From Candidatus Saccharimonadota bacterium (lineage in GTDB: Bacteria; Patescibacteriota; Saccharimonadia; Saccharimonadales; Saccharimonadaceae), in the NCBI GenBank assembly GCA_946893605.1, contig OX335598.1, positions 1 through 64,000 on the forward strand: a stretch of 64,000 nt of DNA, given 5' to 3'. Numbering within the stretch: position 1 is the first letter of the stretch; every line of letters begins with the position of its first letter. Below the pieces are notes generated by a model. That model had not been told where the DNA came from and searched no databases. It saw only the letters and a program-made list of their open reading frames with translations. This document shows positions 1-64,000 of the stretch, piece by piece. A program made the translations under genes and the position numbers.

Positions 1-6
1 ATAGTT

Positions 7-456
7 ATGAAATCTTCAGAATCAACTAAAGGTTCGAAAGTATCAGCTAAGAAATTAGCTTCGAAGAGTGTAAAAGCCGCGGCGAAAGTTGCTGCCATCA
101 AAGAAAAGAAAATTGTAAGTGCAGCTATAAAAGATACTCATATGAGCGGATTTATCGACTTTATTCGCGAGCAGGGTGTTGTTGGTTTGGCTGTAGGTTT
201 GGCAATTGGTACTGCAGCTGGCGATACGGTTAAAAAGTTGGTGACGGCATTTATTGACCCGTTAGTGCAGTTGATTGTTGGCTCTCAACAAGGATTGCAA
301 TCAGCTTCATTTACGGTTGAAGTTGCTGGACGTAAAGGTGAGTTTTTATACGGCGCGTTCGTTAGCTCGTTAATTACGTTGATAGCCGTTGCGTTTGTTG
401 TATATGCAATTGTTCACTTCTTGAAACTCGATAAATTAGACAAGAAAAATGGCTAA
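7..456 (+). CDS. mscL: Large-conductance mechanosensitive channel, MscL family
   Basis: An inner-membrane channel that opens under membrane tension and releases solutes during osmotic downshock. The signature N-terminal helix and first membrane segment (FIREQGVVGLAVGLAIGTA) lie at about residues 52-70 and a second hydrophobic segment at about 117-138. Unlike typical MscL, which starts at that helix, about 45 Lys/Ala/Ser-rich residues precede it. An internal ATG at 142 (MSGFIDF) would give a conventional 104-residue channel, so the extension may be a start-site artefact. It converges on pyrH with only four bases between the stop codons and no visible terminator. Confidence 0.85.
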   Translation: MKSSESTKGSKVSAKKLASKSVKAAAKVAAIKEKKIVSAAIKDTHMSGFIDFIREQGVVGLAVGLAIGTAAGDTVKKLVTAFIDPLVQLIVGSQQGLQSASFTVEVAGRKGEFLYGAFVSSLITLIAVAFVVYAIVHFLKLDKLDKKNG

Positions 457-460
457 AATC

Positions 461-1165
461 TTAACTAATAAGCGTGCCTACCGATTCTCCGCGGGTTGCG
501 CGGAGAATATTTCCGTCTGTGAGCAAATCACAAATTACAACTGGAATATGCTCGTCCATAGCTAGCCCAATTGCTGCCTTATCCATAACAGCAATGTTAG
601 GATTTGTCAGAGCCTCTTGGTAAGATAAATGATCAATTTTTACAGCGTCAGGGAATTTCATAGGATCTTTATCGTAAACTCCGTCGACCTTCGTCGTTTT
701 AACCACGGCGTCACACTGCATTTCTAGTGCTAGATTTAACGCTGCGGTATCAGTAGTCAGAAATGGTCGGTCGGTGCCGCACGCTACGATTACGATGCGG
801 TTTTTCTTAATATGGCTAATTGCGCGTCGGAAAGTATAGTGGTCAATAAATTGATTGACTTCAACCGTAGATAATGCGCGAGTTGGCAGTCCCGCGTCAT
901 TTAATACGTCAGACAGGGCAATTGCATTCATTAGCGTAGAAAGCATCCCGATATTATGAGCGGAAACAGGTTGAATTCCTTGACCGATGATTTGATTGCC
1001 GCGAACGTAATTGCCGCCGCCAACCATAATTACAATTTCAGCCCCGTCGTCCAGCGCTGGTCGAATTTGTTCGGCAATCCAGCGAGCGCGTTTTGGGTCA
1101 AAGCCGCTGGCGAATTCGCCTTGAAGTTGTTCGCCGGAGAGTTTGAGGAGAATACGTTTGGTCAT
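461..1165 (-). CDS. pyrH: UMP kinase (uridylate kinase)
   Basis: Phosphorylates UMP to UDP with ATP in the cytoplasm, supplying all downstream pyrimidine nucleotides. The N-terminal LLKLSGEQL phosphate-binding segment, the glycine-rich GGGNYVRG loop (about residues 49-56) and the TTDTAALN segment are those of bacterial hexameric UMP kinases of the amino-acid-kinase fold. At 234 residues it has the usual family length. The start is an ATG at 1165. Upstream on the minus strand a TATGAT-like -10 lies in 1172-1185 and no clear ribosome-binding site is visible. No purine or de novo pyrimidine genes are nearby, consistent with nucleotide salvage. Confidence 0.95.
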   Translation of the reverse strand: MTKRILLKLSGEQLQGEFASGFDPKRARWIAEQIRPALDDGAEIVIMVGGGNYVRGNQIIGQGIQPVSAHNIGMLSTLMNAIALSDVLNDAGLPTRALSTVEVNQFIDHYTFRRAISHIKKNRIVIVACGTDRPFLTTDTAALNLALEMQCDAVVKTTKVDGVYDKDPMKFPDAVKIDHLSYQEALTNPNIAVMDKAAIGLAMDEHIPVVICDLLTDGNILRATRGESVGTLIS

Positions 1166-1359
1166 GACACCAGTGTATCATAGCGCGCTTGAAAATAACA
1201 TAAATGCAAAAGGGAGGCGGCAGTGTAATACAAATTGCGATTTGCTATACAAATATTCGTTTTTTAAGTTAGACAAACTAGACAAGAAAAAGCTAAGACG
1301 CTTACGTTTGCTATTTTACTTTCTCCTATCTACAATATGAGTATAAAGGAGAGAGTAGT

Positions 1360-3904
1360 GTGAAAGATGGAGTTCGGCGGCCGGGCTATTTACGTAGATC
1401 GCAAGAATCTAGCAGTAGTCATTTATTGAGTCGAAATATTGAAAGACCCAGTCAACCGTCGTATAGTTATGGTGAACCGCCCGAACAGAGGCGACAGCGT
1501 TTAAAAGAATTGCGGGAACGGTACAGTAAACTACCGGAAACTCCTTTTGCTGACTATGATCTTGGTGACAAAAAACTACCTGCATATAAGCACAAAGCAG
1601 AGATATTAGACACATTGTCGGAAAGTAAAATATCCTGGCTGTGCGGACCGACGGGTAGTGGTAAAACGACACAAACCGCTCAGTATGCACTGGAGCGGTT
1701 TGGTCGTGTCGTGGTGTTGATGCCGCGGCGGGTTATCGTCGATAATGTTACTGAATATGTCGAAGAGTTTGCGTGAACAGCTTGGCGAACAATATCCTAA
1801 TCACTTGGTGGGTAAGATTCACGGACGTGCCACTGAAGCGACGCCGGACACTAGGCTCTGTTTCATGACTCCAGCAACGTTTACGAAAAAGCTGGAACAA
1901 TTTTCTAGCGACTGGCAGGACGAGAAGACGCTTATCCTGGTTGATGAAATACATGAAGCCAATTTAGAGATGGAATTTGCTACCGCTCTGGCGGCAAAAT
2001 CGATAGAGAATACCGGCAAATGGCATATGGCTTTTTCTAGTGCCACGCCTGATACAGAAGTTTCTCAGGCGATGTACGAAGATATTAATGGGTCAGAACT
2101 ACCAGTCGTAACCATTGAGGGTCGGCCGCATGATATTGATATTGAAGAAGATAAGGTGAATACCGTATCCGAAGCCTACCTTGAATATGGTAAGGACTCG
2201 AAAAAATCACTAATCTTTGTTGAAGGCGTGAGGAGTATTGATGAGACCATTGCGTCAATCAAACGTCATACTCGCCATCAATCCGGGAAAATACGATTTT
2301 TCAAACTACATTCTGGCATATCAGAAGCTGCGCGCCGAGAGATTTTTACTGCCAAACCAGCAGAAGATGAGTCGTTTGTCATAGTTTCGACCTCGGCTGG
2401 ACAGTCTGGAATCACTATCCATGAGGTTGATTTGGTGCTATCGAATGGACTGACGAAGAGTAAGGAGATTGGCGAAGAAGGTGCAGAAGGGCTACCGCCT
2501 CGATTGTGTACTCAAGCAGAGCTGATGCAGCAGGCGGGGCGGGGCGGTCGTGATATTGATGGCGCTAAGTTTGTATTGGCTCGTCCGATATCTTACGATA
2601 AGATTTATTTGCCAGATGAGCTGAAAGGATTTTATGATATTGCGTCCCGTGAACAGCATATTCCACCGGAGATATATCACACGAATATTGTGCGCAACGT
2701 TTTGTCGGCTATCCATCTGAATGGTGATTTTGAGAATCTGAACCGATACCTGATGCATCCTGTTGCTAGTAAAAAAGTTATTCAAGAGTCGTACGATTTA
2801 CTGGAAACCCTGGAAGCAATTGATGGAGAGGGGCAGATCACAAAAATTGGTGAGTTTATGGATAGTTTACCATTGTCGCCAGAACTTTCTCGGTCATTAG
2901 CAGAAATGATTAAGAATGGGGGAAGCTTACGTGAAGTGTTGGCATTATCGGCCATGGCAGCCTCCGTCTCGGGTGGTGGCTTTGCTGCCTGGCATCAACC
3001 AAAGGAATTGTTCCAGGAATTTGTCAGCCCCGATACAACAGATGACTTTTTTGCCGAATACGATGCTTTTTTGAAAACCAGAGAGATTTATGACGGCTGT
3101 CGTACTGACAATGGCGTCTACCTGACTAATGGTATTGATCCCAATAAGGCGGATAATATTCACTATCAATTTAATAAAATATGTCGGCGCCTGTCGGTTA
3201 ATCCAAACGATATCAACATGGGTGAACTAAACAGCGAGGAAAAACACAATATATCGGTGGCTTTGGTGCGCGGGTTTCAGGAATTATTGTATGCCAAAAC
3301 TGGTAGTCGGCGCATTGGACGAACAACGGTTAATCAATACAAGAATGTTCATACTGGCGAAAGTGGTATTTCTGAGTATGAAATTAGTTCGCACAGCTTA
3401 GTGCGATGTATGGGCTCGGAGGCGCTGAAGTTGGCCCTGGCTTTACCGTGGTGGTATGATACGCGTGATGGTCGTCGATACACACTCAACACAATTTTAC
3501 CAGTAACCAAGAATCAAGTTGCTCAAGCCTTGAGTAGCAGCGCTGTGTCTGAATCCCTTGGTGATAGAGTTGCTCCTAATGGTGACTTGGTTCGTGTGAC
3601 GCGGCCGAAAGTCGGCTCGCTGATACTCGGTCCAGAGCGGCAGCAAAAAATCCCCGCCATAACAGATGAGCAAATCGCGCTGATAGTGGACGCAATGAAA
3701 AACAAGGCTAATAAACAAGTAAGAGTATTGTTTGATTTACAACATCAGCGAGTTATCACCAAGGGTCAATTGCATCAGGTCCTAGACGGGTCTGCGGTAA
3801 ATAGTCACAATGTCCATGAGGCGGAGGCTAAGGTTTGGGCTGAAGTGCAGAATGTGTTAACGAGCGAGCAGCAAGAAGCTTTTTATGGTCAGATAAACAG
3901 ATAA
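1360..3904 (+). CDS. DEAH-type ATP-dependent helicase, HrpA-like (frame shift inside)
   Basis: A superfamily-2 nucleic-acid helicase of the DEAH group. Walker A GPTGSGKT is at about residue 96, motif II is DEIH at about residue 194, motif III is SAT (FSSATPDTE), and a QAGRGGRD motif VI follows. A C-terminal helicase-associated region completes the family architecture. The start is GTG at 1360 behind an AAGGAGAG ribosome-binding site. The frame is broken near 1768-1770: removing one T from the TTT run joins VTEYVEEL to REQLGEQYPNHLVGK, giving about 847 residues. The reading is therefore one gene carrying a sequence error or a recent mutation. Its substrate is unknown; RNA processing is an inference from HrpA relatives. 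Confidence 0.8.
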
Positions 3905-3908
3905 CGAG

Positions 3909-3916
3909 TGTATAAT
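3909..3916 (+). promoter_or_regulatory. -10 promoter for orn, leaderless type
   Basis: TG followed directly by TATAAT (3911-3916). Seven bases separate the last T from the orn ATG at 3924 and no ribosome-binding site fits between them, so transcription should start at or next to the start codon. Confidence 0.6.
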
Positions 3917-3923
3917 AGATAGT

Positions 3924-4466
3924 ATGAGTAAGGCGAAAAAAATATTATGGATCGACCTGGAGATGACTGGATTAGATCCAGTGCGTGATGAGATTTTGGA
4001 AGTGGCGGCAATTGTGACGGATTGGAATTTTAAGGAAATTGCGACGTACGAAGGAATTGTGCGCCACGATTCGGAAAAGCTGGCTAAGTTGTTAGATCGA
4101 AATGCTGGTTTTTGGAATGAGCATCCGGAAGCGCGACGCGGACTGGAGGAGCAGAATGAATCGGGCAAGCCTTTGGCGGAAATAGAGCACGAATTGTTGG
4201 CGTTTTGTGATGAGTATTTTGCAGGCGAGACGAAGATTTTGCTAGCAGGCAATTCAATTCATCAGGATCGTCGATTCATTGACCAATGGTGGCCAACGCT
4301 GTCAAAAAGACTACATTATCGCGTGTTGGACGTGAGCGCGTGGAAGGTGGTGTTTGAGGGTAAATACGGTAAGAAATTCGCCAAGCCAGAAGATCATCGA
4401 GCGCTGGAAGATATCCGCGGCAGTATTATGGAACTTGAATATTATTTGAAAAAGGTGAAAGTATGA
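3924..4466 (+). CDS. orn: Oligoribonuclease
   Basis: A DEDDh-type 3'-5' exonuclease that degrades 2-5-nucleotide RNAs left by other RNases to mononucleotides. The catalytic D-x-E is WIDLEMTGLD at about residues 9-18, the second acid lies in the HQDRRFIDQWWP segment, and DHRALEDI supplies the His/Asp pair near residue 155. The length (180) is normal. The 3' end overlaps the following YjbR gene by four bases, so the two are probably co-transcribed. Orn in the same window as PNPase and RNase J fits a complete RNA-decay pathway. Confidence 0.95.
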   Translation: MSKAKKILWIDLEMTGLDPVRDEILEVAAIVTDWNFKEIATYEGIVRHDSEKLAKLLDRNAGFWNEHPEARRGLEEQNESGKPLAEIEHELLAFCDEYFAGETKILLAGNSIHQDRRFIDQWWPTLSKRLHYRVLDVSAWKVVFEGKYGKKFAKPEDHRALEDIRGSIMELEYYLKKVKV

Positions 4467-4801
4467 CACATAAACAATTTGAAGAATTTATTCTGAGTTT
4501 GCCAGGCGTATGGCTGGATTATCCGTTTGGCGAGGATATTGCGGTGTATAAATTTGGTCGAGATAATGACGGTGCAGGGAAAATGGTAGCGTTGGTGACG
4601 GAAGGCTCAAAGCCGCTCAGAGTAAGCCTAAAATGCGATCCGTTGTTGGCGCAGAATTTACGAGAAAAATACGAAACGGTTTTACCAGGCTATCACTTAA
4701 ATAAGAAGCATTGGAATACAATTATTTGTTCGGGTCAATTGACTGATGAAGAGGTCTTTGATTTGGCGAGGCTGAGCTATCGATTAGTATCGGAAGCTTA
4801 A
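4463..4801 (+). CDS. MmcQ/YjbR family protein
   Basis: A 112-residue protein of the MmcQ/YjbR (CyaY-like fold) family, recognised from the LPGVWLDYPFGEDIAVYKFG opening and the HLNKKHWNTI segment before the C-terminal helix. Some relatives bind DNA non-specifically, but a precise function is not established. ATGA overlap with orn indicates translational coupling. Its stop codon overlaps the stop of the convergent gene on the other strand (4798-4801). Confidence 0.8.
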   Translation: MTHKQFEEFILSLPGVWLDYPFGEDIAVYKFGRDNDGAGKMVALVTEGSKPLRVSLKCDPLLAQNLREKYETVLPGYHLNKKHWNTIICSGQLTDEEVFDLARLSYRLVSEA

Positions 4802-5409
4802 TCTGCTTTAATGATTTGATTGATCTGCTTCTGGATATTCTCTAAATCGCCAGCAGTTTTCACTAGCCATTCGCGCATCTTTTTTGACTTGGTGGACTTG
4901 TACACCTTTTTCATCATGTTGATTGTATCTGTTATTTGCACATTCATCTCATGAGCATAGGTAATATCCAATTGCGTGTTCAGAAGGGCTTCGTCCAATT
5001 TTTTCTCTAATTTTTCTGACGGATCTAAGGCGATGATGTCCTTCTTTTTCTCCTTATAATTGATGCCGGTTGCTTGAAGCGCTTCGCCCATTGAGGCGTC
5101 CGCAGTGGTTAGCACTGCAACCAGAGAACTATTGGTGGTCTGCAGACTAGTCGAGCGGAACTTATTATTGTATTTTTTGGAAATAGTGAGTAACTTATTA
5201 ACGCGTGATGCAACTTGTGACGGACTAGCGCTTGGCATAGAATCTTGTGAAAAAACAAATATCGCAATTAGGGTTATTAAGCCGATAAAGCTCAAAATAG
5301 CGATGATGATTTTGGTTTTTTTATCAAAACCTTCCGCTGGCGGAGGTGTGGCAATTTGATTCAGATAATCGATACCTTGAGGTTGGTTATTCAAATTGTC
5401 AGGATACAT
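4798..5409 (-). CDS. Single-pass membrane protein with predicted helical extracytoplasmic domain, unknown function
   Basis: No family was recognised. The protein has a short Asn/Pro/Gln-rich N-terminus (about 1-30), one strong membrane segment (IIIAILSFIGLITLIAIFVF, about 35-54), and a long Lys/Leu-rich helical region with few prolines after it. The architecture matches the unrelated-looking protein at 21252-22184. The start at 5409 (MYPDNLNNQP) is preferred over an upstream TTG at 5427 because TGGTTAAAT ends six bases upstream, the same leaderless promoter geometry as its divergent neighbour dnaG. Confidence 0.65.
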   Translation of the reverse strand: MYPDNLNNQPQGIDYLNQIATPPPAEGFDKKTKIIIAILSFIGLITLIAIFVFSQDSMPSASPSQVASRVNKLLTISKKYNNKFRSTSLQTTNSSLVAVLTTADASMGEALQATGINYKEKKKDIIALDPSEKLEKKLDEALLNTQLDITYAHEMNVQITDTINMMKKVYKSTKSKKMREWLVKTAGDLENIQKQINQIIKAD

Positions 5410-5415
5410 ATTTCT

Positions 5416-5424
5416 ATTTAACCA
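5416..5424 (-). promoter_or_regulatory. Extended -10 promoter, leaderless type
   Basis: On the minus strand TGG then TTAAAT ends six bases before ATG 5409. It is divergent from the dnaG promoter 24 bases away. This spacing fixes the start codon of the membrane protein. Confidence 0.5.
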
Positions 5425-5447
5425 CAAACAATAACAGAGGTAAAGAG

Positions 5448-5456
5448 TGATATAAT
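5448..5456 (+). promoter_or_regulatory. Extended -10 promoter for dnaG-rpoD
   Basis: TGATATAAT ends six bases before the dnaG ATG at 5463. No -35 hexamer or ribosome-binding site is visible, which is consistent with an extended -10 promoter driving a leaderless message. Confidence 0.65.
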
Positions 5457-5462
5457 AAAAAT

Positions 5463-7176
5463 ATGAATGATGCCAAAGAAGAAGTGCGGGCGCGACTGAA
5501 CATCGAGGATGTGATTGGTGAGTATGTTCAGTTGAAGCGAGCGGGGCGCAATTTGAAGGGTTTAAGTCCGTTTACCGACGAGCGAACCCCAAGCTTTATG
5601 GTTAGCCCAGAAAAGCAGATTTGGCACGATTTTTCTTCTGGAAAAGGTGGCGATATTTTTACGTTTGTGATGATGGTGGAAGGAATGGATTTTCGTCAAT
5701 CGCTGGAGCATTTGGCTCGGAAGGCGGGCGTTGATCTGACTTTGTTTTCTAATGGCGACGGACGAACAGCCAAGCGTCGCGCCAGAGCCAGAGAAGCGCT
5801 TAAATTAGCAGCCAATTTTTATCAGCAGAATTTGGTAAAAAATTCATTAGCTCTGGATTATGTAGTTAAAAAACGGCGATTAAATCGTCAAACAATTGGT
5901 GATTTTTTGATTGGCTATGCGCCGGAGAATGGCGACACATTGACGAAAGCATTGGGAAAAAGAGGATTTTCTAGGCAGGAATTGGCGGACGCTGGCTTGT
6001 CGAATCGGTTTGGGTGGTGATTTGTTTCGTGGGCGAATGATGGTTGCGCTGAGTGACGGCAACGGAGAAGTCGTGGGATTTACGGGCAGAATTATTCGTG
6101 ACGATCCGCGCGCGCCAAAATACTTGAACACGCCGCAAACGCTGTTATTTGATAAATCGCGACATATTTTTGGTTTGCATCAAGCCAAAGAGGCGATTCG
6201 GAAAAGCGATGTGGCAGTGATTGTTGAGGGAAATTTGGATGTAATTAGCAGCCATCAAGCGGGCGTCAAAAACGTGGTTGCGACCTCTGGTACGGCGATG
6301 ACGACGCAACATTTGAAGTCGCTTAGTCGATTGGCGGGGCGGATTCGCTTGGCGTTTGATGGCGATCGAGCGGGAGTTAACGCAACGGAGCGCGCTATCA
6401 ATTTGGCGCAGGAAGTCGGCGTGGAATTGGAAGTGGTGAGCTTGCCTGATGGCGTCAAAGATCCAGACGAATTGATCCAAAAAGATCCAGCGCTTTGGCA
6501 AGCGGCGATTGACCAATCTCAGCCAGCGGTGGATTGGGTGATTGCTAGATACGCGGAAATGGAGAATTTGAAGTCGGCGGAAGGCAAGCGAAGATTTTCG
6601 ACCATTGCGCTGAGGATTGTCCGAGGCTTGAAAGATCCGGTGGAACAAGAGCATTATTTGTCGGTGATTTCTGAAAAAACCGGCGCGTCAATTACCGCAC
6701 TGAAGGCAAAATTGTCGAATGAAAAAGTCGCTGAGCATCAATTGAAAAAAGCGAAAATTGAGAAAGAAAAACCGACTCCAGTTCAGGATGAAACTGAGGA
6801 TATGCTGGCGGGGCTGGCGGCGAGTGAAAAATCTGTGCGGCGTTGGCTGGCGGTGGTTTCTGGCGAAATGTTGGATGATGACAACGCGCGGCAGTTGATT
6901 GGCTATTTGCGGAAGAACCCAGACGCGGATTTGGGCGAGGTTCCGCTGGACTTGCAAAAAATCGAACAGTATGTGAAAATAGTACAGTTGAAAAGTGAAA
7001 GTCGTTACGCCAATTGGGAGCAGAAAAGCTTGGACGAAGAGATGGCTCGGCTAGTCAGACAGATAACAATCAAACATCGCGAAAACAAAAAGAATCAACT
7101 ATTAACGCAGCTTAGAGAGGCTGAGGCGTCGGGTGATGAGGTTTTGTCTCCAGAATTTACGCCAGAGCTTAAATAA
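5463..7176 (+). CDS. dnaG: DNA primase (frame shift inside)
   Basis: Synthesises RNA primers for chromosome replication at the fork. The zinc-binding-domain fold, the RNA-polymerase core with TOPRIM (VIVEGNLDV, LAFDGDRAG) and a C-terminal helicase-interacting region are in the expected order. The zinc ligands are absent: the usual CPFH is SPFT and the usual CxxC is DFSS, and no cysteine occurs in the protein. The frame shifts near 6009-6014; removing one base from the TTT or GGG run gives LSNRFGGDLFRGRMM, the expected continuation. The gap to rpoD is 18 bases, the classical dnaG-rpoD arrangement. Confidence 0.93.
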
Positions 7177-7194
7177 TCTGATTAAGGAGAAAAT

Positions 7195-8156
7195 GTGAGC
7201 GACGACATCACGACGAAGCCAGTAAACTTAAACGAAGATGATGATTTTGATCCAACGCTTATAGACGAAGAAGAATCGGAAGATTTGGATTCGTTGACAA
7301 CTGGGCAATATTTGGACGACGTGTCGGATGACTCGGTCAGGCTGTATTTGCGTGAAATTGGTAAGATTCCACTACTTGGCGCTGAAGAGGAAATGGACTT
7401 GGCGCGCCGAATTGTTGAAGGCGATAAAAAGGCTAAGGACAAGATGGCTGAGGCGAATATGCGTTTGGTGGTGTCAATTGCTAAGCGTTATTCTGGTCGT
7501 GGTTTGGACTTTTTGGATCTGATTCAAGAGGGAAATACTGGGCTTTTGCGTGCGGTTGAGAAGTTTGATCCAGATAAGGGATTCAAGTTTTCGACTTATG
7601 CAACTTGGTGGATTCGCCAGGCAATTACGCGTGCGATTGCTGATCAAGCGCGAACGATTCGTATTCCAGTTCACATGGTAGAAACGATCAATAAATTGCT
7701 GCGTACTCAGCGACGAATGACACAGGAATTGAACCGTGAGCCGACAATTGAGGAATTGTCTAAAGAATTGGACATGGAGCCAGAGAAGATTGAATATGTC
7801 ATTAAGATTAAGCAAGACATTTCTTCTTTGGACGCTGGTGTTGGTCGCGACGGTGAAGATGACGACTCTGTATTGCAAGATTTTATCGTTGACGAAGATA
7901 CCGTTTCACCAGAAGATTCCGCTTCAAATCAATTATTAAAAGAGCAAGTTCAGGAAATTCTATCAAGTTTGAGTGATCGCGAGCAAAAAATTGTTCGAAT
8001 GCGTTTTGGCTTGGATAATGGTAAAACCACACTTTGGAAGAAGTTGGTCAGGAATTTGCAGTTACGCGTGAGCGAATTCGCCAGATTGAAGCTAAGGCAC
8101 TAGCAAAACTTCGCAAGCACAAAGATGCGAAAAAACTTTACGAATATCTGGATTAG
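7195..8156 (+). CDS. rpoD: Primary RNA polymerase sigma factor (frame shift near the end)
   Basis: The housekeeping sigma-70 that directs RNA polymerase to promoters. Region 1.2 ([15 protein letters not shown]), region 2 ([30 protein letters not shown]), region 3 and region 4.2 are all visible. The frame shifts near 8027 between FGLDNGK and [11 protein letters not shown]. One missing C in a CC run restores [20 protein letters not shown] and a normal end at 8156. The start is GTG at 7195 behind AAGGAG. Its region 2.4/3.0 should recognise the extended -10 boxes seen throughout the window. The stop abuts the stop of the convergent kinase-like gene. Confidence 0.95.
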
Positions 8157-8744
8157 TTAACACTGTTCGGGCGATTTACAAAAATGGGCGTCGTGAGTTG
8201 CGGTGTCTATTTTTTGATGTAATTGCTCGAGGCTGCCGTCGTTAATGATGAAATAATCAGCAATAGCAATTGGTCCACCTTTTTCCAAATTCTCGATTTC
8301 TGACCAGTCGCGCTGATCAACTTCGTGCGGTTGCATTGGGCGCTCTATGCGTTTAGCCATTCGTTGATAACGGAGGTATTTTGGTGTAACAATAGCAATA
8401 ACGACAACTTGTCCAGGAAATTCGTGCTTAAGGAATTTATATTCACTCCAAGTGTATAATCCGTCCAAAACGACTTTATTTTGCCCGGCGTTTATTAAGT
8501 CGTGGATGTTTTTTATGACGCGTTTGATTACGAAATCTTTGCCCTCACGGCGACGAATTTCTTCGCGGAATTGCTGTTGATTGTCCCAAGTTTTTTCAAT
8601 TCCAGCCTCGTCCATGGCTTTATAAATAACGCCACCGAAGTAAATTTTTGGAAATCCTTTTTCTGTCAAATATTCGACAGCTGAGCTTTTGCCGCTGCCC
8701 GCCAATCCAACCAGGGCGATAATTTTTGCATATGGTTGTGTCAT
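8157..8744 (-). CDS. P-loop nucleotide kinase-like ATPase, UPF0200 type
   Basis: A 195-residue P-loop protein with Walker A GLAGSGKSS near residue 13, a DGLYTWSEYKFL segment, a VTPKYLRYQRMAKR lid-like segment and a C-terminal IADYFIINDGSLEQL. This pattern matches the UPF0200 / dephospho-CoA-kinase-like group common in archaea and CPR. A small-molecule kinase role is likely, but the substrate cannot be told from sequence. The family is better known from archaea, so transfer is possible but not shown. Confidence 0.65.
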   Translation of the reverse strand: MTQPYAKIIALVGLAGSGKSSAVEYLTEKGFPKIYFGGVIYKAMDEAGIEKTWDNQQQFREEIRRREGKDFVIKRVIKNIHDLINAGQNKVVLDGLYTWSEYKFLKHEFPGQVVVIAIVTPKYLRYQRMAKRIERPMQPHEVDQRDWSEIENLEKGGPIAIADYFIINDGSLEQLHQKIDTATHDAHFCKSPEQC

Positions 8745-8750
8745 GTACTA

Positions 8751-8759
8751 ATTTTAACA
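8751..8759 (-). promoter_or_regulatory. Extended -10 promoter, leaderless type
   Basis: On the minus strand TGTTAAAAT ends six bases before ATG 8744. The plus-strand promoter of the divergent gene begins six bases away, so the two promoters sit back to back. Confidence 0.55.
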
Positions 8760-8764
8760 ATTTG

Positions 8765-8793
8765 TTGACATTCTTCCAAATAGAGAGTATCTT
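8765..8793 (+). promoter_or_regulatory. Sigma-70 promoter for the 8807 gene
   Basis: TTGACA (8765-8770), a 17-base spacer, then TATCTT (8788-8793). The leader before ATG 8807 is only about six bases and carries no ribosome-binding site. Confidence 0.5.
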
Positions 8794-8806
8794 TAAGCTA
8801 CACACT

Positions 8807-9356
8807 ATGGAAACACTTCATGGACATACTGAAGAGTTACCTCAGAATTCTCCTTCTGACCTTGATGCTAAGGGTCAAGAAAATCCAGCAAATAATTATA
8901 AGATAATGGCTCAGATTGAAGAGCTGGAGTCGAAATTTGATCATAATCCAGACGGTAGCGAGAAATGGCAGAGGTTTGTTGGCGGGCCTGTTGAGGATCA
9001 ATATAGGCAGCGTTGGATGATTTGGAAAATCCTAGCGCTTCGTCATCTATTCCGAAAGATCGATATCAAATATATAAGATACCCAAGAATGAAGATGAGT
9101 TCAGATATGCTTTCATAAAAGAGCTTGAGGTTGATCGATCAAGTACCATAAAACGTCTTATGAGTTTTTTGTTGGTCCTGATGACGCAGGCATAGATGAG
9201 ACTATAACGATATTCTTTGATGATAATAGAGAAATTGAGTATGTTCATTGTTATAGCTATCTGGAGGAGCACGAGATAATGCGTGAGAAGTACAAAAGAG
9301 CACGTAAGAAACTTGCTGAAGCGTCAATAATCAACTCTCTGACGGCAGCCGCTTAA
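8807..9356 (+). CDS. Hypothetical protein, frame broken twice
   Basis: Not recognised. Three overlapping open segments read as one acidic, soluble protein of about 183 residues that starts METLHGHTEELPQ and ends in a charged helix (EEHEIMREKYKRARKK) and SLTAAA. One missing G near 9015-9016 restores RWDDLENPSASSS, and one missing base near 9154 restores KRSYEFFVGPDDAG. The middle segment is rich in charged residues with no membrane segment or signal peptide. It lies alone between a UPF0200 protein and polA. Confidence 0.5.
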
Positions 9357-9357
9357 A

Positions 9358-9366
9358 TGCTACAAT
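9358..9366 (+). promoter_or_regulatory. Extended -10 promoter for polA
   Basis: TGCTACAAT ends six bases before the polA ATG at 9373. It overlaps the end of the preceding hypothetical gene and has no ribosome-binding site downstream. Confidence 0.55.
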
Positions 9367-9372
9367 AGAAGT

Positions 9373-11910
9373 ATGAAGCGTCTAGTGGTTATTGATGGAA
9401 AGTCGGTGTTTTACCGAGGTTATTATGCTATGCCGGGATTGTCGATGGCTGACGGAACTCCGACTGGTGGTGTGTATGGATTTGTAAGTTTGGCAATTGA
9501 GCTGATTAAGAAATTAGAGCCGGATTACGTGGCGGTAGCTTGGGATAAACGAGGCACAAATATTCGCAAGCGGCGGGAATTATATCCAGAATATAAAGCT
9601 GGTCGCAAGCCAGCGCCAGATGACTTTTATCAGCAAATACCGATTTTACATGAACTGCTTGATGCGTTTGGCTGGCCGCTTTATGAAATTGATGATTACG
9701 AGGCGGACGATATTATGGGTGCGTTTGCCAGGCAGGCGGAATCTCGCGGAATTGAAACGTGCTTGATAACGTCGGATTTGGACGCATTGCAATTGATATC
9801 ACCGATGACCAAAGTTTACGCCATGAAAAATGGTTTAAGGAATATCGAGGAATTCACGGCGGAACACTTTGAAGAAAAATATGGAATTCGGACGGAACAA
9901 TTCTTAGACCTGAAGGCTTTGAAGGGCGATTCTAGTGATAATTTGCCGGGAGTGCCGGGAATTGGCGAGAAAACGGCGGTGAAATTATTGCAAGAATATG
10001 AAACGCTGGACGGAGTTTATGAGCATTTGGACGAGCAAAAAGGTGCTTTGCGAACGAAATTGGAGAATGGTCGTGAGTCGGCATACCTAACCAAGCAAGT
10101 GGCGGAAATTTGGACGGACGCGCCGATTGAGCTGGATTGGGATGTGGCGGATGTTAACGATTGTGATTTTGCGCGAGTAACGGAAATTCTGCAGAAGTTG
10201 GAGTTTAATTCGCTGATTGGACGACTGCCGCGAACGATGCGAATGGCGGAAAATGAGAAAAAAGAAGAACCGAAGTTGGATATTCCACGAATTGAAAAAT
10301 TGCCCGATATGCCGATGTTTGAGGCGGAAAATATAATATATATCGATTCGTCGGAGCCTGACGTAATTTACATAAGCTCAAATTCTGAGTCGGCATGGAC
10401 GGCGAAAATTAGCGAAATTAGTCAATCTATATGGCAATTACTGGCGCAGGGAATTGTGATCGCGGCGGATGTTAAGCAGTTGTATCACGCGCTGGATAAT
10501 CATGGCGTGGCGGTGCGTTTTCATGAAGTTTGGGATGTTGAGCAGGCGGCGTTTTTGATTGACCCGCTGAAACGCGATCGTAGTTTGAATGCGCTGTCTG
10601 GTGATTCTTCTGATGACAATTCCGCGCCTTATCAATTGGCGCGCTTGCATAAAATTTATCGTGAACAAAAAGTTTACATGTCGAACAATTCACAAATTGC
10701 GCGTGTGGCTTACGAGTTTGATTTTCCAGTAATTTGGGCGCTATTTCAGATGGAAAAACGCGGGATGAAGTTGGATGATACTCTATTAAAACAGATGGGC
10801 GATGAGCTGGCGGCGGAAGTTAGTGAGATTGAACAACAAATGTATTCCATGGCTGGATACGAGTTTAACGCGTCTAGTCCAGCGCAACTTTCTGAGGTTT
10901 TGTTTACCAAATTGCAATTACCAACTGCGGGCATAAAAAAGGGAAAAACTGGATATTCAACAGGTCAGAAAGAGTTGGACAAATTACGTGGACAACATCC
11001 GATTATCGAGTTGATTGAGCGATATCGAGAATTGACCAAATTGATCAGTACGTACATTGAGGCGTTACCAAAATTGATGGCGGCTGATGGGCGAATTCAT
11101 ACTACATTCAATCAGGATGTAACCAGCACAGGGCGGCTGAGCAGTACAAATCCGAATTTGCAAAATATTCCGGTGCGGACTGAACTGGGTAGGAAAATTC
11201 GCCAGGCATTTGTTCCGAGTGATGGCAAAGTTTTTGTCGGTGCGGATTATTCACAATTTGAATTGAGGCTGGCGGCTGTGTTGGCGGGCGACGAGAAATT
11301 GATTGAAGATTTTAATAGCGATGTTGATATTCACGCAAAAACGGCGGCGGAAACATATGGAATATCGATTGACGAAGTGAGCAAATCCCAGCGTCGAGCA
11401 GCGAAAGTGATTAATTTTGGTGTACTTTACGGAATGAGCCCGCACGGTTTGGCGGCGGCTACGGGAATGTCATTTACAGAGGCGAAAAAGTTTATTGATC
11501 ATTATTTTGAGGTGCGAAAGCCGATTCGTCAGTACTTGGATAAAATTCTAACTCAAGCGCGAGAACAGGGTTTTGTTGAAACGTATTTCGGCAGGCGACG
11601 ACCAACGCCTGATGTAAAATCGAGCAATTTTATGGTGCGATCTTCGGCGGAAAGGGCTGCGATGAATATGCCAATTCAAGGCACAGAAGCGGATTTGATG
11701 AAATTGGCAATGATTCGATTGGAGGATAAATTGTTGGGCTTGGCTGACGCAATTCTACAAGTTCATGATTCGATTTTGGTGGAATGCAAACCTGAAGACG
11801 TCCAGAAAGTCAGCGAGATTATGAAAGCGGAAATGGAAGGCGTTTGTCCAGAATTGCCGATTAAATTGAAAGTAGATGTCGGTACGGGCGTAAATTGGGG
11901 TGAAGTGTAG
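9373..11910 (+). CDS. polA: DNA polymerase I
   Basis: Repairs gaps and replaces RNA primers. The N-terminal 5'-3' exonuclease (about 1-285) has VVIDGKSVFYRGYYA, DDYEADDIMG, TSDLDALQL and the GVPGIGEKTA helix-hairpin-helix. The C-terminal polymerase has DYSQFELRLAAVLAGD, RRAAKVINFGVLYGM and LQVHDSILVEC. The middle segment (about 300-420) corresponds to the 3'-5' exonuclease domain but shows no DxE motif, so proofreading is probably lost, as in many A-family enzymes. The length (845) is ordinary. Confidence 0.96.
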   Translation: MKRLVVIDGKSVFYRGYYAMPGLSMADGTPTGGVYGFVSLAIELIKKLEPDYVAVAWDKRGTNIRKRRELYPEYKAGRKPAPDDFYQQIPILHELLDAFGWPLYEIDDYEADDIMGAFARQAESRGIETCLITSDLDALQLISPMTKVYAMKNGLRNIEEFTAEHFEEKYGIRTEQFLDLKALKGDSSDNLPGVPGIGEKTAVKLLQEYETLDGVYEHLDEQKGALRTKLENGRESAYLTKQVAEIWTDAPIELDWDVADVNDCDFARVTEILQKLEFNSLIGRLPRTMRMAENEKKEEPKLDIPRIEKLPDMPMFEAENIIYIDSSEPDVIYISSNSESAWTAKISEISQSIWQLLAQGIVIAADVKQLYHALDNHGVAVRFHEVWDVEQAAFLIDPLKRDRSLNALSGDSSDDNSAPYQLARLHKIYREQKVYMSNNSQIARVAYEFDFPVIWALFQMEKRGMKLDDTLLKQMGDELAAEVSEIEQQMYSMAGYEFNASSPAQLSEVLFTKLQLPTAGIKKGKTGYSTGQKELDKLRGQHPIIELIERYRELTKLISTYIEALPKLMAADGRIHTTFNQDVTSTGRLSSTNPNLQNIPVRTELGRKIRQAFVPSDGKVFVGADYSQFELRLAAVLAGDEKLIEDFNSDVDIHAKTAAETYGISIDEVSKSQRRAAKVINFGVLYGMSPHGLAAATGMSFTEAKKFIDHYFEVRKPIRQYLDKILTQAREQGFVETYFGRRRPTPDVKSSNFMVRSSAERAAMNMPIQGTEADLMKLAMIRLEDKLLGLADAILQVHDSILVECKPEDVQKVSEIMKAEMEGVCPELPIKLKVDVGTGVNWGEV

Positions 11911-11916
11911 AAAATA

Positions 11917-11925
11917 TGGTATAAT
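11917..11925 (+). promoter_or_regulatory. Extended -10 promoter, leaderless type
   Basis: TGGTATAAT ends six bases before ATG 11932. It lies immediately after the polA stop codon. Confidence 0.6.
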
Positions 11926-11931
11926 TACGCC

Positions 11932-12579
11932 ATGAAATACACTCAACGACGAAATTCATTTTCTCGATTTGTACCAATTTTGCTGGTTATTGTTATCACG
12001 GTTGTGGCGGTAGCAGCGGTTATTGCGATTGGTCGAGTATTATTTGGCAAAAACGATTCAGGTCAAACAACGGATCAGAATGTTAACGTAGGGCAAGTTG
12101 CTTTGTTGTCGACGGACGTAGGAAGCGCGGTTCGATTGACAGTGCGCGGACCAATTGTAGCGAACGAGAATTTTCGCTCATATAGCATCACTATTTCGCC
12201 AGAATCTCGCGAAATGACAACGTACGAGGGTTATTTGGATAAGCCGATTGCAGAGAAAAAATTGGACAATAACAGCAGGGCTTATACGGAGCTGGTTTAT
12301 GCGCTCGATAAGCGAAAAATGATGGAAGGCACGCCGCTAACTGAGCAGCAAAACGATTTGCGGGGAATTTGTGCTAGCGGTAAAATTTACAAGTTCGAAA
12401 CTTTGAAGGACAATTCTGTTGTGAAGAGTTTGTGGACATCGGATTGTAGCGGTTCTAAAGGCTCGGCGCAAGCTAACGTGAACGAGATTTTGGATATGTT
12501 TTTGAAACAAATTCCTGATGGCAAGAAAATGGCGGCTGGAATTGGACTAAGTCAAGAAGAAGCTTTGTTTAAGTTGTAG
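11932..12579 (+). CDS. Membrane-anchored protein of unknown function
   Basis: A 215-residue protein with a basic N-terminus, one membrane segment at about residues 14-37 (VPILLVIVITVVAVAAVIAI) and a predominantly polar extracytoplasmic domain of about 175 residues containing two cysteines (GICASG and SDCSG) that could form a disulfide. The domain begins with beta-prone segments (VRLTVRGPIVANENFRSYSI) and is not recognised as a named family. It ends 10 bases before mutM, suggesting co-transcription. Confidence 0.65.
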   Translation: MKYTQRRNSFSRFVPILLVIVITVVAVAAVIAIGRVLFGKNDSGQTTDQNVNVGQVALLSTDVGSAVRLTVRGPIVANENFRSYSITISPESREMTTYEGYLDKPIAEKKLDNNSRAYTELVYALDKRKMMEGTPLTEQQNDLRGICASGKIYKFETLKDNSVVKSLWTSDCSGSKGSAQANVNEILDMFLKQIPDGKKMAAGIGLSQEEALFKL

Positions 12580-12589
12580 GATTCGCCGA

Positions 12590-13519
12590 ATGCCTGAGTT
12601 GCCTGAAGTTGAGACAGTTCGTCGCGGTTTGGCGGATTTATTGCCAGGTCAGGCTGTTGCGCGAGCGACGGTATTTGATTCGCCAAAAAGCTTTCCTAAT
12701 TCACCTACTGATGTTCAGCAATTTTTATACGGCGCGCACGTAATGGCAGTGCGACGTCGTGCGAAAGTACTGATAATTGATCTTGATACGTGTTATTCGC
12801 TGGTGATACATCTTAAGATGACTGGGCAATTGATTTTTCGTGGGGCTAATAGTTTTGCTGGCGGTCATCCGAATGATAGCTTGATCGGTGAATTGCCGGA
12901 TAAGTCGACGCGTGTGCAAATTGATTTTGCGGATGGTTCGCGTCTGTTTTTCAATGATCAGCGTAAGTTTGGCTGGATGAAATTGATGCCGACTGATGAG
13001 ATAGAAAATTTGCCATTTATGCAGAAAGTTGGGCCGGAGCCGCTCGATAAAAAAACTGAGGCGGGTGACTTTATTAAGCGAATTCGTCGTCGGCAAAATT
13101 CGATGATAAAGCCGGCGTTTCTTGATCAGTCGGTGATCGCTGGAGTTGGTAATATTTATGCCGATGAAGCTCTGTGGGCTGCAAAAATTCACCCTCAGAC
13201 GCGCGTCAAAAATGTTAGTGATGACCAATTGGAAGATTTGTTTAACGAACTGCGTCAGATTTTGCAATTGAGCATTGATCAGGGCGGCTCGACGGATAAA
13301 AATTATGTTGACGCTGAAGGCAGGAAAGGGAATTATCTGTCGTTTGCGCATGTATTTCGTCGGGAAGGTCAGCCGTGCCATCGACATCCTGATCAAGATA
13401 TTGTAAAGATGAGGGTTTCTGGACGCGGTACGCATATTTGTCCAGTTTGCCAAGTGGAGGCGAAGCGGATTTACCTTTTACGGCGAAAACGAATTCGAGA
13501 AACGGCGGGCAATTGCTAA
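12590..13519 (+). CDS. mutM: Formamidopyrimidine-DNA glycosylase (Fpg/MutM)
   Basis: Excises oxidised purines and nicks the resulting abasic site. The catalytic N-terminus is MPELPEVETVRRGL, the lysine-containing LVIHLKMTGQL follows, and the H2TH region with GVGNIYADEALW is intact. The C-terminal zinc finger is altered: the first pair reads C-H-R-H and the second is CPVC with 17 residues between, so one Cys is replaced by His. The reading frame runs into the start of holA, and an indel near 13476 obscures the true end. The ORF stop at 13519 is therefore doubtful. Confidence 0.92.
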   Translation: MPELPEVETVRRGLADLLPGQAVARATVFDSPKSFPNSPTDVQQFLYGAHVMAVRRRAKVLIIDLDTCYSLVIHLKMTGQLIFRGANSFAGGHPNDSLIGELPDKSTRVQIDFADGSRLFFNDQRKFGWMKLMPTDEIENLPFMQKVGPEPLDKKTEAGDFIKRIRRRQNSMIKPAFLDQSVIAGVGNIYADEALWAAKIHPQTRVKNVSDDQLEDLFNELRQILQLSIDQGGSTDKNYVDAEGRKGNYLSFAHVFRREGQPCHRHPDQDIVKMRVSGRGTHICPVCQVEAKRIYLLRRKRIRETAGNC

Positions 13520-14362
13520 GCTGATCGGCGATGAAAAAGTGGCGCGACATGATGGCGAAGATTTGACGCTGGCTGGAACGCAGGAAATAGCAATTGGACA
13601 GACGCTGTTTATGAACTCGTCGGTGTATTTGATTTCAAAACTAGGCGAAAATTCTGAGGTTTGGTCGCAACTTCCAGATATGAAGTTTGATGATGATAGG
13701 ACGATTATTCTGGCGGAAGATAAAATTGATAAGCGAACGAAAACGTATAAGTGGCTGCAGAAAAATGCCAAAGTTCAGGAATTTTCATCGCCTAGTGATC
13801 GTCAAAACCGCAGCTTTGAAGTGGTGCGTGGCGGAGGCGAAGGTTCGCGAGTGTGAATTAACGAATCGTCAAGCAGAGATGATTGTCGATCGTGTGGGAT
13901 TTGATCAGTTGCGACTGAGTAATTTTTTAGATCAATTGGCGCTGGCGGAAAAAGTGACGGATGATTTAATTGACAACTTCATACCTCTGGCGAGGACGGA
14001 GAATGTGTTTGATTTGTTTATTTCGGTGCTGGCGGGTGATTATGATAAGGTTCACGATATAATTAGCTATTTGGAGTCGGAAAGTGGCGTTGATGGCGCT
14101 TATCAGACAATGGGATTGCTTGCCTCGCAGGCGACTAACTTGACGGCGTTGGTTTTGGCTGACGGCGATAGTAATTCGGTGGCTTCGGATTTTTCGGCTA
14201 ATCCGTATGTTTTACGAAAAATGGCGTCTTCAGCAAAAGGTGTCGATAAGAAAACTGAAGAGGATAAATGACGTACACTTCGAGCGGACTTTACAAATGA
14301 AAACAACTTCTGTAAATCCGTGGTTACTTGTGGAGGCGGCACTGGTTGGAATTGGAAAATAA
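13454..14362 (+). CDS. holA: DNA polymerase III delta subunit (several frame shifts)
   Basis: A clamp-loader subunit that opens the sliding clamp. Segments in different frames read in order: YGENEFEKRRAIAKLIGDEK, a central domain to RSFEVV, AEAKVRECELTNRQAEMIVD through VLRKMASSAKG, and the typical end MKTTSVNPWLLVEAALVGIG. Breaks lie near 13476-13480, 13830 and 14265. GTG 13454 is the likely start if one T is removed from the TTTT run. The C-terminal part is visible only by joining a third frame from about 14270 to 14362. It directly follows mutM. Confidence 0.8.
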
Positions 14363-14391
14363 ACTAAGGAATAGGGAAGTTGCTGGGTCTT

Positions 14392-15024
14392 ATGGATGAT
14401 ATTTGCGTAAAAGAATATATTACCAGTTTAGAAAAAGAATTTTCTTTGATAGAAAATGGTTTCAAAGAGGAAGAGAAAAGAGCCTTAACTGATTATAAAT
14501 CTAATGATGATGAACATATCAAGAAGTTGGCATTTTTAGCTTATAAATCTGATACATATCAGGTAAGGATGTACGGTGTATTTCTTTTTGGATACTTATC
14601 AGAACAAGATGATATCTTAGCATTTATGAGAGACGAAGTTTCCAAAGATGATAATTGGAGAGTTCAGGAAGTATTGGCAAAGGCATTTGATGAATTTTGC
14701 AAGAAAAGGATATGAAAAGGCACTTCCAATAATTGATGAATGGTTAAAAAACAATAATCCTAATACAAGGAGAGCCGTAACGGAGGGACTAAGAATATGG
14801 ACGAGTAGACCATATTTCAAGGAAAATCCGAATGAAGCAATAGAAAGAATTGCAAGCTTAAAAGAAGATGCAAGCGAATATGTGAGAAAATCAGTTGGAA
14901 ATGCTCTAAGGATATTAGCAAAAAATTTCCAGAGTTAATTAAAGCTGAACTTAACAACTGGAAATTAGAGAGCGGAGAAATCAAACAGGTATATGAATTG
15001 GCGATCCGCCGATTAGTCAACTGA
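14392..15024 (+). CDS. DNA alkylation repair HEAT-repeat protein, AlkC/AlkD-like (two frame shifts)
   Basis: The C-terminal half carries hallmarks of COG4335 (AlkC-like) alkyl-purine glycosylases built from HEAT-like repeats: NPNTRRAVTEGLRIWTSR, then YVRKSVGNALRDISKKFPEL once one G is restored in the GG run at 14910-14911. Removing one T from TTTT at 14695-14698 joins EFARKGYEKALPIIDEW. The result is about 210 residues. The gene looks visibly more A-rich than mutM and holA, a hint of recent transfer. ATG 14392 is chosen over the TTG at 14380. Confidence 0.65.
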
Positions 15025-15034
15025 TGTTAAATAA

Positions 15035-15063
15035 AAATACCCCAGTTAATTCCGGGGTATTTT
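15035..15063. terminator. Bidirectional intrinsic terminator
   Basis: AAATACCCC pairs with GGGGTATTT around a 10-base loop, with A and T runs on both sides. It separates the AlkC-like gene (+) from rpsT (-) and can end both transcripts. Confidence 0.75.
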
Positions 15064-15080
15064 CTAGTAATCTTTACAGA

Positions 15081-15428
15081 TTATTTTTCAGCTTTCTTAG
15101 CAGCTGGCTTCTTTGCTGGAGCTTTTTTAGCAGCAGTTTTCTTAGCTGCTGGCTTTGCAGCTGGTTTCTTGGCAGCCTCTAATGTAACGCCTGCTTTTTT
15201 AGCAATTTTGCTCAATGCGCTCTTTCGGCGAGCAGCAGTGTTTTTCTTAATCAAGCCTTTTTTAACAGCGGTGTCGATTTCGCTTTGTGCTGCAGCAAGA
15301 GTCTTTGCGCTTGGTTCTGCAGAGAAAGCTTTAACGGCAGTCTTAATGTCTTTTTTAATGCTGATGTTTCGCTCGCGGCGCTTTAGGGTTTGTTTAGCAC
15401 GCTTGATGGCGGATTTGATGATTGGCAT
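15081..15428 (-). CDS. rpsT: 30S ribosomal protein bS20
   Basis: Binds 16S rRNA early in 30S assembly. The family core is MPIIKSAIKRAKQTLKRRERN through TAARRKSALSKIAKK, about 80 residues. About 30 extra C-terminal residues form an Ala/Pro/Lys repeat (PAAKPAAKKTAAKKAPAKK), histone-tail-like and likely disordered, that may add non-specific RNA contacts. A ribosome-binding site (AGGAGA) precedes ATG 15428. Confidence 0.93.
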   Translation of the reverse strand: MPIIKSAIKRAKQTLKRRERNISIKKDIKTAVKAFSAEPSAKTLAAAQSEIDTAVKKGLIKKNTAARRKSALSKIAKKAGVTLEAAKKPAAKPAAKKTAAKKAPAKKPAAKKAEK

Positions 15429-15516
15429 GTTTCTCCTTTACCTCTATAGATTTGTATCGCTAATCAGGAAGAATTATACAGAAAATAGCATAAATTGTAA
15501 AGAGTTGGCTTAGATA

Positions 15517-15546
15517 TTGACTTTATGGTACTGCTTATGGTATAGT
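15517..15546 (+). promoter_or_regulatory. Sigma-70 promoter for the DHH-like/truB genes
   Basis: TTGACT (15517-15522), an 18-base spacer, then TGGTATAGT (15538-15546). The leader to ATG 15588 is about 35 bases with an AGGAAAAATC stretch before the start. Confidence 0.6.
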
Positions 15547-15587
15547 GATGCCAAGCGTAATTACAAAAAACAAACATAGGAAAAATC

Positions 15588-17282
15588 ATGTCAAACGGAT
15601 CAGCAAAGCAAAAAGTAATCCAGAGCATCAAGGATGTAACTAATATTTTAGTGACGGTGAGTTCTAGCCCGTCAGTCGACGAATTGTCGGCAGCATTAGG
15701 ATTGACGATTTTCCTCAATAAACTAGGGAAGCACGCTACGGCTGTGTTTAGCGGTGACATTCCGCCAGCAATTACGTTCTTGAATCCTGATAAAACGTTT
15801 GAGCAGACTGCAGATTCTTTACGTGATTTTATTATTGCTTTAGATAAAGAGAAGGCTGATCATTTGCGCTATAAAGTTGTTGATGACGCGGTGAAGATTT
15901 TTATTACGCCATATCGTACGACAATTACCGATAAAGATTTGGAATTTTCACAGGGCGACTATAACGTTGAGCTAGTTTTGGCGCTAAATGTTGAAAATAG
16001 TGAAAGTATTGATACGGCTTTGACTGCGCACGGTAAGATTTTACACGATGCTACGGTTGTGGCTATAACAGCGGGCGACGTAAAGAGTGGTCTGGGTTCT
16101 GTTGATTGGCACGAATCTAACGCGAGTGGCGTGAGCGAAATGGTTGTTGAGCTTCTTGATGATCTGAAAACGCCGAAGGTAACTCTGGACGAGCAGATGG
16201 CGACGGCTTTGCTTACGGGAATTGTGGCGGTAACTGAGAGGTTTAGTAATAACAATACGTCGTCAAAGGTTATGACTACGGCCGCAGAACTTATGGCAGC
16301 TGGCGCAAATCAGCAATTGGTGGTTTCAAAGATCGCAGAGAGCGAAGTAGAGGACGAGCCACAGAAGATTGAAAAGATCGAAGAAAAATCTCCAGAAAAA
16401 GAAGAGGCTTCAGAGGATAAAACTGAAGAAATAGAGAAAGATGAGGAAACTGTACATGCGGACGGAACTTTGTCGATTAGCCACGAAAAGAAGGGCGATG
16501 TTGATGAAGTCGCCGAACAAACAGCGAAGGAAAAGCAAGAAGAGTCTGCTAGGATTGCCGAAGAGAAATTGGCTAAAATTGAGCCAATAAAGGAGGAGCC
16601 ACAAGTCGAGGAAGAAAAGCCGAGTGAAAAAATAGTTTCAAAGGACGAGCTTTCTTTTGAGGAAACTCCACTGATGGGTGGCACTCTGAACGCAACGACT
16701 ACACAGGCTGCCGAGGATAAGATTAGGGAATTGGCTAGCGATCAAAATAAAACCATTTTAACGCACGGTAAATACGTGGGTGATAACACGCCGTCGTTTG
16801 GCGATACTCCGTTAAATGCGGCTATGGGCGCGTCTGATGAACCACCAAAGATTGATCCGTTCGCGACAACTAACGCTGCTGAGCAAAAATTGTCGACGAT
16901 ACCTGTTGCGCCGCAATCTGAAGAGTCGATTATTTCGGCAATTACCAACGACACAAATCAATTGAATAATCCAGTAGCGCCAGCTCCGAGTCAGCCGATT
17001 GCGCCAATTGAGCCAGCAATAACAAATCCTGAAAATAACATACCAGGCTTTGATTTGCCGATGCCGCCAGCAATGCCGGATTTCGGTGCCTTGCCACCAA
17101 TGCCGCCAGCGCCTACAGGTGTTGATGTAAATGGATTGCCACAGATTGCACCGCTAGGGGTGGCTCCTGAGCCAGTAGCCGCTCCGCAAGCTCCAGCGCC
17201 TGCGCCGATCACTGCGATGCCAACTCAGCCAGCTCAAAATGCAGACTTCAATCCAGCGCAATTCCACATTCCAGGACAATAG
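15588..17282 (+). CDS. Degenerate DHH-like protein with long acidic/proline-rich tail
   Basis: Residues 1-240 resemble NrnA-type DHH phosphoesterases, which degrade nanoRNA or dephosphorylate pAp, but the catalytic motifs are altered: the metal-binding PDGD region reads SPSVDELSAALG at about 27-38 and the DHH motif reads DWHESN at 173-178. About 310 residues follow with no domain recognised: a Glu/Lys stretch (to about 365), then a Pro/Ala/Gln segment ending FHIPGQ. Enzyme activity is therefore doubtful and a scaffold role is possible. The stop is followed at once by truB, so the two are probably one operon. Confidence 0.6.
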   Translation: MSNGSAKQKVIQSIKDVTNILVTVSSSPSVDELSAALGLTIFLNKLGKHATAVFSGDIPPAITFLNPDKTFEQTADSLRDFIIALDKEKADHLRYKVVDDAVKIFITPYRTTITDKDLEFSQGDYNVELVLALNVENSESIDTALTAHGKILHDATVVAITAGDVKSGLGSVDWHESNASGVSEMVVELLDDLKTPKVTLDEQMATALLTGIVAVTERFSNNNTSSKVMTTAAELMAAGANQQLVVSKIAESEVEDEPQKIEKIEEKSPEKEEASEDKTEEIEKDEETVHADGTLSISHEKKGDVDEVAEQTAKEKQEESARIAEEKLAKIEPIKEEPQVEEEKPSEKIVSKDELSFEETPLMGGTLNATTTQAAEDKIRELASDQNKTILTHGKYVGDNTPSFGDTPLNAAMGASDEPPKIDPFATTNAAEQKLSTIPVAPQSEESIISAITNDTNQLNNPVAPAPSQPIAPIEPAITNPENNIPGFDLPMPPAMPDFGALPPMPPAPTGVDVNGLPQIAPLGVAPEPVAAPQAPAPAPITAMPTQPAQNADFNPAQFHIPGQ

Positions 17283-17285
17283 TTG

Positions 17286-17942
17286 ATGGACGAAGTGATT
17301 CTCATAAACAAACCTCAGGGAATGACTAGCTTTGGGGTGGTAGCGCGATTGCGGCGAGTTTTATCTAATCAGGCGGGAAAGAAGGTGAAGGTTGGTCACA
17401 CAGGTACGCTTGATCCGTTTGCTACTGGGCTAATGATTATTGTGACTGGAAAGAAATGCCGCGAAGCTGAAACTTTCACTAAGCTAGATAAGTGGTATGA
17501 GGCAGAAATTATTCTGGGCAAAAATAGTTCGACGGGCGACCCGGAAGGCGAAATTACTGATGTGTCTGATTATGAGCCGAGTTTGGAAGAAGTTCAGCAG
17601 GTGGTTAGCCAATTTGTGGGAAAAATTGAGCAGACGCCGCCGATTTTTAGCGCAATAAAAATTAACGGTGAAAGAGCGTATAAATTGGCGCGTGAAGGTA
17701 AACAAGTTGAGATTCCTAAGCGTGTGATAGAGATTTATTCGTTGGAATTGTTGGCATACGAATATCCCAAATTAAATATCAGAGCTCACGTTTCAAGCGG
17801 AACTTATATTCGAACGTTAGCTGTGGATATTGGCGAGAAACTAGGGACGGGTGCGTATTGCGAGAATTTGCGTCGAACAAAAATAGCCGACTATTCTATT
17901 GACGAGGCAAAGACTCTGGCTGACTTTGGAATTACTAGTTAA
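17286..17942 (+). CDS. truB: tRNA pseudouridine-55 synthase
   Basis: Converts U55 of the tRNA T-loop to pseudouridine. The catalytic Asp lies in GHTGTLDPFATGL (about residue 41), and INKPQGMTSF and the VSSGTYIRTLAVDIG segment are family features. It is 218 residues long, shorter than the roughly 310-residue E. coli protein, and lacks the C-terminal PUA-like part. ATG 17286 is preferred over the overlapping TTG at 17283. Confidence 0.92.
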   Translation: MDEVILINKPQGMTSFGVVARLRRVLSNQAGKKVKVGHTGTLDPFATGLMIIVTGKKCREAETFTKLDKWYEAEIILGKNSSTGDPEGEITDVSDYEPSLEEVQQVVSQFVGKIEQTPPIFSAIKINGERAYKLAREGKQVEIPKRVIEIYSLELLAYEYPKLNIRAHVSSGTYIRTLAVDIGEKLGTGAYCENLRRTKIADYSIDEAKTLADFGITS

Positions 17943-17962
17943 TTGCAAAAAACAGAGAAGCT

Positions 17963-17971
17963 TGGTATAAT
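17963..17971 (+). promoter_or_regulatory. Extended -10 promoter for rpsO
   Basis: TGGTATAAT, nine bases before ATG 17981 with no room for a Shine-Dalgarno site. Confidence 0.55.
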
Positions 17972-17980
17972 TACAAAGCT

Positions 17981-18247
17981 ATGATTAGCAAAGAAAATAA
18001 AGCGAAAGCAATTGCTTTGACTCAGGTCAATAAAAACGACGTCGGTAGTCCACAAGCTCAGGTGTCAGTTTTGACGGCTCGTATCAAAGAAGTCACGGAG
18101 CATTTGAAGGCGAATAAGCACGACTTCATGGCTCGTCGCGGCTTGATCCAAATGGTTGGTAGGCGCAAGCGTTTGCTGAAATATTTGGAGCGAACTGATT
18201 TTGAGAGTTACAAAGCAGTTGTTGCCAAGTTAGGTTTGCGTAAATAA
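17981..18247 (+). CDS. rpsO: 30S ribosomal protein uS15
   Basis: A primary 16S rRNA-binding protein of the 30S platform. The 88-residue product shows DVGSPQAQVSVLTARI and FMARRGLIQMVGRRKRLLKYL, the conserved four-helix core. It sits near pnp in many bacteria; here a sortase on the other strand separates them. Confidence 0.96.
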   Translation: MISKENKAKAIALTQVNKNDVGSPQAQVSVLTARIKEVTEHLKANKHDFMARRGLIQMVGRRKRLLKYLERTDFESYKAVVAKLGLRK

Positions 18248-18266
18248 TTTACGTTAAAAACTGCTT

Positions 18267-18295
18267 AAATCCCCTTTGACGAAAAGGGGATTTTT
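18267..18295 (+). terminator. Intrinsic terminator after rpsO
   Basis: AAATCCCCTTT pairs with AAAGGGGATTT around a short loop and is followed by a T run. The downstream convergent sortase could also use it in reverse. Confidence 0.8.
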
Positions 18296-18305
18296 GTTGT
18301 TCTGG

Positions 18306-18914
18306 CTATTTTTTCAATTTGGCGATAATCACATCTCGTCCGTCGTTTGCGCCACCCAAAGTACAGGAATAAAGAGTTAATTGCGGCTGATCTGTGCGTT
18401 GTTCGATTTCTACGGCATCTGGTTTAACGCTTTGTTTTTCGCTGATGACGTAATTGTAACGCACGCCGTTATAATCAATGATGATTTTATCGCCGACGGT
18501 CAATTTATCGATATTATAAAAAGGCGATTTTCTGAGTGTTTGCTGAGGAGTTAATCCCATAATAAAACGGTGCGCAGATAAGACAAAATTGCCGCCATCT
18601 TTTGGGTTGCCGTTTTCTGGTTTACGCCACCACGCACCATGTTCCACGGTTTCGGCGCCGCCAGTACTATAAGGCAAATTTATGTCGATTTTCGGTATGT
18701 AAAGTCGATTTTCGGTAATTTTATTCTCAGTTTTAGTGATGAGCTGAGTGGTGTGGTTGTCTTTTGGGTTGATGTTTTGTGACAAAATTAGGGGCGTGCT
18801 GATGAGAGCAAGCAAATAAACTCCACCAAGAATCATTAAGATTGCGATTATAGTTAAGATATAGCTTTTCCAGCTTTTCTGGCGATTTTTTACTGAATCT
18901 AGCTGAAGTGACAT
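18306..18914 (-). CDS. Sortase (cysteine transpeptidase)
   Basis: Anchors surface proteins to the cell wall or assembles pilin polymers by transpeptidation. One membrane segment at about 20-42, catalytic His in LSAHRF, catalytic Cys in LTLYSC, and the Arg in GGANDGRDVI make up the sortase triad. The 202-residue size and the TLxxC-like motif suit the class D/E group. No sorting-signal substrate was identified in the window; the 991-residue surface protein has no LPxTG-type ending. Confidence 0.9.
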   Translation of the reverse strand: MSLQLDSVKNRQKSWKSYILTIIAILMILGGVYLLALISTPLILSQNINPKDNHTTQLITKTENKITENRLYIPKIDINLPYSTGGAETVEHGAWWRKPENGNPKDGGNFVLSAHRFIMGLTPQQTLRKSPFYNIDKLTVGDKIIIDYNGVRYNYVISEKQSVKPDAVEIEQRTDQPQLTLYSCTLGGANDGRDVIIAKLKK

Positions 18915-18920
18915 GAATAA

Positions 18921-18929
18921 ATTATAGCA
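18921..18929 (-). promoter_or_regulatory. Extended -10 promoter for the sortase
   Basis: On the minus strand TGCTATAAT ends six bases before ATG 18914. Confidence 0.6.
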
Positions 18930-18993
18930 TACTCATCTGTTAATAAGGTTATGTTAAGCGCGCTTGCGGCTGGCGTTTGGGCCGAGGTTTTAG

Positions 18994-19052
18994 TATAATA
19001 TAAGGAGCAATTTGTAACGCGGAAGTGATAGAGATGAGACGACTAAATTGCT
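18994..19052 (+). promoter_or_regulatory. pnp promoter and leader stem
   Basis: TATAAT (18994-18999) drives a leader of about 90 bases. AGCAATTT (19006-19013) pairs perfectly with AAATTGCT (19045-19052). An alternative pairing uses GTAACGCGG against GTTACTACCGC further down. In E. coli pnp is autoregulated through a cleavable leader hairpin; a similar role here is inference. Confidence 0.45.
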
Positions 19053-19095
19053 AAGTAATTTCATCCCTGTTACTACCGCAAGAAAGGAGCTCTTT

Positions 19096-21212
19096 ATGAG
19101 TATTATCAATCCAAGCGGCAAGGAGATTTTTAGTGTTACCACTGATTTTTGTGGTCGGCCGCTGACTTTAGAGGTGAATCGCGTCGGTTTTAGGACGACT
19201 GGTAGTGTTTTGGTGCGCTATGGCGACACTGTAGTTTTGGGTAGCGCTCAAGTTAGTCCACGTCAAGTGCAATTGGATTATTTTCCATTGTCGATTGATT
19301 ATGAAGAAAAATTTTATGCAGCAGGTAAGATTTCTGGCAGCCGATTTATCAAGCGCGAAGGCCGCCCGAGCGATGAAGCTGTGCTGATTGGTCGATTGAT
19401 TGATCGTCCGATTCGTCCGCTTTTTCCGAAGGGCTATCGTCAGGAAATCCAAGTCGTTGCAACTGTTTTGAGCATGGATCCAAGCTTCCGCCCAGACGTA
19501 ATTGCGATGATCGCTGCGTCTAGTGCGTTAATGTTAACTGGTACGCCGTTTGATGGTCCAGTGGCTGGTTTGCGCGTAGGTCGAGTGAATGGTGAATTTA
19601 AGGCGTTCTTGACTCCGGAAGAGCGCGAAAAGTCGGATCTTGATTTGGTTGTGGCTGGTATTGAAAGCGGTATAACAATGGTCGAGGCTGGCGCTAAAGA
19701 AGTTTCGGAGGATGTTATCGTTGATGCTATGGCGTGGGCTCATCAGATGATGCAGCCAGCAATTACCTTACAGCGCGAATTGGCGGAAAAAGTTGCGCCA
19801 GCACAGCAGGAATACGATTTAATTTTGCCAGACGAATCAATTCAGCAAACAGTTAACGCGTGGGCTGATGGGAAATTTGGTGAGAAAATTCGTCGCCCAT
19901 ATCCAGAGCGTAATGAAATGATTAGCGAAATTCGTGCCGAGTTTCATGAGGCGATGGCGGAAAAATTGGGACTGGACGAGGAAGAATATAGCGAAGTCCG
20001 TGATGATTACGACGAAGCGTTTACTTTGGCTCTGCATAAAGATGTCCGCCGGGGAATTGTCGCTGAGCGAGTTCGTCCTGACGGTCGACAATTGACCGAG
20101 ATTCGTCCGCTTAGCTCGGAAGTTGGATTCTTGCCGCGCGCTCACGGTTCCAGCTTGTTTACGCGTGGCGTGACTCAGGGAATGAATATCGTGACTTTGG
20201 CGCCGCTTAGTTATTCGCAATTGATTGACACTATGGAAATTACCGACGGTGAGCGACGTTATATGCATCATTACAATGCGCCGGGCTATACAGTTGGCGA
20301 AGTTAAGCGAATAGGTAGTCCAGGTCGACGTGAAATTGGTCACGGATACTTGGCGGAACGCGCTCTGCTCCCAGTTTTGCCAACTGAAGAGGATTTTCCA
20401 TACGCTATTCGCTCAGTTACTGAGATCATGAGCCAGAACGGTTCGACTTCGATGGCGGCGACCTGTTCTAGCTGTTTGGCGTTGATGGACGCTGGTGTGC
20501 CAATTTCAGCTCCCGTGAGTGGAATTGCGATGGGTCTAATGATGGACGGCGATACTCCGTATGTGTTGAGTGATATCGCTGATGCTGAGGACTTTGCTGG
20601 TGATATGGACTTTAAGGTTACTGGTACTTCAAAAGGTATTACAGCTCTTCAAATGGATATGAAGGTTCATGGTTTGCCAGTGGTGGTATTGCGTCAAGCG
20701 ATTGAGCAGAGTAAAGCTGGCCGAGCGCATATTTTGGAGCATATGCTCAGCGTTCTTCCAGAGCCTCGTGAGTCGCTCAGCCCGTATGCGCCACGAATTG
20801 AGAAGATTAAGATTGATCCAGATAAGATCGGCGTGATTATCGGTAAGGGTGGTGAGACGATCAATAAGATTACTTCGGAAACTGGCGCTGAGATTGATAT
20901 TAAGGAAGATGGTTTGATTACTGTAGCTAGCCAGACGGCGCGTCGATTGAAAAGGCTATGAACTGGATTAAGAGTCTGGTTGAGGAGCCAGAAGTTGGCA
21001 AGATTTACGAAGGTAAAGTTGTTGGCATTAAAGATTTTGGCGCGTTTGTGAATATATTGCCGGGAATTGACGGTATGGTTCACATTTCGAAATTGGCGGA
21101 ACGTCGAGTTGAAAAAGTGACTGATGTCGTGAAAGAGGGGCAAACTGTTCGCGTGAAAATTACTGGAATTGACGAGCGCGGTAAGATCAATTTGACGATG
21201 ATTGGTTTGTAA
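19096..21212 (+). CDS. pnp: Polyribonucleotide nucleotidyltransferase (frame shift inside)
   Basis: A phosphorolytic 3'-5' exoribonuclease of the RNA degradosome. Two RNase PH domains, a KH domain ([19 protein letters not shown]) and an S1 domain ([19 protein letters not shown]) are in normal order. A missing G near 20934 (CAGACGG for CAGGACGG) shifts the frame; restoring it gives [20 protein letters not shown] 19096 behind AAGGAG is preferred over the upstream TTG at 19048. Confidence 0.95.
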
Positions 21213-21251
21213 ATATATAATAGCGAAAGCGTAATTTTAGGAGGAAATTTT

Positions 21252-22184
21252 ATGGACGATAGTAATAACAACAAACCTCAAGTGCCACCTCAGCCGCAAT
21301 TCCAGCAGGTTCCACAACAGCCACAATTCCAGCAGGTTCAGCAGCCTCAGCCACAACAACAATTCCCACAACAGCCAGTCGTGGGAACCCCATACCAGAT
21401 GCCACCAAAAAAGAAAATGAGCAAAGGTGTCATGTGGGGAATTATCGGCGGAATAATTGGACTAGTCGTAATTATCGTTGGTGTAGTCCTAGCCGTCTTG
21501 TTGCTAGGCGGTCCAAGCAAGGCGGATTATAAAGCCGCTGGAGAAAAGTTAAACGAGACAATTGAGATATACAATAAGGCGGCTTCGTCGCTTTCGTACA
21601 TCTCCACTTCAGAAACTGAGACTTCATTGAAATCCAATCGTGATAAGCTCGCTAAAACAAAGAGCGAAATTAACGACAGATTGACCGAGATAGGTAAAAT
21701 GAAGGCCGTCACTGGTGACAAAGAGGTTCGCGAAAAGTATGAGGCTCTGAAGAACAAACTAGAAAAGTTCAATACAGCCGTAGATGCTTTTGGAGAAGTA
21801 TACGAGAAGATTATGCCAGTGATAATTGAATTTTCTGACGGCAGAAATAGCTCTAACTTTTCTAGCGTAGAAAGCACAATTAAGAAGGCTCGACAGAATC
21901 TTAAGAATGTTGACGCTAAGAATGAAACTAATAAAAAGTTTATTAGAGATTTTACTGCCAAGCTAGAAAAAATCGAAGAAATGCTGCCGAAGGTTGCGGA
22001 GATGAAGGCTGATTATAAAAAGTATAATTCCAACTATATGAGTGAATTTTATGACAGTCTTACCGCGATTCAGAAGCCTATTAATGAATGGACATCGGGA
22101 ATACAGAAGTTGGCAGAAGAGGGTGAAATTCGCGATGAATTAAATGACCTAGGAACTATATTGGCAGACAAGGTAAATAAATAG
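21252..22184 (+). CDS. Membrane protein with Gln/Pro-rich N-terminus and helical domain
   Basis: Not recognised. The N-terminal 55 residues are Gln/Pro repeats of a PQFQQV type, then a basic stop (PKKKMSK), a membrane helix at about 60-85 (IIGGIIGLVVIIVGVVLAVL), and about 220 extracytoplasmic residues that look helical and coiled-coil-like. The topology resembles the protein at 4798-5409. A ribosome-binding site (AGGAGGAAA) precedes ATG 21252. Confidence 0.6.
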   Translation: MDDSNNNKPQVPPQPQFQQVPQQPQFQQVQQPQPQQQFPQQPVVGTPYQMPPKKKMSKGVMWGIIGGIIGLVVIIVGVVLAVLLLGGPSKADYKAAGEKLNETIEIYNKAASSLSYISTSETETSLKSNRDKLAKTKSEINDRLTEIGKMKAVTGDKEVREKYEALKNKLEKFNTAVDAFGEVYEKIMPVIIEFSDGRNSSNFSSVESTIKKARQNLKNVDAKNETNKKFIRDFTAKLEKIEEMLPKVAEMKADYKKYNSNYMSEFYDSLTAIQKPINEWTSGIQKLAEEGEIRDELNDLGTILADKVNK

Positions 22185-22203
22185 TTCTGATAAATATCAG
22201 AAG

Positions 22204-22230
22204 CGCCTCGTTTCTTGCGGGGCGTTTTTT
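22204..22230 (+). terminator. Intrinsic terminator
   Basis: CGCCTCG pairs with CGGGGCG followed by a six-T run. The last T of this run begins the next gene's promoter, so termination and initiation are adjoined. Confidence 0.75.
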
Positions 22231-22238
22231 GATAGAAT
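22230..22238 (+). promoter_or_regulatory. Extended -10 promoter for the uracil-DNA glycosylase
   Basis: TGATAGAAT ends six bases before ATG 22245 and begins within the previous terminator's T run. Confidence 0.55.
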
Positions 22239-22244
22239 AAATAT

Positions 22245-22820
22245 ATGGACAAGCAGGCTAAATTGGACGCGTTGGCGGAAGAAATTGTGAAGGTTTGCTC
22301 GGATTTGGCGGATCAGGCGACACAGCTTGTTATGGGCGATGGAAATCCTGATGCTGATATCGTTTTTATTGGCGAGGCGCCGGGGAAGAATGAAGATTTG
22401 CAGGGCAAGCCGTTCGTTGGTGCTGCGGGAAAATTCCTTGATGAGATGCTGAAGTCTGCTAATCTGCAACGTTCAGATGTGTATATTACCAACATTGTTA
22501 AATATCGACCGCCGAATAATCGCGATCCATTGCCAGAGGAAAAGCGTCAATTTTGGCCATATTTACTCAGGCAATTAGAAATTATTCAGCCAAAGGCCAT
22601 TTTGACCTTAGGGCGGCACAGTGGCGGCGGATTTATTCCGGGATTGCAGATCAGTAAAGAGCATGGTCGTCCACGTAAAGTACGCCTGCATGAGCTTGAA
22701 TTCGTAGTGATTCCGTTATATCATCCAGCCGCTGCGCTTTATAACGGCGGTATGCGTCAGACGTTAATTGACGATTTTATTCAGGCTGTGGAATTTGTGA
22801 AGAATAATAGCGGCGCTTAA
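22245..22820 (+). CDS. Uracil-DNA glycosylase, family 4 fold, without iron-sulfur cysteines
   Basis: Removes uracil from DNA. Motif A (FIGEAPGKNEDLQGKPFVGA) at about 41-60, ITNIVKYRPPNNR, and the YHPAAAL motif B are those of family 4. Family-4 enzymes usually hold a 4Fe-4S cluster on four cysteines; here only one cysteine (C18) occurs in the whole protein, with the usual KC before RPP read as KY and the usual cysteine after the EE segment read as F. The fold is likely kept but cluster-free. Confidence 0.85.
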   Translation: MDKQAKLDALAEEIVKVCSDLADQATQLVMGDGNPDADIVFIGEAPGKNEDLQGKPFVGAAGKFLDEMLKSANLQRSDVYITNIVKYRPPNNRDPLPEEKRQFWPYLLRQLEIIQPKAILTLGRHSGGGFIPGLQISKEHGRPRKVRLHELEFVVIPLYHPAAALYNGGMRQTLIDDFIQAVEFVKNNSGA

Positions 22821-22905
22821 TTAGACTATTTTCTTGTAAAAGTTTCCCAGACGTAGTATAGTGGATAGTCGATATCTATTATATCTAAGTCGAGAAAGGA
22901 TTTGT

Positions 22906-23340
22906 ATGAGATTATCGGGAGCTGTTGAACAAGCGTGCTGTATTATGGCAATTCTGGCGGATCCGAAAAGGACGACGCCGGTAACCAATGACGCGCTGGC
23001 AGAAAAGATGATGGTTTCGCCGACGTACTTGAAGAAAATTAGTCGGAAATTGGTAATAGCAAAGCTAATCACTTCAACCCAGGGAACTGGCGGCGGATTT
23101 ATTTTAGCGAGAAAAATGAACGAAGTTACATTGCATGATGTTGTCCTTGCAATTGAAGGAGAATCGCCATTTTTCCAACCTCAGGGAATTATTGAGAGAG
23201 TTTTTCAATCGCGTCCTCGTCAGGTGGAAATTGGCATGAATATGATAGAAAAGGTTTTTTCTGAAGCGCAGGAAAAGTGGAGTGAATATTTGAAAACTGT
23301 GACGCTGGAAGATGTAGCAAAGGAGGTTACACATGATTAA
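22906..23340 (+). CDS. Rrf2-family transcriptional regulator
   Basis: A winged-helix repressor (MRLSGAVEQACCIMAILAD, with the SPTYLKKISRKLVIAKLI recognition region). The usual three cysteines that bind 2Fe-2S in IscR/NsrR are not present in the middle of the protein; the only cysteines are the adjacent pair near residue 12. ATG 22906 follows GAAAGGA. It overlaps the following gene by eight bases, so it probably controls the YhgE/Pip gene and itself. Confidence 0.85.
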   Translation: MRLSGAVEQACCIMAILADPKRTTPVTNDALAEKMMVSPTYLKKISRKLVIAKLITSTQGTGGGFILARKMNEVTLHDVVLAIEGESPFFQPQGIIERVFQSRPRQVEIGMNMIEKVFSEAQEKWSEYLKTVTLEDVAKEVTHD

Positions 23341-25417
23341 AAATAAGATGTTACGAGCCGAGTGGAAGCATTTGTTTAATAATAAAATATTGCTGATATC
23401 CATGGCTGTGATTTCGTTTATCCCGATTTTGTACAGTGGATTTTTCCTAGGCTCAATTTGGGATCCGTACGGACAAACAAAAAACTTGCCGGTGGCGTTT
23501 GTGAACGAAGATAAGGGCGCCAGTTTAAATGGCAAATCGCTGAATGTCGGCGAATCTGTCGAGAAAAAACTGAAAGATAATCACGATTTGGGCTGGGAGT
23601 TTGTTAGTAGGCAGCAGGCAGACGAAGGTGTGAATAGCGGGCATTTTTATGCAGTGGTAACTATTCCGTCCGACTTTTCGCAGAAAGCGGCGTCAATTAC
23701 CGAATCTGAACCTCAGCAGGCGGTTATTAATTTTACGACCACGCCAGCAAAAAACTATATTGGTTCGCTAGTCAGCAATCAAGCTGCCGCCAAGGTTAAA
23801 TCTTCGGTGTCTGAGCAAATCACTCAGGCGTACGCTAAGGGAATCTTGGAGAATTTGGACAAGCTTGGAATGGGGCTGGATACGGCAGCTAACGGCGCGT
23901 CAACTTTGCACGACGGATTAGGACGATTGCAATCTGGCGCACAAGCATATGTTGGCGGCGTGAAACAGTTGGCAGTAAACCAGCAATCCTTGGCTGGCGG
24001 ATTGGCGCAACTCAGCGACGGTTCTCGTAAATTGCAGGCGGGGTTGGGGCAATTGTCGAACAATTTGCCGACCGAATCTCAATTGTCGCAATTATCTGAC
24101 GGCATGAAACAATTGCAATCGGGCATAAATCAGTTAAATGCCAGCGTGAGCAATCCATCGCCAGCGCTCGTGGCTCAGCAAAACAAGGTAGAAACGACCG
24201 CGCAAACTTTGGTGCAAACAATACAAGATTCGGAGTCCGACTTGTCGGCGGCGGGCGACACTTTGCGGACCTTGAGCACGCAAGCAGCCGCTTCTAGCAG
24301 CAAGTCTACGACGATAAGTTTGCCGCAAATTAGCAATATTTATCAAGCATTCACAAAAACTCAGACAATTATTGAGCAGACGACAACGCTACTTAAAGAT
24401 CTTCGAGTGCTAACTCAACAATTATCGGCACAACAAACGCAGCTTCAGGCTGGAGTTTCTGTATTGAATAACGGCGTGAATCAATTGGCGCCAAACGCAA
24501 TCACCGCATTTAACGGCTATAACAGCGTGCGATTTGCGAACAATCAATTATTAGCGGGCTCAGCAAGCTTAACAAACGGCTTAAGTGAAGCAAAATCGGG
24601 CAGTCAAAAATTGGCGAATGGCGCGAGTTTATTAGAGAGTCGTTCAGGCGCGTTAATTGATGGAACTTCGCAACTGGCAAGCGGCGCGGATACGCTGGCG
24701 AATAAATTGGCGGACGCTTCTAATCGCATAAAAATTCAACCAACTGGCGCTACGACTCAGCAGCAAATTGCAAATCCAGTGAAGTCGGAAATGACCGAAA
24801 AGGGCAATGTTCCGAACTATGGTTACGCTTTGTCGCCGTATGTTTTGTCGCTAAGTTTGTTCGTTGGAGCAATTGTCCTGAACGTTATTTATCCGATTCG
24901 CAAAACTTTTTCTGAGCAGGAAAGTGCGATTCGTTGGTGGCTATCTAAAGCTTCGGTGGCTGGCGTGGCGGCCTTTATGCAAGCAACGATTTTGATGTTG
25001 GTGATGGTGTTTTTCTTAGGACTAACTCCAGAGCATCCAGCACATTTTATCGGGGCAATTTATCTGACGTCGTTTGCGTATATGTCGATTGTGTCGCTTT
25101 TGGTGATTGTTTTGGATAATCCAGGGCGATTCCTGGCGATGGTTCTTTTGGTGCTTCAATTGGGTTCCAGCGAGGGAACGTTCCCAATCCAAACTGCCAA
25201 CGGATTCTTCCAAGCAATTAATCCGCTAGTGCCGATGACTTACTCGATTCGCGCATTGCGCCAGGCTATTTCGGGCGGGCTGGATAACACATTTTACGGC
25301 GTCAGTATGTGGGTTTTGGTTGGATTCTTGTTGGTGGCTAATTTATTGACAATCGGCTTCTTCACTTATCGTGGCAAGCGTAGATTCGCACACACGTCGG
25401 TGGATGGCGACGATTAA
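23333..25417 (+). CDS. YhgE/Pip domain membrane protein
   Basis: An N-terminal membrane helix (about 18-40) and a WDPYGQTKNLPVAFVNEDKGA segment, then about 400 extracytoplasmic residues, then five C-terminal membrane helices, the architecture of YhgE/Pip (phage infection protein) and ABC-2-type relatives. The extracytoplasmic part has repeated GL..L..G...L units (for example LSDGSRKLQAGLGQLSN) typical of these proteins. In Firmicutes the family is linked to phage adsorption and to type VII secretion; function here is unknown. AAAGGAGG precedes ATG 23333. Confidence 0.82.
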   Translation: MIKNKMLRAEWKHLFNNKILLISMAVISFIPILYSGFFLGSIWDPYGQTKNLPVAFVNEDKGASLNGKSLNVGESVEKKLKDNHDLGWEFVSRQQADEGVNSGHFYAVVTIPSDFSQKAASITESEPQQAVINFTTTPAKNYIGSLVSNQAAAKVKSSVSEQITQAYAKGILENLDKLGMGLDTAANGASTLHDGLGRLQSGAQAYVGGVKQLAVNQQSLAGGLAQLSDGSRKLQAGLGQLSNNLPTESQLSQLSDGMKQLQSGINQLNASVSNPSPALVAQQNKVETTAQTLVQTIQDSESDLSAAGDTLRTLSTQAAASSSKSTTISLPQISNIYQAFTKTQTIIEQTTTLLKDLRVLTQQLSAQQTQLQAGVSVLNNGVNQLAPNAITAFNGYNSVRFANNQLLAGSASLTNGLSEAKSGSQKLANGASLLESRSGALIDGTSQLASGADTLANKLADASNRIKIQPTGATTQQQIANPVKSEMTEKGNVPNYGYALSPYVLSLSLFVGAIVLNVIYPIRKTFSEQESAIRWWLSKASVAGVAAFMQATILMLVMVFFLGLTPEHPAHFIGAIYLTSFAYMSIVSLLVIVLDNPGRFLAMVLLVLQLGSSEGTFPIQTANGFFQAINPLVPMTYSIRALRQAISGGLDNTFYGVSMWVLVGFLLVANLLTIGFFTYRGKRRFAHTSVDGDD

Positions 25418-25444
25418 TTGACCTCTGTTATAAAACATTGTTCT

Positions 25445-25473
25445 TTGACAAAAAATGAGCGGTTTGCTAATAT
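25445..25473 (+). promoter_or_regulatory. Consensus promoter for RNase J
   Basis: TTGACA (25445-25450), a 17-base spacer ending TGC, then TAATAT (25468-25473). The leader of about 80 bases contains AGAGG pairing with CCTCT around a 16-base loop. Confidence 0.65.
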
Positions 25474-25559
25474 AAGAGTACTAACTAGAGGAATTTACAT
25501 CAGTTCACCTCTATACCTGGTTTTTGAATTATATTGTAATAAAAAAGGAGTATAACAAT

Positions 25560-27720
25560 ATGGGTCAGCGGCGACTAGCAACACCGCAAAAAGACGACGC
25601 CAATAAGCGTCCGCAGTCAAAGAAAAGCAACAATGCTGTATTAAATAGTACAACTACTCGCAAGGGTGAGGTTTTTAGAGCTCAGCGACGAACGAGCGAG
25701 AATGTTAATCTCAGGGCTTCACAGCATTTGATTGATATTCCTGTAAATAAGTCGGTTTATAACGGATATGGCGGTGAGCAATTTAGTGCCAAAATGCAAC
25801 CAAAACCTGTTCGCGGTGGTCAGCCGAAGCTTCGGATTATTCCGATTGGTGGCGTGGGCGAAATGGGAATTGGTAAGAATATGAACGCCATCGAATATGA
25901 TGATGAGATTATCATCGTAGATATGGGCTTTTTGTTCCCAGGCAGTGATTATCCAGGCATCAATTACATCACGCCGGATATTACTTGGCTGGAAGAGAAT
26001 AAGCATAAGATTAAGGCGCATGTTTTTACGCACGGACACCTTGACCACATTGGTTCGTTCCGTCACTTCATTCATCGTATTCCAGCGCCAGTCTATGGCT
26101 CTAAGTTTACGATTGGCATGCTTGATCGAACGATGGACGATTCAGAAGTGGATTTCAAGCCGGATTATCGAGTGATGGATCCGCTGAGTCACGAAATTGT
26201 TCAAGTTTCTAAGCATTTCTCGGTCGAGTTGGTGCGAGTTAACCACTCAATTCCTGATTCTACGGCGGTGATTATTCGAACTCCAATGGGTGTGATTGTC
26301 GATTCTGGTGACTGGCGATTCGAGGAAAGTCCAGTTGACGGTCAAAAGTTTGACCTTGAGCGACTTACTGAAGTAGCTTCAAAAGAAGGTATTTTGATGT
26401 TTATGAACGAGTCGACCAACTGTGAGTCGGCTGGCACACACACGCACACAGAGTTTGATATTCAGTATTCCATCGGTCAGGTGATGGACAAGTTTAGTAA
26501 TAGTCGAGTAATTTTAAGCTGTTTCTCATCGCAGGTGCATCGCTTGCAATTAATTTTGGAAGAGGCTCATAAGCACGGACGTAAGGTGGCGTTTGCTGGA
26601 TTCTCGATGATTCAAAATCTGGAAGTGGCGTTGCGTTCGGGGACGATTAAGATTCCTAAAGACACCATCATGAAGATGGAAGATATTGTTAAATTGCCAG
26701 ATAATCAAATTGCTGTAGTTTGTACTGGCTCGCAGGGCGAATTTAACGCCGTCTTAAATCGCATGGCGACGGGTGCTCATAAATATATGAAAATTAAGGG
26801 CTCGGATGTTGTGGTGTTTAGCTCAAATCCAATTCCTGGCAATGAAAAAAGCGTGGTGCGAACGGTTGACGGTCTGATGCGTGAGGGTTCTGATGTTATT
26901 CAGAATGGTAAAACCCACTTAACAGGTGTCGGTCCGCTGCACTTGTCGGGTCATGGATATTATGACGATCATGTCAAATTGATCAATGCACTTAACCCAA
27001 CTTACTACATGCCAATTCACGGTGAATTCCATATGTTGGTGCATAATGCCAGGTTAGCGGAAAAAAGAATGCGGAATTCCTCGTAAGAATATTTTTGTGT
27101 GTGATGCTGGAGATATTATTGAAATTGATATTGAAAGGCAGGCAAAGAAGGCTGGGCGAATTCACGTTGGTGGAGTAATGTATGATGACACTGGCGCGAT
27201 TGTTTCTGAGGTTGTATTGAAAGACCGCATTCACATGTCACAAGAGGGAATGTTCGTTGTGGTGCTGACCGTACAGCGCGGCACTGGACGATTATTAACT
27301 AGCCCAGATATTATTTCTCGCGGATTTATTTACTTGCGCGACTCTGAAGAATTGATGAATATGATTCGCCAATACTTGAAGCAAAAAGCGGCACGTAGTT
27401 TTTCTGGCAAATATGATTTGGATGTTATCAAAAAAGAAATTAAAGATGAGATTACGCATATATTGTACGATCAGACTCGCCGAACGCCAATTGTCATTCC
27501 AGTGATAAATGAAGTTGGCGGCTTGAAGTCTGTAAAGTCGGAAGGTACGCCAGCTCATTCTGTTTCAAAATCGCCAGCGCGAGGTAAGAGACTCGCCTCG
27601 GGTGAGTCAAAAATGACTCTTCCGACTGCGCCGCGTCGTCGTTTTCCTCAACGCCAAGTACCAGATACTGAAGCCAATGACACAAAGGCCAGGGAGCGAC
27701 AGAATACTCGCCCGTACTAG
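25560..27720 (+). CDS. rnj: Ribonuclease J (frame shift inside)
   Basis: A metallo-beta-lactamase/beta-CASP ribonuclease for 5' mRNA decay and rRNA maturation. The metal motif is THGHLDHIGS, with NHSIPDSTAV and SGHGYYDD further on; a beta-CASP domain and a C-terminal domain follow. The frame shifts at the AAAAAA run 27061-27066; one A too many gives the break, and removing it restores AEKECGIPRKNIFVCDAGD. ATG 25560 behind AAAAGGAG is preferred over an upstream in-frame codon. An N-terminal extension of about 90 basic residues and a basic C-terminal tail are longer than in Bacillus. Confidence 0.94.
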
Positions 27721-27729
27721 GGTTCTAGA

Positions 27730-27758
27730 TTGATTTTACTGGTTAATTATGCTATAAT
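27730..27758 (+). promoter_or_regulatory. Promoter upstream of ftsK
   Basis: TTGATT, a 17-base spacer ending TGC, TATAAT (27753-27758). A second TATAAT at 27810-27815 lies 10 bases before the ftsK ATG, so two starts are possible. Confidence 0.6.
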
Positions 27759-27825
27759 AAAAGCGTGATAAATTGATTTTTACATCTGTTAATAAGTGTA
27801 AAATCAGTGTATAATAAAAACGATT

Positions 27826-30039
27826 ATGGCAAAAAAACGAAAGAGTACGAAAAAATCCGCACCAGTCAAGCCGCAGCATAGTTTGCCAGCGGGTTTTTGG
27901 TCACAAGTTGGCGCGGTGATGCTTATTCTTTTGTCGCTACTACTCGTCGTATCGTGGTTTGGTGTCGGCGGTCCGGTTCTGCAATGGATTGATATGGCGA
28001 CTGTAAAAACTATTGGTTACACCGCGTACGCCTTGCCGATATTGCTGATTTATTTGGCGGTTGAAACTTTCCTAGCGGAAGAGAATCAATTACCCGCAGT
28101 GGTGAAATTTGCGGCAATTTTGGAAATTGTGTGGTTTTCTGGATTGTTTGGGTTAATGAAGACGGCTTCGCGTCCGAATTCTGGTGGATTTGTGGGCGAT
28201 ATATTGAATACGGCTACACTGAAAATGGTAGATTCGGCAATTGCTGTAATTATTTATCTAGTTTTGGCGTTTATAACAGTTCTATTTATTACCCAGACGT
28301 CACCGTTTACGGTTTTCAGTAAACTTTGGGAGATGATTAAGAGTAATACCAAGGAGGACGATAATAATCGTTCTATTATGAAAAAGGCCTCAATTGCTCA
28401 GCCGACGGAAGAAGAGAAAAAGACGGACTTGGGAGAAATTAAGCTAAACGCTGGTGTGCCAATAATTGATACAGCCAAAGAGAAAAAGAGCTTATTAAAG
28501 AAAGTAGAGAAGCCAGAGAAGGTCAATGAAGAGCAGGCTTTGGTGGCAACTCGTGATCCGAATTGGGAGGCGCCAAGTTTGGATCTATTAGAGAAGAATG
28601 AAAGCGGTGCTGATGCTGGAGATACGCGCCAGAATGCCCAAATAATTCACGATACGTTGGCTGAATTTAATATTGAGGCGGCGATGGGCGATATTAATGT
28701 TGGTCCAAAAGTTACGCAATACACTTTAAGACCGCCAAGTGGGGTTAAATTGACGCGAATTACAGCGCTGGAAACTAACATTGCGCTTAATTTGGCAGCA
28801 CAAAGTTTAAGGATTGAGGCGCCAATTCCTGGTCAGCGAGCGGTTGGTATTGAAGTGCCTAACCGCAAGGCTGCCGAAGTGCGACTACGAAGTACGTTGT
28901 CGTCGAAACAGTGGGCTGCTGCTCGTGATCCTTTGAGCTTTGGAATTGGTAAGGACATATCTGGTCAAGTTGTTGTGGGCGAGCTGGGAAAGATGCCGCA
29001 TTTGTTGATTGCTGGACAAACGGGTTCTGGTAAGTCTGTGATGATTAATACTTTGCTGTGTAGCTTGCTGTATCGTAATAGTCCGAGTGATATGAAGTTG
29101 ATTTTGGTTGATCCGAAGCAAGTCGAAATGGCGCCATATGCCGATATTCCACATCTTCTTACGCCAGTTATTAATGAACCAGAGAAGACCATTTCAGCTT
29201 TGAAGTGGGCGGTGAATGAAATGGAGCGACGCTACAAATTGTTGGCGGGTGAGAAAATCCGTAATATTAAGGAATATAACAAGAGGCTGCAGTCGCGTGC
29301 TAAGAAGATTGCGATTGCTGATGAAAATGGCAATGTTCAGGAGCATGAAGATGGATCGATGCCGTATATTGTGATTGTGGTGGACGAGATGTCTGATCTC
29401 ATGATGATGGCTAAAAAGGATGTTGAGACGTTAATTGTTCGCTTGGCGCAGAAATCGCGAGCGGTTGGTATTCACTTGGTATTGGCAACGCAGCGTCCTA
29501 GCGTGAACGTGATTACTGGTTTGATTAAGGCGAACGTTCCAGCGCGAATTGCCTTTACGGTGGCTAGCCAGGTTGACAGTATTACGATCTTAGACCAATC
29601 TGGCGCTGAGAAATTATTGGGTCAAGGAGATATGCTATTTTACGTAACAAGTATGAGCAAGCCAAAACGTATTCAGGGTGCTTGGGTGACAGATGATGAA
29701 GTGAATAAAATTGCCGATCATTTGCGTATGCAGATGGCCCCGCAGTACAACGACGAAGTGGTGGCTCAGCCAGTTCAATTGGACGGCAAGGGTGGTGTTG
29801 TTATGGATCTGTCGGAGGGTGGTGACGATAAGTTTAAGGATGCGGTTCGTGTGGTGGTTGAGCGTCGTAAGGCCTCAACAAGTATGCTACAAACGCGCCT
29901 GGGAATTGGTTATCAGCGAGCAGCGCGAATTATTGAAGAGATGGAAGAGCGGGGAATCATTGGTCCGCAGAATGGTTCAAAGCCGCGCGAAGTGTTAATC
30001 TCTAGTCCAGAAGAGCTTGATGAACTGTTGGCGGAATAG
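27826..30039 (+). CDS. ftsK: DNA translocase FtsK/SpoIIIE
   Basis: Pumps chromosome ends through the division septum. Several N-terminal membrane helices (about 25-165), a charged linker, a motor domain with Walker A GQTGSGKS near residue 395 and Walker B IVIVVDEMSDLM, and a C-terminal gamma winged-helix domain (RLGIGYQRAARIIEEMEERGI). The linker is short compared with the 1300-residue E. coli protein. FtsK with XerC-like recombinase at 48 kb could complete dimer resolution. Confidence 0.96.
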   Translation: MAKKRKSTKKSAPVKPQHSLPAGFWSQVGAVMLILLSLLLVVSWFGVGGPVLQWIDMATVKTIGYTAYALPILLIYLAVETFLAEENQLPAVVKFAAILEIVWFSGLFGLMKTASRPNSGGFVGDILNTATLKMVDSAIAVIIYLVLAFITVLFITQTSPFTVFSKLWEMIKSNTKEDDNNRSIMKKASIAQPTEEEKKTDLGEIKLNAGVPIIDTAKEKKSLLKKVEKPEKVNEEQALVATRDPNWEAPSLDLLEKNESGADAGDTRQNAQIIHDTLAEFNIEAAMGDINVGPKVTQYTLRPPSGVKLTRITALETNIALNLAAQSLRIEAPIPGQRAVGIEVPNRKAAEVRLRSTLSSKQWAAARDPLSFGIGKDISGQVVVGELGKMPHLLIAGQTGSGKSVMINTLLCSLLYRNSPSDMKLILVDPKQVEMAPYADIPHLLTPVINEPEKTISALKWAVNEMERRYKLLAGEKIRNIKEYNKRLQSRAKKIAIADENGNVQEHEDGSMPYIVIVVDEMSDLMMMAKKDVETLIVRLAQKSRAVGIHLVLATQRPSVNVITGLIKANVPARIAFTVASQVDSITILDQSGAEKLLGQGDMLFYVTSMSKPKRIQGAWVTDDEVNKIADHLRMQMAPQYNDEVVAQPVQLDGKGGVVMDLSEGGDDKFKDAVRVVVERRKASTSMLQTRLGIGYQRAARIIEEMEERGIIGPQNGSKPREVLISSPEELDELLAE

Positions 30040-30088
30040 CAATTGCTACGATTTATCAGTAGTGAGATTGGCAATATTGGCTGTTTAG

Positions 30089-30160
30089 TGATATAATAGC
30101 AATTGAAATATTAACCTAAGCTTACGTGAGACAGCGTAAGCATCCGTAAATGGATTCCAG
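30089..30160 (+). promoter_or_regulatory. rpsF promoter and structured leader
   Basis: TGATATAAT (30089-30097) drives a leader of about 67 bases with two hairpins: CTTACG pairs with CGTAAG at 30121-30140, then ATCC with GGAT flanking a CCG-containing segment. bS6-bS18 operons in many bacteria carry an S6:S18-binding leader with a conserved CCG; this element could be one, but the match was not checked. Confidence 0.4.
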
Positions 30161-30170
30161 AGGAGGAAAC

Positions 30171-30524
30171 ATGAACGAATACGAACTAACTGTTCTTATT
30201 CACCCGGATTTAGAGGCTAATCTAGATTCAGCGTTGGATAAGGTACGTGGTTTAATCACTGCTAACGGTGGTGAAATTACCAAAGAAGATAACTGGGGCA
30301 AGAAAAAATTGGCCTACACAATCAAGCGTGAAGACTTTGCAGTTTACGTTTGCTTTGAGGTTAAATTGCCAGCACCAGCTTTATTGAAGATTTCAAACAC
30401 ACTTAATATTACTGATGAAGTTTTGCGCTACCTATTGGTAAAAACTGATGAAAAAACTCGTCAAGCATTAAGCGAGCAAAAAGCACGCAACGAAGAATCT
30501 GATTCAAGCGAATCAAGTAAATAA
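30171..30524 (+). CDS. rpsF: 30S ribosomal protein bS6
   Basis: Binds with bS18 to the 30S platform. NEYELTVLIHPDL, the WGKKKLAYTIKREDFAVYV core and a Ser-rich acidic C-terminus (EESDSSESSK) are visible. ATG 30171 with AGGAGGAAA is chosen over the in-frame ATG at 30150. First gene of rpsF-ssb-rpsR. Confidence 0.95.
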   Translation: MNEYELTVLIHPDLEANLDSALDKVRGLITANGGEITKEDNWGKKKLAYTIKREDFAVYVCFEVKLPAPALLKISNTLNITDEVLRYLLVKTDEKTRQALSEQKARNEESDSSESSK

Positions 30525-30559
30525 GCCTAACTGCCGTAAGGTAAAAGAGGGGATAGAAT

Positions 30560-30982
30560 ATGGCACGAAGTATCAATCAAGTGATTTTGTTGGGTAGATT
30601 GACACGCGATCCAGAACAGCGAACAACTGCTTCTGGCAAGAACGTAGTTAGTTTCAGTATCGCTGTTGATCGACAATCTCAAGACGATCAGGCTGACTTT
30701 TTCAATATCACAGCCTGGGATAAACTTGGTGATTTGGTAATGCAATATCTAAGCAAAGGTCGTCGAGTTTTGATCCAAGGACGACTGCGACAGGATAGCT
30801 GGGAAGATAAGGATACTGGTAAAAGGCAGAGTCGAATTGAAGTTACTGCTTCGGATGTAACGTTCTTAGACGGTCCAAATGGCGACAATTCAGGTTCTGC
30901 AGCACCAAAGACTACTAAAAAAGAGGAAGTCGTAACGGAAATTGACGATAAGCCAATTGACCTAAGCGAAATTCCATTCTAA
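30560..30982 (+). CDS. ssb: Single-stranded DNA-binding protein
   Basis: Protects single-stranded DNA and recruits partners through its tail. The OB fold begins [16 protein letters not shown] and continues [10 protein letters not shown]; the 140-residue chain ends in DLSEIPF, the acidic tip that docks repair proteins. It lies between rpsF and rpsR, the standard arrangement. Confidence 0.96.
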
Positions 30983-30995
30983 TAAGGAGATTAAA

Positions 30996-31193
30996 ATGGC
31001 ACAATTGAAGAAAAATCCACCGATTATTTTTGACTATAAAGACGTAAAAACTTTGCAACGTTACATCAATGTTTACGGTCAAATCGAGCCAATCAGCAAG
31101 ACTGGTTTGAGCGAAAAACAGCAGCGAAGCTTGGCAGTAGCAATTAAGCGTGCTCGCCACTTGGCTTTGTTGCCATTTGTCAGCAGCAACTAG
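30996..31193 (+). CDS. rpsR: 30S ribosomal protein bS18
   Basis: Partner of bS6 on the 30S platform. The core reads [19 protein letters not shown] and [20 protein letters not shown]. It has no zinc cysteines. A 13-base gap and an AAGGAG site follow ssb. The length (65 residues) is normal. Confidence 0.95.
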
Positions 31194-31208
31194 GAACGTT
31201 TAATGCGC

Positions 31209-31251
31209 AATATCTCGTTGCTATGATATATTTGGCAGCGAGATATTTTAT
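31209..31251 (+). terminator. Long hairpin between rpsR and efp
   Basis: AATATCTCGTTGC pairs with GCAGCGAGATATT (13 bp, one G-U) around a 13-base loop, followed by TTATT. It probably ends the rpsF-ssb-rpsR message. The loop also holds a TGATATATT element that could start the efp transcript. Confidence 0.65.
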
Positions 31252-31266
31252 TGGAAAGGAGAAAAT

Positions 31267-31827
31267 ATGTATCAGCCAACTGATTTGAAAAAAGGCGTAG
31301 TTTGTCAAATTGACGGCAAGCCATATCGCGTCGTAGAGTACGGACAAAAAGTTATGGGTCGTGGCGGTTCGATTGTTAACGTGAAATTGAAAAACCTAAT
31401 TGACGGAAGTGTTATCCCAAAGACTTTCAAGGGTCAAGAGCGAATCGAAGCTGCGGAAGTAAATAATAAAACTGCGCAATATCTTTATAACGATGGCGAT
31501 AAGTTCTACTTCATGGACCCGACTAGCTTTGAGCAATTTGAGCTGGCTGCGGAAATCGTGGATGACGCTAGTAAATACCTGAAAGAAGGCGACGAATTAA
31601 GCCTTCAATTCTTCGACGGTCGAGTGATCAACGTTGAACTACCAAAGAATAAATATCTGGAAGTTACCTATACGGAAGATGTGGTTAAGGGCGATACGAC
31701 TTCATCTGTGCTAAAAGACGCTACTTTGGAGACGGGGCTAGTTGTCAAAGTTCCAGCGTTTATCAAGCAGGGCGATATTATTAGCGTTGACACATCGACT
31801 GGTGAATATCGCGAGCGAAAGAAATAG
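31267..31827 (+). CDS. efp: Elongation factor P
   Basis: Relieves ribosome stalling at polyproline stretches. Three domains over 186 residues. The loop tip that carries the modified Lys (or Arg) reads VMGRGGSIVN, so the tip residue is Arg, not Lys; the usual flanking Pro is Met. No EpmA/EarP-like modification enzyme is visible nearby. ATG 31267 follows AAAGGAG. Confidence 0.95.
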   Translation: MYQPTDLKKGVVCQIDGKPYRVVEYGQKVMGRGGSIVNVKLKNLIDGSVIPKTFKGQERIEAAEVNNKTAQYLYNDGDKFYFMDPTSFEQFELAAEIVDDASKYLKEGDELSLQFFDGRVINVELPKNKYLEVTYTEDVVKGDTTSSVLKDATLETGLVVKVPAFIKQGDIISVDTSTGEYRERKK

Positions 31828-31836
31828 TCCTATTTA

Positions 31837-32559
31837 ATGAAACAGCGATTAGATAAAGCTCTGGTCGAGCGTGGTTTGGCAACAACAAGATCTCAGGCGG
31901 ATAATTTTATTCGCCTGGGCTATGTTTTTTTGAATAAGAAAATTGTCCAAAAATCAGGGACTATGGTATCTGATTCGGACGAGATAAAGCTCGAGAAGAA
32001 GGAAACTTATGTTTCGCGAGCCGGCTTAAAACTGGCAAGCGTGGCGGAGTATTTTCATCTTAATTTTCAGGATAAAACTGTTCTGGACATTGGCTCGAGT
32101 ACGGGCGGATTTACTGACTATTCGCTGCGTCATGGCGCCAAAAAGGTATTTGCTGTTGATGTTGGAACGGATCAGCTCCATCCAAGTTTGAGGCCGAATC
32201 CAAAAATTGCTCTTCACGAAAAGACTGATATTCGTGATTTTTATGCAGAGGAGGCAATTGATATTATTGTGGGCGATGTGTCGTTTATATCTCTGAGGGA
32301 AATTTTGCCGCACGTGGCAGAAAATTTGATGAGTGCAAATACGATATTGATTGCTATGGTGAAACCTCAGTTTGAGGCGGGGCGGCATCAGGTTAATAAG
32401 GGAATTATTAAAAACGATAAAGTTCGCCGACAGATTTTGTCCGACTTTGAAGATTGGGCAAGGAAATATTTTGTTATTTTAGATAAAAAAGATAGTGAAG
32501 TGGCTGGCAGTAAGGGCAATCTCGAGCGATTTTACAAATTGAAATTAGCTAAACGTTAA
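31837..32559 (+). CDS. tlyA: TlyA-family rRNA methyltransferase
   Basis: A 2'-O-methyltransferase of rRNA. An N-terminal S4 RNA-binding domain (RLDKALVERGLATTRSQAD) is followed by an FtsJ-like Rossmann fold (LDIGSSTGGFTDYSLRHGA, VKPQFEAG). It starts nine bases after efp and its 3' end overlaps the ychF 3' end by 11 bases on the other strand. Confidence 0.9.
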   Translation: MKQRLDKALVERGLATTRSQADNFIRLGYVFLNKKIVQKSGTMVSDSDEIKLEKKETYVSRAGLKLASVAEYFHLNFQDKTVLDIGSSTGGFTDYSLRHGAKKVFAVDVGTDQLHPSLRPNPKIALHEKTDIRDFYAEEAIDIIVGDVSFISLREILPHVAENLMSANTILIAMVKPQFEAGRHQVNKGIIKNDKVRRQILSDFEDWARKYFVILDKKDSEVAGSKGNLERFYKLKLAKR

Positions 32560-33630
32560 ACCTAAACTCAACGACGTCATTTGGCTGCATGATGTAAGTT
32601 TTTCCTTCGGTGCGAATTTTGCCATTTTCGCGAGCCTTAACTTCTGATCCTGCTGCGACTAAATCGTTAAAATCGACAATTTGTGCGGCAATAAATCCGC
32701 GCTCAAAATCTGAGTGAATAACGCCCGCGGCTTGCGGTGCAGTCCAGCCCTTGTGAATTGTCCAAGCTCGGACTTCTTTTTCGCCCGCAGTTAAGTAGCT
32801 TTGTAGTCCGAGCGTATCGTAGGCCGCGTGAATAAGTTTGGCAAGTCCAGTTTCCTTGACGCCGTAGCTTTCTAATAGTTCTTTGGCGTCATTTTCAGAT
32901 AGGCCTTTCAATTCTTCCTCTAGTTTTGCGCAGACAAAGACGGTTTTTGCGGGACTTACAAGTTCGGTCAATTGACTCTGTAGATCGGAATTGTTCAATC
33001 CTTCCTCGTCGACATTAAATGCGTAAATAACGGGTTTGGCGGTAAGGAGGTGGAGGTCGGAAATTGCCTCAAAATCCACATCTGACAGGGCGGAAATTGG
33101 TACGCCTTTTTGTAAATTGTCGATTAAAGATTGCAGATATTCAACTTTTTGGCGAGCTTTGGATTTGCTTTGGCTTCTTTTTGAAGTTGAGGCAGGCGTT
33201 TTTCTTCGAGAGTTTGCAAATCAGCCAGAATCAGCTCAGTATTGATAATATCAATATCCTTTTTTGGGTCAATCGGTGCTTCATCATGGCGCAGAATCTT
33301 TGAATTCTCAAATGCACGAACAACGTGGACAATCGCGTCACACTCTCTGATATTGTGAAGAAACTTATTGCCCAGACCTTCACCCTTAGATGCGCCAGCA
33401 ACCAGCCCAGCGATATCGACGAAAGTGACGGTGGCTGGAATAATTTTTTGCGCGTGACAAAGATCGGCTAAAATTTGCAGGCGATTATCTGGCACGGGAA
33501 CAATTCCTGTGTTCGGCTCAATTGTCGCAAACGGATAATTGGCCGCCAAAATGTCGTTATTTGTTAAAGCGTTAAAAAGTGTCGATTTGCCAACATTTGG
33601 TAAACCAACGATTCCAATAGATAAACTCAT
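32549..33630 (-). CDS. ychF: Ribosome-binding ATPase YchF (frame shift inside)
   Basis: An Obg-family P-loop protein that prefers ATP and binds ribosomes. P-loop [26 protein letters not shown] and a C-terminal TGS domain ([21 protein letters not shown] region to the end) are in order. The frame shifts at a run of five T at 33146-33150 (A on the coding strand); one more base restores [17 protein letters not shown]. No start other than ATG 33630 is needed. Confidence 0.94.
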
Positions 33631-33658
33631 ATATTTATTATATCATCTGCGTAATCTT

Positions 33659-33667
33659 TGATATAAT
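33659..33667 (+). promoter_or_regulatory. Extended -10 promoter for the surface protein and pilus genes
   Basis: TGATATAAT ends seven bases before ATG 33675. It is divergent from ychF, 29 bases away. Confidence 0.6.
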
Positions 33668-33674
33668 TATAAGC

Positions 33675-36650
33675 ATGAGAAGAAAATACTCATTGCCTAA
33701 GGTGGGTATGTTGGCAATAGTAGTGGCTTTAGTTATTTCAGTAACGGCTTTTTTTATCTATACGTACGCGGTGCCAAGCTCGCCAAATTGGACGATAACT
33801 GGTAAATCCTGGGTTACTAAACAATTTAATCCAGAAGACACTACCAACTTCGGATCTAATTGGACTGTCGCTCCAGGGAGATTAAAGAATGTGAAGCCCG
33901 GAGATACGGTTGATTGGTGGTATAGTCTTTTTGTTAGCGGCGGGCCTACTGACAATGTCGTGACTGGAGTTCAGCAGGATGTATTCGATTTAAGCTCAAA
34001 TCAGCCGATGGATAATGATGTCAGTCTGAATGATAGGGGAGCTTGGCATAATGAAGATCCTCGATGGTTTAACGTTATGACGGATTGGAAGGATTATGCT
34101 TGGAAGCGAATGAATAATCCAGCGGGAGTGGATTATCACACTACCTCTATGGAGGCGTTGAACGGTAAATCTCGGCTTGAGGATCTTCATGGCGAGCTTG
34201 GAAAGAATAAATTCATGTATACGCGAGTCATTAAAAGAGAGGATATGGGCAAGCGTATCTGTCAGCGAATTTATTGGAGCAAGCGCAATTCTTTGCCGGT
34301 TTCGGGATGGGGCTATTCGCAGTATGCATGTGTAGAGGTTCCGTATGATTATGACGTAGAGCCTTCGGTCAGTGTTAACTCGGATTACATTGACGCAGAA
34401 AATGTCACGAAAATTGAGGGAATAAATGCTGGGTTGAATAATAAGGGCACGTCAAAAACTCAAAATTCTTCGTATGCACTTGCGCGATTTGTTGTCAGAG
34501 GGGCTGAAGTTTCGGGACTTACAGGCAAGAGCGATGTGGTTTCATTGCCTGGTGGTACTGCTGATAGTGATTGGCCGTGTGCAATTGTGCGACTGATTAA
34601 AGGACAATATAGAGATAGCTTAAATATTGATAGTGGCGCGTGTGGAAAAATTGTTCAAAACACTGGCAGTCAATTAAACACCGGTCAGACTCCAGTGGCT
34701 ACAAATCAGATAGATAATCTGGATAGGATTAAGCTAAGCGCTAACGACAGCCTATGTTATGTGGTTATGGTCAGTAATTACAACGGTTCGGCGCCTTCGA
34801 CGGATTTTAAATACGCGGTTAAGTGTATCAGATCCTCAAAAAGACCGAAGGTTCAGGTTTGGGGCGGTGATATTAAGACAGATAAAGAGGTTATTACCAG
34901 CAGGACATCAAACAATGTGAATGTTCCTGATGAGAATCTTAGCCGTATTGAGCTAGATAAGACCTCTATACGAGCAAAGGGGCTGTGGGGTACAGGTTTA
35001 GACAAAGATGGTAATAAAATTGGAGGCGATGTTCACTTTAGCCCTGGCGAATACGGCTTTAAGGGGGGCAACGACGCTGATCCGCACTGGTCTATAGTAT
35101 GTGCCGAAGATCAGTATGGCGGTAATGGAAATCAAAGGGCATACGATAAGAGCGGTAATGTGGCTGATTTACCCAGTTGTCATGGCGATGCAACTAATCT
35201 AAAAGACGACTATCAAGCCAGAACGGTCGTAACGACACAGTGGCGCGATCCTAGCGGGGGTGATGTATTGCAAGATGGTTATATTACATGTACACCCGAT
35301 TCTATGTATCGCAGTATAGTTGGTGACGCATCGCTCGTCTATAATCCTGATTTTTGTAAGAGGGGCGTTTGGAGAACATCTGACTCTGCGAAGTGGATTA
35401 GTATAAATAGTTTTGGTCGACATACGCATTCTAATAGTAAACCAGACCCAGCGAATCTAAACTGTCGGGATAATACTCGCCCTATAGTAGAAATTATTTC
35501 GTGTTCAAATACGTACGTCTTTAGATTGAAAGGTGTCAACTTGGGAGCGCTAAAAGATGCTAAGAAGCTGGAAATTGGTTTTAATGGAGCTGTGGATAAC
35601 TTTGTTAGAGTGAAGATTAATGGTCATGAAATGAAGGTGTTGGGTAATGAAAACGGCGCAAGACCTGAAGGGACTCAGTACTCTGGTTGGGGTCTTCCGG
35701 GTTATGCTGGAAATTCTCGATTTACTGCTGAGACACAGCCGGGCACTGTTTTATACGAGAATAACAACTTCATCGATATTTATGTAAAATCTAACCCATC
35801 GCATATGGGGCTACTGATCGAGGATATAACATTGGCGTATAAGATGGCCTATACGAATCAGAATGTGTACGGTTCTTGGGGCGAATATGGAATTATTGCT
35901 AATGGTAAGGCAGATTCGGCTTCTGGGGCTGGATTGTCGTCATCGTTTAATGGTCGCTCGGGAGTGACTCCACGTGACTACAACAAGCTAACTTTCGCCA
36001 ATATTCCAAAGTATGGTAATTTCAGTAGCACCAGTTCAGTTCCAGATAATTTTACTTTACCGTCAGTTCGTGGGGCGAGAGGTAATATCTCTGGCAATGT
36101 AGATGTGAATAGTCTAGCTTCGGGTGAATATAACGCTGGAAACGTAACCTTAACGGGGTCAAAATTAAGTGTAGGCAAGAGTATAGTCATAAAGTCCTCG
36201 GGCGTAGTTAGGATTTCGGGCGACTTACTATACACAGACACGAATGATGTGCGTCAATTGCCACAACTAATTATCTACGCGAAAAATATTATCATAGAGC
36301 CTTCGGTTGGAGAGGTGAATGCTTGGTTGATTACTCAGAAAGACGGATATGTTAGTACTTGTGGCGTGGTAATTAGCTTCGGAGATTGGCTAAGTGGAGT
36401 TTCTGAATCTTCTTGCGGTAAGAAGCAACTGAAGGTTAACGGACCAATTAAAACTGGACGCTTGTTCTTGCGACGAACGTACGGCGGAAAACATGCTTCA
36501 TCTGCAAAGAATGATCCGAATATGCATCCTGGAACTCCAGCAGAAATCATCAATTTGAGGGCTGACACTTATATTTGGGCTTACAATAATTATCGAAACA
36601 CTGGCGCGATTAGTACGATGAATGTTCGCGAATTGCCGCCAAGATATTAA
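33675..36650 (+). CDS. Large secreted protein leading the type IV pilus cluster
   Basis: Not recognised as a named family. The 991-residue chain has a basic start and one hydrophobic segment at about 12-32 (signal peptide or anchor), then a long Gly/Asn/Asp/Tyr-rich region with many cysteines likely in disulfides, and a C-terminal region (about 800-991) of beta-strand-like SGN..L.SG..V.I repeats. It ends 44 bases before pilM. Position and composition suggest a pilus-associated adhesin or tip protein; this is inference, and PilY1 similarity was not seen. Confidence 0.7.
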   Translation: MRRKYSLPKVGMLAIVVALVISVTAFFIYTYAVPSSPNWTITGKSWVTKQFNPEDTTNFGSNWTVAPGRLKNVKPGDTVDWWYSLFVSGGPTDNVVTGVQQDVFDLSSNQPMDNDVSLNDRGAWHNEDPRWFNVMTDWKDYAWKRMNNPAGVDYHTTSMEALNGKSRLEDLHGELGKNKFMYTRVIKREDMGKRICQRIYWSKRNSLPVSGWGYSQYACVEVPYDYDVEPSVSVNSDYIDAENVTKIEGINAGLNNKGTSKTQNSSYALARFVVRGAEVSGLTGKSDVVSLPGGTADSDWPCAIVRLIKGQYRDSLNIDSGACGKIVQNTGSQLNTGQTPVATNQIDNLDRIKLSANDSLCYVVMVSNYNGSAPSTDFKYAVKCIRSSKRPKVQVWGGDIKTDKEVITSRTSNNVNVPDENLSRIELDKTSIRAKGLWGTGLDKDGNKIGGDVHFSPGEYGFKGGNDADPHWSIVCAEDQYGGNGNQRAYDKSGNVADLPSCHGDATNLKDDYQARTVVTTQWRDPSGGDVLQDGYITCTPDSMYRSIVGDASLVYNPDFCKRGVWRTSDSAKWISINSFGRHTHSNSKPDPANLNCRDNTRPIVEIISCSNTYVFRLKGVNLGALKDAKKLEIGFNGAVDNFVRVKINGHEMKVLGNENGARPEGTQYSGWGLPGYAGNSRFTAETQPGTVLYENNNFIDIYVKSNPSHMGLLIEDITLAYKMAYTNQNVYGSWGEYGIIANGKADSASGAGLSSSFNGRSGVTPRDYNKLTFANIPKYGNFSSTSSVPDNFTLPSVRGARGNISGNVDVNSLASGEYNAGNVTLTGSKLSVGKSIVIKSSGVVRISGDLLYTDTNDVRQLPQLIIYAKNIIIEPSVGEVNAWLITQKDGYVSTCGVVISFGDWLSGVSESSCGKKQLKVNGPIKTGRLFLRRTYGGKHASSAKNDPNMHPGTPAEIINLRADTYIWAYNNYRNTGAISTMNVRELPPRY

Positions 36651-36694
36651 AAGTTTGCAAATTAAAACGCTAATGTATATAATTATTATTAGTT

Positions 36695-37741
36695 ATGAAA
36701 TTAGCAAAAGGGTTGGGCGAATTCTTCGGACTGGACATCGATACGAATGCGGTGCGGGTGGTTCAATTGTCTCGTACTGGCACGGGATGGAGTTTGTCTC
36801 ATTACGGTTATACGCCAGTTGATTCTAAGATAACGAGTGGCGATTCTCCAGAGTCTAAGCGACGCTTGGGTGAGGCAATTATGACCGCTGTTGGTCAGGC
36901 TGGGATTAAGGCGTCCAATGTAGCTGTCGGTTTGCCGTCAAATAAGACATTCTCGACTATTATTGATGTGCCGAAAGTTCCCGAGCAAGAACTAAAGGCG
37001 ATGATGAAGTATCAAATTGATCAATATATCCCAATGTCTTTGGATGAGGCAGAAGTTGACTGGGCTTTATTGGGCGATAGTTTGCATGCTCAGAATCAGT
37101 ATGAGATTTTGCTGACAAGTACAGCGAAGTCTTACGCAGAAGAGCGTTTGGAACTGGTTGAAAATCTCGGCTTTAATGTGATTGCTGAGGAGCCGAATGC
37201 TATTGCTATGGTTCGCTCTTTATCAGCTACCGATTCTCAGGATGCGCGTTTGATTATCAATATGGGCGAAAATTCAACGGATTTGGCGGTTGTCTACAAC
37301 GGGGCGCCGCGGCTTATTCGTATGATTCCGACAGGGCTTTCGTCTTTGGTTCGATCGGCGGTTCAGAATCTTAGCGTCCAGGAAGATCAAGCTCGTCAAT
37401 TTATTTTGAAATTTGGTTTGGCGCCGGATAAATTAGACGGTCAAGTGTTAAGGGCAATTGATTCAACTCTCGACAATTTTTCTTCAGAGCTAGTAAAATC
37501 TATAAAGTTTTTCCAAACTCGATATCCAAGCGTAGCAGTTTCTGGAATTTTGTTATCAGGGTTTGGTTCAGCTATCCCGCAACTTGATGGATATGTGATG
37601 AATAAAACTGGAGTCCAGTCAATTGCCGCAGATCCGTGGCAGCGTGTTCAAGTTTCTCAGTCAGATCAACAGCAATTGGCGCCGATTGCTTCAGAATTCG
37701 CCATTGCCGTAGGTCTGGCACAAAGGAGTAATATATCATGA
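36695..37741 (+). CDS. pilM: Type IV pilus assembly protein PilM
   Basis: An actin-like ATPase-fold protein on the cytoplasmic face of the pilus inner-membrane platform. FFGLDIDTNAVRVVQL, LIINMGENSTDLAVV and LLSGFGSAIPQLDGY are the family phosphate and adenosine motifs. It overlaps pilN by four bases. The start is ATG 36695; a TATAAT at 36678-36683 lies 11 bases upstream. Confidence 0.92.
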   Translation: MKLAKGLGEFFGLDIDTNAVRVVQLSRTGTGWSLSHYGYTPVDSKITSGDSPESKRRLGEAIMTAVGQAGIKASNVAVGLPSNKTFSTIIDVPKVPEQELKAMMKYQIDQYIPMSLDEAEVDWALLGDSLHAQNQYEILLTSTAKSYAEERLELVENLGFNVIAEEPNAIAMVRSLSATDSQDARLIINMGENSTDLAVVYNGAPRLIRMIPTGLSSLVRSAVQNLSVQEDQARQFILKFGLAPDKLDGQVLRAIDSTLDNFSSELVKSIKFFQTRYPSVAVSGILLSGFGSAIPQLDGYVMNKTGVQSIAADPWQRVQVSQSDQQQLAPIASEFAIAVGLAQRSNIS

Positions 37742-38463
37742 TTGAGATAAATCTTCTCCCAAACGTTAAGCGCGAGCTATTAAAGACTCGGGTTATGCGC
37801 AATCGGGTTATTTCGATATCGTTCTTGGTAGGCGGTGCTTCGATTGCGGCAGTAGTTGTTTTGGCGTTGATTTTGGGTAGCCAAATTGCAGCCGAGGCGG
37901 TCCAGAACGGAGTTATTAAAGATAGAAACGATAAATTGATGGCGGTCGAAGATCTCAATAAGGTTGTAACGATTCAACATCAATTGACAAAGATCAATGA
38001 GCAACATTCTGGAAAGAAGCTTAATTCAAGGATTTTTGATGTTGTAACGGCGGTTAATCCGGTTGCACCAAATAATGTTAGTTTTTCGGATATAAAAGTC
38101 AATCCTGGGTCAAAAACTATTACTCTGGAGGGTAGCGCGGTTAATGGCTATAGTGCGTTAGAGACCTTAAAGAAAACCATCTTGAATACGAAGGTTCAGA
38201 CTACTGACGGCGATAAAAGTTCCGAGGTTAGTCTAACTAAGGAGATAAAAGATGGCGATACTAGTTTTGGGGAGAACTCAGAAGGTAAAAAAGTGTTGCA
38301 ATTCTCGTTCTCGTTTGAATACGCAGAAGAATTACTAGCGCCTGCAAATAATGGCACAGTTTCCGTATTGACGCCGACTGGCAAGGTTGATGTGACGGAC
38401 TCACGTCAGGGAATTCCAGATAGCTTGTTTAAGAGTAACTCGAAAAAACAGGAGAAGAAATAA
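37738..38463 (+). CDS. pilN: Type IV pilus assembly protein PilN
   Basis: An inner-membrane protein that links PilM to PilO. The N-terminal EINLLPN motif binds PilM; a membrane helix at about 25-48 follows and the rest is a periplasm-side or outer-face domain with ferredoxin-like strands. A charged Lys/Ser C-terminus ends SNSKKQEKK. It overlaps pilO by one base. Confidence 0.88.
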   Translation: MIEINLLPNVKRELLKTRVMRNRVISISFLVGGASIAAVVVLALILGSQIAAEAVQNGVIKDRNDKLMAVEDLNKVVTIQHQLTKINEQHSGKKLNSRIFDVVTAVNPVAPNNVSFSDIKVNPGSKTITLEGSAVNGYSALETLKKTILNTKVQTTDGDKSSEVSLTKEIKDGDTSFGENSEGKKVLQFSFSFEYAEELLAPANNGTVSVLTPTGKVDVTDSRQGIPDSLFKSNSKKQEKK

Positions 38464-39131
38464 TGGCGACTGATAATAAAGAAGTTGCAATACGCAAGCG
38501 TCAACAGATTGACTCATCGAAAAAGACTATGTTTATTTTTGTGGCTTCTGCGGCATTTTTGGCGGGAATTGCGTTAGTTGTTAGTATATTTTTGGTGCAA
38601 CAAATTGTATTTCATTCGAAGATTCTTCTGGAGAAGCAAAATACGATTTCTCGTTTAGATAAAAACCTGTCGTCGGTTGACGAGCTAAAGAAGAATATCC
38701 GAGTTTTAGACACGAATACTGCTCTTAACTCTATAAAATCGAGCAGCGAAAGTAATGCTCTTCAGACGGTACTAGATGCATTGCCAGATAATGCGAACGC
38801 CGACGCTCTTGGTGCTTCGTTGAAGAACAAATTTATCGACACGACTACTGGCGTGACTATTCAAAATCTGACCGTTGCTCAATCTGGATCTGATAGTGAA
38901 AGCTCTGAGTCAACATCTGAAAATGCCGTATCATTTACTATGGAAGTGAGTGGTCCAGCTGAAAAATTGAAAGAATTGTTAACTAAGTTAGAGGCGTCTA
39001 TTCGAGTCATTGATCTAAAGACCGTGGAAATCCAGCGAAATGAGGATAGATTGAGCTTGGTGGTTCGAGGTGTCGCTTATTACGAGCCAGCACAAACAAT
39101 ACAATTAGAGAATAAGGTGGTTAAGCCATGA
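38463..39131 (+). CDS. pilO: PilO-like pilus assembly protein
   Basis: A membrane helix at about 22-48 is followed by a coiled-coil-like segment and a ferredoxin-like domain (SFTMEVSGPAEKLKELLTKLE), as in PilO. Sequence similarity is weak; position between pilN and pilB supports the call. It overlaps the next small gene by four bases. Confidence 0.7.
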   Translation: MATDNKEVAIRKRQQIDSSKKTMFIFVASAAFLAGIALVVSIFLVQQIVFHSKILLEKQNTISRLDKNLSSVDELKKNIRVLDTNTALNSIKSSSESNALQTVLDALPDNANADALGASLKNKFIDTTTGVTIQNLTVAQSGSDSESSESTSENAVSFTMEVSGPAEKLKELLTKLEASIRVIDLKTVEIQRNEDRLSLVVRGVAYYEPAQTIQLENKVVKP

Positions 39132-39358
39132 AGAAAACAGATATAGCAATGGTAGTATTGATCGCGGGTGTGGGTGTGGCAATCGGCTATATTGTCGCCT
39201 CTAATATCTCGTTCTTAAAAGTCCCAGAATCTGGCACAAAAGTACAGACTATTCGAGAAATATCACCTGACGTCGAAAAGCCAAACCCAGCGATTTTTAA
39301 TAATAATGCGATAAATCCAACTGTTGAAATATTCGTAGGTCAAGATGCAGCCAAATAG
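39128..39358 (+). CDS. Small membrane protein in the pilus operon
   Basis: Seventy-six residues: one membrane helix (about 6-28, IAMVVLIAGVGVAIGYIVAS) and a polar outer tail without cysteines. It is not recognised. Its place after PilO is where PilP sits in diderm operons, but the protein lacks a lipobox and the PilP domain, so it is not PilP by sequence. ATGA overlap with pilO indicates coupling. Confidence 0.65.
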   Translation: MKKTDIAMVVLIAGVGVAIGYIVASNISFLKVPESGTKVQTIREISPDVEKPNPAIFNNNAINPTVEIFVGQDAAK

Positions 39359-39371
39359 AGAAGGGGTGTAA

Positions 39372-41132
39372 ATGGCTTTACTGACGGACGACATCCAAGA
39401 TAAGTTGATCGAGCTGCTCGTAAACGAGGGGCTTATTGAGAAGTCTGTCATTGATGATGCCCTAAAGCGTGCCTCTGAGAGCGGCAAGCCACTGTTTAGC
39501 TTACTTAGTGAAGAGGGGTTGCTTGACAATGAGCTATTAGTTCATGGCGTGGCTCAAGTTTCAGGCGTGCCGTATGTCAATCTATCGAATAGCGTTATTA
39601 GTCAGGATATTTTATCTCTATTGCCGTCCGACGTTGCTGAGAGATTTATGGCTGTGCCACTGGCCGAAGTTCAGAACCGACTAGCAGTAGCGATGATCGA
39701 TGCGAATAATGTTCAAGCGGTGGACTATTTGTCGAATCGCATCCAACGTCCGATAAAAGTATTCATGGCTTCAGAAGAGAGTGTCCGCCATGTCTTGGAT
39801 CAATATAAGACTGACTTGTCATCTGTCAATGTGGCTGCACAGGCTTCGCAGGAAGAGTCTTTGTCGGAAGCTGGCAATATCAAAACAATTGTTCAGGATT
39901 CGCCGATATCACGAGCGTTGTCGACAATTTTGGAATACGCAGTAAAGAGTCACGCGTCCGATGTGCATATTGAGCCATTAGAGAAGGCTTTGAAGATTCG
40001 CTGCCGAGTTGACGGTGTTTTGCGTGAGATTATGCAGCTCCCAAAGAGTATCGAGCCGGCGTTAGTTAGTCGTATTAAGATTCTTTCCAATCTGAAAATT
40101 GACGAGCATCGAATTCCTCAGGACGGTCAATTTGCGGTTAACGTTGCAGGTAAAGAGGTTGACCTTCGTATTGCTATCTCTCCTGTCGTTTGGGGTGAAC
40201 AAGTGGTTATTCGTCTGCTTGATAAGAGTGGAAGTTCTTTCAATTTGGAAGACATGGGCTACGCTGGGCGTGCATTAAGAACGATTCGTAAGGGAATTAA
40301 GCGACCAAATGGAATGATTTTGACGTCGGGTCCAACTGGTTCTGGTAAGTCAACGAGTTTGTACGCGTTGATTAAAGAGATTAAAGACGACACTGTGAAT
40401 ATTGTGACGCTTGAGGATCCAGTTGAGTATAAGATGGATGGCGTCAATCAGATTCAGGTGAATGCGGAAGTTGGTTTGACGTTTGCTTCTGGACTGCGTT
40501 CAATTTTGCGTCAAGACCCAGACATTGTGATGGTTGGTGAGATTCGCGATAATGAAACAGCAAATTTGGCTATTCAGGCGGCTTTAACGGGGCACTTGGT
40601 TTTCTCGACACTTCACACAAATTCCGCCGCTGGTGTGCTGCCGCGTTTGTTGGATATGGGAATTGAGCCGTTTCTTATAGCTAGCACGGTTAACACAATT
40701 ATCGGTCAGCGTTTGGTGAGGCGAGTGGCGCGCCGTCGGGATATTTATCAATCATCACCGCTGGAAACGCAGGCAATTCGCGAGGCGGTTGGTGGATTAT
40801 TGCCGCAAACAAGGGAGCAGGTTGCTCAATATGCGCAAGATTTGGGATATGAAAGTTTGCCGCTAGCGACGCAGGCGTCGTTTGCCTTGGCAAAAGGAAA
40901 AGATACGCCGCAAACTCCTCGCGGTTATGCTGGGCGAGCTGGTTTGTATGAGGTCATGGATATTACTGAAGAGATTCAGAATTTGATTGTTAAGCGCGCG
41001 ACCTCAGCGGAAATCCAGCGAACGGCAATTCAACAGGGTATGATTACGATGCGTCAAGATGGTTATTTGAAGGCGTTGAACGGAATAACGACAATAGAAG
41101 AAGTTAATAGGGTAGCGGCGGATACCGCATAA
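39372..41132 (+). CDS. pilB: Pilus extension ATPase PilB
   Basis: A hexameric ATPase that powers pilus extension. An N-terminal GspE/MshEN-type domain precedes the motor. Walker A GPTGSGKS is at about residue 319, the Asp box and the His box (FSTLHTNSAAG) follow, with Walker B VMVGEIRDNETA. The usual four-cysteine zinc motif after QRLVRR is missing (the segment reads VARRRD). AAGGGG precedes ATG 39372. Confidence 0.95.
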   Translation: MALLTDDIQDKLIELLVNEGLIEKSVIDDALKRASESGKPLFSLLSEEGLLDNELLVHGVAQVSGVPYVNLSNSVISQDILSLLPSDVAERFMAVPLAEVQNRLAVAMIDANNVQAVDYLSNRIQRPIKVFMASEESVRHVLDQYKTDLSSVNVAAQASQEESLSEAGNIKTIVQDSPISRALSTILEYAVKSHASDVHIEPLEKALKIRCRVDGVLREIMQLPKSIEPALVSRIKILSNLKIDEHRIPQDGQFAVNVAGKEVDLRIAISPVVWGEQVVIRLLDKSGSSFNLEDMGYAGRALRTIRKGIKRPNGMILTSGPTGSGKSTSLYALIKEIKDDTVNIVTLEDPVEYKMDGVNQIQVNAEVGLTFASGLRSILRQDPDIVMVGEIRDNETANLAIQAALTGHLVFSTLHTNSAAGVLPRLLDMGIEPFLIASTVNTIIGQRLVRRVARRRDIYQSSPLETQAIREAVGGLLPQTREQVAQYAQDLGYESLPLATQASFALAKGKDTPQTPRGYAGRAGLYEVMDITEEIQNLIVKRATSAEIQRTAIQQGMITMRQDGYLKALNGITTIEEVNRVAADTA

Positions 41133-41143
41133 AAGGAGGAAAC

Positions 41144-42213
41144 ATGAATAATCAAGAATTGCGAATTGAGATTTTGCTGGAAGAAGTCGTTAAGAAGCGA
41201 GCTTCGGACCTTCATATTCAAGTTGGTTTGCCACCAATGCTGCGAATTGACGGTTCACAATGCCGGCCGCCGGAACTCAACCATTGGACGAGCCTGCAGT
41301 TGAGAGATTGGTATTTCAGATTCTTGATGAAGATCAGCGACAGATTTTGCTAAAAGATAAGGAATTCGACTTTTCGTTTGCGTTTGGTACACTGGGGAGA
41401 TTCCGAGTTAATGCCTTCCATGAGCGTGGCAATTTGGCTGCAGCCCTACGTTTGATTCCAAATGAAATTAAGTCGGCGTCTGAACTGGGTATGCCACCGG
41501 TTGTTAATACGTTTGCGGATTTTCCTCGCGGTTTGGTGTTGGTCACTGGTCCAACTGGTTCTGGTAAATCAACGACTTTGGCGGCGCTGGTTGATAAAAT
41601 TAATTCTGAGCGTTCACAGCATATTATTACCATTGAAGACCCTATCGAGTTTACTCACAAGTCGAAAAAATCAGTGGTAGTTCAGCGTGAGGTTCATTAC
41701 GACACTTATTCCTTCTCTGCGGCTTTACGCTCGAGTCTTCGCCAAGACCCAGATGTTGTGCTGATTGGTGAGATGCGCGACCTTGAAACGATTTCAGCAG
41801 CGATTACAATTGCTGAAACTGGACACTTGGTGTTTGCAACGCTACACACAAACTCCGCAGCGCAATCAATTGACCGTATGATTGACGTGTTCCCGCCACA
41901 CCAGCAGCCACAGATTCGCGCTCAGCTCAGTAATATCTTGATGGCAATTTGTTCGCAGCGACTAGTCCCAGCTATTGGTGGTGGACGAGTCGTGGCGGCA
42001 GAGGTTTTGATTGCTAATCCAGCGGTGCGCAACATTATTCGCGAAGGTAAATCTCATCAGTTGGACGCCGTGATTCAGACTGGTGCTGACCAGGGAATGC
42101 AGACGATGGATCGAACTTTGGTCAATTTGGTGCAGAACGGTACTATTACGTATGATAGTGCTCGTGAATTTGCTGTCGATTTGACGGAATTTGAGAGGTT
42201 GATGAGGGGGTAA
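41144..42213 (+). CDS. pilT: Pilus retraction ATPase PilT (frame shift inside)
   Basis: A hexameric ATPase for pilus retraction. It has KRASDLHIQVGLPPMLRIDG, Walker A GPTGSGKS, LIGEMRDLETI and AIRG-like C-terminal region replaced here by FERLMRG. The frame shifts near 41257-41260 (one missing base), joining RIDGS to MPAAGTQPLDEPAVERLVF. With PilB nearby it implies both extension and retraction. AAGGAGG precedes ATG 41144. Confidence 0.93.
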
Positions 42214-42216
42214 TAA

Positions 42217-43431
42217 ATGAAAAAATACAATTATGAAGCCAGAGATAGCGCAAGTAATAAAATCGTTAAATCAGTTGTTCAGGCTGATAGTGAAAATGCT
42301 GCCGCAAAGCTTTTGACGGCTCAGGGCTTTGTGCCGTTAAAAATTGAATTACAAGACGATAAAACAAATTTCTTTGCGAGGTTTTCTGGTAGAATCACCA
42401 CTAAGGATAGGGTTGTATTTACTCGTCAGTTAGCAACTCTTATTGGAGCTGGGCTACCTTTGGCACAAAGTCTTCGAACAGTTCAAGAGCAGACTACGAA
42501 TAAGCGTATGCAGGAAATAGTCCAGGAAATTATCTCTGACGTCGAAGGCGGTAAATCCTTGTCTGATTCGTTCGCAAAGCATCCAGAAGCTTTTAATAAA
42601 GTTTATGTAGCTTTGATCTCGGCCGGCGAAACGTCAGGTACAATGGATGATTCGCTTAAGAGGTTAGCTGCTCAGCAGGAAAAAGAGGCTGCTATGATGA
42701 GTAAGATTAGAGGTGCTATGATGTATCCGTCAATTGTCTTGGTAGTGATTATCTTAGTTATCGGATTTATGTTATTCACGGTCGTTCCGCAAGTTGAGGG
42801 TCTGTATCGTGACTTAAATAAGGGGTTGCCATTTGTAACTCTTATGATGATTAAAGTGGCGAACTTTTTTAGTAGTCTTTGGTGGCTTGTTATATTGGCA
42901 ATGATTATCGGCGGTTATTTCCTAGCACAATATTTGAAAACTGAGCAGGGAATTAGGACTAAAGACATCTTTAAGCTCAATGTCCCGCTATTTAAAGGAA
43001 TGTTCAGGAAGATGTACATGGCGCGATTTGCCAGGACCAGTCAAGTTCTTCTGAGTACTGGTGTGCCGATGCTTGATATGCTTCGTATTACGTCTGATGC
43101 TGTCAATAATGTGATTATTAGCGAAAGTATACTTCGCGCATCAGACAAGGTGAAGGGCGGCAAGGCCTTGTCGGCTTCTTTATCTAATGAAGATTATTTC
43201 CTAGCAATGGTGCCGCAGATGATTAAAATCGGTGAGCAATCGGGTAAAATTGATGAGATGATGGGTAAGACCGCTCAAGTTTATGAAGATGAGCTTGATG
43301 AGGAAATTCGCGCCTTGTCGACGGCGATAGAACCAGTCTTGATGGTCTTTTTGGCTATAGTTGCCGGTACGATGGTCGCGGCTATCTTGCTTCCAATCTA
43401 TAGTTTGGTTGGCAACATCAATATTCGCTAG
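42217..43431 (+). CDS. pilC: Type II secretion/pilus inner-membrane protein PilC
   Basis: The platform protein that couples motor ATPases to pilin insertion. Two GspF domains repeat: FTRQLATLIGAGLPLAQSLRTV at about 68-90 and FARTSQVLLSTGVPMLDML at about 270. Three membrane segments (about 170-195, 220-240, 375-400) match the family. The length (404) is normal. It starts three bases after pilT. Confidence 0.95.
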   Translation: MKKYNYEARDSASNKIVKSVVQADSENAAAKLLTAQGFVPLKIELQDDKTNFFARFSGRITTKDRVVFTRQLATLIGAGLPLAQSLRTVQEQTTNKRMQEIVQEIISDVEGGKSLSDSFAKHPEAFNKVYVALISAGETSGTMDDSLKRLAAQQEKEAAMMSKIRGAMMYPSIVLVVIILVIGFMLFTVVPQVEGLYRDLNKGLPFVTLMMIKVANFFSSLWWLVILAMIIGGYFLAQYLKTEQGIRTKDIFKLNVPLFKGMFRKMYMARFARTSQVLLSTGVPMLDMLRITSDAVNNVIISESILRASDKVKGGKALSASLSNEDYFLAMVPQMIKIGEQSGKIDEMMGKTAQVYEDELDEEIRALSTAIEPVLMVFLAIVAGTMVAAILLPIYSLVGNINIR

Positions 43432-43513
43432 ACTGACTTATATTTTTAGTGTATTATAAACGTAAGCATTTTTTGCGTAAATATAGGTAAACCATAGAAA
43501 GGTGGGAAATCTA

Positions 43514-43993
43514 ATGACAAAAAACGATAATAAAAAAGGATTTACGATCATCGAGGTTGTTCTAGTCTTGGCTATTGCTGGACTTATCTTTGCGATGGTA
43601 TTTATCGCATTGCCAGCTTTGCAGCGTAGCCAGCGTGACCAGTCAAGGAAGAACGACGCTTCAACAGTTGCTGCAGCTATTACCAATTGGAATTCAGCTA
43701 ACCGTAACGGTGGCACGTTTAATGAAGAATCTCTACGTAAGTATGTCGATAAGCTTGATCAATACGACAAGTCTTCAGAATTAAAGGTTGCTACACCTGG
43801 TGCTTCAATGTCAGTCGCTGGCAATGAAATCAAGGTTATGCGAGGTAAGAAATGTCCTTCTAGCACGCCAGCTCCATCTGCTGACGATCCAGCAAATATA
43901 ACTTTGCAAAACGGATCTTCACGCAACGCAGCAGTTGTAGTTCTGTTGGAAAATAACGGTTCTCAAAAGCAATTGTATTGCCAGGACGTATAA
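43514..43993 (+). CDS. Type IV major pilin (class III signal peptide)
   Basis: A short basic leader ends in KKG followed by FTIIEVVLVLAIAGLIF, the prepilin peptidase site and hydrophobic stalk with Glu5. A globular head of about 130 residues has two cysteines near the ends (KKCPSS, LYCQDV) that can form the D-region disulfide. It is the first pilin after pilC and has its own terminator, so it is likely the major subunit. ATG 43514 follows AAAGGTGGG. Confidence 0.88.
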   Translation: MTKNDNKKGFTIIEVVLVLAIAGLIFAMVFIALPALQRSQRDQSRKNDASTVAAAITNWNSANRNGGTFNEESLRKYVDKLDQYDKSSELKVATPGASMSVAGNEIKVMRGKKCPSSTPAPSADDPANITLQNGSSRNAAVVVLLENNGSQKQLYCQDV

Positions 43994-44010
43994 TCCATAG
44001 ATAAATTACA

Positions 44011-44040
44011 AATCAGCCTCGGTATGGGGCTGATTTTTTT
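44011..44040 (+). terminator. Intrinsic terminator after the major pilin
   Basis: AATCAGCC pairs with GGCTGATT and is followed by seven T. It may set a high pilin-to-minor-pilin ratio if partly read through. Confidence 0.75.
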
Positions 44041-44065
44041 ATGGTTTTTTGTTACCATAAGAAGT

Positions 44066-44947
44066 ATGATTAAGTTTGTACTAGTGGGATTTTTAGGGGC
44101 TATTTTAGGTAGTTTCGCTGGAGCGCAAATTTGGCGCTTGCGGGCTCGTCAATTGGCGGAAGATAAAAAAGCCGGAGAAAAGGTTGACCAAAAGGAATTA
44201 AAGAAATTATCTCCATTGATAAAAAAAATTTCCAAAGACAGATCTCGCTGTTTATCTTGCGGACATGAGCTTAAGTGGTGCGATTTGATTCCTGTGGTAA
44301 GTTGGGTTGCTGGATTGGGGCGGTGCAGATATTGCAAAGCGTTTATCGGTTGGACGGAAATCTTGCTAGAATTAGTGATGGCTGGACTGTTTGTCGCGTC
44401 TATGGTTTTTTGGCCGGGATCGTTAACGAATATCTGGCAGATCGTATTGCTAGTTTTATGGTTGGCAAGTTTGGTACTGCTGGCGATTTTATTCGTCTAT
44501 GACCTCAGATGGCTACTTCTTCCAGATGTAATTAATATTCCGTTTATCATTCTTGGCGCTATTTTTGCGGGAATAAAAGTATGTCTAGCTGGCGATTTCT
44601 CAAAAAGCTTGATGACGTTATTTGGGTCGATTGCGATTCTGAGCGGAATATATATGGTGCTATATTTATTCTCGAAATATCGTTACGGGGAAGATAAAAC
44701 TTGGATCGGTTTTGGTGATGTTAAGCTTGGACTTGGATTGGGTTTGTTCTTAGGAAACTGGCTTTTGGCGTTTGCTGCTTTATTTATCGCAAATCTTATC
44801 GGCACGCTTCTTGTCTTGCCATCAATGATGCGAGGAAAATTGCAAGCAACTTCACGGATATGCTTCGGTCCATTGCTTATCGTAGGGTTTTTACTCGCTT
44901 GGTTCTTTAGCCGACAAATTTTAGAGTGGGGCTTTCTTATTGTCTAA
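44066..44947 (+). CDS. pilD: Prepilin peptidase PilD
   Basis: An aspartyl membrane protease that cleaves and N-methylates prepilins. The cytoplasmic zinc-binding CLSC...CRYC set is present, with GLLLP-like WLLLPD and GFGDVKLGLGLG aspartate motifs. Eight hydrophobic segments. ATG 44066 is preferred over an upstream in-frame ATG at 44024 that lies within the terminator. TACCAT seven bases upstream may be its -10. Confidence 0.93.
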   Translation: MIKFVLVGFLGAILGSFAGAQIWRLRARQLAEDKKAGEKVDQKELKKLSPLIKKISKDRSRCLSCGHELKWCDLIPVVSWVAGLGRCRYCKAFIGWTEILLELVMAGLFVASMVFWPGSLTNIWQIVLLVLWLASLVLLAILFVYDLRWLLLPDVINIPFIILGAIFAGIKVCLAGDFSKSLMTLFGSIAILSGIYMVLYLFSKYRYGEDKTWIGFGDVKLGLGLGLFLGNWLLAFAALFIANLIGTLLVLPSMMRGKLQATSRICFGPLLIVGFLLAWFFSRQILEWGFLIV

Positions 44948-44979
44948 GTAAAAAGCGCTTATGTTATAATGGAGAAGTG

Positions 44980-45720
44980 ATGGGCAATAAACAAAAAGGT
45001 TTTACTATAATTGAAGTGATTTTGTTTGTGGCTATTTCTGGTTTGCTGACCTCTATGTTGATGGTCGGCGTAAGTATGTCAATCAATCGCCAGCAATATC
45101 GCGATTCGGTGCAGTCTTATGCTGGTTTTTTGCGAAATGAGTACTCGAAAGTGGTCAATGTTGAGAACGAGCGATCTAAGGGCACTTGTCCAATTGAAGG
45201 CTCTGATGGTCGAGCTGAAACTCTACGCGGTCAATCTGATTGTGTGATTGTCGGTCGCTATATTACCACTGAAGGTTCTCTGGGCTCAACGGACGGCAAT
45301 CTGTACAAAACTTATCCAGTTTATGCCTATAGGCCAGATAAGGGTAGTGTATGGACTTATAGACGTGGTGCTGAGTCTGATAAATATATCGTTAATTGGC
45401 AAGCAAAAACTAGGTTTTCTAACCAAGCCAAGGATAGTGCGTATATTTCTATTTTGATGTACCGCCATCCAGAGACGGGGCAGTTGGATATTAGAACTGA
45501 CACGAGCCGATTCGGTGATAATTTGACTGATTTCGTCAATAATAAAAATAGTGCTGGAGTTGTGCAATCTGCTGGCGAGCAGCGTCAACAGAGGGAGATC
45601 TGTGTTTATGATGACGGCTGGCTACCAGGAGAGAGATTATCTATTTTTCTACGATCGCATGCAGGTTCTGCTGATGCTGTAGTTATGGGTAATGCTACAG
45701 GAGGTTGTGCTGATGCGTAA
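44980..45720 (+). CDS. Type IV pilin-like protein (minor pilin)
   Basis: The leader ends NKQKG before FTIIEVILFVAISGLLTSML. The head is about 220 residues with cysteines in GTCPIEG, SDCVIV, REICVYD and GGCADA. TATAAT at 44965-44970 and GGAG lie before ATG 44980; the longer ORF start at 44926 is not used. It overlaps the next gene by eight bases. Confidence 0.82.
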   Translation: MGNKQKGFTIIEVILFVAISGLLTSMLMVGVSMSINRQQYRDSVQSYAGFLRNEYSKVVNVENERSKGTCPIEGSDGRAETLRGQSDCVIVGRYITTEGSLGSTDGNLYKTYPVYAYRPDKGSVWTYRRGAESDKYIVNWQAKTRFSNQAKDSAYISILMYRHPETGQLDIRTDTSRFGDNLTDFVNNKNSAGVVQSAGEQRQQREICVYDDGWLPGERLSIFLRSHAGSADAVVMGNATGGCADA

Positions 45721-46294
45721 GGTTAACAGAGGCGACACACTTGTCGAAGTGCTGCTTGGAGTAACCATTTTTAGCCTAGTCGCCGTTATTGCATTAGAAA
45801 CCATGAACCGCGGGATGGCTATTGCTCAGTATTCTTTGGAGACGACGTTGGTTCGCCAACAGGTTGACGCTCAGGCTGAAATGTTAAGATATGCTCACGA
45901 TATGAAAAATGACACCTGGAAGAAATTGGTAGACAATAATTCGGTGAGTGTTTCTGTTGTTAATGGCAGTGAAGGAAATTTGGGTGCTGAAAAATGTCCT
46001 GATGATTTTTCTACGAAAGAGTTTGCTTTGGCTGCGACGCCTTCGCTCGCTTCGAAGATTAGTATATTGAACAATCCTGGAGATTATAAAGCAGCAGAAA
46101 CATACGCGCGGGTTGATAGCGATGCTAAAAAAACGTATGGAATATCAGTTAGATTAGTTAAGCCGAGTACGACTGTCGGGAGCAGGGATAGCAATAAATA
46201 TGATGCGTACATAAAAGCGTGCTGGATGCCAGTTGGCAGTAAAATGCCGGCGACTATTGGTACGATTGTGAGGTTATATGATTCGGGGCTATAG
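45713..46294 (+). CDS. Type IV pilin-like protein (minor pilin, PilV-like)
   Basis: A short leader with the GDTLVEVLLGVTIFSLVAVIAL site and stalk. The rest is a head of about 165 residues with two cysteines. ATG 45713 has an AGGAGG site, which lies inside the previous gene. Overlaps the next gene by 17 bases. Confidence 0.8.
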   Translation: MRKVNRGDTLVEVLLGVTIFSLVAVIALETMNRGMAIAQYSLETTLVRQQVDAQAEMLRYAHDMKNDTWKKLVDNNSVSVSVVNGSEGNLGAEKCPDDFSTKEFALAATPSLASKISILNNPGDYKAAETYARVDSDAKKTYGISVRLVKPSTTVGSRDSNKYDAYIKACWMPVGSKMPATIGTIVRLYDSGL

Positions 46295-46976
46295 AAAAGG
46301 ATTTACACTTATCGAATTGATGCTCGCCATGAGTTTTATCTCTGTCCTTTTGTTGTCGATTGCGATGGTGGGTATCCAGGCGGGAAAAATGTATAGCAGA
46401 GGAATTGTGCTTCGTGATGTTAATCAAGCGGGGCGAGATATTTCAGATACTATTCGACGCGATTTTCTTCAGGCAAATGCCGAAAAAATTGACACTACAG
46501 GCTTGAGAGTGCCGAATAATAGCAATTGGTCAACTGGTCGACTTTGTCTTGGTTCTCATTCTTATGTGTGGAATAATCCAAAGTATTTGGACGATCCTAG
46601 CTTGTTGGGCGGAAATAGTCTGTTTAAGGTTAATGGCAACCCAGTGAATTTGGTGCGTGTAGTTGATGCGGATAGCGGATTATGTAAAAAAGATGCTTCT
46701 GGCAAATATCTGGAAACCGTCGATCTTGCGAAATCATCCAATTTGCTCAGGTCTATCAATAGCGGTGATGGTTCAATTGGCGTACACGAAGTTACGTTAG
46801 AAAAGATTACATCGGATAATTCAAGAGAGGCGCTGTATAAATTGACTTTTACGCTGGGGACGAGCAAGATGAGTGAAATAAGGAATTCTTCCTGTAAAGC
46901 TCCGACTGAAGATGATAGCAATTTTGAGTTCTGTGCTATAAATAAATTTGAGATGATTGTGAGGACAAATGGGTAA
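46278..46976 (+). CDS. Type IV pilin-like protein (minor pilin, PilW-like)
   Basis: RKGFTLIELMLAMSFISVLLLSIAM is a prepilin leader and stalk with Glu5. A head of about 200 residues contains four cysteines. Neighbours overlap on both sides, so it is one of a coupled set of pilin-like genes that probably prime or cap the fibre. Confidence 0.82.
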   Translation: MIRGYRKGFTLIELMLAMSFISVLLLSIAMVGIQAGKMYSRGIVLRDVNQAGRDISDTIRRDFLQANAEKIDTTGLRVPNNSNWSTGRLCLGSHSYVWNNPKYLDDPSLLGGNSLFKVNGNPVNLVRVVDADSGLCKKDASGKYLETVDLAKSSNLLRSINSGDGSIGVHEVTLEKITSDNSREALYKLTFTLGTSKMSEIRNSSCKAPTEDDSNFEFCAINKFEMIVRTNG

Positions 46977-48111
46977 AAATGCGCGACAATCAGGTGCTGT
47001 ATCTCTTTTTGCGGTTATATTCGGCGCGATGTTGCTGACTATTGTTACTATTGGGTTTATCAAGCTGATGATTATGGATCAGCGACAATCCTCGAATAAT
47101 GATCTGTCGCAGAGTGCTTATGACGCGGCTTTGGCTGGGGTTGAGGATGCTAAGCGTGTGGTTCGTGCCGCCCAGACGGGCAATATTCAAGCGGCGGGAG
47201 TGCTGAATGGTCCAATTAATTGTAATATGGTCGCGGCATCTGGTGTCGTTGGAGGCAGTTCTTCTGGCGAAACTATTATTAAAACTGGTACAGATGCGGG
47301 TAAAAAATTTGATCAAGCATATACTTGTGTAAAAATCACTATGAAATCTCAAGATTTTATATATAAGTCTATTGAAGAAAAATCTCAAATTGTGCCATTA
47401 CGTGCAACTGGTTCATTCAATAAGATATCTATCGAATGGTATAGGCGCGATGATGAGAGCAATTTGAATGGCGCTAACGCCGCTAATACTGAAATATCCA
47501 CTTCTGGGGATTTGCCGACGAAAAACAACTGGAATGCTAATTCGCCACAATTGATGCGCGTGCAGCTTATTAACCCAGGCGCCACCTTTAATTTAGCGGC
47601 GTTAGATTCAACTGGCGTCACTTCTTTCTTACGACCGAACGTTTTAAGGTCAGATGTAGCAAGTCAGAATGGTACTGCTGTTTCTGGTAAGATTTCTGAT
47701 CATCCACGCGCAACTGACGGGAATGAACATAATAATGGAACAAGTGTGGTTTCTTGTAGCAAGACATTCAAGTTTTCTGGCGAATATTCGTGTAAAGCGG
47801 TGATTGATGTTGATGAGATTCCAGCTGGTAGCGAAACAGCACTCTTAAGGTTATTGCCTATATATAAAGGTGGCAGTGTGAAGATTTCTCTCCAGAAAAC
47901 CGACGGAACAATTGTCAATTTTGATGGAGTTCAGCCAATTGTCGATTCCACGGGGCGGGCAAGTGATTTGTTTAGAAGAGTTGAAGCTCGATTGCAAATA
48001 GGAGATGATTTCGCATATCCTAATAATGCGGTTGAATTAAAGAATAGTCTATGCAAAGACTTTTCTGTATCTGGTGGCGGATCTGCTACTGTAGGTCAAT
48101 GTAAGCCATAG
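46969..48111 (+). CDS. PilX-like pilus protein
   Basis: The N-terminus (GAVSLFAVIFGAMLLTIVTIGFIKLM) looks like the PilX-type stalk, without the canonical G-F/E5 cleavage site. A head of about 340 residues has cysteines (INCNM, YTCVK, VSCSK, YSCKAV, SLCKD, GQCKP). It ends two bases before the xer stop on the other strand. A tip-complex role is inferred from position. Confidence 0.75.
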   Translation: MGKNARQSGAVSLFAVIFGAMLLTIVTIGFIKLMIMDQRQSSNNDLSQSAYDAALAGVEDAKRVVRAAQTGNIQAAGVLNGPINCNMVAASGVVGGSSSGETIIKTGTDAGKKFDQAYTCVKITMKSQDFIYKSIEEKSQIVPLRATGSFNKISIEWYRRDDESNLNGANAANTEISTSGDLPTKNNWNANSPQLMRVQLINPGATFNLAALDSTGVTSFLRPNVLRSDVASQNGTAVSGKISDHPRATDGNEHNNGTSVVSCSKTFKFSGEYSCKAVIDVDEIPAGSETALLRLLPIYKGGSVKISLQKTDGTIVNFDGVQPIVDSTGRASDLFRRVEARLQIGDDFAYPNNAVELKNSLCKDFSVSGGGSATVGQCKP

Positions 48112-48112
48112 G

Positions 48113-49035
48113 TTAAGATTCTGTGTCACTATGAAATCGGTCGTGGATATCTTTCAGATGTTGATCGGTAACGTGTGTATATACCTGTGTTGTTGATATA
48201 TTGCTATGTCCCAGCATCGATTGGACTGAGCGCAAGTCCGCACCGTTCATAAGTAGGTCGGTGGCAAAGCTATGGCGCATAGTATGTGGGCTTACATGTT
48301 TTGTGATACCGGCCAATCTAGCATATTGACCAACCATTCTCTGAATACTACGCGCGCTTAACCTGCGGTAATCTCCGGAAGTGTTGGGAGCTGCGTGGCG
48401 TTTGCTATAGCTTAAAAATAGAGCGGGTAGATTATCTGTTCTAGCTTCCAGGTATGCCGATATGTGTTCGGCGGCACTTTTTGAAATAAAAACAGGGCGA
48501 TCCTTTTGTCCTTTTCCTCGCACCATAAATTCGCGCCTCTTTAGGTTTATGTGATCGCGGTTTAAATCGATAATTCTGAAACACGTAGTCCGCTGGAAAA
48601 TAGCAATTCAACGATTGCTCGATCTCTCAGTCCAGATTCTGTATCGGTTGGTATTTGATCAATCATGCGTAAAACCTCGTCATATTGTAAAAAAGTCACT
48701 TGTTTACGGACTACTTTGGGTAATATAATTCTGTCGGCCGCTAGACTTTTGATATTACGACGAGAAAGGTAGGTCAGTAGACCTCGCAATGCAATAAGAT
48801 GATAACTTTGGGTAATTAAAGACAGCCCTTCGCCAGTGTTGTCATTTTTATAACGGTTTAACCAGAGGCGATACTGACGTATTAGCTCTGATGTAATTTT
48901 ATCAACATTTATATCGCCAGCAAAATCGATAAATCTCTCCAGGTATAGTTGATAATTTATGATGGTTTTTTGACTACGCCCACCTTCAACCTCTAGGTGC
49001 TCTAAGAAATCAGTTAAAGCTTCTGACATAAACAT
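48113..49035 (-). CDS. Tyrosine recombinase, XerC/XerD-like (frame shift inside)
   Basis: Site-specific recombinase, likely for chromosome-dimer resolution with FtsK. An N-terminal SAM-like domain (FLEHLEVEGGRSQKTIINYQLYL), the catalytic Arg in SSGLRVSEL, HxxR in SPHTMRHSF, and GHSNISTTQVYTHV with the catalytic Tyr are present. A missing base near 48569 shifts the frame between SELS and DLNRDHINLKRRE. The start is ATG 49035 (MFMSEALT), seven bases after TAGAAT. Whether it is XerC or XerD, or a solo Xer, cannot be told. Confidence 0.85.
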
Positions 49036-49121
49036 AATATTTATTCTATCGCTAATGAATATGTTTATCAAATTATTTATTTCTGTTACTATATTAGAAA
49101 ATAATAAGCAGAGGAGTATCT

Positions 49122-49646
49122 ATGGCAGAAAGCGAAAAAAACTACTGTGGCGTTGAGAGGACACTAATCGTCTTTAAGCCTGACGCAGTTCAACGAGGTA
49201 TCGTTGGGGAAATTTTACAACGTTTTGAGCGAGTTGGTCTAAAAATAGTTGGTGTAAAAATGACATCACCATCTAGGGATCATTACTATGCTCATTACGA
49301 AGACATCGGTAAATTAGCTACTCGTCGAGGCGAGGGAACTTTGAATATAACATTAGATATGATGATGGATGGTCCTGTCATAGCGATGGTGCTAGAAGGC
49401 GTTGAAGCTGTTGCTGTTGTTAGGAAGATTGTTGGTCCAACAGAGCCTAAGTCGGCTGACATGGGAACGATTCGCGGTGATTACTCACATATTAGTTTTG
49501 GCTATGCAGATGAGTGCCAAAAGGGAGTTCCAAATTTGATTCACGCATCCGGCGATTCAGATGAGGCTGTTCGTGAGATCGAGCATTGGTTCAAGCCGGA
49601 AGAATTGGTAAATTATCACACATTAAGTGAAAAGTTTACTCGCTAA
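49122..49646 (+). CDS. ndk: Nucleoside diphosphate kinase
   Basis: Balances nucleoside triphosphates by phosphate transfer through a His. TLIVFKPDAVQRGIVGEIL, the active-site His in NLIHASGDS, and VGPTEPKSADMGTIRGDY are family features. It is about 174 residues, slightly longer than usual, with a C-terminal extra. AGAGGAG precedes ATG 49122. Confidence 0.96.
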   Translation: MAESEKNYCGVERTLIVFKPDAVQRGIVGEILQRFERVGLKIVGVKMTSPSRDHYYAHYEDIGKLATRRGEGTLNITLDMMMDGPVIAMVLEGVEAVAVVRKIVGPTEPKSADMGTIRGDYSHISFGYADECQKGVPNLIHASGDSDEAVREIEHWFKPEELVNYHTLSEKFTR

Positions 49647-49687
49647 GCTAGTCTTTCCTGAGAGTTACCGTGGTATAATGGTTGTAT

Positions 49688-49764
49688 GCCTCGGTAGCTC
49701 AACTGGATAGAGCAGATCCGTCCTAAGGATAAGGTTGTAGGTTCGACTCCTGCCCGGGGTACCA
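49688..49764 (+). tRNA. tRNA-Arg(CCT)
   Basis: A 77-base cloverleaf: acceptor GCCTCGG with CCGGGGT, D-arm GCTC/GAGC, anticodon loop GTCCTAA (anticodon CCT), T-arm GTAGG-TTCGACT-CCTGC, and encoded CCA. It reads AGG codons. The next gene starts five bases after CCA. Confidence 0.85.
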
Positions 49765-49769
49765 AATAT

Positions 49770-50300
49770 ATGACAGAGCAAATTAAAGATAAGCAATTTG
49801 ATGGGCAGCGTGACGGAGAGCAACTGTTGTTTGTGTTTCGTCGTCACATAATTGCTATGAGAAAAGGATTCTATCTACTTCTAGGATCGATGACGCTTGG
49901 TTCATTGCCTTTTTTAATTTGGCAAGATAATTTGAATCTTTTATGGGTATTTGTTGGTGGATTTATTTTTGGTCTAATGCTATTTTTCTATCATTTTTTG
50001 ATGTGGTTTTATACTTACTATATTGTTACCGATCAGAGAATTCGTCAGATTACTCAACATGGATTTTTTGGCAAAGATGTCATTGAGCTGAAATTGTCAA
50101 AAATTCAGAATATTAGTTATAGTATCCCGGGGTTTAGTGGAGAGATGTTTAAATTCGGAACAATAGTTATTCAAACTTTTGTTGGAGATCTTGTTATAAA
50201 AAACGTAGAACATCCAGATAAGATCTATAATAAATTACAAGACGCAGTGGAAATTTCGACAAAGAAGGAGGATATCAATGAAGAATCTATTGAACCGTAA
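49770..50300 (+). CDS. Membrane protein with bacterial PH domain
   Basis: Two membrane helices (about 33-53 and 58-82) then a YYIVTDQRIRQITQHGFFGKD segment of the bPH2 (YdbS/YdbT-like) family. The function of these proteins is unknown; some oligomerise on the cytoplasmic face. The start follows tRNA-Arg with no room for a ribosome-binding site, so it may be leaderless after tRNA processing. The end overlaps the next gene by 23 bases. Confidence 0.7.
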   Translation: MTEQIKDKQFDGQRDGEQLLFVFRRHIIAMRKGFYLLLGSMTLGSLPFLIWQDNLNLLWVFVGGFIFGLMLFFYHFLMWFYTYYIVTDQRIRQITQHGFFGKDVIELKLSKIQNISYSIPGFSGEMFKFGTIVIQTFVGDLVIKNVEHPDKIYNKLQDAVEISTKKEDINEESIEP

Positions 50301-51276
50301 AGATAAAAAACAACCAAAGGAGCTACCTAAGAGGATTACAAACGATACAGTAGCTCAGCACCGCGAGAAAGTCTTGGCGGCTGGTCGTAAGCATAAATAT
50401 CCTATCCAATACACCAAACGTCGATTGGTATGGATAACGATGCTCGTTAGTGTTGTTATTCTGATTGTTTTCATTGCTCTTGGTTGGGCACAGTTATATG
50501 TCTGGAAAGATACAAGCGATATCGCATATAGGATAACTAAGATTTTACCTCTTCCTGTGGCTAATATTGACGGAGAAAATGCTGAGTATAGCGACTATCT
50601 TTTGTACCATCGTAGCTCATTGGCGGTATTGCAGTCTCAGGGGCAAGCAGATCAAAAGGACAAAGTTAAGTTCTATCAAAACCAGTCCATAGATAAGGCG
50701 TTAGAGGTGGCATATGCCAAAAAACTTGCGAGAGAAAATAATATTACGGTAGATGATAAAAAGGTACAAGATCTTATCAAAAAACAGCAGGAATCTAGCA
50801 AGCTATCGCAGTCCGCTTACGAGTCTGTAGTAAAAGACAACCTTCATTGGTCAATGGATGAGCTAAAAACTGCCATGAAATATACTTTGTTAAAGCAGGA
50901 AGCGTCTTTTAAGATTGATAAAACAGCTAATAATCTAGCGTCTGACATTAAGAAGAGGCTGCAAGAGGGTAAGTCATTAAAGGATATTGCTACGGAAATG
51001 GGCGACAAGGTGCAATCGGTATTTGATTTATCCGTCTCTACGGATAATTCTGACGGAGGTCTAACGAAAGCGGCTATGTCATTAACAAAGGGTAAAATCT
51101 CAGGTCCTATAAAGACTCTTTCGGGTGACGGATATTATTTTGTGACACTTAATAATATTGAAGGCAACACCGTAAATTACTCTTATGTAAAAGTTCCGTT
51201 GACTGAGTTCAATAACCAGTTTAACTATCTGAAAAATAACAATGAAGTAAAATATTTCATTTCTATCGATAAATAG
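50278..51276 (+). CDS. Membrane-anchored PrsA/SurA-type foldase
   Basis: A cytoplasmic basic N-terminus, one membrane helix at about 51-75 and an outer domain with a SurA_N-like helical part and a PpiC-like parvulin part (ISGPIKTLSGDGYYFVTLNNIE). It likely folds exported proteins outside the membrane. The parvulin active site is poorly conserved, so prolyl isomerase activity is uncertain. Its AGGAGG site lies inside the preceding gene. Confidence 0.75.
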   Translation: MKNLLNRKDKKQPKELPKRITNDTVAQHREKVLAAGRKHKYPIQYTKRRLVWITMLVSVVILIVFIALGWAQLYVWKDTSDIAYRITKILPLPVANIDGENAEYSDYLLYHRSSLAVLQSQGQADQKDKVKFYQNQSIDKALEVAYAKKLARENNITVDDKKVQDLIKKQQESSKLSQSAYESVVKDNLHWSMDELKTAMKYTLLKQEASFKIDKTANNLASDIKKRLQEGKSLKDIATEMGDKVQSVFDLSVSTDNSDGGLTKAAMSLTKGKISGPIKTLSGDGYYFVTLNNIEGNTVNYSYVKVPLTEFNNQFNYLKNNNEVKYFISIDK

Positions 51277-51328
51277 TCGTTCTAGTTTGAAAAAACTCCT
51301 ATTTTTGCTATAATTTCCTAAGGAGCTT

Positions 51329-51404
51329 GCCGTTGTAGCTCAGCTGGTAGAGCAGCTCATTCGTAACGAGCAGGTCGCTGGTTCAAGCCCAGTCAACGGC
51401 TCCA
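51329..51404 (+). tRNA. tRNA-Thr(CGT)
   Basis: A 76-base cloverleaf: acceptor GCCGTTG/CAACGGC, anticodon loop TTCGTAA (anticodon CGT), T-loop GTTCAAG, CCA encoded. The extended -10 TGCTATAAT lies at 51306-51314. The next ORF begins four bases downstream. Confidence 0.9.
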
Positions 51405-51408
51405 TTTT

Positions 51409-51786
51409 ATGAAAGACACTATAAAGAAATCGATAAAAAATGTTTTTAGCGACAGGACTGTGGCAACTCTTTTGATCGTTAATGTTGTTGTGGCTATTGT
51501 TATATCTATATTTTTAGGGTCATCAATAAAACATAGCGAAGCTCAGGTTATTACGCGATACACTACGTATGGTGATGCGAATTTTTATAGGAGCCATTGG
51601 TCTAGTCTACTTAGTTATTTTGCTTTGGCGTTTATGATAGTTTTTGGTCACTCTGCGCTAAGTGTCAAGTTAATTTCACTAGAGAAACGAAGCTTGGTTA
51701 TATTTCTTTTGTGGTTGACGTTGGGCATTTTAGCTATTTTAGCTATTTTAGCCTATTCTATTATTAAAATTGCATCGATAGGATAA
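51409..51786 (+). CDS. Small membrane protein, unknown function
   Basis: A 125-residue protein with three hydrophobic segments (about 19-39, 67-85, 95-120). A tandem DNA repeat near 51726-51752 encodes ILAILAILAY. No family recognised. It follows tRNA-Thr directly and ends three bases before the glycosyltransferase, suggesting one transcript. Confidence 0.6.
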   Translation: MKDTIKKSIKNVFSDRTVATLLIVNVVVAIVISIFLGSSIKHSEAQVITRYTTYGDANFYRSHWSSLLSYFALAFMIVFGHSALSVKLISLEKRSLVIFLLWLTLGILAILAILAYSIIKIASIG

Positions 51787-51789
51787 TAC

Positions 51790-53474
51790 ATGGACATTGA
51801 AATCCCACTTGGTAAACGAACAAAAAAATATCGTTTTTTTGAGATGCTCCCTGGGGTATTGAGCTATGGGGCTATTATTCTTTTGGTTGTTTTGTCTATT
51901 TTAAGTCCTGTTCTGGCGTCAATTTATTTACTGTCTATAATCCTAGCCGCGTTTGTGAAAGCCATAGCAATTAGCTATAGGGTAATTAGTGGTTATAGTA
52001 ATATGGAAAAAGCGTCGAGAGTCGATTGGAATAAGCGGTTATCTGATTTGGAGAATCCGAAGGATGCGTATTCTAGACTGAGAGATAATCAATCTAAGGA
52101 GTTGTTATATCAACAACATGTAGACAATCTAAGATTTATGTCTGCTGCGGAAGATGGGTACTATCCTAAGCCTAGTAATATTTACAACGCTCTTATTATG
52201 CCTGCGTACAACGAGAGTATAGAAGTGATTGAGCCCGCTCTTAAGTCGGTCTTAGATACGACATATGACAAGAAGCGTCTAATTGTAGTTTTTGCGTACG
52301 AAGAGCGTGGTGGTGTTGATATTGATACAACGGCTAAAATACTGAAAAAGAAATACGGTAAGTACTTTCATTCTTTCCACATTGTAAAACATCCAAAAGA
52401 TCTGCCAAATGAAGTGATTGGTAAGGGTGGAAATATCACGTATGCAGGCAAGTGGCTGGAGCAATATTTACAACAGGAAGAAATAGCCTTTTCTGATGTT
52501 ATTGTTACAACGATGGACTGTGATAATAAGCCGCATAAGTATTACTTTGATTATGTGACATATGAGTATATTACTCATGAAGACAGAAAACATTTATCGT
52601 TCCAGCCTATATGCTTGTTTACTAATAATATATGGGATGTTCCCGCGCCAATGCGAGTAGTGGCAACAGGGAATTCATTTTGGAATATTATCAGCTCCAT
52701 GCGCCCATATTCTCTGCGTAACTTTGCGTCACATTCGCAACCAATGAATGCTCTCGTTGAGATGAACTTTTGGAGTACGCGAACAATTGTTGAAGACGGG
52801 CATCAGTACTGGAGAAGCTATTTCTATTTTGATGGCAATTACGAAGTTGTGCCGATTTTTGTGCCGATTTATCAGGATGCGGTATTGTCTAATGGATATA
52901 AAAAGACACTGAAGGCTCAGTTTGTTCAGCTGCGTCGTTGGAGCTACGGGGCTCAGATGTGGCATACGTTGGTAATAACGTATTCAATAAGAATAGAACA
53001 GTAAAATTCTGGCCTAGTCTAGCCAGGTTTATAAGGTTGTTAGATGGACATAACACAGGCCTGTATTGCCCTAATTGTTGCTTTTGTGGGTGGGCGCCGC
53101 TTGTGCTGAATGGTGAGGCTGCTCGTAGTGTTGCCGCACATCAACTGCCGGATACGGTTAGCTTAATACAACAGATAGCTATGGTAGGCATTCTGGTTTC
53201 AATTTTCGTATCATTTAAACTTCTGCCTCCGCGCCCAGAAAGATATAAAAAGAGTAGGAATGTATTAATGGTCCTGCAATGGGCTCTGATGCCTGTAATT
53301 GCTATAGTATACAGCTCAATGGCCTCGTATAATGCCCAGACCCATCTTTTGCTTGGTAAATATCTTGATAAGTTTGACGTGACAGAGAAGACTACTGTAG
53401 AGATGAATGATCAGAGTCGTGTTCAGAATAAGAAAAAGAAGGACGACCACGACGCCTCTTCCTCTGAGGGATGA
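51790..53474 (+). CDS. Membrane glycosyltransferase, family 2-like (three frame shifts)
   Basis: Two N-terminal membrane helices, a GT-A domain with NALIMPAYNE, the DxD motif in TTMDCDNKP and the QLRRW acceptor motif, and C-terminal membrane helices, as in processive or lipid-linked GT2 enzymes. The frame is broken near 52956 (a missing G in CAG-GATG), near 53046 and near 53088. Joining the frames gives YGAQDVAYVGNNVFNKN, then DITQACIALIVAFV, then GWAPLVLNGEAARS. The product builds a cell-surface glycan; the sugar is unknown. The 3' end overlaps nrdR on the other strand. Confidence 0.72.
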
Positions 53475-53877
53475 TAAGATCATGTTGTGCTGCGTATTGC
53501 AGTGCGGCTATTTGGTCGAAATTCTGTAATGTTGAGTGGGTTATTTCGGCGATGTGTTGTGATGATATAGTGGGTTTGTTTTGTAAAAGTATCAACTTAT
53601 CTTGTATAGTATTGGCCAAGTCGTAGCTATATGAGCCTGCTAATTTTTCATTATGATTAAAACTTCGCGCAATACTAAGTATCAGTTTTCCTATAGAAAA
53701 ATTATCTTCCTTGCCATCTTGTGACGTGACAACGAGGGGAATCGCAGGCTTTTCGTAGGTTGTAAAAGAATAGCCGCATTGGTCGCATATATGTCTACGC
53801 CAGGTTATTGGGTATTTTTTATTTTGACGAGAATTTACTACGTGGGTTTTTCCGTGAAAACATTTTATGCATATCAT
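53392..53877 (-). CDS. nrdR: NrdR-like transcriptional repressor
   Basis: Represses ribonucleotide reductase genes in response to dATP. A zinc ribbon (MICIKCFHGKT to HICDQCGYSFTTYEKP, with Cys pairs) is followed by an ATP-cone (LVVTSQDGKEDNFSIGKLI). A basic, Ser-rich tail of about 25 residues extends beyond the usual end and overlaps the glycosyltransferase gene by 83 bases. No nrd genes are in the window. Confidence 0.82.
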   Translation of the reverse strand: MICIKCFHGKTHVVNSRQNKKYPITWRRHICDQCGYSFTTYEKPAIPLVVTSQDGKEDNFSIGKLILSIARSFNHNEKLAGSYSYDLANTIQDKLILLQNKPTISSQHIAEITHSTLQNFDQIAALQYAAQHDLIIPQRKRRRGRPSFSYSEHDSDHSSLQ

Positions 53878-53937
53878 ATCAATATATTGACATACAACTA
53901 TAAAAAAATCCAGTGGAAAAGTGCTGTGTAAAATAAA

Positions 53938-53961
53938 AATCGCCTCATTATAGAGGCGATT
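53938..53961 (-). terminator. Intrinsic terminator of the orphan unit
   Basis: AATCGCCTC pairs with GAGGCGATT; on the minus strand it is followed by a T-rich TTTTATTTT stretch. It ends the short transcript that starts near 54108. Confidence 0.75.
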
Positions 53962-54017
53962 ACTTTGTAAATCTGGGAACTTAATTAAGTATAGATCTTT
54001 CTTCGTTGATCTTCTTG

Positions 54018-54107
54018 TTATATTCGTAGTGAATTTTTTGCCTTGCTCAATAAAGAACAGTGTTGTGGTTTTTTTGTGCCTAAACTAGGTGAGCCATGTT
54101 TATTCAT
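54018..54107 (-). CDS. Possible 29-residue peptide of an orphan transcription unit
   Basis: An ATG at 54107 sits seven bases after the TAGAAT of a consensus promoter, and encodes a 29-residue basic peptide that begins MNKHGSPSLGTKK and ends at TAA 54018. A run of seven A (T at 54069-54075 on the plus strand) lies inside, so an indel could change the product: with one more A the frame would read on as TTTLFFIEQGKKFTTN and remain open. The unit may instead be a small RNA of about 170-180 nucleotides. It is not recognised. Confidence 0.35.
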   Translation of the reverse strand: MNKHGSPSLGTKKPQHCSLLSKAKNSLRI

Positions 54108-54114
54108 ACTTTAA

Positions 54115-54143
54115 ATTCTAACATACTTATCAAATAAAGTCAA
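54115..54143 (-). promoter_or_regulatory. Consensus promoter of the orphan unit
   Basis: On the minus strand TTGACT (54143-54138), 17 bases ending TGT, TAGAAT (54120-54115). It is one of the strongest promoters visible in the window and drives no recognised gene. Confidence 0.65.
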
Positions 54144-54160
54144 GGTGTGTATAGTAAGCA

Positions 54161-54193
54161 ATAAAAAGCCCCGTCTACTATCGACGAGGCTTA
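54161..54193 (-). terminator. Intrinsic terminator of tRNA-Val
   Basis: AAGCC and CGTC pair with GACG and GGCTT with one bulge; on the minus strand a T run follows. It separates tRNA-Val from the orphan unit. Confidence 0.65.
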
Positions 54194-54204
54194 TGTATCA
54201 CATC

Positions 54205-54281
54205 TGGTGGGCAATAGAGGATTCGAACCTCTCACCTCTTCAACGTCAATGAAGCGCTCTAGCCAAATGAGCTAATCGCCC
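54205..54281 (-). tRNA. tRNA-Val(GAC)
   Basis: Acceptor GGGCGAT with ATTGCCC, D-stem GCTC/GAGC, anticodon stem CTTCA/TGAAG with loop TTGACGT (anticodon GAC), T-arm AGAGG-TTCGAAT-CCTCT and encoded CCA, on the minus strand. Confidence 0.9.
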
Positions 54282-54326
54282 AGATATAATAATATTATCA
54301 TAACAGATGTCTACTATCAAGGAGCG

Positions 54327-54335
54327 TGGTATAAT
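54327..54335 (+). promoter_or_regulatory. Extended -10 promoter for thrS
   Basis: TGGTATAAT ends six bases before ATG 54342; no ribosome-binding site fits. Confidence 0.6.
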
Positions 54336-54341
54336 ATTGGT

Positions 54342-56153
54342 ATGAGTGAAGAAGAACTAAAATCTATGAGACACAGCCTGGCACATATTATGGCGCAGGC
54401 TATTCAGCATTTATGGCCTCAGGCGAAGTTTGGCGTGGGACCGGCTATCGACAATGGTTTTTACTATGATATTTATCTTGACAACGGGACAATTTCTGAA
54501 GCTGACCTTCCGAAGATAGAAGAGGAGATGCGAAAGATCGTAGCGGCTAATTATCCGTTTGAGAGGCGTGATGTGTCAGTAGAAGAGGCTATTGATTGGG
54601 CTATAAAGGGAGATCAGTCATTTAAGGTGGAACTACTGAATGATCTTAAACGATCTGGTACTACCGTTGCTAGCGAATTAGCTGGAGAAAAAATGGGATC
54701 TGTGTCTGATGGCAATAGTAAAGTCGAGACTGTTTCTTTGTATTCTCAGGGTGATTACACTGATTTGTGTAGGGGCGGACATGTGGACAGTACTGGAAAA
54801 GTTGGTGCATTTAAACTTACTAAGACGGCTGGAGCGTATTGGCGAGGCAATGAGAATAATCCACAAATGCAGCGAATATATGGTGTAGCGTTTGCTACGC
54901 AGGAAGAGCTGGATGAATATCTGAATAGATTGGAAATTGCAAAGCAGCGAGATCATCGCAAGTTAGGTAAGGAGCTTGATCTATATACGACCTCTCCTCT
55001 GGTAGGGATTGGTTTACCTTTGTTTACTCCTCGCGGTACGATTTTACGAGACATGGTGGCTCAATATTCGAACCAGCTGAGACAGAAGTTTGGCTTTGAA
55101 AAGGTATGGACGCCTCATATTACGAAAAAAGATCTATATGAAACATCGGGCCATTGGGCTAAGTTCGGAGAAGAGCTATTCTTAGTTAAAAGCCAAGAAA
55201 CTAGTGATGAGATGGCTCTTAAGCCTATGAACTGTCCGCATCATACGCAAATTTTTGCCTCACGACCGCGAAGCTATCGTGATATGCCGGTAAGGTACTT
55301 GGAGACGACAACAGATTATCGTGACGAAAAAACTGGTGAGCTAGGCGGGTTAAATCGTGTGCGCTCATTAACTCAGGATGATAGTCATATATTTTGTCGT
55401 ACTGATCAGATTGAGGATGAGATTAATAATTTATTATCTGCCGCTCGTGAGCTGTATGGATCAATCAATATGAAGCTCAGGGTTAGATTAAGCTATCGTG
55501 ACGAGTCTGATTCGTATTTAGGCGACCTTGGCTTATGGGATTCCGCACAGAACCAGTTAAAATCTGCTGTTGAGAAAGTAGGCTTGGATTATTTTGAGCA
55601 AGAGGGCGAGGCGGCATTTTATGGTCCAAAGATTGACTTCATGGCGACAGATGCAATCGGCCGTGAGCATCAAGTTGCAACTGTGCAGCTAGATTTCGTG
55701 CAACCACAAAGGTTCGGTTTGGAGTATGCGGATGCTGATGGCAATTTTACAACACCAGTTATGATTCACTGCGCCTTATTGGGTTCAATTGAGCGATTCT
55801 TAAGTGTGTTTATAGAGCATACTGGCGGATGGTTTCCGTTTTGGGCGGCTCCGGAACAAGTTCGTATTTTGACGATTAACGACACGGTTTTAGGATATGT
55901 TGATAAAATAACAACTATATTATCAGACATTACCCTCATGAAGCCAGTTAGATATAACGATGTAAGATTTACAATAGACTCTAGAAATGAATCATTAGGC
56001 AAGAAGATTAGAGAGGCTACCTCTATGAAGATACCTGTTCAACTTATCGTAGGACCAAAGGACATGGAAGCTAACGAGGTTAGTGTTCGCACGCAATCTG
56101 GCGAAGAAAAAATATCGTTGGAGCAGCTTGCTGAGTATATAAAATCTTTGTAG
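54342..56153 (+). CDS. thrS: Threonyl-tRNA synthetase without TGS domain
   Basis: Charges tRNA-Thr and edits misacylated Ser-tRNA. It starts directly at the editing domain (MRHSLAHIMAQAI; CRGGHVDST metal site), followed by the class II core (NCPHHTQIF, motif 2 and 3 regions, MIHCALLGSIERF) and an anticodon-binding domain. The usual N-terminal TGS domain of about 60 residues is absent. ThrS of 603 residues of this form is common in CPR genomes. Confidence 0.95.
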   Translation: MSEEELKSMRHSLAHIMAQAIQHLWPQAKFGVGPAIDNGFYYDIYLDNGTISEADLPKIEEEMRKIVAANYPFERRDVSVEEAIDWAIKGDQSFKVELLNDLKRSGTTVASELAGEKMGSVSDGNSKVETVSLYSQGDYTDLCRGGHVDSTGKVGAFKLTKTAGAYWRGNENNPQMQRIYGVAFATQEELDEYLNRLEIAKQRDHRKLGKELDLYTTSPLVGIGLPLFTPRGTILRDMVAQYSNQLRQKFGFEKVWTPHITKKDLYETSGHWAKFGEELFLVKSQETSDEMALKPMNCPHHTQIFASRPRSYRDMPVRYLETTTDYRDEKTGELGGLNRVRSLTQDDSHIFCRTDQIEDEINNLLSAARELYGSINMKLRVRLSYRDESDSYLGDLGLWDSAQNQLKSAVEKVGLDYFEQEGEAAFYGPKIDFMATDAIGREHQVATVQLDFVQPQRFGLEYADADGNFTTPVMIHCALLGSIERFLSVFIEHTGGWFPFWAAPEQVRILTINDTVLGYVDKITTILSDITLMKPVRYNDVRFTIDSRNESLGKKIREATSMKIPVQLIVGPKDMEANEVSVRTQSGEEKISLEQLAEYIKSL

Positions 56154-56164
56154 GGTTGAGCTAA

Positions 56165-57067
56165 TTGGATAGGTTTATAAAATTAGATAGCGGCGTTGAT
56201 GAAGGTCGCCTACCACTAATTGTAATTGTTGGTCCTACTGCTAGCGGCAAAACATCATTAGCCATACAATTGGCAAAGAAGTATAGAGGAGAGATAATTT
56301 GTGCTGACAGTAGAACTGTCTATCGTGGTATGAATATCGGGACAGCTAAGCCTTCTTTGGAAGAGCAGCAGGGGGTTTCTCATTGGGGTCTTGACTTAGT
56401 GGATCCAGGAGATTCTTTCAGTGTGTCGCAATTTAAGGGCTATACTCGTCAAAAGATTAAAGAAATCCGAAGTCGAGGAAATATTCCATTTATTGTTGGT
56501 GGAACAGGGTTGTATATTGATTCTGTTATATTTGATTTTCAGTTTGGAGCTAAATATAGCAAAGAAAAGAGAGCCAACTTACAAGAAATGACGATATATG
56601 AACTTCAACAATACTGCGTCAATCACGATGTAGCCTTGCCGGAGAATAGTAAAAATAAAAGATATCTAATTAGGGCTATTGAGCGAGCCGGTAAAAAACC
56701 ATCTGGATTGGAAGTGCCGTTGAGTAATACTATCGTTGTCGGAATTACTACAGGTAAACAGCTATTAAGGCAGAGAATTACAGATAGAGCAAAAAAAATG
56801 TTCAAGGATGGTGTTGTAGAAGAAACAATAGGATTAACTAATAACGCCGGGTGGTGTAATGAGGCTATGACGGGTAATGTTTATCCTATTATTAAGAAAT
56901 TAATCGAGAAAGAAATAGATGAAGATCAGGCTATTCGGGAGTTTATCGTTAGTGATGTAAACTTAGTGAAACGTCAGTTGACGTGGTTTAGACGAAACCC
57001 ATTTATTGAATGGGGAGATATTCATTCGTGTGAACAATATTTATCTCGAGTATTAGATAGTAAGTAA
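56165..57067 (+). CDS. miaA: tRNA dimethylallyltransferase
   Basis: Adds an isopentenyl group to A37 of tRNAs that read U-starting codons. Walker A VGPTASGKT at about 22-30, DSRTVYRGMNIGTAKP, and IPFIVGGTGLYIDSVI are family motifs. The start is TTG at 56165, with no ATG before the P-loop; a RBS-like GGGTTGAG lies upstream. The substrate supply (DMAPP) pathway is not seen here. Confidence 0.92.
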   Translation: MDRFIKLDSGVDEGRLPLIVIVGPTASGKTSLAIQLAKKYRGEIICADSRTVYRGMNIGTAKPSLEEQQGVSHWGLDLVDPGDSFSVSQFKGYTRQKIKEIRSRGNIPFIVGGTGLYIDSVIFDFQFGAKYSKEKRANLQEMTIYELQQYCVNHDVALPENSKNKRYLIRAIERAGKKPSGLEVPLSNTIVVGITTGKQLLRQRITDRAKKMFKDGVVEETIGLTNNAGWCNEAMTGNVYPIIKKLIEKEIDEDQAIREFIVSDVNLVKRQLTWFRRNPFIEWGDIHSCEQYLSRVLDSK

Positions 57068-57091
57068 AAAATATGTTACAATTATAGTACA

Positions 57092-57685
57092 ATGATTGAT
57101 TCATTATTTGGTTCAAAAACTAGGGTAAAATTATTACATCTTTTTCTGAATAATCCAGAAAAATCATTTTATGTGAGGGAAATTACTAGGATGATCGATG
57201 AGCAAATAAATTCTGTTCGTCGAGAGCTAGCTAATATGGTGTCTGTAGGTATAGTACAGCAGGATGCTATTGATAATAAGTTATACTATAGCGTAAATGA
57301 GGATTATCCGTATATCAAGCCGCTTGCGGCTATATTCTCAGATAAAAATACAGAAGGCGACACGGGTACTGCGGGCGGCGTTTCCTGGAAAGATTCTTTA
57401 GGAAGAATGAGGAGTTTAAAGTTGGCTATTATTTCGGGAAAATTAGTGGTCGGATCAAGTTCCTCTGTTGACCTGCTATTAGTTGGTGATGATATGTCTG
57501 CCGTAACTATAAAAAATCTTGTTAAAAAAATCGAAAAAGATAGAAAAATAGAGATAAATTATGCCGTAATATCTTATGATGATTTCTATTATAGGATGAG
57601 TGTCAAAGATAGGTTTATAATGGATATTATAAGAAATAAGCACTCCGTATTAGTAGATACGGAAAATATAATGAGAAAGGAGTAG
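57092..57685 (+). CDS. Winged-helix transcriptional regulator with nucleotidyltransferase-like domain
   Basis: An N-terminal winged helix (MIDSLFGSKTRVKLLHLFL) and a C-terminal domain with a GSSSSVDLLLVGDD segment that resembles the minimal-nucleotidyltransferase GSxxxxSDxDL pattern but lacks a second Asp. It is a type frequent in CPR genomes; its regulon is unknown. TGTTACAAT ends nine bases before ATG 57092. It is two bases from the next gene. Confidence 0.7.
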   Translation: MIDSLFGSKTRVKLLHLFLNNPEKSFYVREITRMIDEQINSVRRELANMVSVGIVQQDAIDNKLYYSVNEDYPYIKPLAAIFSDKNTEGDTGTAGGVSWKDSLGRMRSLKLAIISGKLVVGSSSSVDLLLVGDDMSAVTIKNLVKKIEKDRKIEINYAVISYDDFYYRMSVKDRFIMDIIRNKHSVLVDTENIMRKE

Positions 57686-57687
57686 GT

Positions 57688-58326
57688 ATGTTTGAAATAG
57701 AGTATAAAGGAGCAAATGTTGTTATTATTACCACAAAGAAACTTCGTGTGGTATTTGATCCGAATTTAGAGATTGTCGGAGGAAAAAATGTTTCTGTGAA
57801 TAATGACGTAGAAGTGGTCACGGAGGATCGGTTTGCTGTTGTGGGTTCTACACCAAGATTGCTATTTTCGGGTCCAGGTGAATATGAAGTCGGAGATATC
57901 TCATTGCTAGGAATTCCAGCGCGCCGACATATCGACGCTGCAGATGATGTTAAAAAATCTACAATATATAAAATTACGATTAGTGAAGCTAAGGGGGTGG
58001 TTGTTGGTAATATTGAGAATAAACTAACTGATGATCAGCTTGAAGATATAGGTGTTGTTGATTTTGCAATATTACCTGTCGGTGGAAATGGATATACATT
58101 AGACGCAATGGGAGCGACTTCAATAATTCGTCAATTGGATCCTAAGGTGGTGATTCCGGTGCATTACAATGACGCTACTTTGCATTATGAAGTTCCACAG
58201 AATGGCGTGGATGAGTTTGTAAAAAATCTAGGAGCTCCAGTTGTTGAGGCTGGTCCAAAGTGGAAGCTAAAGAAAATAACAGATCTGCCAGATAATTTAA
58301 CGGTTGTTCAGATATCGAAAAGCTAA
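57688..58326 (+). CDS. Metallo-beta-lactamase-fold protein, likely non-catalytic
   Basis: A 212-residue UlaG-like MBL fold: ANVVIITTKKLRVVFDPN, FSGPGEYEVGDISLLGIP, PVGGNGYTLDAMGAT and KVVIPVHYND. The catalytic HxHxDH motif is absent, so hydrolysis is doubtful. It is coupled to the upstream regulator. AAAGGAG precedes ATG 57688. Confidence 0.7.
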   Translation: MFEIEYKGANVVIITTKKLRVVFDPNLEIVGGKNVSVNNDVEVVTEDRFAVVGSTPRLLFSGPGEYEVGDISLLGIPARRHIDAADDVKKSTIYKITISEAKGVVVGNIENKLTDDQLEDIGVVDFAILPVGGNGYTLDAMGATSIIRQLDPKVVIPVHYNDATLHYEVPQNGVDEFVKNLGAPVVEAGPKWKLKKITDLPDNLTVVQISKS

Positions 58327-58349
58327 GATCTTCTCGTTGAATTAAAAAT

Positions 58350-58373
58350 AACTCCGATAATACAATCGGAGTT
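58350..58373. terminator. Bidirectional intrinsic terminator
   Basis: AACTCCGAT pairs with ATCGGAGTT with A/T runs on both sides; ends the MBL gene (+) and rpmB (-). Confidence 0.75.
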
Positions 58374-58398
58374 ATTTTATTAAAATTTGATTTAGCGA

Positions 58399-58608
58399 TT
58401 ACTTATTAGTAGCTGTGCTCAAAATACCTTTTTTCTTCAGGGTGCGAATAGCTTTCGTGCTTAAAGTCATGGTAATTTTTTGACCGTCAACAACAAAAGT
58501 CTTCTTCTGAAGGTTTGGTTTGAAAACACGCTTAGTGCGGCGCAGGGAGAAGCTGACGTTGTTGCCATACTGCTTGCCTTTGCCTGTTAAATCACATCGT
58601 GATGCCAT
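58399..58608 (-). CDS. rpmB: 50S ribosomal protein bL28
   Basis: The start MASRCDLTGKGKQYGNNVS is at ATG 58608 with an AGAGAG site, so the 23 residues before it in the longer ORF are not part of the protein. RRTKRVFKPNLQKKTF and ITMTLSTKAIRTLKKKG complete the chain of 69 residues. Confidence 0.94.
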   Translation of the reverse strand: MASRCDLTGKGKQYGNNVSFSLRRTKRVFKPNLQKKTFVVDGQKITMTLSTKAIRTLKKKGILSTATNK

Positions 58609-58690
58609 TTCCACTCTCTTTACTTTATTATTAATAACAATCCTTATTATTGTAGCGACATTTGTGTAATTAGTCAAGATTACGTATTGA

Positions 58691-58699
58691 TGCTATAAT
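58691..58699 (+). promoter_or_regulatory. Extended -10 promoter for the site-2 protease
   Basis: TGCTATAAT ends seven bases before ATG 58707. Confidence 0.6.
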
Positions 58700-58706
58700 A
58701 ACACTT

Positions 58707-59351
58707 ATGATTTTAGAAATAATAATAGTTTTGACTGTCATATTGCTGTCTATGACTATTCATGAGGCTATGCATGCTTTTATAGGGTATGCACTGGGCG
58801 ATAATACCGCAAAAGAAGAGGGAAGATTAACACTTAATCCCGTAAGACATATTGATCCGGTGATGACTATTTTGCTTCCTTTGATTATGGTGGTGCTACA
58901 TGCTCCAGTTTTCGGAGGGGCTAAGCCTGTTCCGTTTAATCCAAATAGAGTCCGTTTTGGCGATTGGGGGGCGGCTCTTGTTGCTCTTTCTGGTCCAATT
59001 ACTAATTTAATAATCGCCTTTATTGTGTTTGGCGTCGGAGTGTTTAGCGGCGTTATTAATAATGCTGGGTCAGTACAGCCTACGATATTTGGACTGATTA
59101 TTTCTACTGCTGTATCGGTGAATCTGGGTTTTTTTGTTTTTAATATGCTACCAATTACGCCTCTGGACGGATCTAGAATATTATATGCCGTAGCGCCAAA
59201 TAGCGTCAGGAGTGTTATGCAAAAAATTGAGCAAAACGGCGTTCTTTTGGTGATGATTATAGTTGTGCTGTTTTCTGATGTAATTGGGCAGGTTATGTCG
59301 GGCTGTATTCGGGCAATTTTGCGTGTATTTATGAATATATTTGGTGTATAA
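58707..59351 (+). CDS. Site-2 protease (M50) family membrane metalloprotease
   Basis: An intramembrane zinc protease that cleaves membrane-bound regulators or leader peptides. The HEAMH motif is at about residue 19-23 and the third ligand lies in PITPLDGSRIL. Five or six hydrophobic segments. There is no PDZ domain, so this is the minimal form. Its stop codon overlaps the -10 of the following RNA gene. Confidence 0.88.
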   Translation: MILEIIIVLTVILLSMTIHEAMHAFIGYALGDNTAKEEGRLTLNPVRHIDPVMTILLPLIMVVLHAPVFGGAKPVPFNPNRVRFGDWGAALVALSGPITNLIIAFIVFGVGVFSGVINNAGSVQPTIFGLIISTAVSVNLGFFVFNMLPITPLDGSRILYAVAPNSVRSVMQKIEQNGVLLVMIIVVLFSDVIGQVMSGCIRAILRVFMNIFGV

Positions 59352-59359
59352 TGGAAGCA

Positions 59360-59508
59360 TACCCCGGATTTATCCGTGGGCGCGTATGATTTTCCTAACA
59401 TCATATGATAGGGAGCTTTAATGATTTATTGTCGTGGCAATAAGTTGCGAGCACCCACCTTGCATTTATGCGGGGAATATCTAGCGCCCACAGACAAGTC
59501 TAGGGTTT
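59360..59508 (+). ncRNA. ssrS: Candidate 6S RNA
   Basis: A structured RNA of about 150 bases between the protease and rnpB. TATAAT at 59347-59352 overlaps the protease stop. GTGGGCGC (from about 59377) pairs perfectly with GCGCCCAC (from about 59484); an outer ACCC/GGGT and two small hairpins flank it. On the 3' side CACCTTG leads a hairpin CCTTGCA-TTTA-TGCGGGG; E. coli 6S RNA has a matching CACCTTGAAC hairpin on the 3' strand of its central bubble. A TTATTG/CAATAA hairpin could close the end loop. The identity is inferred by pattern, not by a model search. Confidence 0.55.
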
Positions 59509-59527
59509 AGTGCTATAATATACTATG

Positions 59528-59863
59528 TAGTCTGTTAGGCAATCGCTTAAGTTATACTTAAGAGGAAAGTCCGGGCAGCGAAGGATACGACAGTCGTTAA
59601 CGGCGACCGGAGGCAACTCTAGGGAAAGTGCCACAGAAACGAAACTACCTTCGTATTTTATATACGAGGGAAAAGGTGAAACGAGTGGGGTAAGAGCCCA
59701 CAGTCGTCTATGGCGACATAGACGAGAGGTAAACCCTGTCGGCTGCAAGGAGATTTGCAAATAGGATTATCCGTCCGCAGATCGATAACCGCTTGATTTG
59801 TTTGGCAACAAGCAAACTAGATAGATGGTTGCCCTAGACAGAACCCGGCTTATAGGCAGACTA
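59528..59863 (+). ncRNA. rnpB: RNase P RNA
   Basis: The catalytic RNA that matures tRNA 5' ends. P1 pairs TAGTCTG with CAGACTA. GAGGAAAGTCCGGGC, GCCACAGAAACG and GGGGTAAGAGCCCAC are the universal core blocks, and the 3' side has ACCCGGCTTATAGGCAGAC. Bacterial type A. The promoter is TGCTATAAT at 59511-59519. Confidence 0.95.
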
Positions 59864-59868
59864 TGAAT

Positions 59869-59898
59869 AAAACACCCTGCATAATGTCAGGGTGTTTT
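59869..59898. terminator. Bidirectional terminator between rnpB and rplT
   Basis: AAAACACCCTG pairs with CAGGGTGTTTT (11 bp) with A/T runs on both sides. Confidence 0.85.
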
Positions 59899-59918
59899 AT
59901 ATTGGTAGTTTTATCCTG

Positions 59919-60260
59919 TTATAGACTCGCTTTTACTATTTCAGCGAAAGCTTTTGGCTCGTTAACTGCCAATTCTGCTAATATTTTTCTATCAATCTCA
60001 ATATTTTTAGATTTCATAGAAGCTATAAGTTTGCCGTAAGTTGTACCTTCTTGTCGAGCGGCTGCATTGATTCGGGTAATCCATAGACCGCGTAGATCGC
60101 GCTTCTTGTTTCGGCGATCGCGGTAGGCGTACTGTAGAGCCCTAATAACACCTTGTTTTGCAAGACGAAAACTTCTGGTGCGATTATGTTGCATTCCCTC
60201 AGCTGCTTTTAAGATTTTTTTGTGCTTAGCGCGTGCGGCAACTCCTCGTTTTACTCGCAT
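59919..60260 (-). CDS. rplT: 50S ribosomal protein bL20
   Basis: Needed for early 50S assembly. [20 protein letters not shown] and the [21 protein letters not shown] block are conserved; 113 residues. It lies two bases after rpmI in the infC-rpmI-rplT order. Confidence 0.96.
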
Positions 60261-60262
60261 AA

Positions 60263-60457
60263 CTATACTCCCATTGCTCGACGGGCGTTCTTGGCCATCG
60301 AACCAGTTACTGTTGCTGTTGTGTTGATTGCGCGCTTACGACTTTTTGACTTTTTAGCCAACAAGTGGCCGCCAAATGCGCGCTGGCGGGTCAATTTTCC
60401 GGTGCTGGTCAGCTTGATACGCTTCGCAGTGCCTTTGTGGGTCTTTAGCTTTGGCAT
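60263..60457 (-). CDS. rpmI: 50S ribosomal protein bL35
   Basis: A 64-residue basic protein starting [20 protein letters not shown]. An AAGGAG site inside the end of infC precedes ATG 60457. Confidence 0.95.
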
Positions 60458-60460
60458 TAT

Positions 60461-60965
60461 TTACTCCTTATTACTACGCTCAGATTGCGACCAGCCATCT
60501 GAGGTTTTTTGCTCTAATATTGCGTCTTCACTAAGGTGTTCCATGATTTTGTCGATCAATTCGTAGCCGATCTCTTTATGGGCCATTTCGCGACCTTTGT
60601 AGACCACTTGTATACGAACTTTATGTCCGCCCTCTAAAAATTTACGGATCTTCTTCAGCTTAACCTCTACTTGTCTCCAGCTCCTATCTTTAGACCAAAG
60701 CGCATCTGCTTTAGGTCTCCAGATTTAACCCAGCGCCGATTTTCTGTTGATCCTTCATTTTTTGGTACTGGTACTTACCCCAGTCAATGATTTTAGCAAC
60801 TGGCGGATTGGCTCCCGGTGATATTTCAACTAGGTCAAGATTCATGTCGTTGGCCTTACTTAAAGCCTCTTTAAGGGACATGATTCCTAGCTGCTCGCCA
60901 TCAGGACCAATTATCCGCAGTTCTCTTGCACGGATTGCTCCGTTGATACGGATTGATTTATTAAT
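60461..60965 (-). CDS. infC: Translation initiation factor IF-3 (AUU start, two frame shifts)
   Basis: IF-3 checks the start codon and blocks early subunit joining. The chain reads [40 protein letters not shown], then [12 protein letters not shown] and [16 protein letters not shown]. No ATG/GTG/TTG precedes it; ATT 60965 with GGAGA upstream is the likely start, as in E. coli infC. One A is missing near 60740-60743 (restoring [14 protein letters not shown]) and one near 60671 (restoring GDKVEVKLKK). Its absence from simple ORF calls is explained by these three facts. Confidence 0.9.
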
Positions 60966-61049
60966 CTCTGGCTCTCCTTTTTTGAAGCAATTTTAGATTA
61001 ACTCAGTTGCTATTGTAACAGAGATGTTTGTTATTTTCAAGGATAATAA

Positions 61050-62573
61050 TTAACCTATGTTAATCTGTCTGTATTGTAGGCTTTCTGCTATGTGCGGAAT
61101 TTCTATGGATGTGGATCCTTCTAAATCTGCGATAGTGCGAGAAACTTTTATAACCTTAAAGTAGCTGCGAGTGCTTAAATCTAGTTTTTTGGCTGCGTTC
61201 GTCAAGAAGGTTTTTGCAGATTCTGAGATTGATGTAATTTTATCAACGTTACTACTTGGAATGTCATTGTTGTATTTATAACTACACTTATATCTGTCTC
61301 TCTGAATAGAGTAGGCTTTATGTATCTCAGATAAAAATGTCTCTTGTTGTGATTTTGTCGACATTTTATTATTTAATAATTTTTCATGGGGGACTCGTGA
61401 AACCGATACCGTTAGGTCTATTCGATCGAGTAGCGGTCCCGATAATCTTTTTTGATAATTGATAATTTGATTTTGTGAACATACGCAAGTTTTTTCTGGG
61501 TCTCCAAGAAATCCACAAGGACAGGGATTCATTGTGGCTACTAATAAGAAATTGGCAGGGAAGTTGAACTTACCATTTGCACGACTGACGGTAATTTCGT
61601 GATCCTCTAGGGGTTGACGAAGTGATTCAAGTACAGTGCGCGGATATTCGAGTAACTCGTCAAGAAATAGGACGCCTCTATGAGCTAAACTGATTTCTCC
61701 TGGCTGTACTTTCGATCCTCCGCCAATAATAGATGCTCTACTTGCGGTGTGGTGCGGCGACCTGAATGGTCTATCTACTATGGGATTATTTATTATAGTG
61801 TGTTCTCCAAGACTGTGAAGTTTTGTCACTTCTACTATCTCATCCTCTGATAGGGCTGGTAATAGATTCTTCAAAGATTTTGCCAACATAGTTTTTCCTG
61901 ATCCCGGAGGGCCGGACAATAAAATATTATGTCTTCCGGCAACGGCTATCTGGATAGCTCTCTTTGCTTGTTCTTGTCCGTAGATGTCGTCGATGGTTGG
62001 CACGTTTTTATGATTGTGAGATACATTTTTTATTGATGATCTGTCTATTGGCTTAATAATCTTTTCTTTTTTGAGATGTAAGAAGAGTGATTTTAAGTTT
62101 TCTACTGGAAATACATCAATTCCAGTCACTAGCGCCGCTTGTTTGGCGTTTTGGGCCGGCACGTATACTGATTTAATTTTTTGGTTTTTAGCCACTTCGG
62201 CTGTAATAATTGCTGATCGTATTGGACGTAGGCTGCCGTCTAGCGCTAGTTCTCCCGCAAAAACCGCATTACTTACGTCGCTTTGGTTGAGTACTCCGTT
62301 GATGCATAATATAGATAAGGCGATTGGGAGATCGAAGTGAGATCCGTCTTTTGGTAACTCTGCCGGTGCTAAGTTGATGGTTATTTTTCCTTTTGGAAAA
62401 TCCAGGGAAGAGTTTTTTATTGCACTACGTACTCGATCTCTGGACTCATCGATAGCCTTATTACCCATTCCGACAATTTGCAGGCTAGGAAGTCCTTTTG
62501 ACATATCTCCCTCAACTTCGATGATTTGCCCGCTAAATCCATAAGGTGTAGCTGAAATAACTCTACTAATCAT
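61050..62573 (-). CDS. comM: ComM-like Mg-chelatase family helicase
   Basis: A ring ATPase for branch migration during natural transformation. An N-terminal Lon-like fold (SLQIVGMGNKAIDESRDRVR), Walker A SGPPGSGKTMLA at about residue 220, Walker B GVLFLDELLEY, and the NPCPCGFLGDPEKTCVC cysteine motif are present. Length 507, normal. With the pilus genes it supports DNA uptake competence. Confidence 0.92.
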   Translation of the reverse strand: MISRVISATPYGFSGQIIEVEGDMSKGLPSLQIVGMGNKAIDESRDRVRSAIKNSSLDFPKGKITINLAPAELPKDGSHFDLPIALSILCINGVLNQSDVSNAVFAGELALDGSLRPIRSAIITAEVAKNQKIKSVYVPAQNAKQAALVTGIDVFPVENLKSLFLHLKKEKIIKPIDRSSIKNVSHNHKNVPTIDDIYGQEQAKRAIQIAVAGRHNILLSGPPGSGKTMLAKSLKNLLPALSEDEIVEVTKLHSLGEHTIINNPIVDRPFRSPHHTASRASIIGGGSKVQPGEISLAHRGVLFLDELLEYPRTVLESLRQPLEDHEITVSRANGKFNFPANFLLVATMNPCPCGFLGDPEKTCVCSQNQIINYQKRLSGPLLDRIDLTVSVSRVPHEKLLNNKMSTKSQQETFLSEIHKAYSIQRDRYKCSYKYNNDIPSSNVDKITSISESAKTFLTNAAKKLDLSTRSYFKVIKVSRTIADLEGSTSIEIPHIAESLQYRQINIG

Positions 62574-62639
62574 GAATCTATTAAAACATAAGCATGTAGA
62601 TTTTTGAATGAGATCAGGATATAATATGAATCGATATGT

Positions 62640-63039
62640 GGGGCTGATATAGCTTTCGACAATTGGACCTTATCATGACATTCTGCGAGCCGACGATACG
62701 CGTAAGTATATTTAGATGCAAACTTTGTTGCAAAAGCAAAGTCATTCGTAGCGAGCGCTTTCGCTCCTAAGATGGCCTTTGCGCCAATCGCTGCCTAATT
62801 TTTAGCGATCATCCTTGTATTGTGGCAACAGTCAATATCTAAGGGTGTTATATCTATGTTGCTTGCTATATATTTGGAAGTAGCGGATATGTAGGACTTT
62901 TACTACGTAACGGAACTCGGTTTTCTTGGTTTATTTTAAATCCGAGTAGCGTTATTAAATAAATTTAGATAAGCCTATGCTCGTAGACGAATGTTGTGAT
63001 ACCAGTTGGACCCGGGGGCAGTACCCGGCAGCTCCACCA
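62640..63039 (+). ncRNA. ssrA: Transfer-messenger RNA (tmRNA)
   Basis: Rescues stalled ribosomes by tagging the nascent chain. The tRNA-like ends are GGGGCTGATATAGCTTTCGA and GTTGGACCCGGGGG...CAGCTCCACCA, with an acceptor of 7 pairs and encoded CCA. The tag frame runs from GCA 62718 to TAA 62796: 26 codons starting ANFVAKAKSF and ending PIAA. Pseudoknots flank it. TATAAT lies at 62620-62625. Confidence 0.95.
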
Positions 63040-63052
63040 GGTAGATTAGATT

Positions 63053-63080
63053 AAAGGTCAGCCTTATCGCTGGCTTTATT
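63053..63080 (+). terminator. Intrinsic terminator after tmRNA
   Basis: AAAG and CAGC pair with GCTG and CTTT around TTATC-like loop; TATTTATG follows. Confidence 0.55.
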
Positions 63081-63114
63081 TATGTTAAAGAGTAGAATTT
63101 ATCTTTAAGATAGA

Positions 63115-63145
63115 AAAACAACCACCTGCGAGTAGTGGTTGTTTT
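63115..63145. terminator. Bidirectional terminator
   Basis: AAAACAACCAC pairs perfectly with GTGGTTGTTTT (11 bp). It can insulate tmRNA from anything entering from the right. Confidence 0.8.
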
Positions 63146-63962
63146 CAAAAAAGTGGAGTTTTACAATTTCTTTTTATTTTTGGCTTCTGTATAACTTTTT
63201 TATTCAGAAGCTACCCCTATAATAAGCTATATAAATGCTTATGTCAACAATATTTTTGTAAAAAGTTGAGTAAAAAATACCACACATTTTATAATCTTCT
63301 TTCTAATTTTTGCAGCTGTTTTTCTAATGGCTTTTACTATGAAGTTACATGCCAGAGACTGGCGTTTGTTTGATGACTTTCTATGTCTTTTATGTGTGCG
63401 ATAAATTAAATTGTCGCACATTTTCTAGGACTCTTTTATTGAAGTGTAAAAGGTGGCTTTGTGTACTATGAATAAACTTTATACTTTCGTTTTGTAATTT
63501 TTAATTAAAACTGTTGTGTAACATTTTGATGTATAAGATTTAATATACATACTGATGCTTGGATGTTCTTGTAATAATATAAAAAATAATTTTGTTAAGT
63601 TTGCTGTAGTGTGACAATGAAAGTGAATAGAGTTTTATAAAGCGGGGAATAGAGACTACTATTTTATCGCGGTTTCGAGTGCTAGACGTCAGTCTGATAT
63701 TGACTGTACGAACCTATTTTTGTGGCAATGTTTGGATGACGGGTAATCATAGGTTAGTCGTGCAGTTGGGGGTCGCTAAGTCAATAATATCTTCATTGAA
63801 TGGTGCGTAATCCGTGCTAGATAATAATCAAAAATGACAAGATTGTTGTAAAATGCACAGATGACTATAAAGGGATAAGAGAATAATTAACAGATGATAA
63901 TTTTAACAACATTAAAAAATAAGAAATAAGTGAAAATTACAATATTTTTGACCGAGTAATGA
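63146..63962. other. AT-rich gene-poor stretch with inverted repeats
   Basis: No supported gene. Inverted repeats seen: GCTTCTG/CAGAAGC (63183-63211), ATAAGC/GCTTAT (about 63223-63243), TGTGCGA/TCGCACA around 63395-63420, and a nested stem GGTT-CG/CGAACC with CAGTC/GACTG inside near 63669-63714, followed by TATTTTTG. A basic 60-residue minus ORF at 63239-63421 lacks a start signal. The part from about 63637 to 63830 looks less AT-rich and more structured than the rest. Confidence 0.5.
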
Positions 63963-63991
63963 TTGACATCTAAATAGGGCTATGCTAGTAT
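63963..63991 (+). promoter_or_regulatory. Strong promoter at the window end
   Basis: TTGACA (63963-63968), exactly 17 bases ending TGC, TAGTAT (63986-63991). A/T tracts upstream resemble an UP element, and a second -35-like TTGACC lies about 13 bases upstream. It points out of the window; a stable-RNA or other highly expressed gene may follow. Confidence 0.65.
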
Positions 63992-64000
63992 AAGGTTAAG

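Follow-up and report, generated by a model that had tools for sequence, protein, structure and literature searches.

Little is understood of the way in which ultrasmall epibionts select their hosts and keep hold of them. The DNA analyzed here comes from a tiny parasitic oral bacterium (Candidatus Saccharimonadota, family Saccharimonadaceae), whose genome is a single 701,908-bp contig (OX335598.1). The first 64,000 nucleotides of this contig will be referred to as the window. A gene for a 991-residue protein is located there (positions 33675–36650, + strand), directly in front of the genes of the T4P-1 pilus. The locus raises the question of whether this protein is part of the pilus, and whether it could serve in catching the host.

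The 991-residue open reading frame (ORF) noted in a preliminary description of the window was confirmed. The end given there, 36694, corresponds to the end of the gene at 36650 plus the 44-bp spacer up to the ATG of pilM at 36695. A −10-like box (TATAAT, 33662–33667, + strand) is found 7 nt 5′ of the ATG of the gene, and is also present in TM7 HOT-352 SAG3, the nearest relative. The ortholog in SAG3 is almost full-length and has 96% identity to the protein, and the dN/dS ratio between the two sequences is 0.11 (988 codons). Therefore, the ORF is a real gene under selection. The amino acid composition is as unusual as had been described. Compared to the other ORFs of the window, the contents of Cys (1.4 versus 0.6%), Trp (2.3 versus 0.8%), Tyr (4.5 versus 2.8%) and Asn (8.3 versus 4.5%) are higher by a factor of roughly 1.6 to 3. 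The 14 cysteines make up seven neighboring pairs (196/219, 302/323, 361/384, 476/502, 539/561, 597/610 and 896/914), and the genome contains a VKOR gene (104814–105200), whose product is able to form disulfides. The signal-like helix is present as well. Residues 1–32 (33675–33770, + strand) contain a hydrophobic N-terminal helix, and the corresponding segments of the orthologs, in an AxA-type cleavage context, are mostly ordinary signal peptides. From these sequence features, the protein appears to be secreted.

The first machinery gene of T4P-1, pilM (36695–37741, + strand), was assigned by its match to PF11104. The remaining cluster (37738–48111, + strand) contains pilN, pilO, pilB, a frameshifted pilT, pilC, pilA1, pilD, three minor pilins and a pilX-like gene. 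The order of the pil genes in SAG3 is identical up to the end of its contig, inside a fourth minor-pilin-like gene. The genome also has a second PilM homolog (G000:C1:524491–525483, 25% identity), likely belonging to T4P-2, and a weak third match (G000:C1:469399–469827) that may be FtsA-like.

Relative to SAG3, pilT is frameshifted after codon 38 (41144–41260, + strand), and its two parts, in different frames, are 100% and 99.7% identical to the SAG3 sequence. A frameshift at 33142–33181 (− strand) splits ychF into two ORFs, and this gene is one ORF of about 360 residues in SAG3 and in most relatives whose locus includes it; the split is probably an assembly error. The two frameshifts suggest small indels in the assembly, and its completeness score (83%) would be reduced by such errors. 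A dnaG-like gene (5463–7176, + strand), split into two ORFs that overlap and differ in frame, is possibly a third case.

The position of the 991-residue gene was compared across genomes by means of its C-terminal domain (CTD), with a profile covering the last 263 residues of the protein and built from an alignment of relatives. The preliminary description had suggested looking for the gene upstream of pilM in other Saccharibacteria, and in most relatives it is indeed found there. In 98 of the 118 family genomes with both positions listed, the end of the CTD is within 235 bp (median about 59) 5′ of pilM and on the same strand. The relative is located elsewhere than next to pilM in about one sixth of the genomes, in some of them far away. 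The gene precedes pilM in 15 of 17 genomes from other families of the order, and the same arrangement is observed in a genome from another family of the class (G556, locus L120). In a distant family (G350, locus L123), a pilin-like run is followed by a few genes, the CTD protein and then pilM. Two other genomes (G018 and G098) have the CTD gene adjoining the pilX-like gene instead. CTD distances track those of pilM (Mantel r 0.67, p≤0.0002). The CTD gene is a long-standing resident of the T4P-1 locus. The reading that we favor, though with the balance about even, is that the protein is secreted, stabilized by disulfide bonds and a modular component of the surface of T4P-1, the retractable pilus.

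The preliminary description had also placed the gene at the head of the pilus operon. Physically it does come first, before pilMNOBTC, pilA, pilD and the minor pilins, but it is separated from pilM by a conserved promoter of the latter (TTTGCA-N18-TATAAT, 36654–36683, + strand), with an extended −10 element, TATGTATAAT. This element, about 9 nt 5′ of the pilM start, is matched at 9 or more of 11 positions in 17 of 30 sequences, compared to 0.9 expected from shuffles. Similar −10 boxes are also found where different genes precede pilM. The nearly fixed 9-nt spacing of TATGTATAAT suggests that pilM transcripts of the family have little or no leader. Since pilM has its own conserved promoter, the 991-residue gene is possibly a separate transcription unit. 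No terminator-like site was found between the two genes; read-through from the 991-residue gene into pilM can occur but is not required.

In most relatives, a second protein is encoded directly 5′ of the CTD gene (loci L034, L035, L039, L040, L043, L044, L048, L051, L124 and L125). It has 136–303 residues and a single membrane helix at the N-terminus; TPR repeats (TPR_2, E 1.3e-8) are present in several relatives. Its gene abuts the start codon of the CTD gene or overlaps it, often by 1–4 nt, and in G058 and G320 the two genes are tandemly duplicated together. This partner is absent from the locus in the window lineage and SAG3, and a search for a relocated copy elsewhere in the genome of the window found none (best E 0.04).

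The separate pilM promoter, the TPR membrane protein at the start codon and the distance from pilM in some relatives would all fit a cell-surface adhesin that is linked to the pilus only genetically. Such a protein would remain attached to the cell itself, through wall polymers or, in relatives, through the TPR membrane partner. It would bond to the host at close range once the pilus has brought the cells together; two-step binding with close-proximity adhesins has been proposed (PMC12206443). We regard this alternative as doubtful, as the synteny with pilM is very strong across the order and beyond it, and pilX is the neighbor of the gene in G018 and G098. The C-terminus also argues against it. 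In the protein and its orthologs, the last residues are ELPPR[YF] or a sequence close to it, no helix follows, and neither an LPXTG motif nor a C-terminal membrane helix with a charged tail is found in any of them. The ending was considered as a general sorting signal and rejected, because ELPPRY followed by a stop occurs only once in the genome. A surface component of T4P-1 itself remains the reading that we prefer.

The CTD is nearly as widespread as pilM within the Saccharimonadaceae. Of 198 genomes searched in the family, 174 were found to contain it by profile search, mostly in a single copy, and pilM is present in 178 of the same genomes. A tally for the order Saccharimonadales gives 165 of 198 genomes, again mostly with a single copy. 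Matches were obtained in 42 of 287 genomes across the phylum, those outside the order being mostly partial, and some genomes have pilM with the CTD undetected. Searches with the whole protein found relatives in 30 of 61 genomes. Tandem or second copies are present in G145, G191, G058, G320 and G105, with both members of some pairs 5′ of pilM; such duplicates may provide two heads for one pilus system. In line with the preliminary description, no family could be matched. There was no accepted match for the protein or the CTD in Pfam, NCBIfam, PHROG or PDB sequences, no phage relative by tblastn, and no description of the CTD family in the open literature searched. DUF7305, in one member, was too weak to be considered (E 0.13). 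The CTD defines a family that is undescribed in the libraries searched.

The protein can be divided into a conserved tail and a series of changing front modules. After the signal segment, residues 36–223 (33780–34343, + strand) form one or more N-terminal β domains in the model and are very variable across the genus. Residues 224–405 (34344–34889, + strand) form an Ig/FnIII-like domain, which includes the highly conserved Cys361/Cys384 pair and ends in PKVQxWGGD. They are followed by a mobile module, residues 430–728 (34962–35858, + strand), with the pattern DPHW…WI…CxDP…DN…VNG and a jelly-roll core at about residues 612–724. The CTD, residues 729–991 (35859–36647, + strand), contains the Cys896/Cys914 pair and ends in ELPPRY. 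The mean pairwise identity within the genus is 18.7% for the N-terminal 180 residues, 32% for the Ig domain and 46.7% for the CTD, compared to 73% for pilM. One ortholog (G032) has a VWA domain (E 2.3e-7), and one relative (G003) a Listeria-Bacteroides repeat. Within the genus, the 430–728 module is found in the window, SAG3 and G004. Beyond the genus, it is found in G102 (another genus), in G143, where it is N-terminal, and in G340 (another family), where it is directly before the CTD and pilM. Since its position differs among these three, the module is a shuffled unit. The front modules ahead of the CTD differ between species and are exchangeable. Between the two closest strains, dN is 0.044 for the module, the highest in the gene and among the pilus-cluster stretches compared, 0.011 for the CTD and 0.0025 for pilM. 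The module has a dN/dS of 0.16, which indicates faster change with no sign of positive selection.

A near-universal, mostly single-copy gene with a CTD conserved across the order could also encode an extracytoplasmic factor for T4P-1 assembly or gating, which would act in minor-pilin priming or passage through the envelope and for which adhesion would be a side role at most. Priming of pili is also a function of PilY1 (PMC13190605). The upstream TPR partner of the relatives has a parallel in other bacteria, where TPR proteins such as PilF/PilW help to assemble pili. However, most of the length of the 991-residue protein consists of variable, shuffled β modules, superfluous for assembly, and the window lineage does without the TPR partner. 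We consider such a role distinctly unlikely, and the favored assignment to the pilus surface is retained.

The structure of the protein was assessed with two AlphaFold2 runs, in which the mean confidence is low and three parts are usable. The first part, residues 226–390, is similar to the FnIII domains of RbmA and the β-sandwiches of transglutaminases (Z score of 9.9), a likeness that is generic. The Ig domains that dominate a fold search with the full-length model (integrins, complement and RbmA) were likewise read as generic β-sandwich similarity. The second part is the jelly roll of residues 612–724 (pLDDT about 67–82, with a weaker loop inside). It resembles the sugar-binding jelly roll of GH2 β-galactosidases and β-glucuronidases (Foldseek E 4.2e-4; Z score of 8.3 and rmsd of 3.6 over 103 residues) and CBM15 (Z score of 7.4). 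In the third part, the core of the CTD is a stack of short strands, with pLDDT mostly 90–97, and the CTD is predicted to be a β-solenoid. The models thus bear out the β-rich C-terminal region of the preliminary description. The sole match to the CTD among those listed is the solenoid of ComZ (6qvi_B; Z score of 7.9 and rmsd of 4.5 over 175 residues), which is taken as a lead, since this Z score is borderline, at a level where common arrangements appear, and was obtained with a model whose mean pLDDT is 59.5. A fold search of viral models gave nothing at E≤0.001. Folds missing from the match lists were not counted as excluded.

ComZ is a proposed tip pilin of Thermus thermophilus with a β-solenoid, and it binds DNA (PMC6561018). 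Saccharibacteria are naturally competent (PMC10633639), so the 991-residue protein could by its CTD fold be a pilus-linked DNA receptor of the kind proposed for ComZ, but this is highly improbable, as the DNA-contacting lysines of ComZ are located between its solenoid and a pilin domain that the 991-residue protein lacks, and the variable front modules look polymer-binding rather than DNA-binding.

In the favored reading, as a surface component of T4P-1, the protein would be exported by Sec, and the CTD would dock on the tip complex of minor pilins and PilX; in relatives, the membrane TPR partner may interact with the CTD instead. The front modules (in the 991-residue protein, the Ig-like pair and the sugar-binding-like jelly roll) would extend outward and attach to a polymer of the host actinobacterium, and retraction by PilT would then pull the epibiont onto the host. 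The location at the tip or surface, the docking of the CTD and the binding of host polymer are inferred. The layout of the protein, a fixed tail with interchangeable heads, resembles that of a pilus-tip or surface adhesin and is expected of a target-binding protein, which makes the protein a strong candidate for catching hosts. The suggestion of a role in host recognition is consistent with the fast-evolving module and its sugar-binding-like fold, and is graded here as plausible.

In Nanosynbacter lyticus TM7x, T4P-1 corresponds to TM7x_00415–00475 (PMC12206443), and TM7x_00415 is pilM (PMC10768705). The gene before pilM is outside the published T4P-1 list, because this list starts at pilM; from the conserved gene order, it is likely to be the ortholog of the 991-residue gene. 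T4P-1 of N. lyticus is essential and is thought to drive twitching. Host binding has been assigned to the non-retracting T4P-2, with PilX2 as the proposed adhesin (PMC12206443, PMC10768705). With the family of the 991-residue protein, T4P-1 gains a candidate adhesin, and the family offers a marker whose head modules could be matched against the host range of cultured strains. More tentatively, and with somewhat less confidence than in the placement on T4P-1, the family may be a Saccharibacteria-wide replacement for PilY1: a solenoid-based protein that acts at the tip and in the priming of T4P-1, carries exchangeable heads for carbohydrate binding, is paired with a membrane TPR partner and determines the actinobacterial host that an epibiont can grip.

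A comparison can be made with four known systems. The predicted fold of residues 612–724 is shared with the N-terminal sugar-binding domain of GH2 enzymes and with CBM15. In contrast to these, there is no sequence match, no GH2 family match and no catalytic TIM barrel in the protein, only the jelly-roll part being matched. In its large size and the absence of a PilD signal, the 991-residue protein is like PilX1 and PilX2 of N. lyticus, non-canonical T4P proteins that have been compared with PilY1; a jelly-roll-like domain has been described in PilX1 (PMC12206443). The 991-residue gene is a different gene, at the opposite end of the cluster. Its product was also compared with the pilX-like protein of the window, with no detectable similarity (BLASTP E 7.0).

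The preliminary description had called the gene unrelated to known pilus machinery. This holds by sequence, but the CTD model resembles the ComZ solenoid and the layout of the protein resembles that of PilY1. The CTD model aligns with ComZ at a borderline Z score, with no sequence match to it or to any other PDB sequence. In the pilin ComZ, the solenoid is an insertion within the pilin fold. In comparison, the solenoid here would be the C-terminus of a Sec-type, multi-domain protein. The PilD-type methylation motif (PF07963) is not matched by the 991-residue protein, whereas pilA1 passes the cut-off, and the N-terminus of the model does not have the long helix plus sheet of a pilin.

The closest parallel in organization is with PilY1/PilC (PF05567). 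PilY1 proteins have a constant C-terminal propeller and variable N-terminal parts, with a VWA domain in a third of those compared (PMC13190605). Both PilY1 and the 991-residue protein are large, disulfide-prone and encoded with a T4aP system and its minor pilins, and the 991-residue protein, like PilY1, would be exported by Sec. Both have a constant C-terminus and a variable N-terminus, which includes a VWA domain in some PilY1 members and in the G032 ortholog here. There are two differences, however. The constant domain is a predicted β-solenoid instead of the PF05567 β-propeller; PF05567 gave no match to the protein itself and is absent from the families to which 19 orthologs and 45 CTD sequences were matched. 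The gene is located before pilM and not inside the minor-pilin set, although it is near pilX in two genomes. By the family test the 991-residue protein is no PilY1. Its logic is that of PilY1, although the constant domain is another one: the constant end would be on the pilus and the variable end would contact the target.

Follow-up and report, generated by a model that had tools for sequence, protein, structure and literature searches.

A preliminary description of a Saccharibacterium contig had put forward a candidate 6S RNA, a small RNA that mimics an open promoter and so occupies RNA polymerase, in the short space between a protease gene and rnpB, and this raises the question of whether a 6S gene is present at this locus and, if so, how the RNA might work. 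The sequence analysed, referred to below as the window, comprises the first 64,000 nucleotides of contig OX335598.1 (assembly GCA_946893605.1), and all features are on its forward strand unless stated otherwise. Sequence comparisons led us to the view that positions 59354-59510 are the 6S RNA gene of this organism, in a divergent form, and we place the probability of this reading at about 0.9. The RNA is about 157 nt long, single copy and structurally conserved, and it shares homology with 6S RNAs already described. It thus belongs to the 6S family, an ordinary one, here in an unannotated place.

The locus and its recurrence in Saccharibacteria

The open reading frame directly 5′ of the RNA (58707-59351) encodes an M50 protease (Peptidase_M50, 5.1e-10), and the -10 hexamer of the RNA gene, TATAAT at 59347-59352, overlaps the TAA stop codon of this frame (59349-59351). 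The RNA itself corresponds to the 157 positions of the two covariance models described below (R1 and R2; 137.5 bits with R2), its ends being those given by the models. At 59510 it abuts the rnpB promoter, an extended -10 element with the sequence TGCTATAAT at 59511-59519, and rnpB follows at 59527-59868 (RNase P RNA class A; RF00010, 265.4 bits). The overlap of the -10 with the protease stop codon and the contact of the 3′ end with the rnpB promoter had both been pointed out in the preliminary description and were confirmed, as were the structural features that it had named: a perfect 8-bp closing stem, formed by GTGGGCGC (59376-59383) and its full complement GCGCCCAC (59484-59491), and a 3′ hairpin led by CACCTTG (59456-59462). 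The predicted folding energy of 59347-59519 was -64.6 kcal/mol, compared with -42.7 +/- 4.1 kcal/mol for 200 shuffled sequences, none of which folded as well (z -5.35).

When a 261-nt stretch was compared with all 4227 Rfam families, taking matches up to E 10, RF00013 (6S RNA / SsrS) matched at 59359-59509 with 25.8 bits (E 0.0012), and the sole other match was a chance one to a microRNA. The gathering score of RF00013, which is an annotation threshold and not a biological trait, is 46.4 bits, so that the window lies 20.6 bits short of it; the proposed RF00013 search, if judged by the Rfam cut-off, would thus have gone against the finding, and at curated thresholds RF00013 gave no match anywhere in the genome. 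Because the score is below the cut-off, annotation misses the 6S gene.

Homologues of the RNA were found by DNA search in 25 of 61 genomes, including that of the window, and the first covariance model (R1) was made from these 25 sequences, 24 from the window's own family and one from another family of the same order. With R1, matches at E up to 0.001 were obtained in 137/151 genomes of the family, 158/197 of the order and 81/286 of the phylum, nearly always one per genome. A wider model (R2) was rebuilt from a second alignment (A2), which holds 70 of 98 loci, the other 28 being second copies of places already included or further members of the same family. R2 found matches in 118 of the 286 phylum genomes and none in the remaining 168. 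From the genomes missed by R1 in the family and order searches, a sample of 21 was searched again with R2 (E up to 1); ten of these still gave no match, among them three of the four members of one genus. A loose pattern scan yielded 80 named loci. R2 matched all 26 from Saccharibacteria or Saccharimonadia and a single further locus, from an unclassified bacterium; the other 53 gave no match. These named relatives are also the basis for assigning the window to Saccharibacteria (Patescibacteria). The 6S gene recurs across the small genomes of Saccharibacteria, mostly with a score that Rfam rates too low, and with models of this kind it can be detected in most members of the group, where annotation overlooks it. 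Two genomes of the set (G295 and G352) each carried two 6S-like places, as is seen in bacilli; these could be paralogues or the product of mixed bins.

Relation to known 6S RNAs

The identity of the RNA was examined in both directions, by asking where RF00013 falls among the loci found with our models and where our models fall among accepted 6S genes. At a permissive threshold RF00013 matched 6 of 20 homologous loci of relatives, in the same place and with up to 45.8 bits. Over the 286 phylum genomes it gave 19 matches, three of them above the cut-off, and 17 of the 19, including two of those three, fell on R2 matches; five of the 19 genomes had contributed training sequences to R2, and among the other 14 the two models coincided in 12. 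R1 coincided with 11 of the 19. Outside the phylum, R2 was applied to ten genomes and gave four matches (E up to 1), in two Bacillus genomes and one Cohnella genome, all of which were RF00013 genes above the cut-off; a named Saccharibacterium searched alongside them scored 148.6 bits. Of the eight bacillar places that RF00013 scores above its cut-off, four were missed by R2, and neither R1 nor R2 recognised the 6S RNA of E. coli (ssrS). The connection with the proteobacterial form therefore depends on RF00013. The proposed 6S identity is supported by the agreement of two separately constructed models, RF00013 and ours, in both directions, on the same places.

A close likeness exists to the 6S-1 type of B. 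subtilis, with which the RNA shares the closing stem, helix P2, a central bubble with a small 3′ hairpin, an apical arm, the core GGGAGnC...GnCACCCACCU, an alignable template and start region, and a single gene. It differs in length (157 nt compared with about 190-200), in having a shorter apical arm, in the neighbourhood of M50 protease and rnpB, and in its score 20.6 bits under the Rfam cut-off. In the R2 alignment the window sequence GAUUUUCCUAAC stands opposite GUUUUGACCGAAC of the 6S RNA of Bacillus sp. EB01, a sequence complementary to the B. subtilis product RNA published as GUUCGGUCAAAACUA (PMC12005410). With E. coli 6S the RNA shares the general layout and the CACCUUG that heads the 3′-bubble hairpin, although the divergence is too great for R1 and R2.

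A 6S-like fold would also be expected of a relative of Ms1, an RNA that, according to PMC9130861, has such a structure, is found in many Actinobacteria and binds RNA polymerase. Ms1 binds the core without sigma and is not used as a template. In favour of this interpretation, the sequence on its own does not tell core binding from holoenzyme binding. Rfam includes an Ms1 family, however, and the cmscan search of the 4227 families, taken to E 10, gave a match to 6S and none to Ms1; furthermore, the homology to bacillar 6S RNAs is at the level of sequence and extends to the template and start region (GUUUUGACCGAAC / GAUUUUCCUAAC). We consider an Ms1-like RNA improbable, and a 6S RNA proper remains the preferred reading.

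Promoter, neighbours and covariation

A separate transcript would be expected to have a promoter of its own, of which a conserved -10 is an indirect sign. Just upstream, TATAAT or TATACT was present in 25/25 close relatives, the window counted, and among 67 sequences of the larger set the exact TATAAT occurred at the expected place in 51 and a hexamer with at least five of the six letters in 63, compared with 1.0% and 11.5%, respectively, for random 20-nt windows of the same loci (three of the 70 rows were skipped: L015, at a contig end, and the duplicates L066 and L071). The hexamer lies outside the models, but in the first alignment (A1) the start of the model was placed directly behind it, so that its place is not independent for the 25 A1 sequences. 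The preliminary description had characterised this genome as dominated by extended -10 promoters, and in the window TGNTATAAT is indeed enriched (14 occurrences, 3.6 expected), with plain TATAAT at the level of chance (59, 58.7 expected). In the RNA's own promoter the TG is one base too close to the hexamer (TGTATAAT), and so this is not a textbook extended -10. At the 3′ end, TTT was present in 60 of 70 sequences, as in a terminator-like T run. In most relatives a T run follows the outer closing stem, whereas the window has only GGGTTTAG, and with so weak a U run some read-through into rnpB is possible.

The order of M50 protease, 6S RNA and rnpB is conserved. In 24 of 25 loci the RNA is preceded, at a distance of 5-109 nt, by the end of an M50 homologue, and the one exception is cut by a contig end. 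Of 20 loci scanned for rnpB, 18 have it downstream in the same orientation, at a distance of 17-1134 nt. In relatives a gene for a NUDIX-RNase H fusion usually lies between the 6S gene and rnpB (L004, L006-L008, L010, L012-L015, L017, L018, L020, L021 and L023; assigned by Pfam for L006 and L012 only and by look for the rest), whereas the window genome and the relative closest to it lack the gene at this position.

This arrangement bears on a second alternative, in which the RNA is a structured element of other function, an rnpB leader or a protease 3′ UTR, that merely resembles 6S. In the window the RNA does touch both neighbours, as such an element would; against this, it has its own conserved -10, and the match with true 6S genes is reciprocal. 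Moreover, among the 18 other loci with rnpB, all but one have more than 100 nt between the RNA and rnpB, a space mostly occupied by a protein gene. An element of this kind thus seems slightly less probable even than an Ms1-like RNA, and we return to the 6S reading.

The structure itself was assessed from changes at paired positions. In A2 (68 distinct sequences) 39 of 45 pairs showed compensatory change and 92.8% of cells were paired, compared with 71.2% after shuffling (0/500 shuffles as good), and the covariation signal was lost when the partners were slid by 1-3 columns. A2 was fitted to the structure, and its pair counts lean towards that structure; in the unfitted MAFFT alignment A1, however, RNAalifold also detected compensatory change, in 15 of 26 pairs. 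The rod, made up of closing stem, P2, central bubble and apical stem, is kept by compensatory change, and the proposed check for covariation of the stems in relatives was therefore passed strongly. That the fold is due to chance, with no RNA gene present, might be suggested by the RF00013 score alone, which is below the cut-off, but this reading, to which we gave next to no weight, is in our view already refuted by the covariation (0/500 shuffles) and by the near-universal single copy in the family.

All nine pairs of the outer closing stem (59360-59368 with 59499-59507) and all six modelled pairs of the inner closing stem, the 8-bp stem of the preliminary description, showed compensatory change. 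Helix P2, in which GAUUUUCC (59388-59395) pairs with GGAAUAUC (59474-59481) with a single U-U mismatch, had 96.4% of cells paired and compensatory change in six of seven pairs, and is well supported as a rod-forming helix. On its 5′ side the central bubble, as placed by the alignment, consists of UAACAUCAUAUGAUA (59396-59410). It is followed by the apical arm (59411-59456), in which GGG at 59411-59413 pairs with CCC at 59454-59456 before a terminal hairpin. The small hairpin on the 3′ side of the bubble (59458-59475; CCUUGC at 59458-59463 with GCGGGG at 59470-59475) comes after CACCCACCU, and its two helices (9 and 10) had 88.6 and 91.5% of cells paired. A helix like that by which the central bubble collapses in B. 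subtilis was also tried (GAUA at 59407-59410 with UAUC at 59478-59481); only 41-50 of 66-68 cells pair, which gives no support for such a helix as a feature of the whole group.

Predicted template, proposed release and the sigma factor

A 6S RNA would be expected to carry a template for product RNA, and by alignment with the Bacillus sp. EB01 sequence GUUUUGACCGAAC this template is predicted at 59385-59399, a segment that includes the 5′ strand of P2. The B. subtilis product RNA starts at C40 (PMC8876501); from the alignment with the Bacillus template, the predicted start in the window is opposite C59399, which would give a product of sequence 5′-GUUAGGAAAAUCAUA. From homology we infer that the RNA sequesters polymerase and is released by this product. 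The classical 6S cycle is likely to be the mechanism: once nucleotides return, polymerase would copy the bubble into a short product RNA from C59399 (5′-GUUAGGAAAAUCAUA...), and this would unwind P2, so that the RNA would leave the polymerase.

In a more tentative, two-state design of release, the bound state would have P2 formed between GAUUUUCC and GGAAUAUC; after a product RNA of 9 nt had been made, a hairpin on the 5′ side of the central bubble would close around exactly that template, and the 3′ hairpin would be extended. This candidate hairpin (59385-59405, in which 59385-59390 pairs with 59400-59405) is exclusive with P2. For the free RNA, folding predicted the two-hairpin state to be 1.9 kcal/mol better than the P2 rod, a point against the 6S reading, and when 9 nt of the template were blocked the two-hairpin state was predicted almost alone. 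Comparative support for the hairpin is mixed: 82.4% of cells were paired, with a covariation score of 0.221 compared with 0.101 after shuffling (0/500), and a stem of at least 5 bp was possible in 54 of 68 distinct sequences compared with about 11.5 expected after shuffling, but pair changes on both sides were no better than in shuffles (202/500). As two bacillar 6S RNAs fold likewise, the hairpin is not special to this group.

The effect of 6S RNA is usually explained by its action on the housekeeping sigma factor at the time when cells enter stationary phase and alternative sigma factors replace it. In this genome, estimated to be 83% complete, a search with Sigma70_r2, which would miss other types of sigma factor, gave one match, the gene at 7195-8103, whose product is the presumed partner of the RNA; among 21 genomes there was exactly one match in 13, two in six, five in one and none in one. 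With a single sigma-70 factor found, 6S RNA here probably tunes all transcription, and would dim the transcriptome as a whole rather than switch between sigma factors. The reading frame of the sigma-70 gene breaks where region 4 begins, and the usual sequence of this region goes on in a different frame, which is probably due to an indel in the assembly. An infC-like gene (60461-60980, reverse strand) is also split over frames, and this fits indel errors in the assembly and the low estimate of completeness.

The main interest of the RNA lies in its spread through a phylum whose members have small genomes, and in the role of 6S in cells with a single sigma factor. That it is conserved in bacteria with genomes of about 0.7 Mb and one detected sigma-70 suggests a more basic role, in which the total of transcription is tuned to the supply of energy or nucleotides. 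More tentatively, Patescibacteria might have a 6S branch of their own, mostly under the Rfam threshold, that serves as a global single-sigma dimmer with two-state release, an idea that we regard as doubtful in this full form. A literature search that covered few subscription journals found no paper on a 6S RNA of Saccharibacteria, Patescibacteria, TM7 or the candidate phyla radiation; a previous bioinformatic survey, cited in PMC8876501 and covering 6S RNAs of over 1600 species, may list some of those described here. The diverged RNase P RNAs of these groups likewise needed lowered thresholds, according to PMC8172020. The tmRNA of the window (62640-63039) scores just 90 bits against its Rfam model and contains a long insertion.
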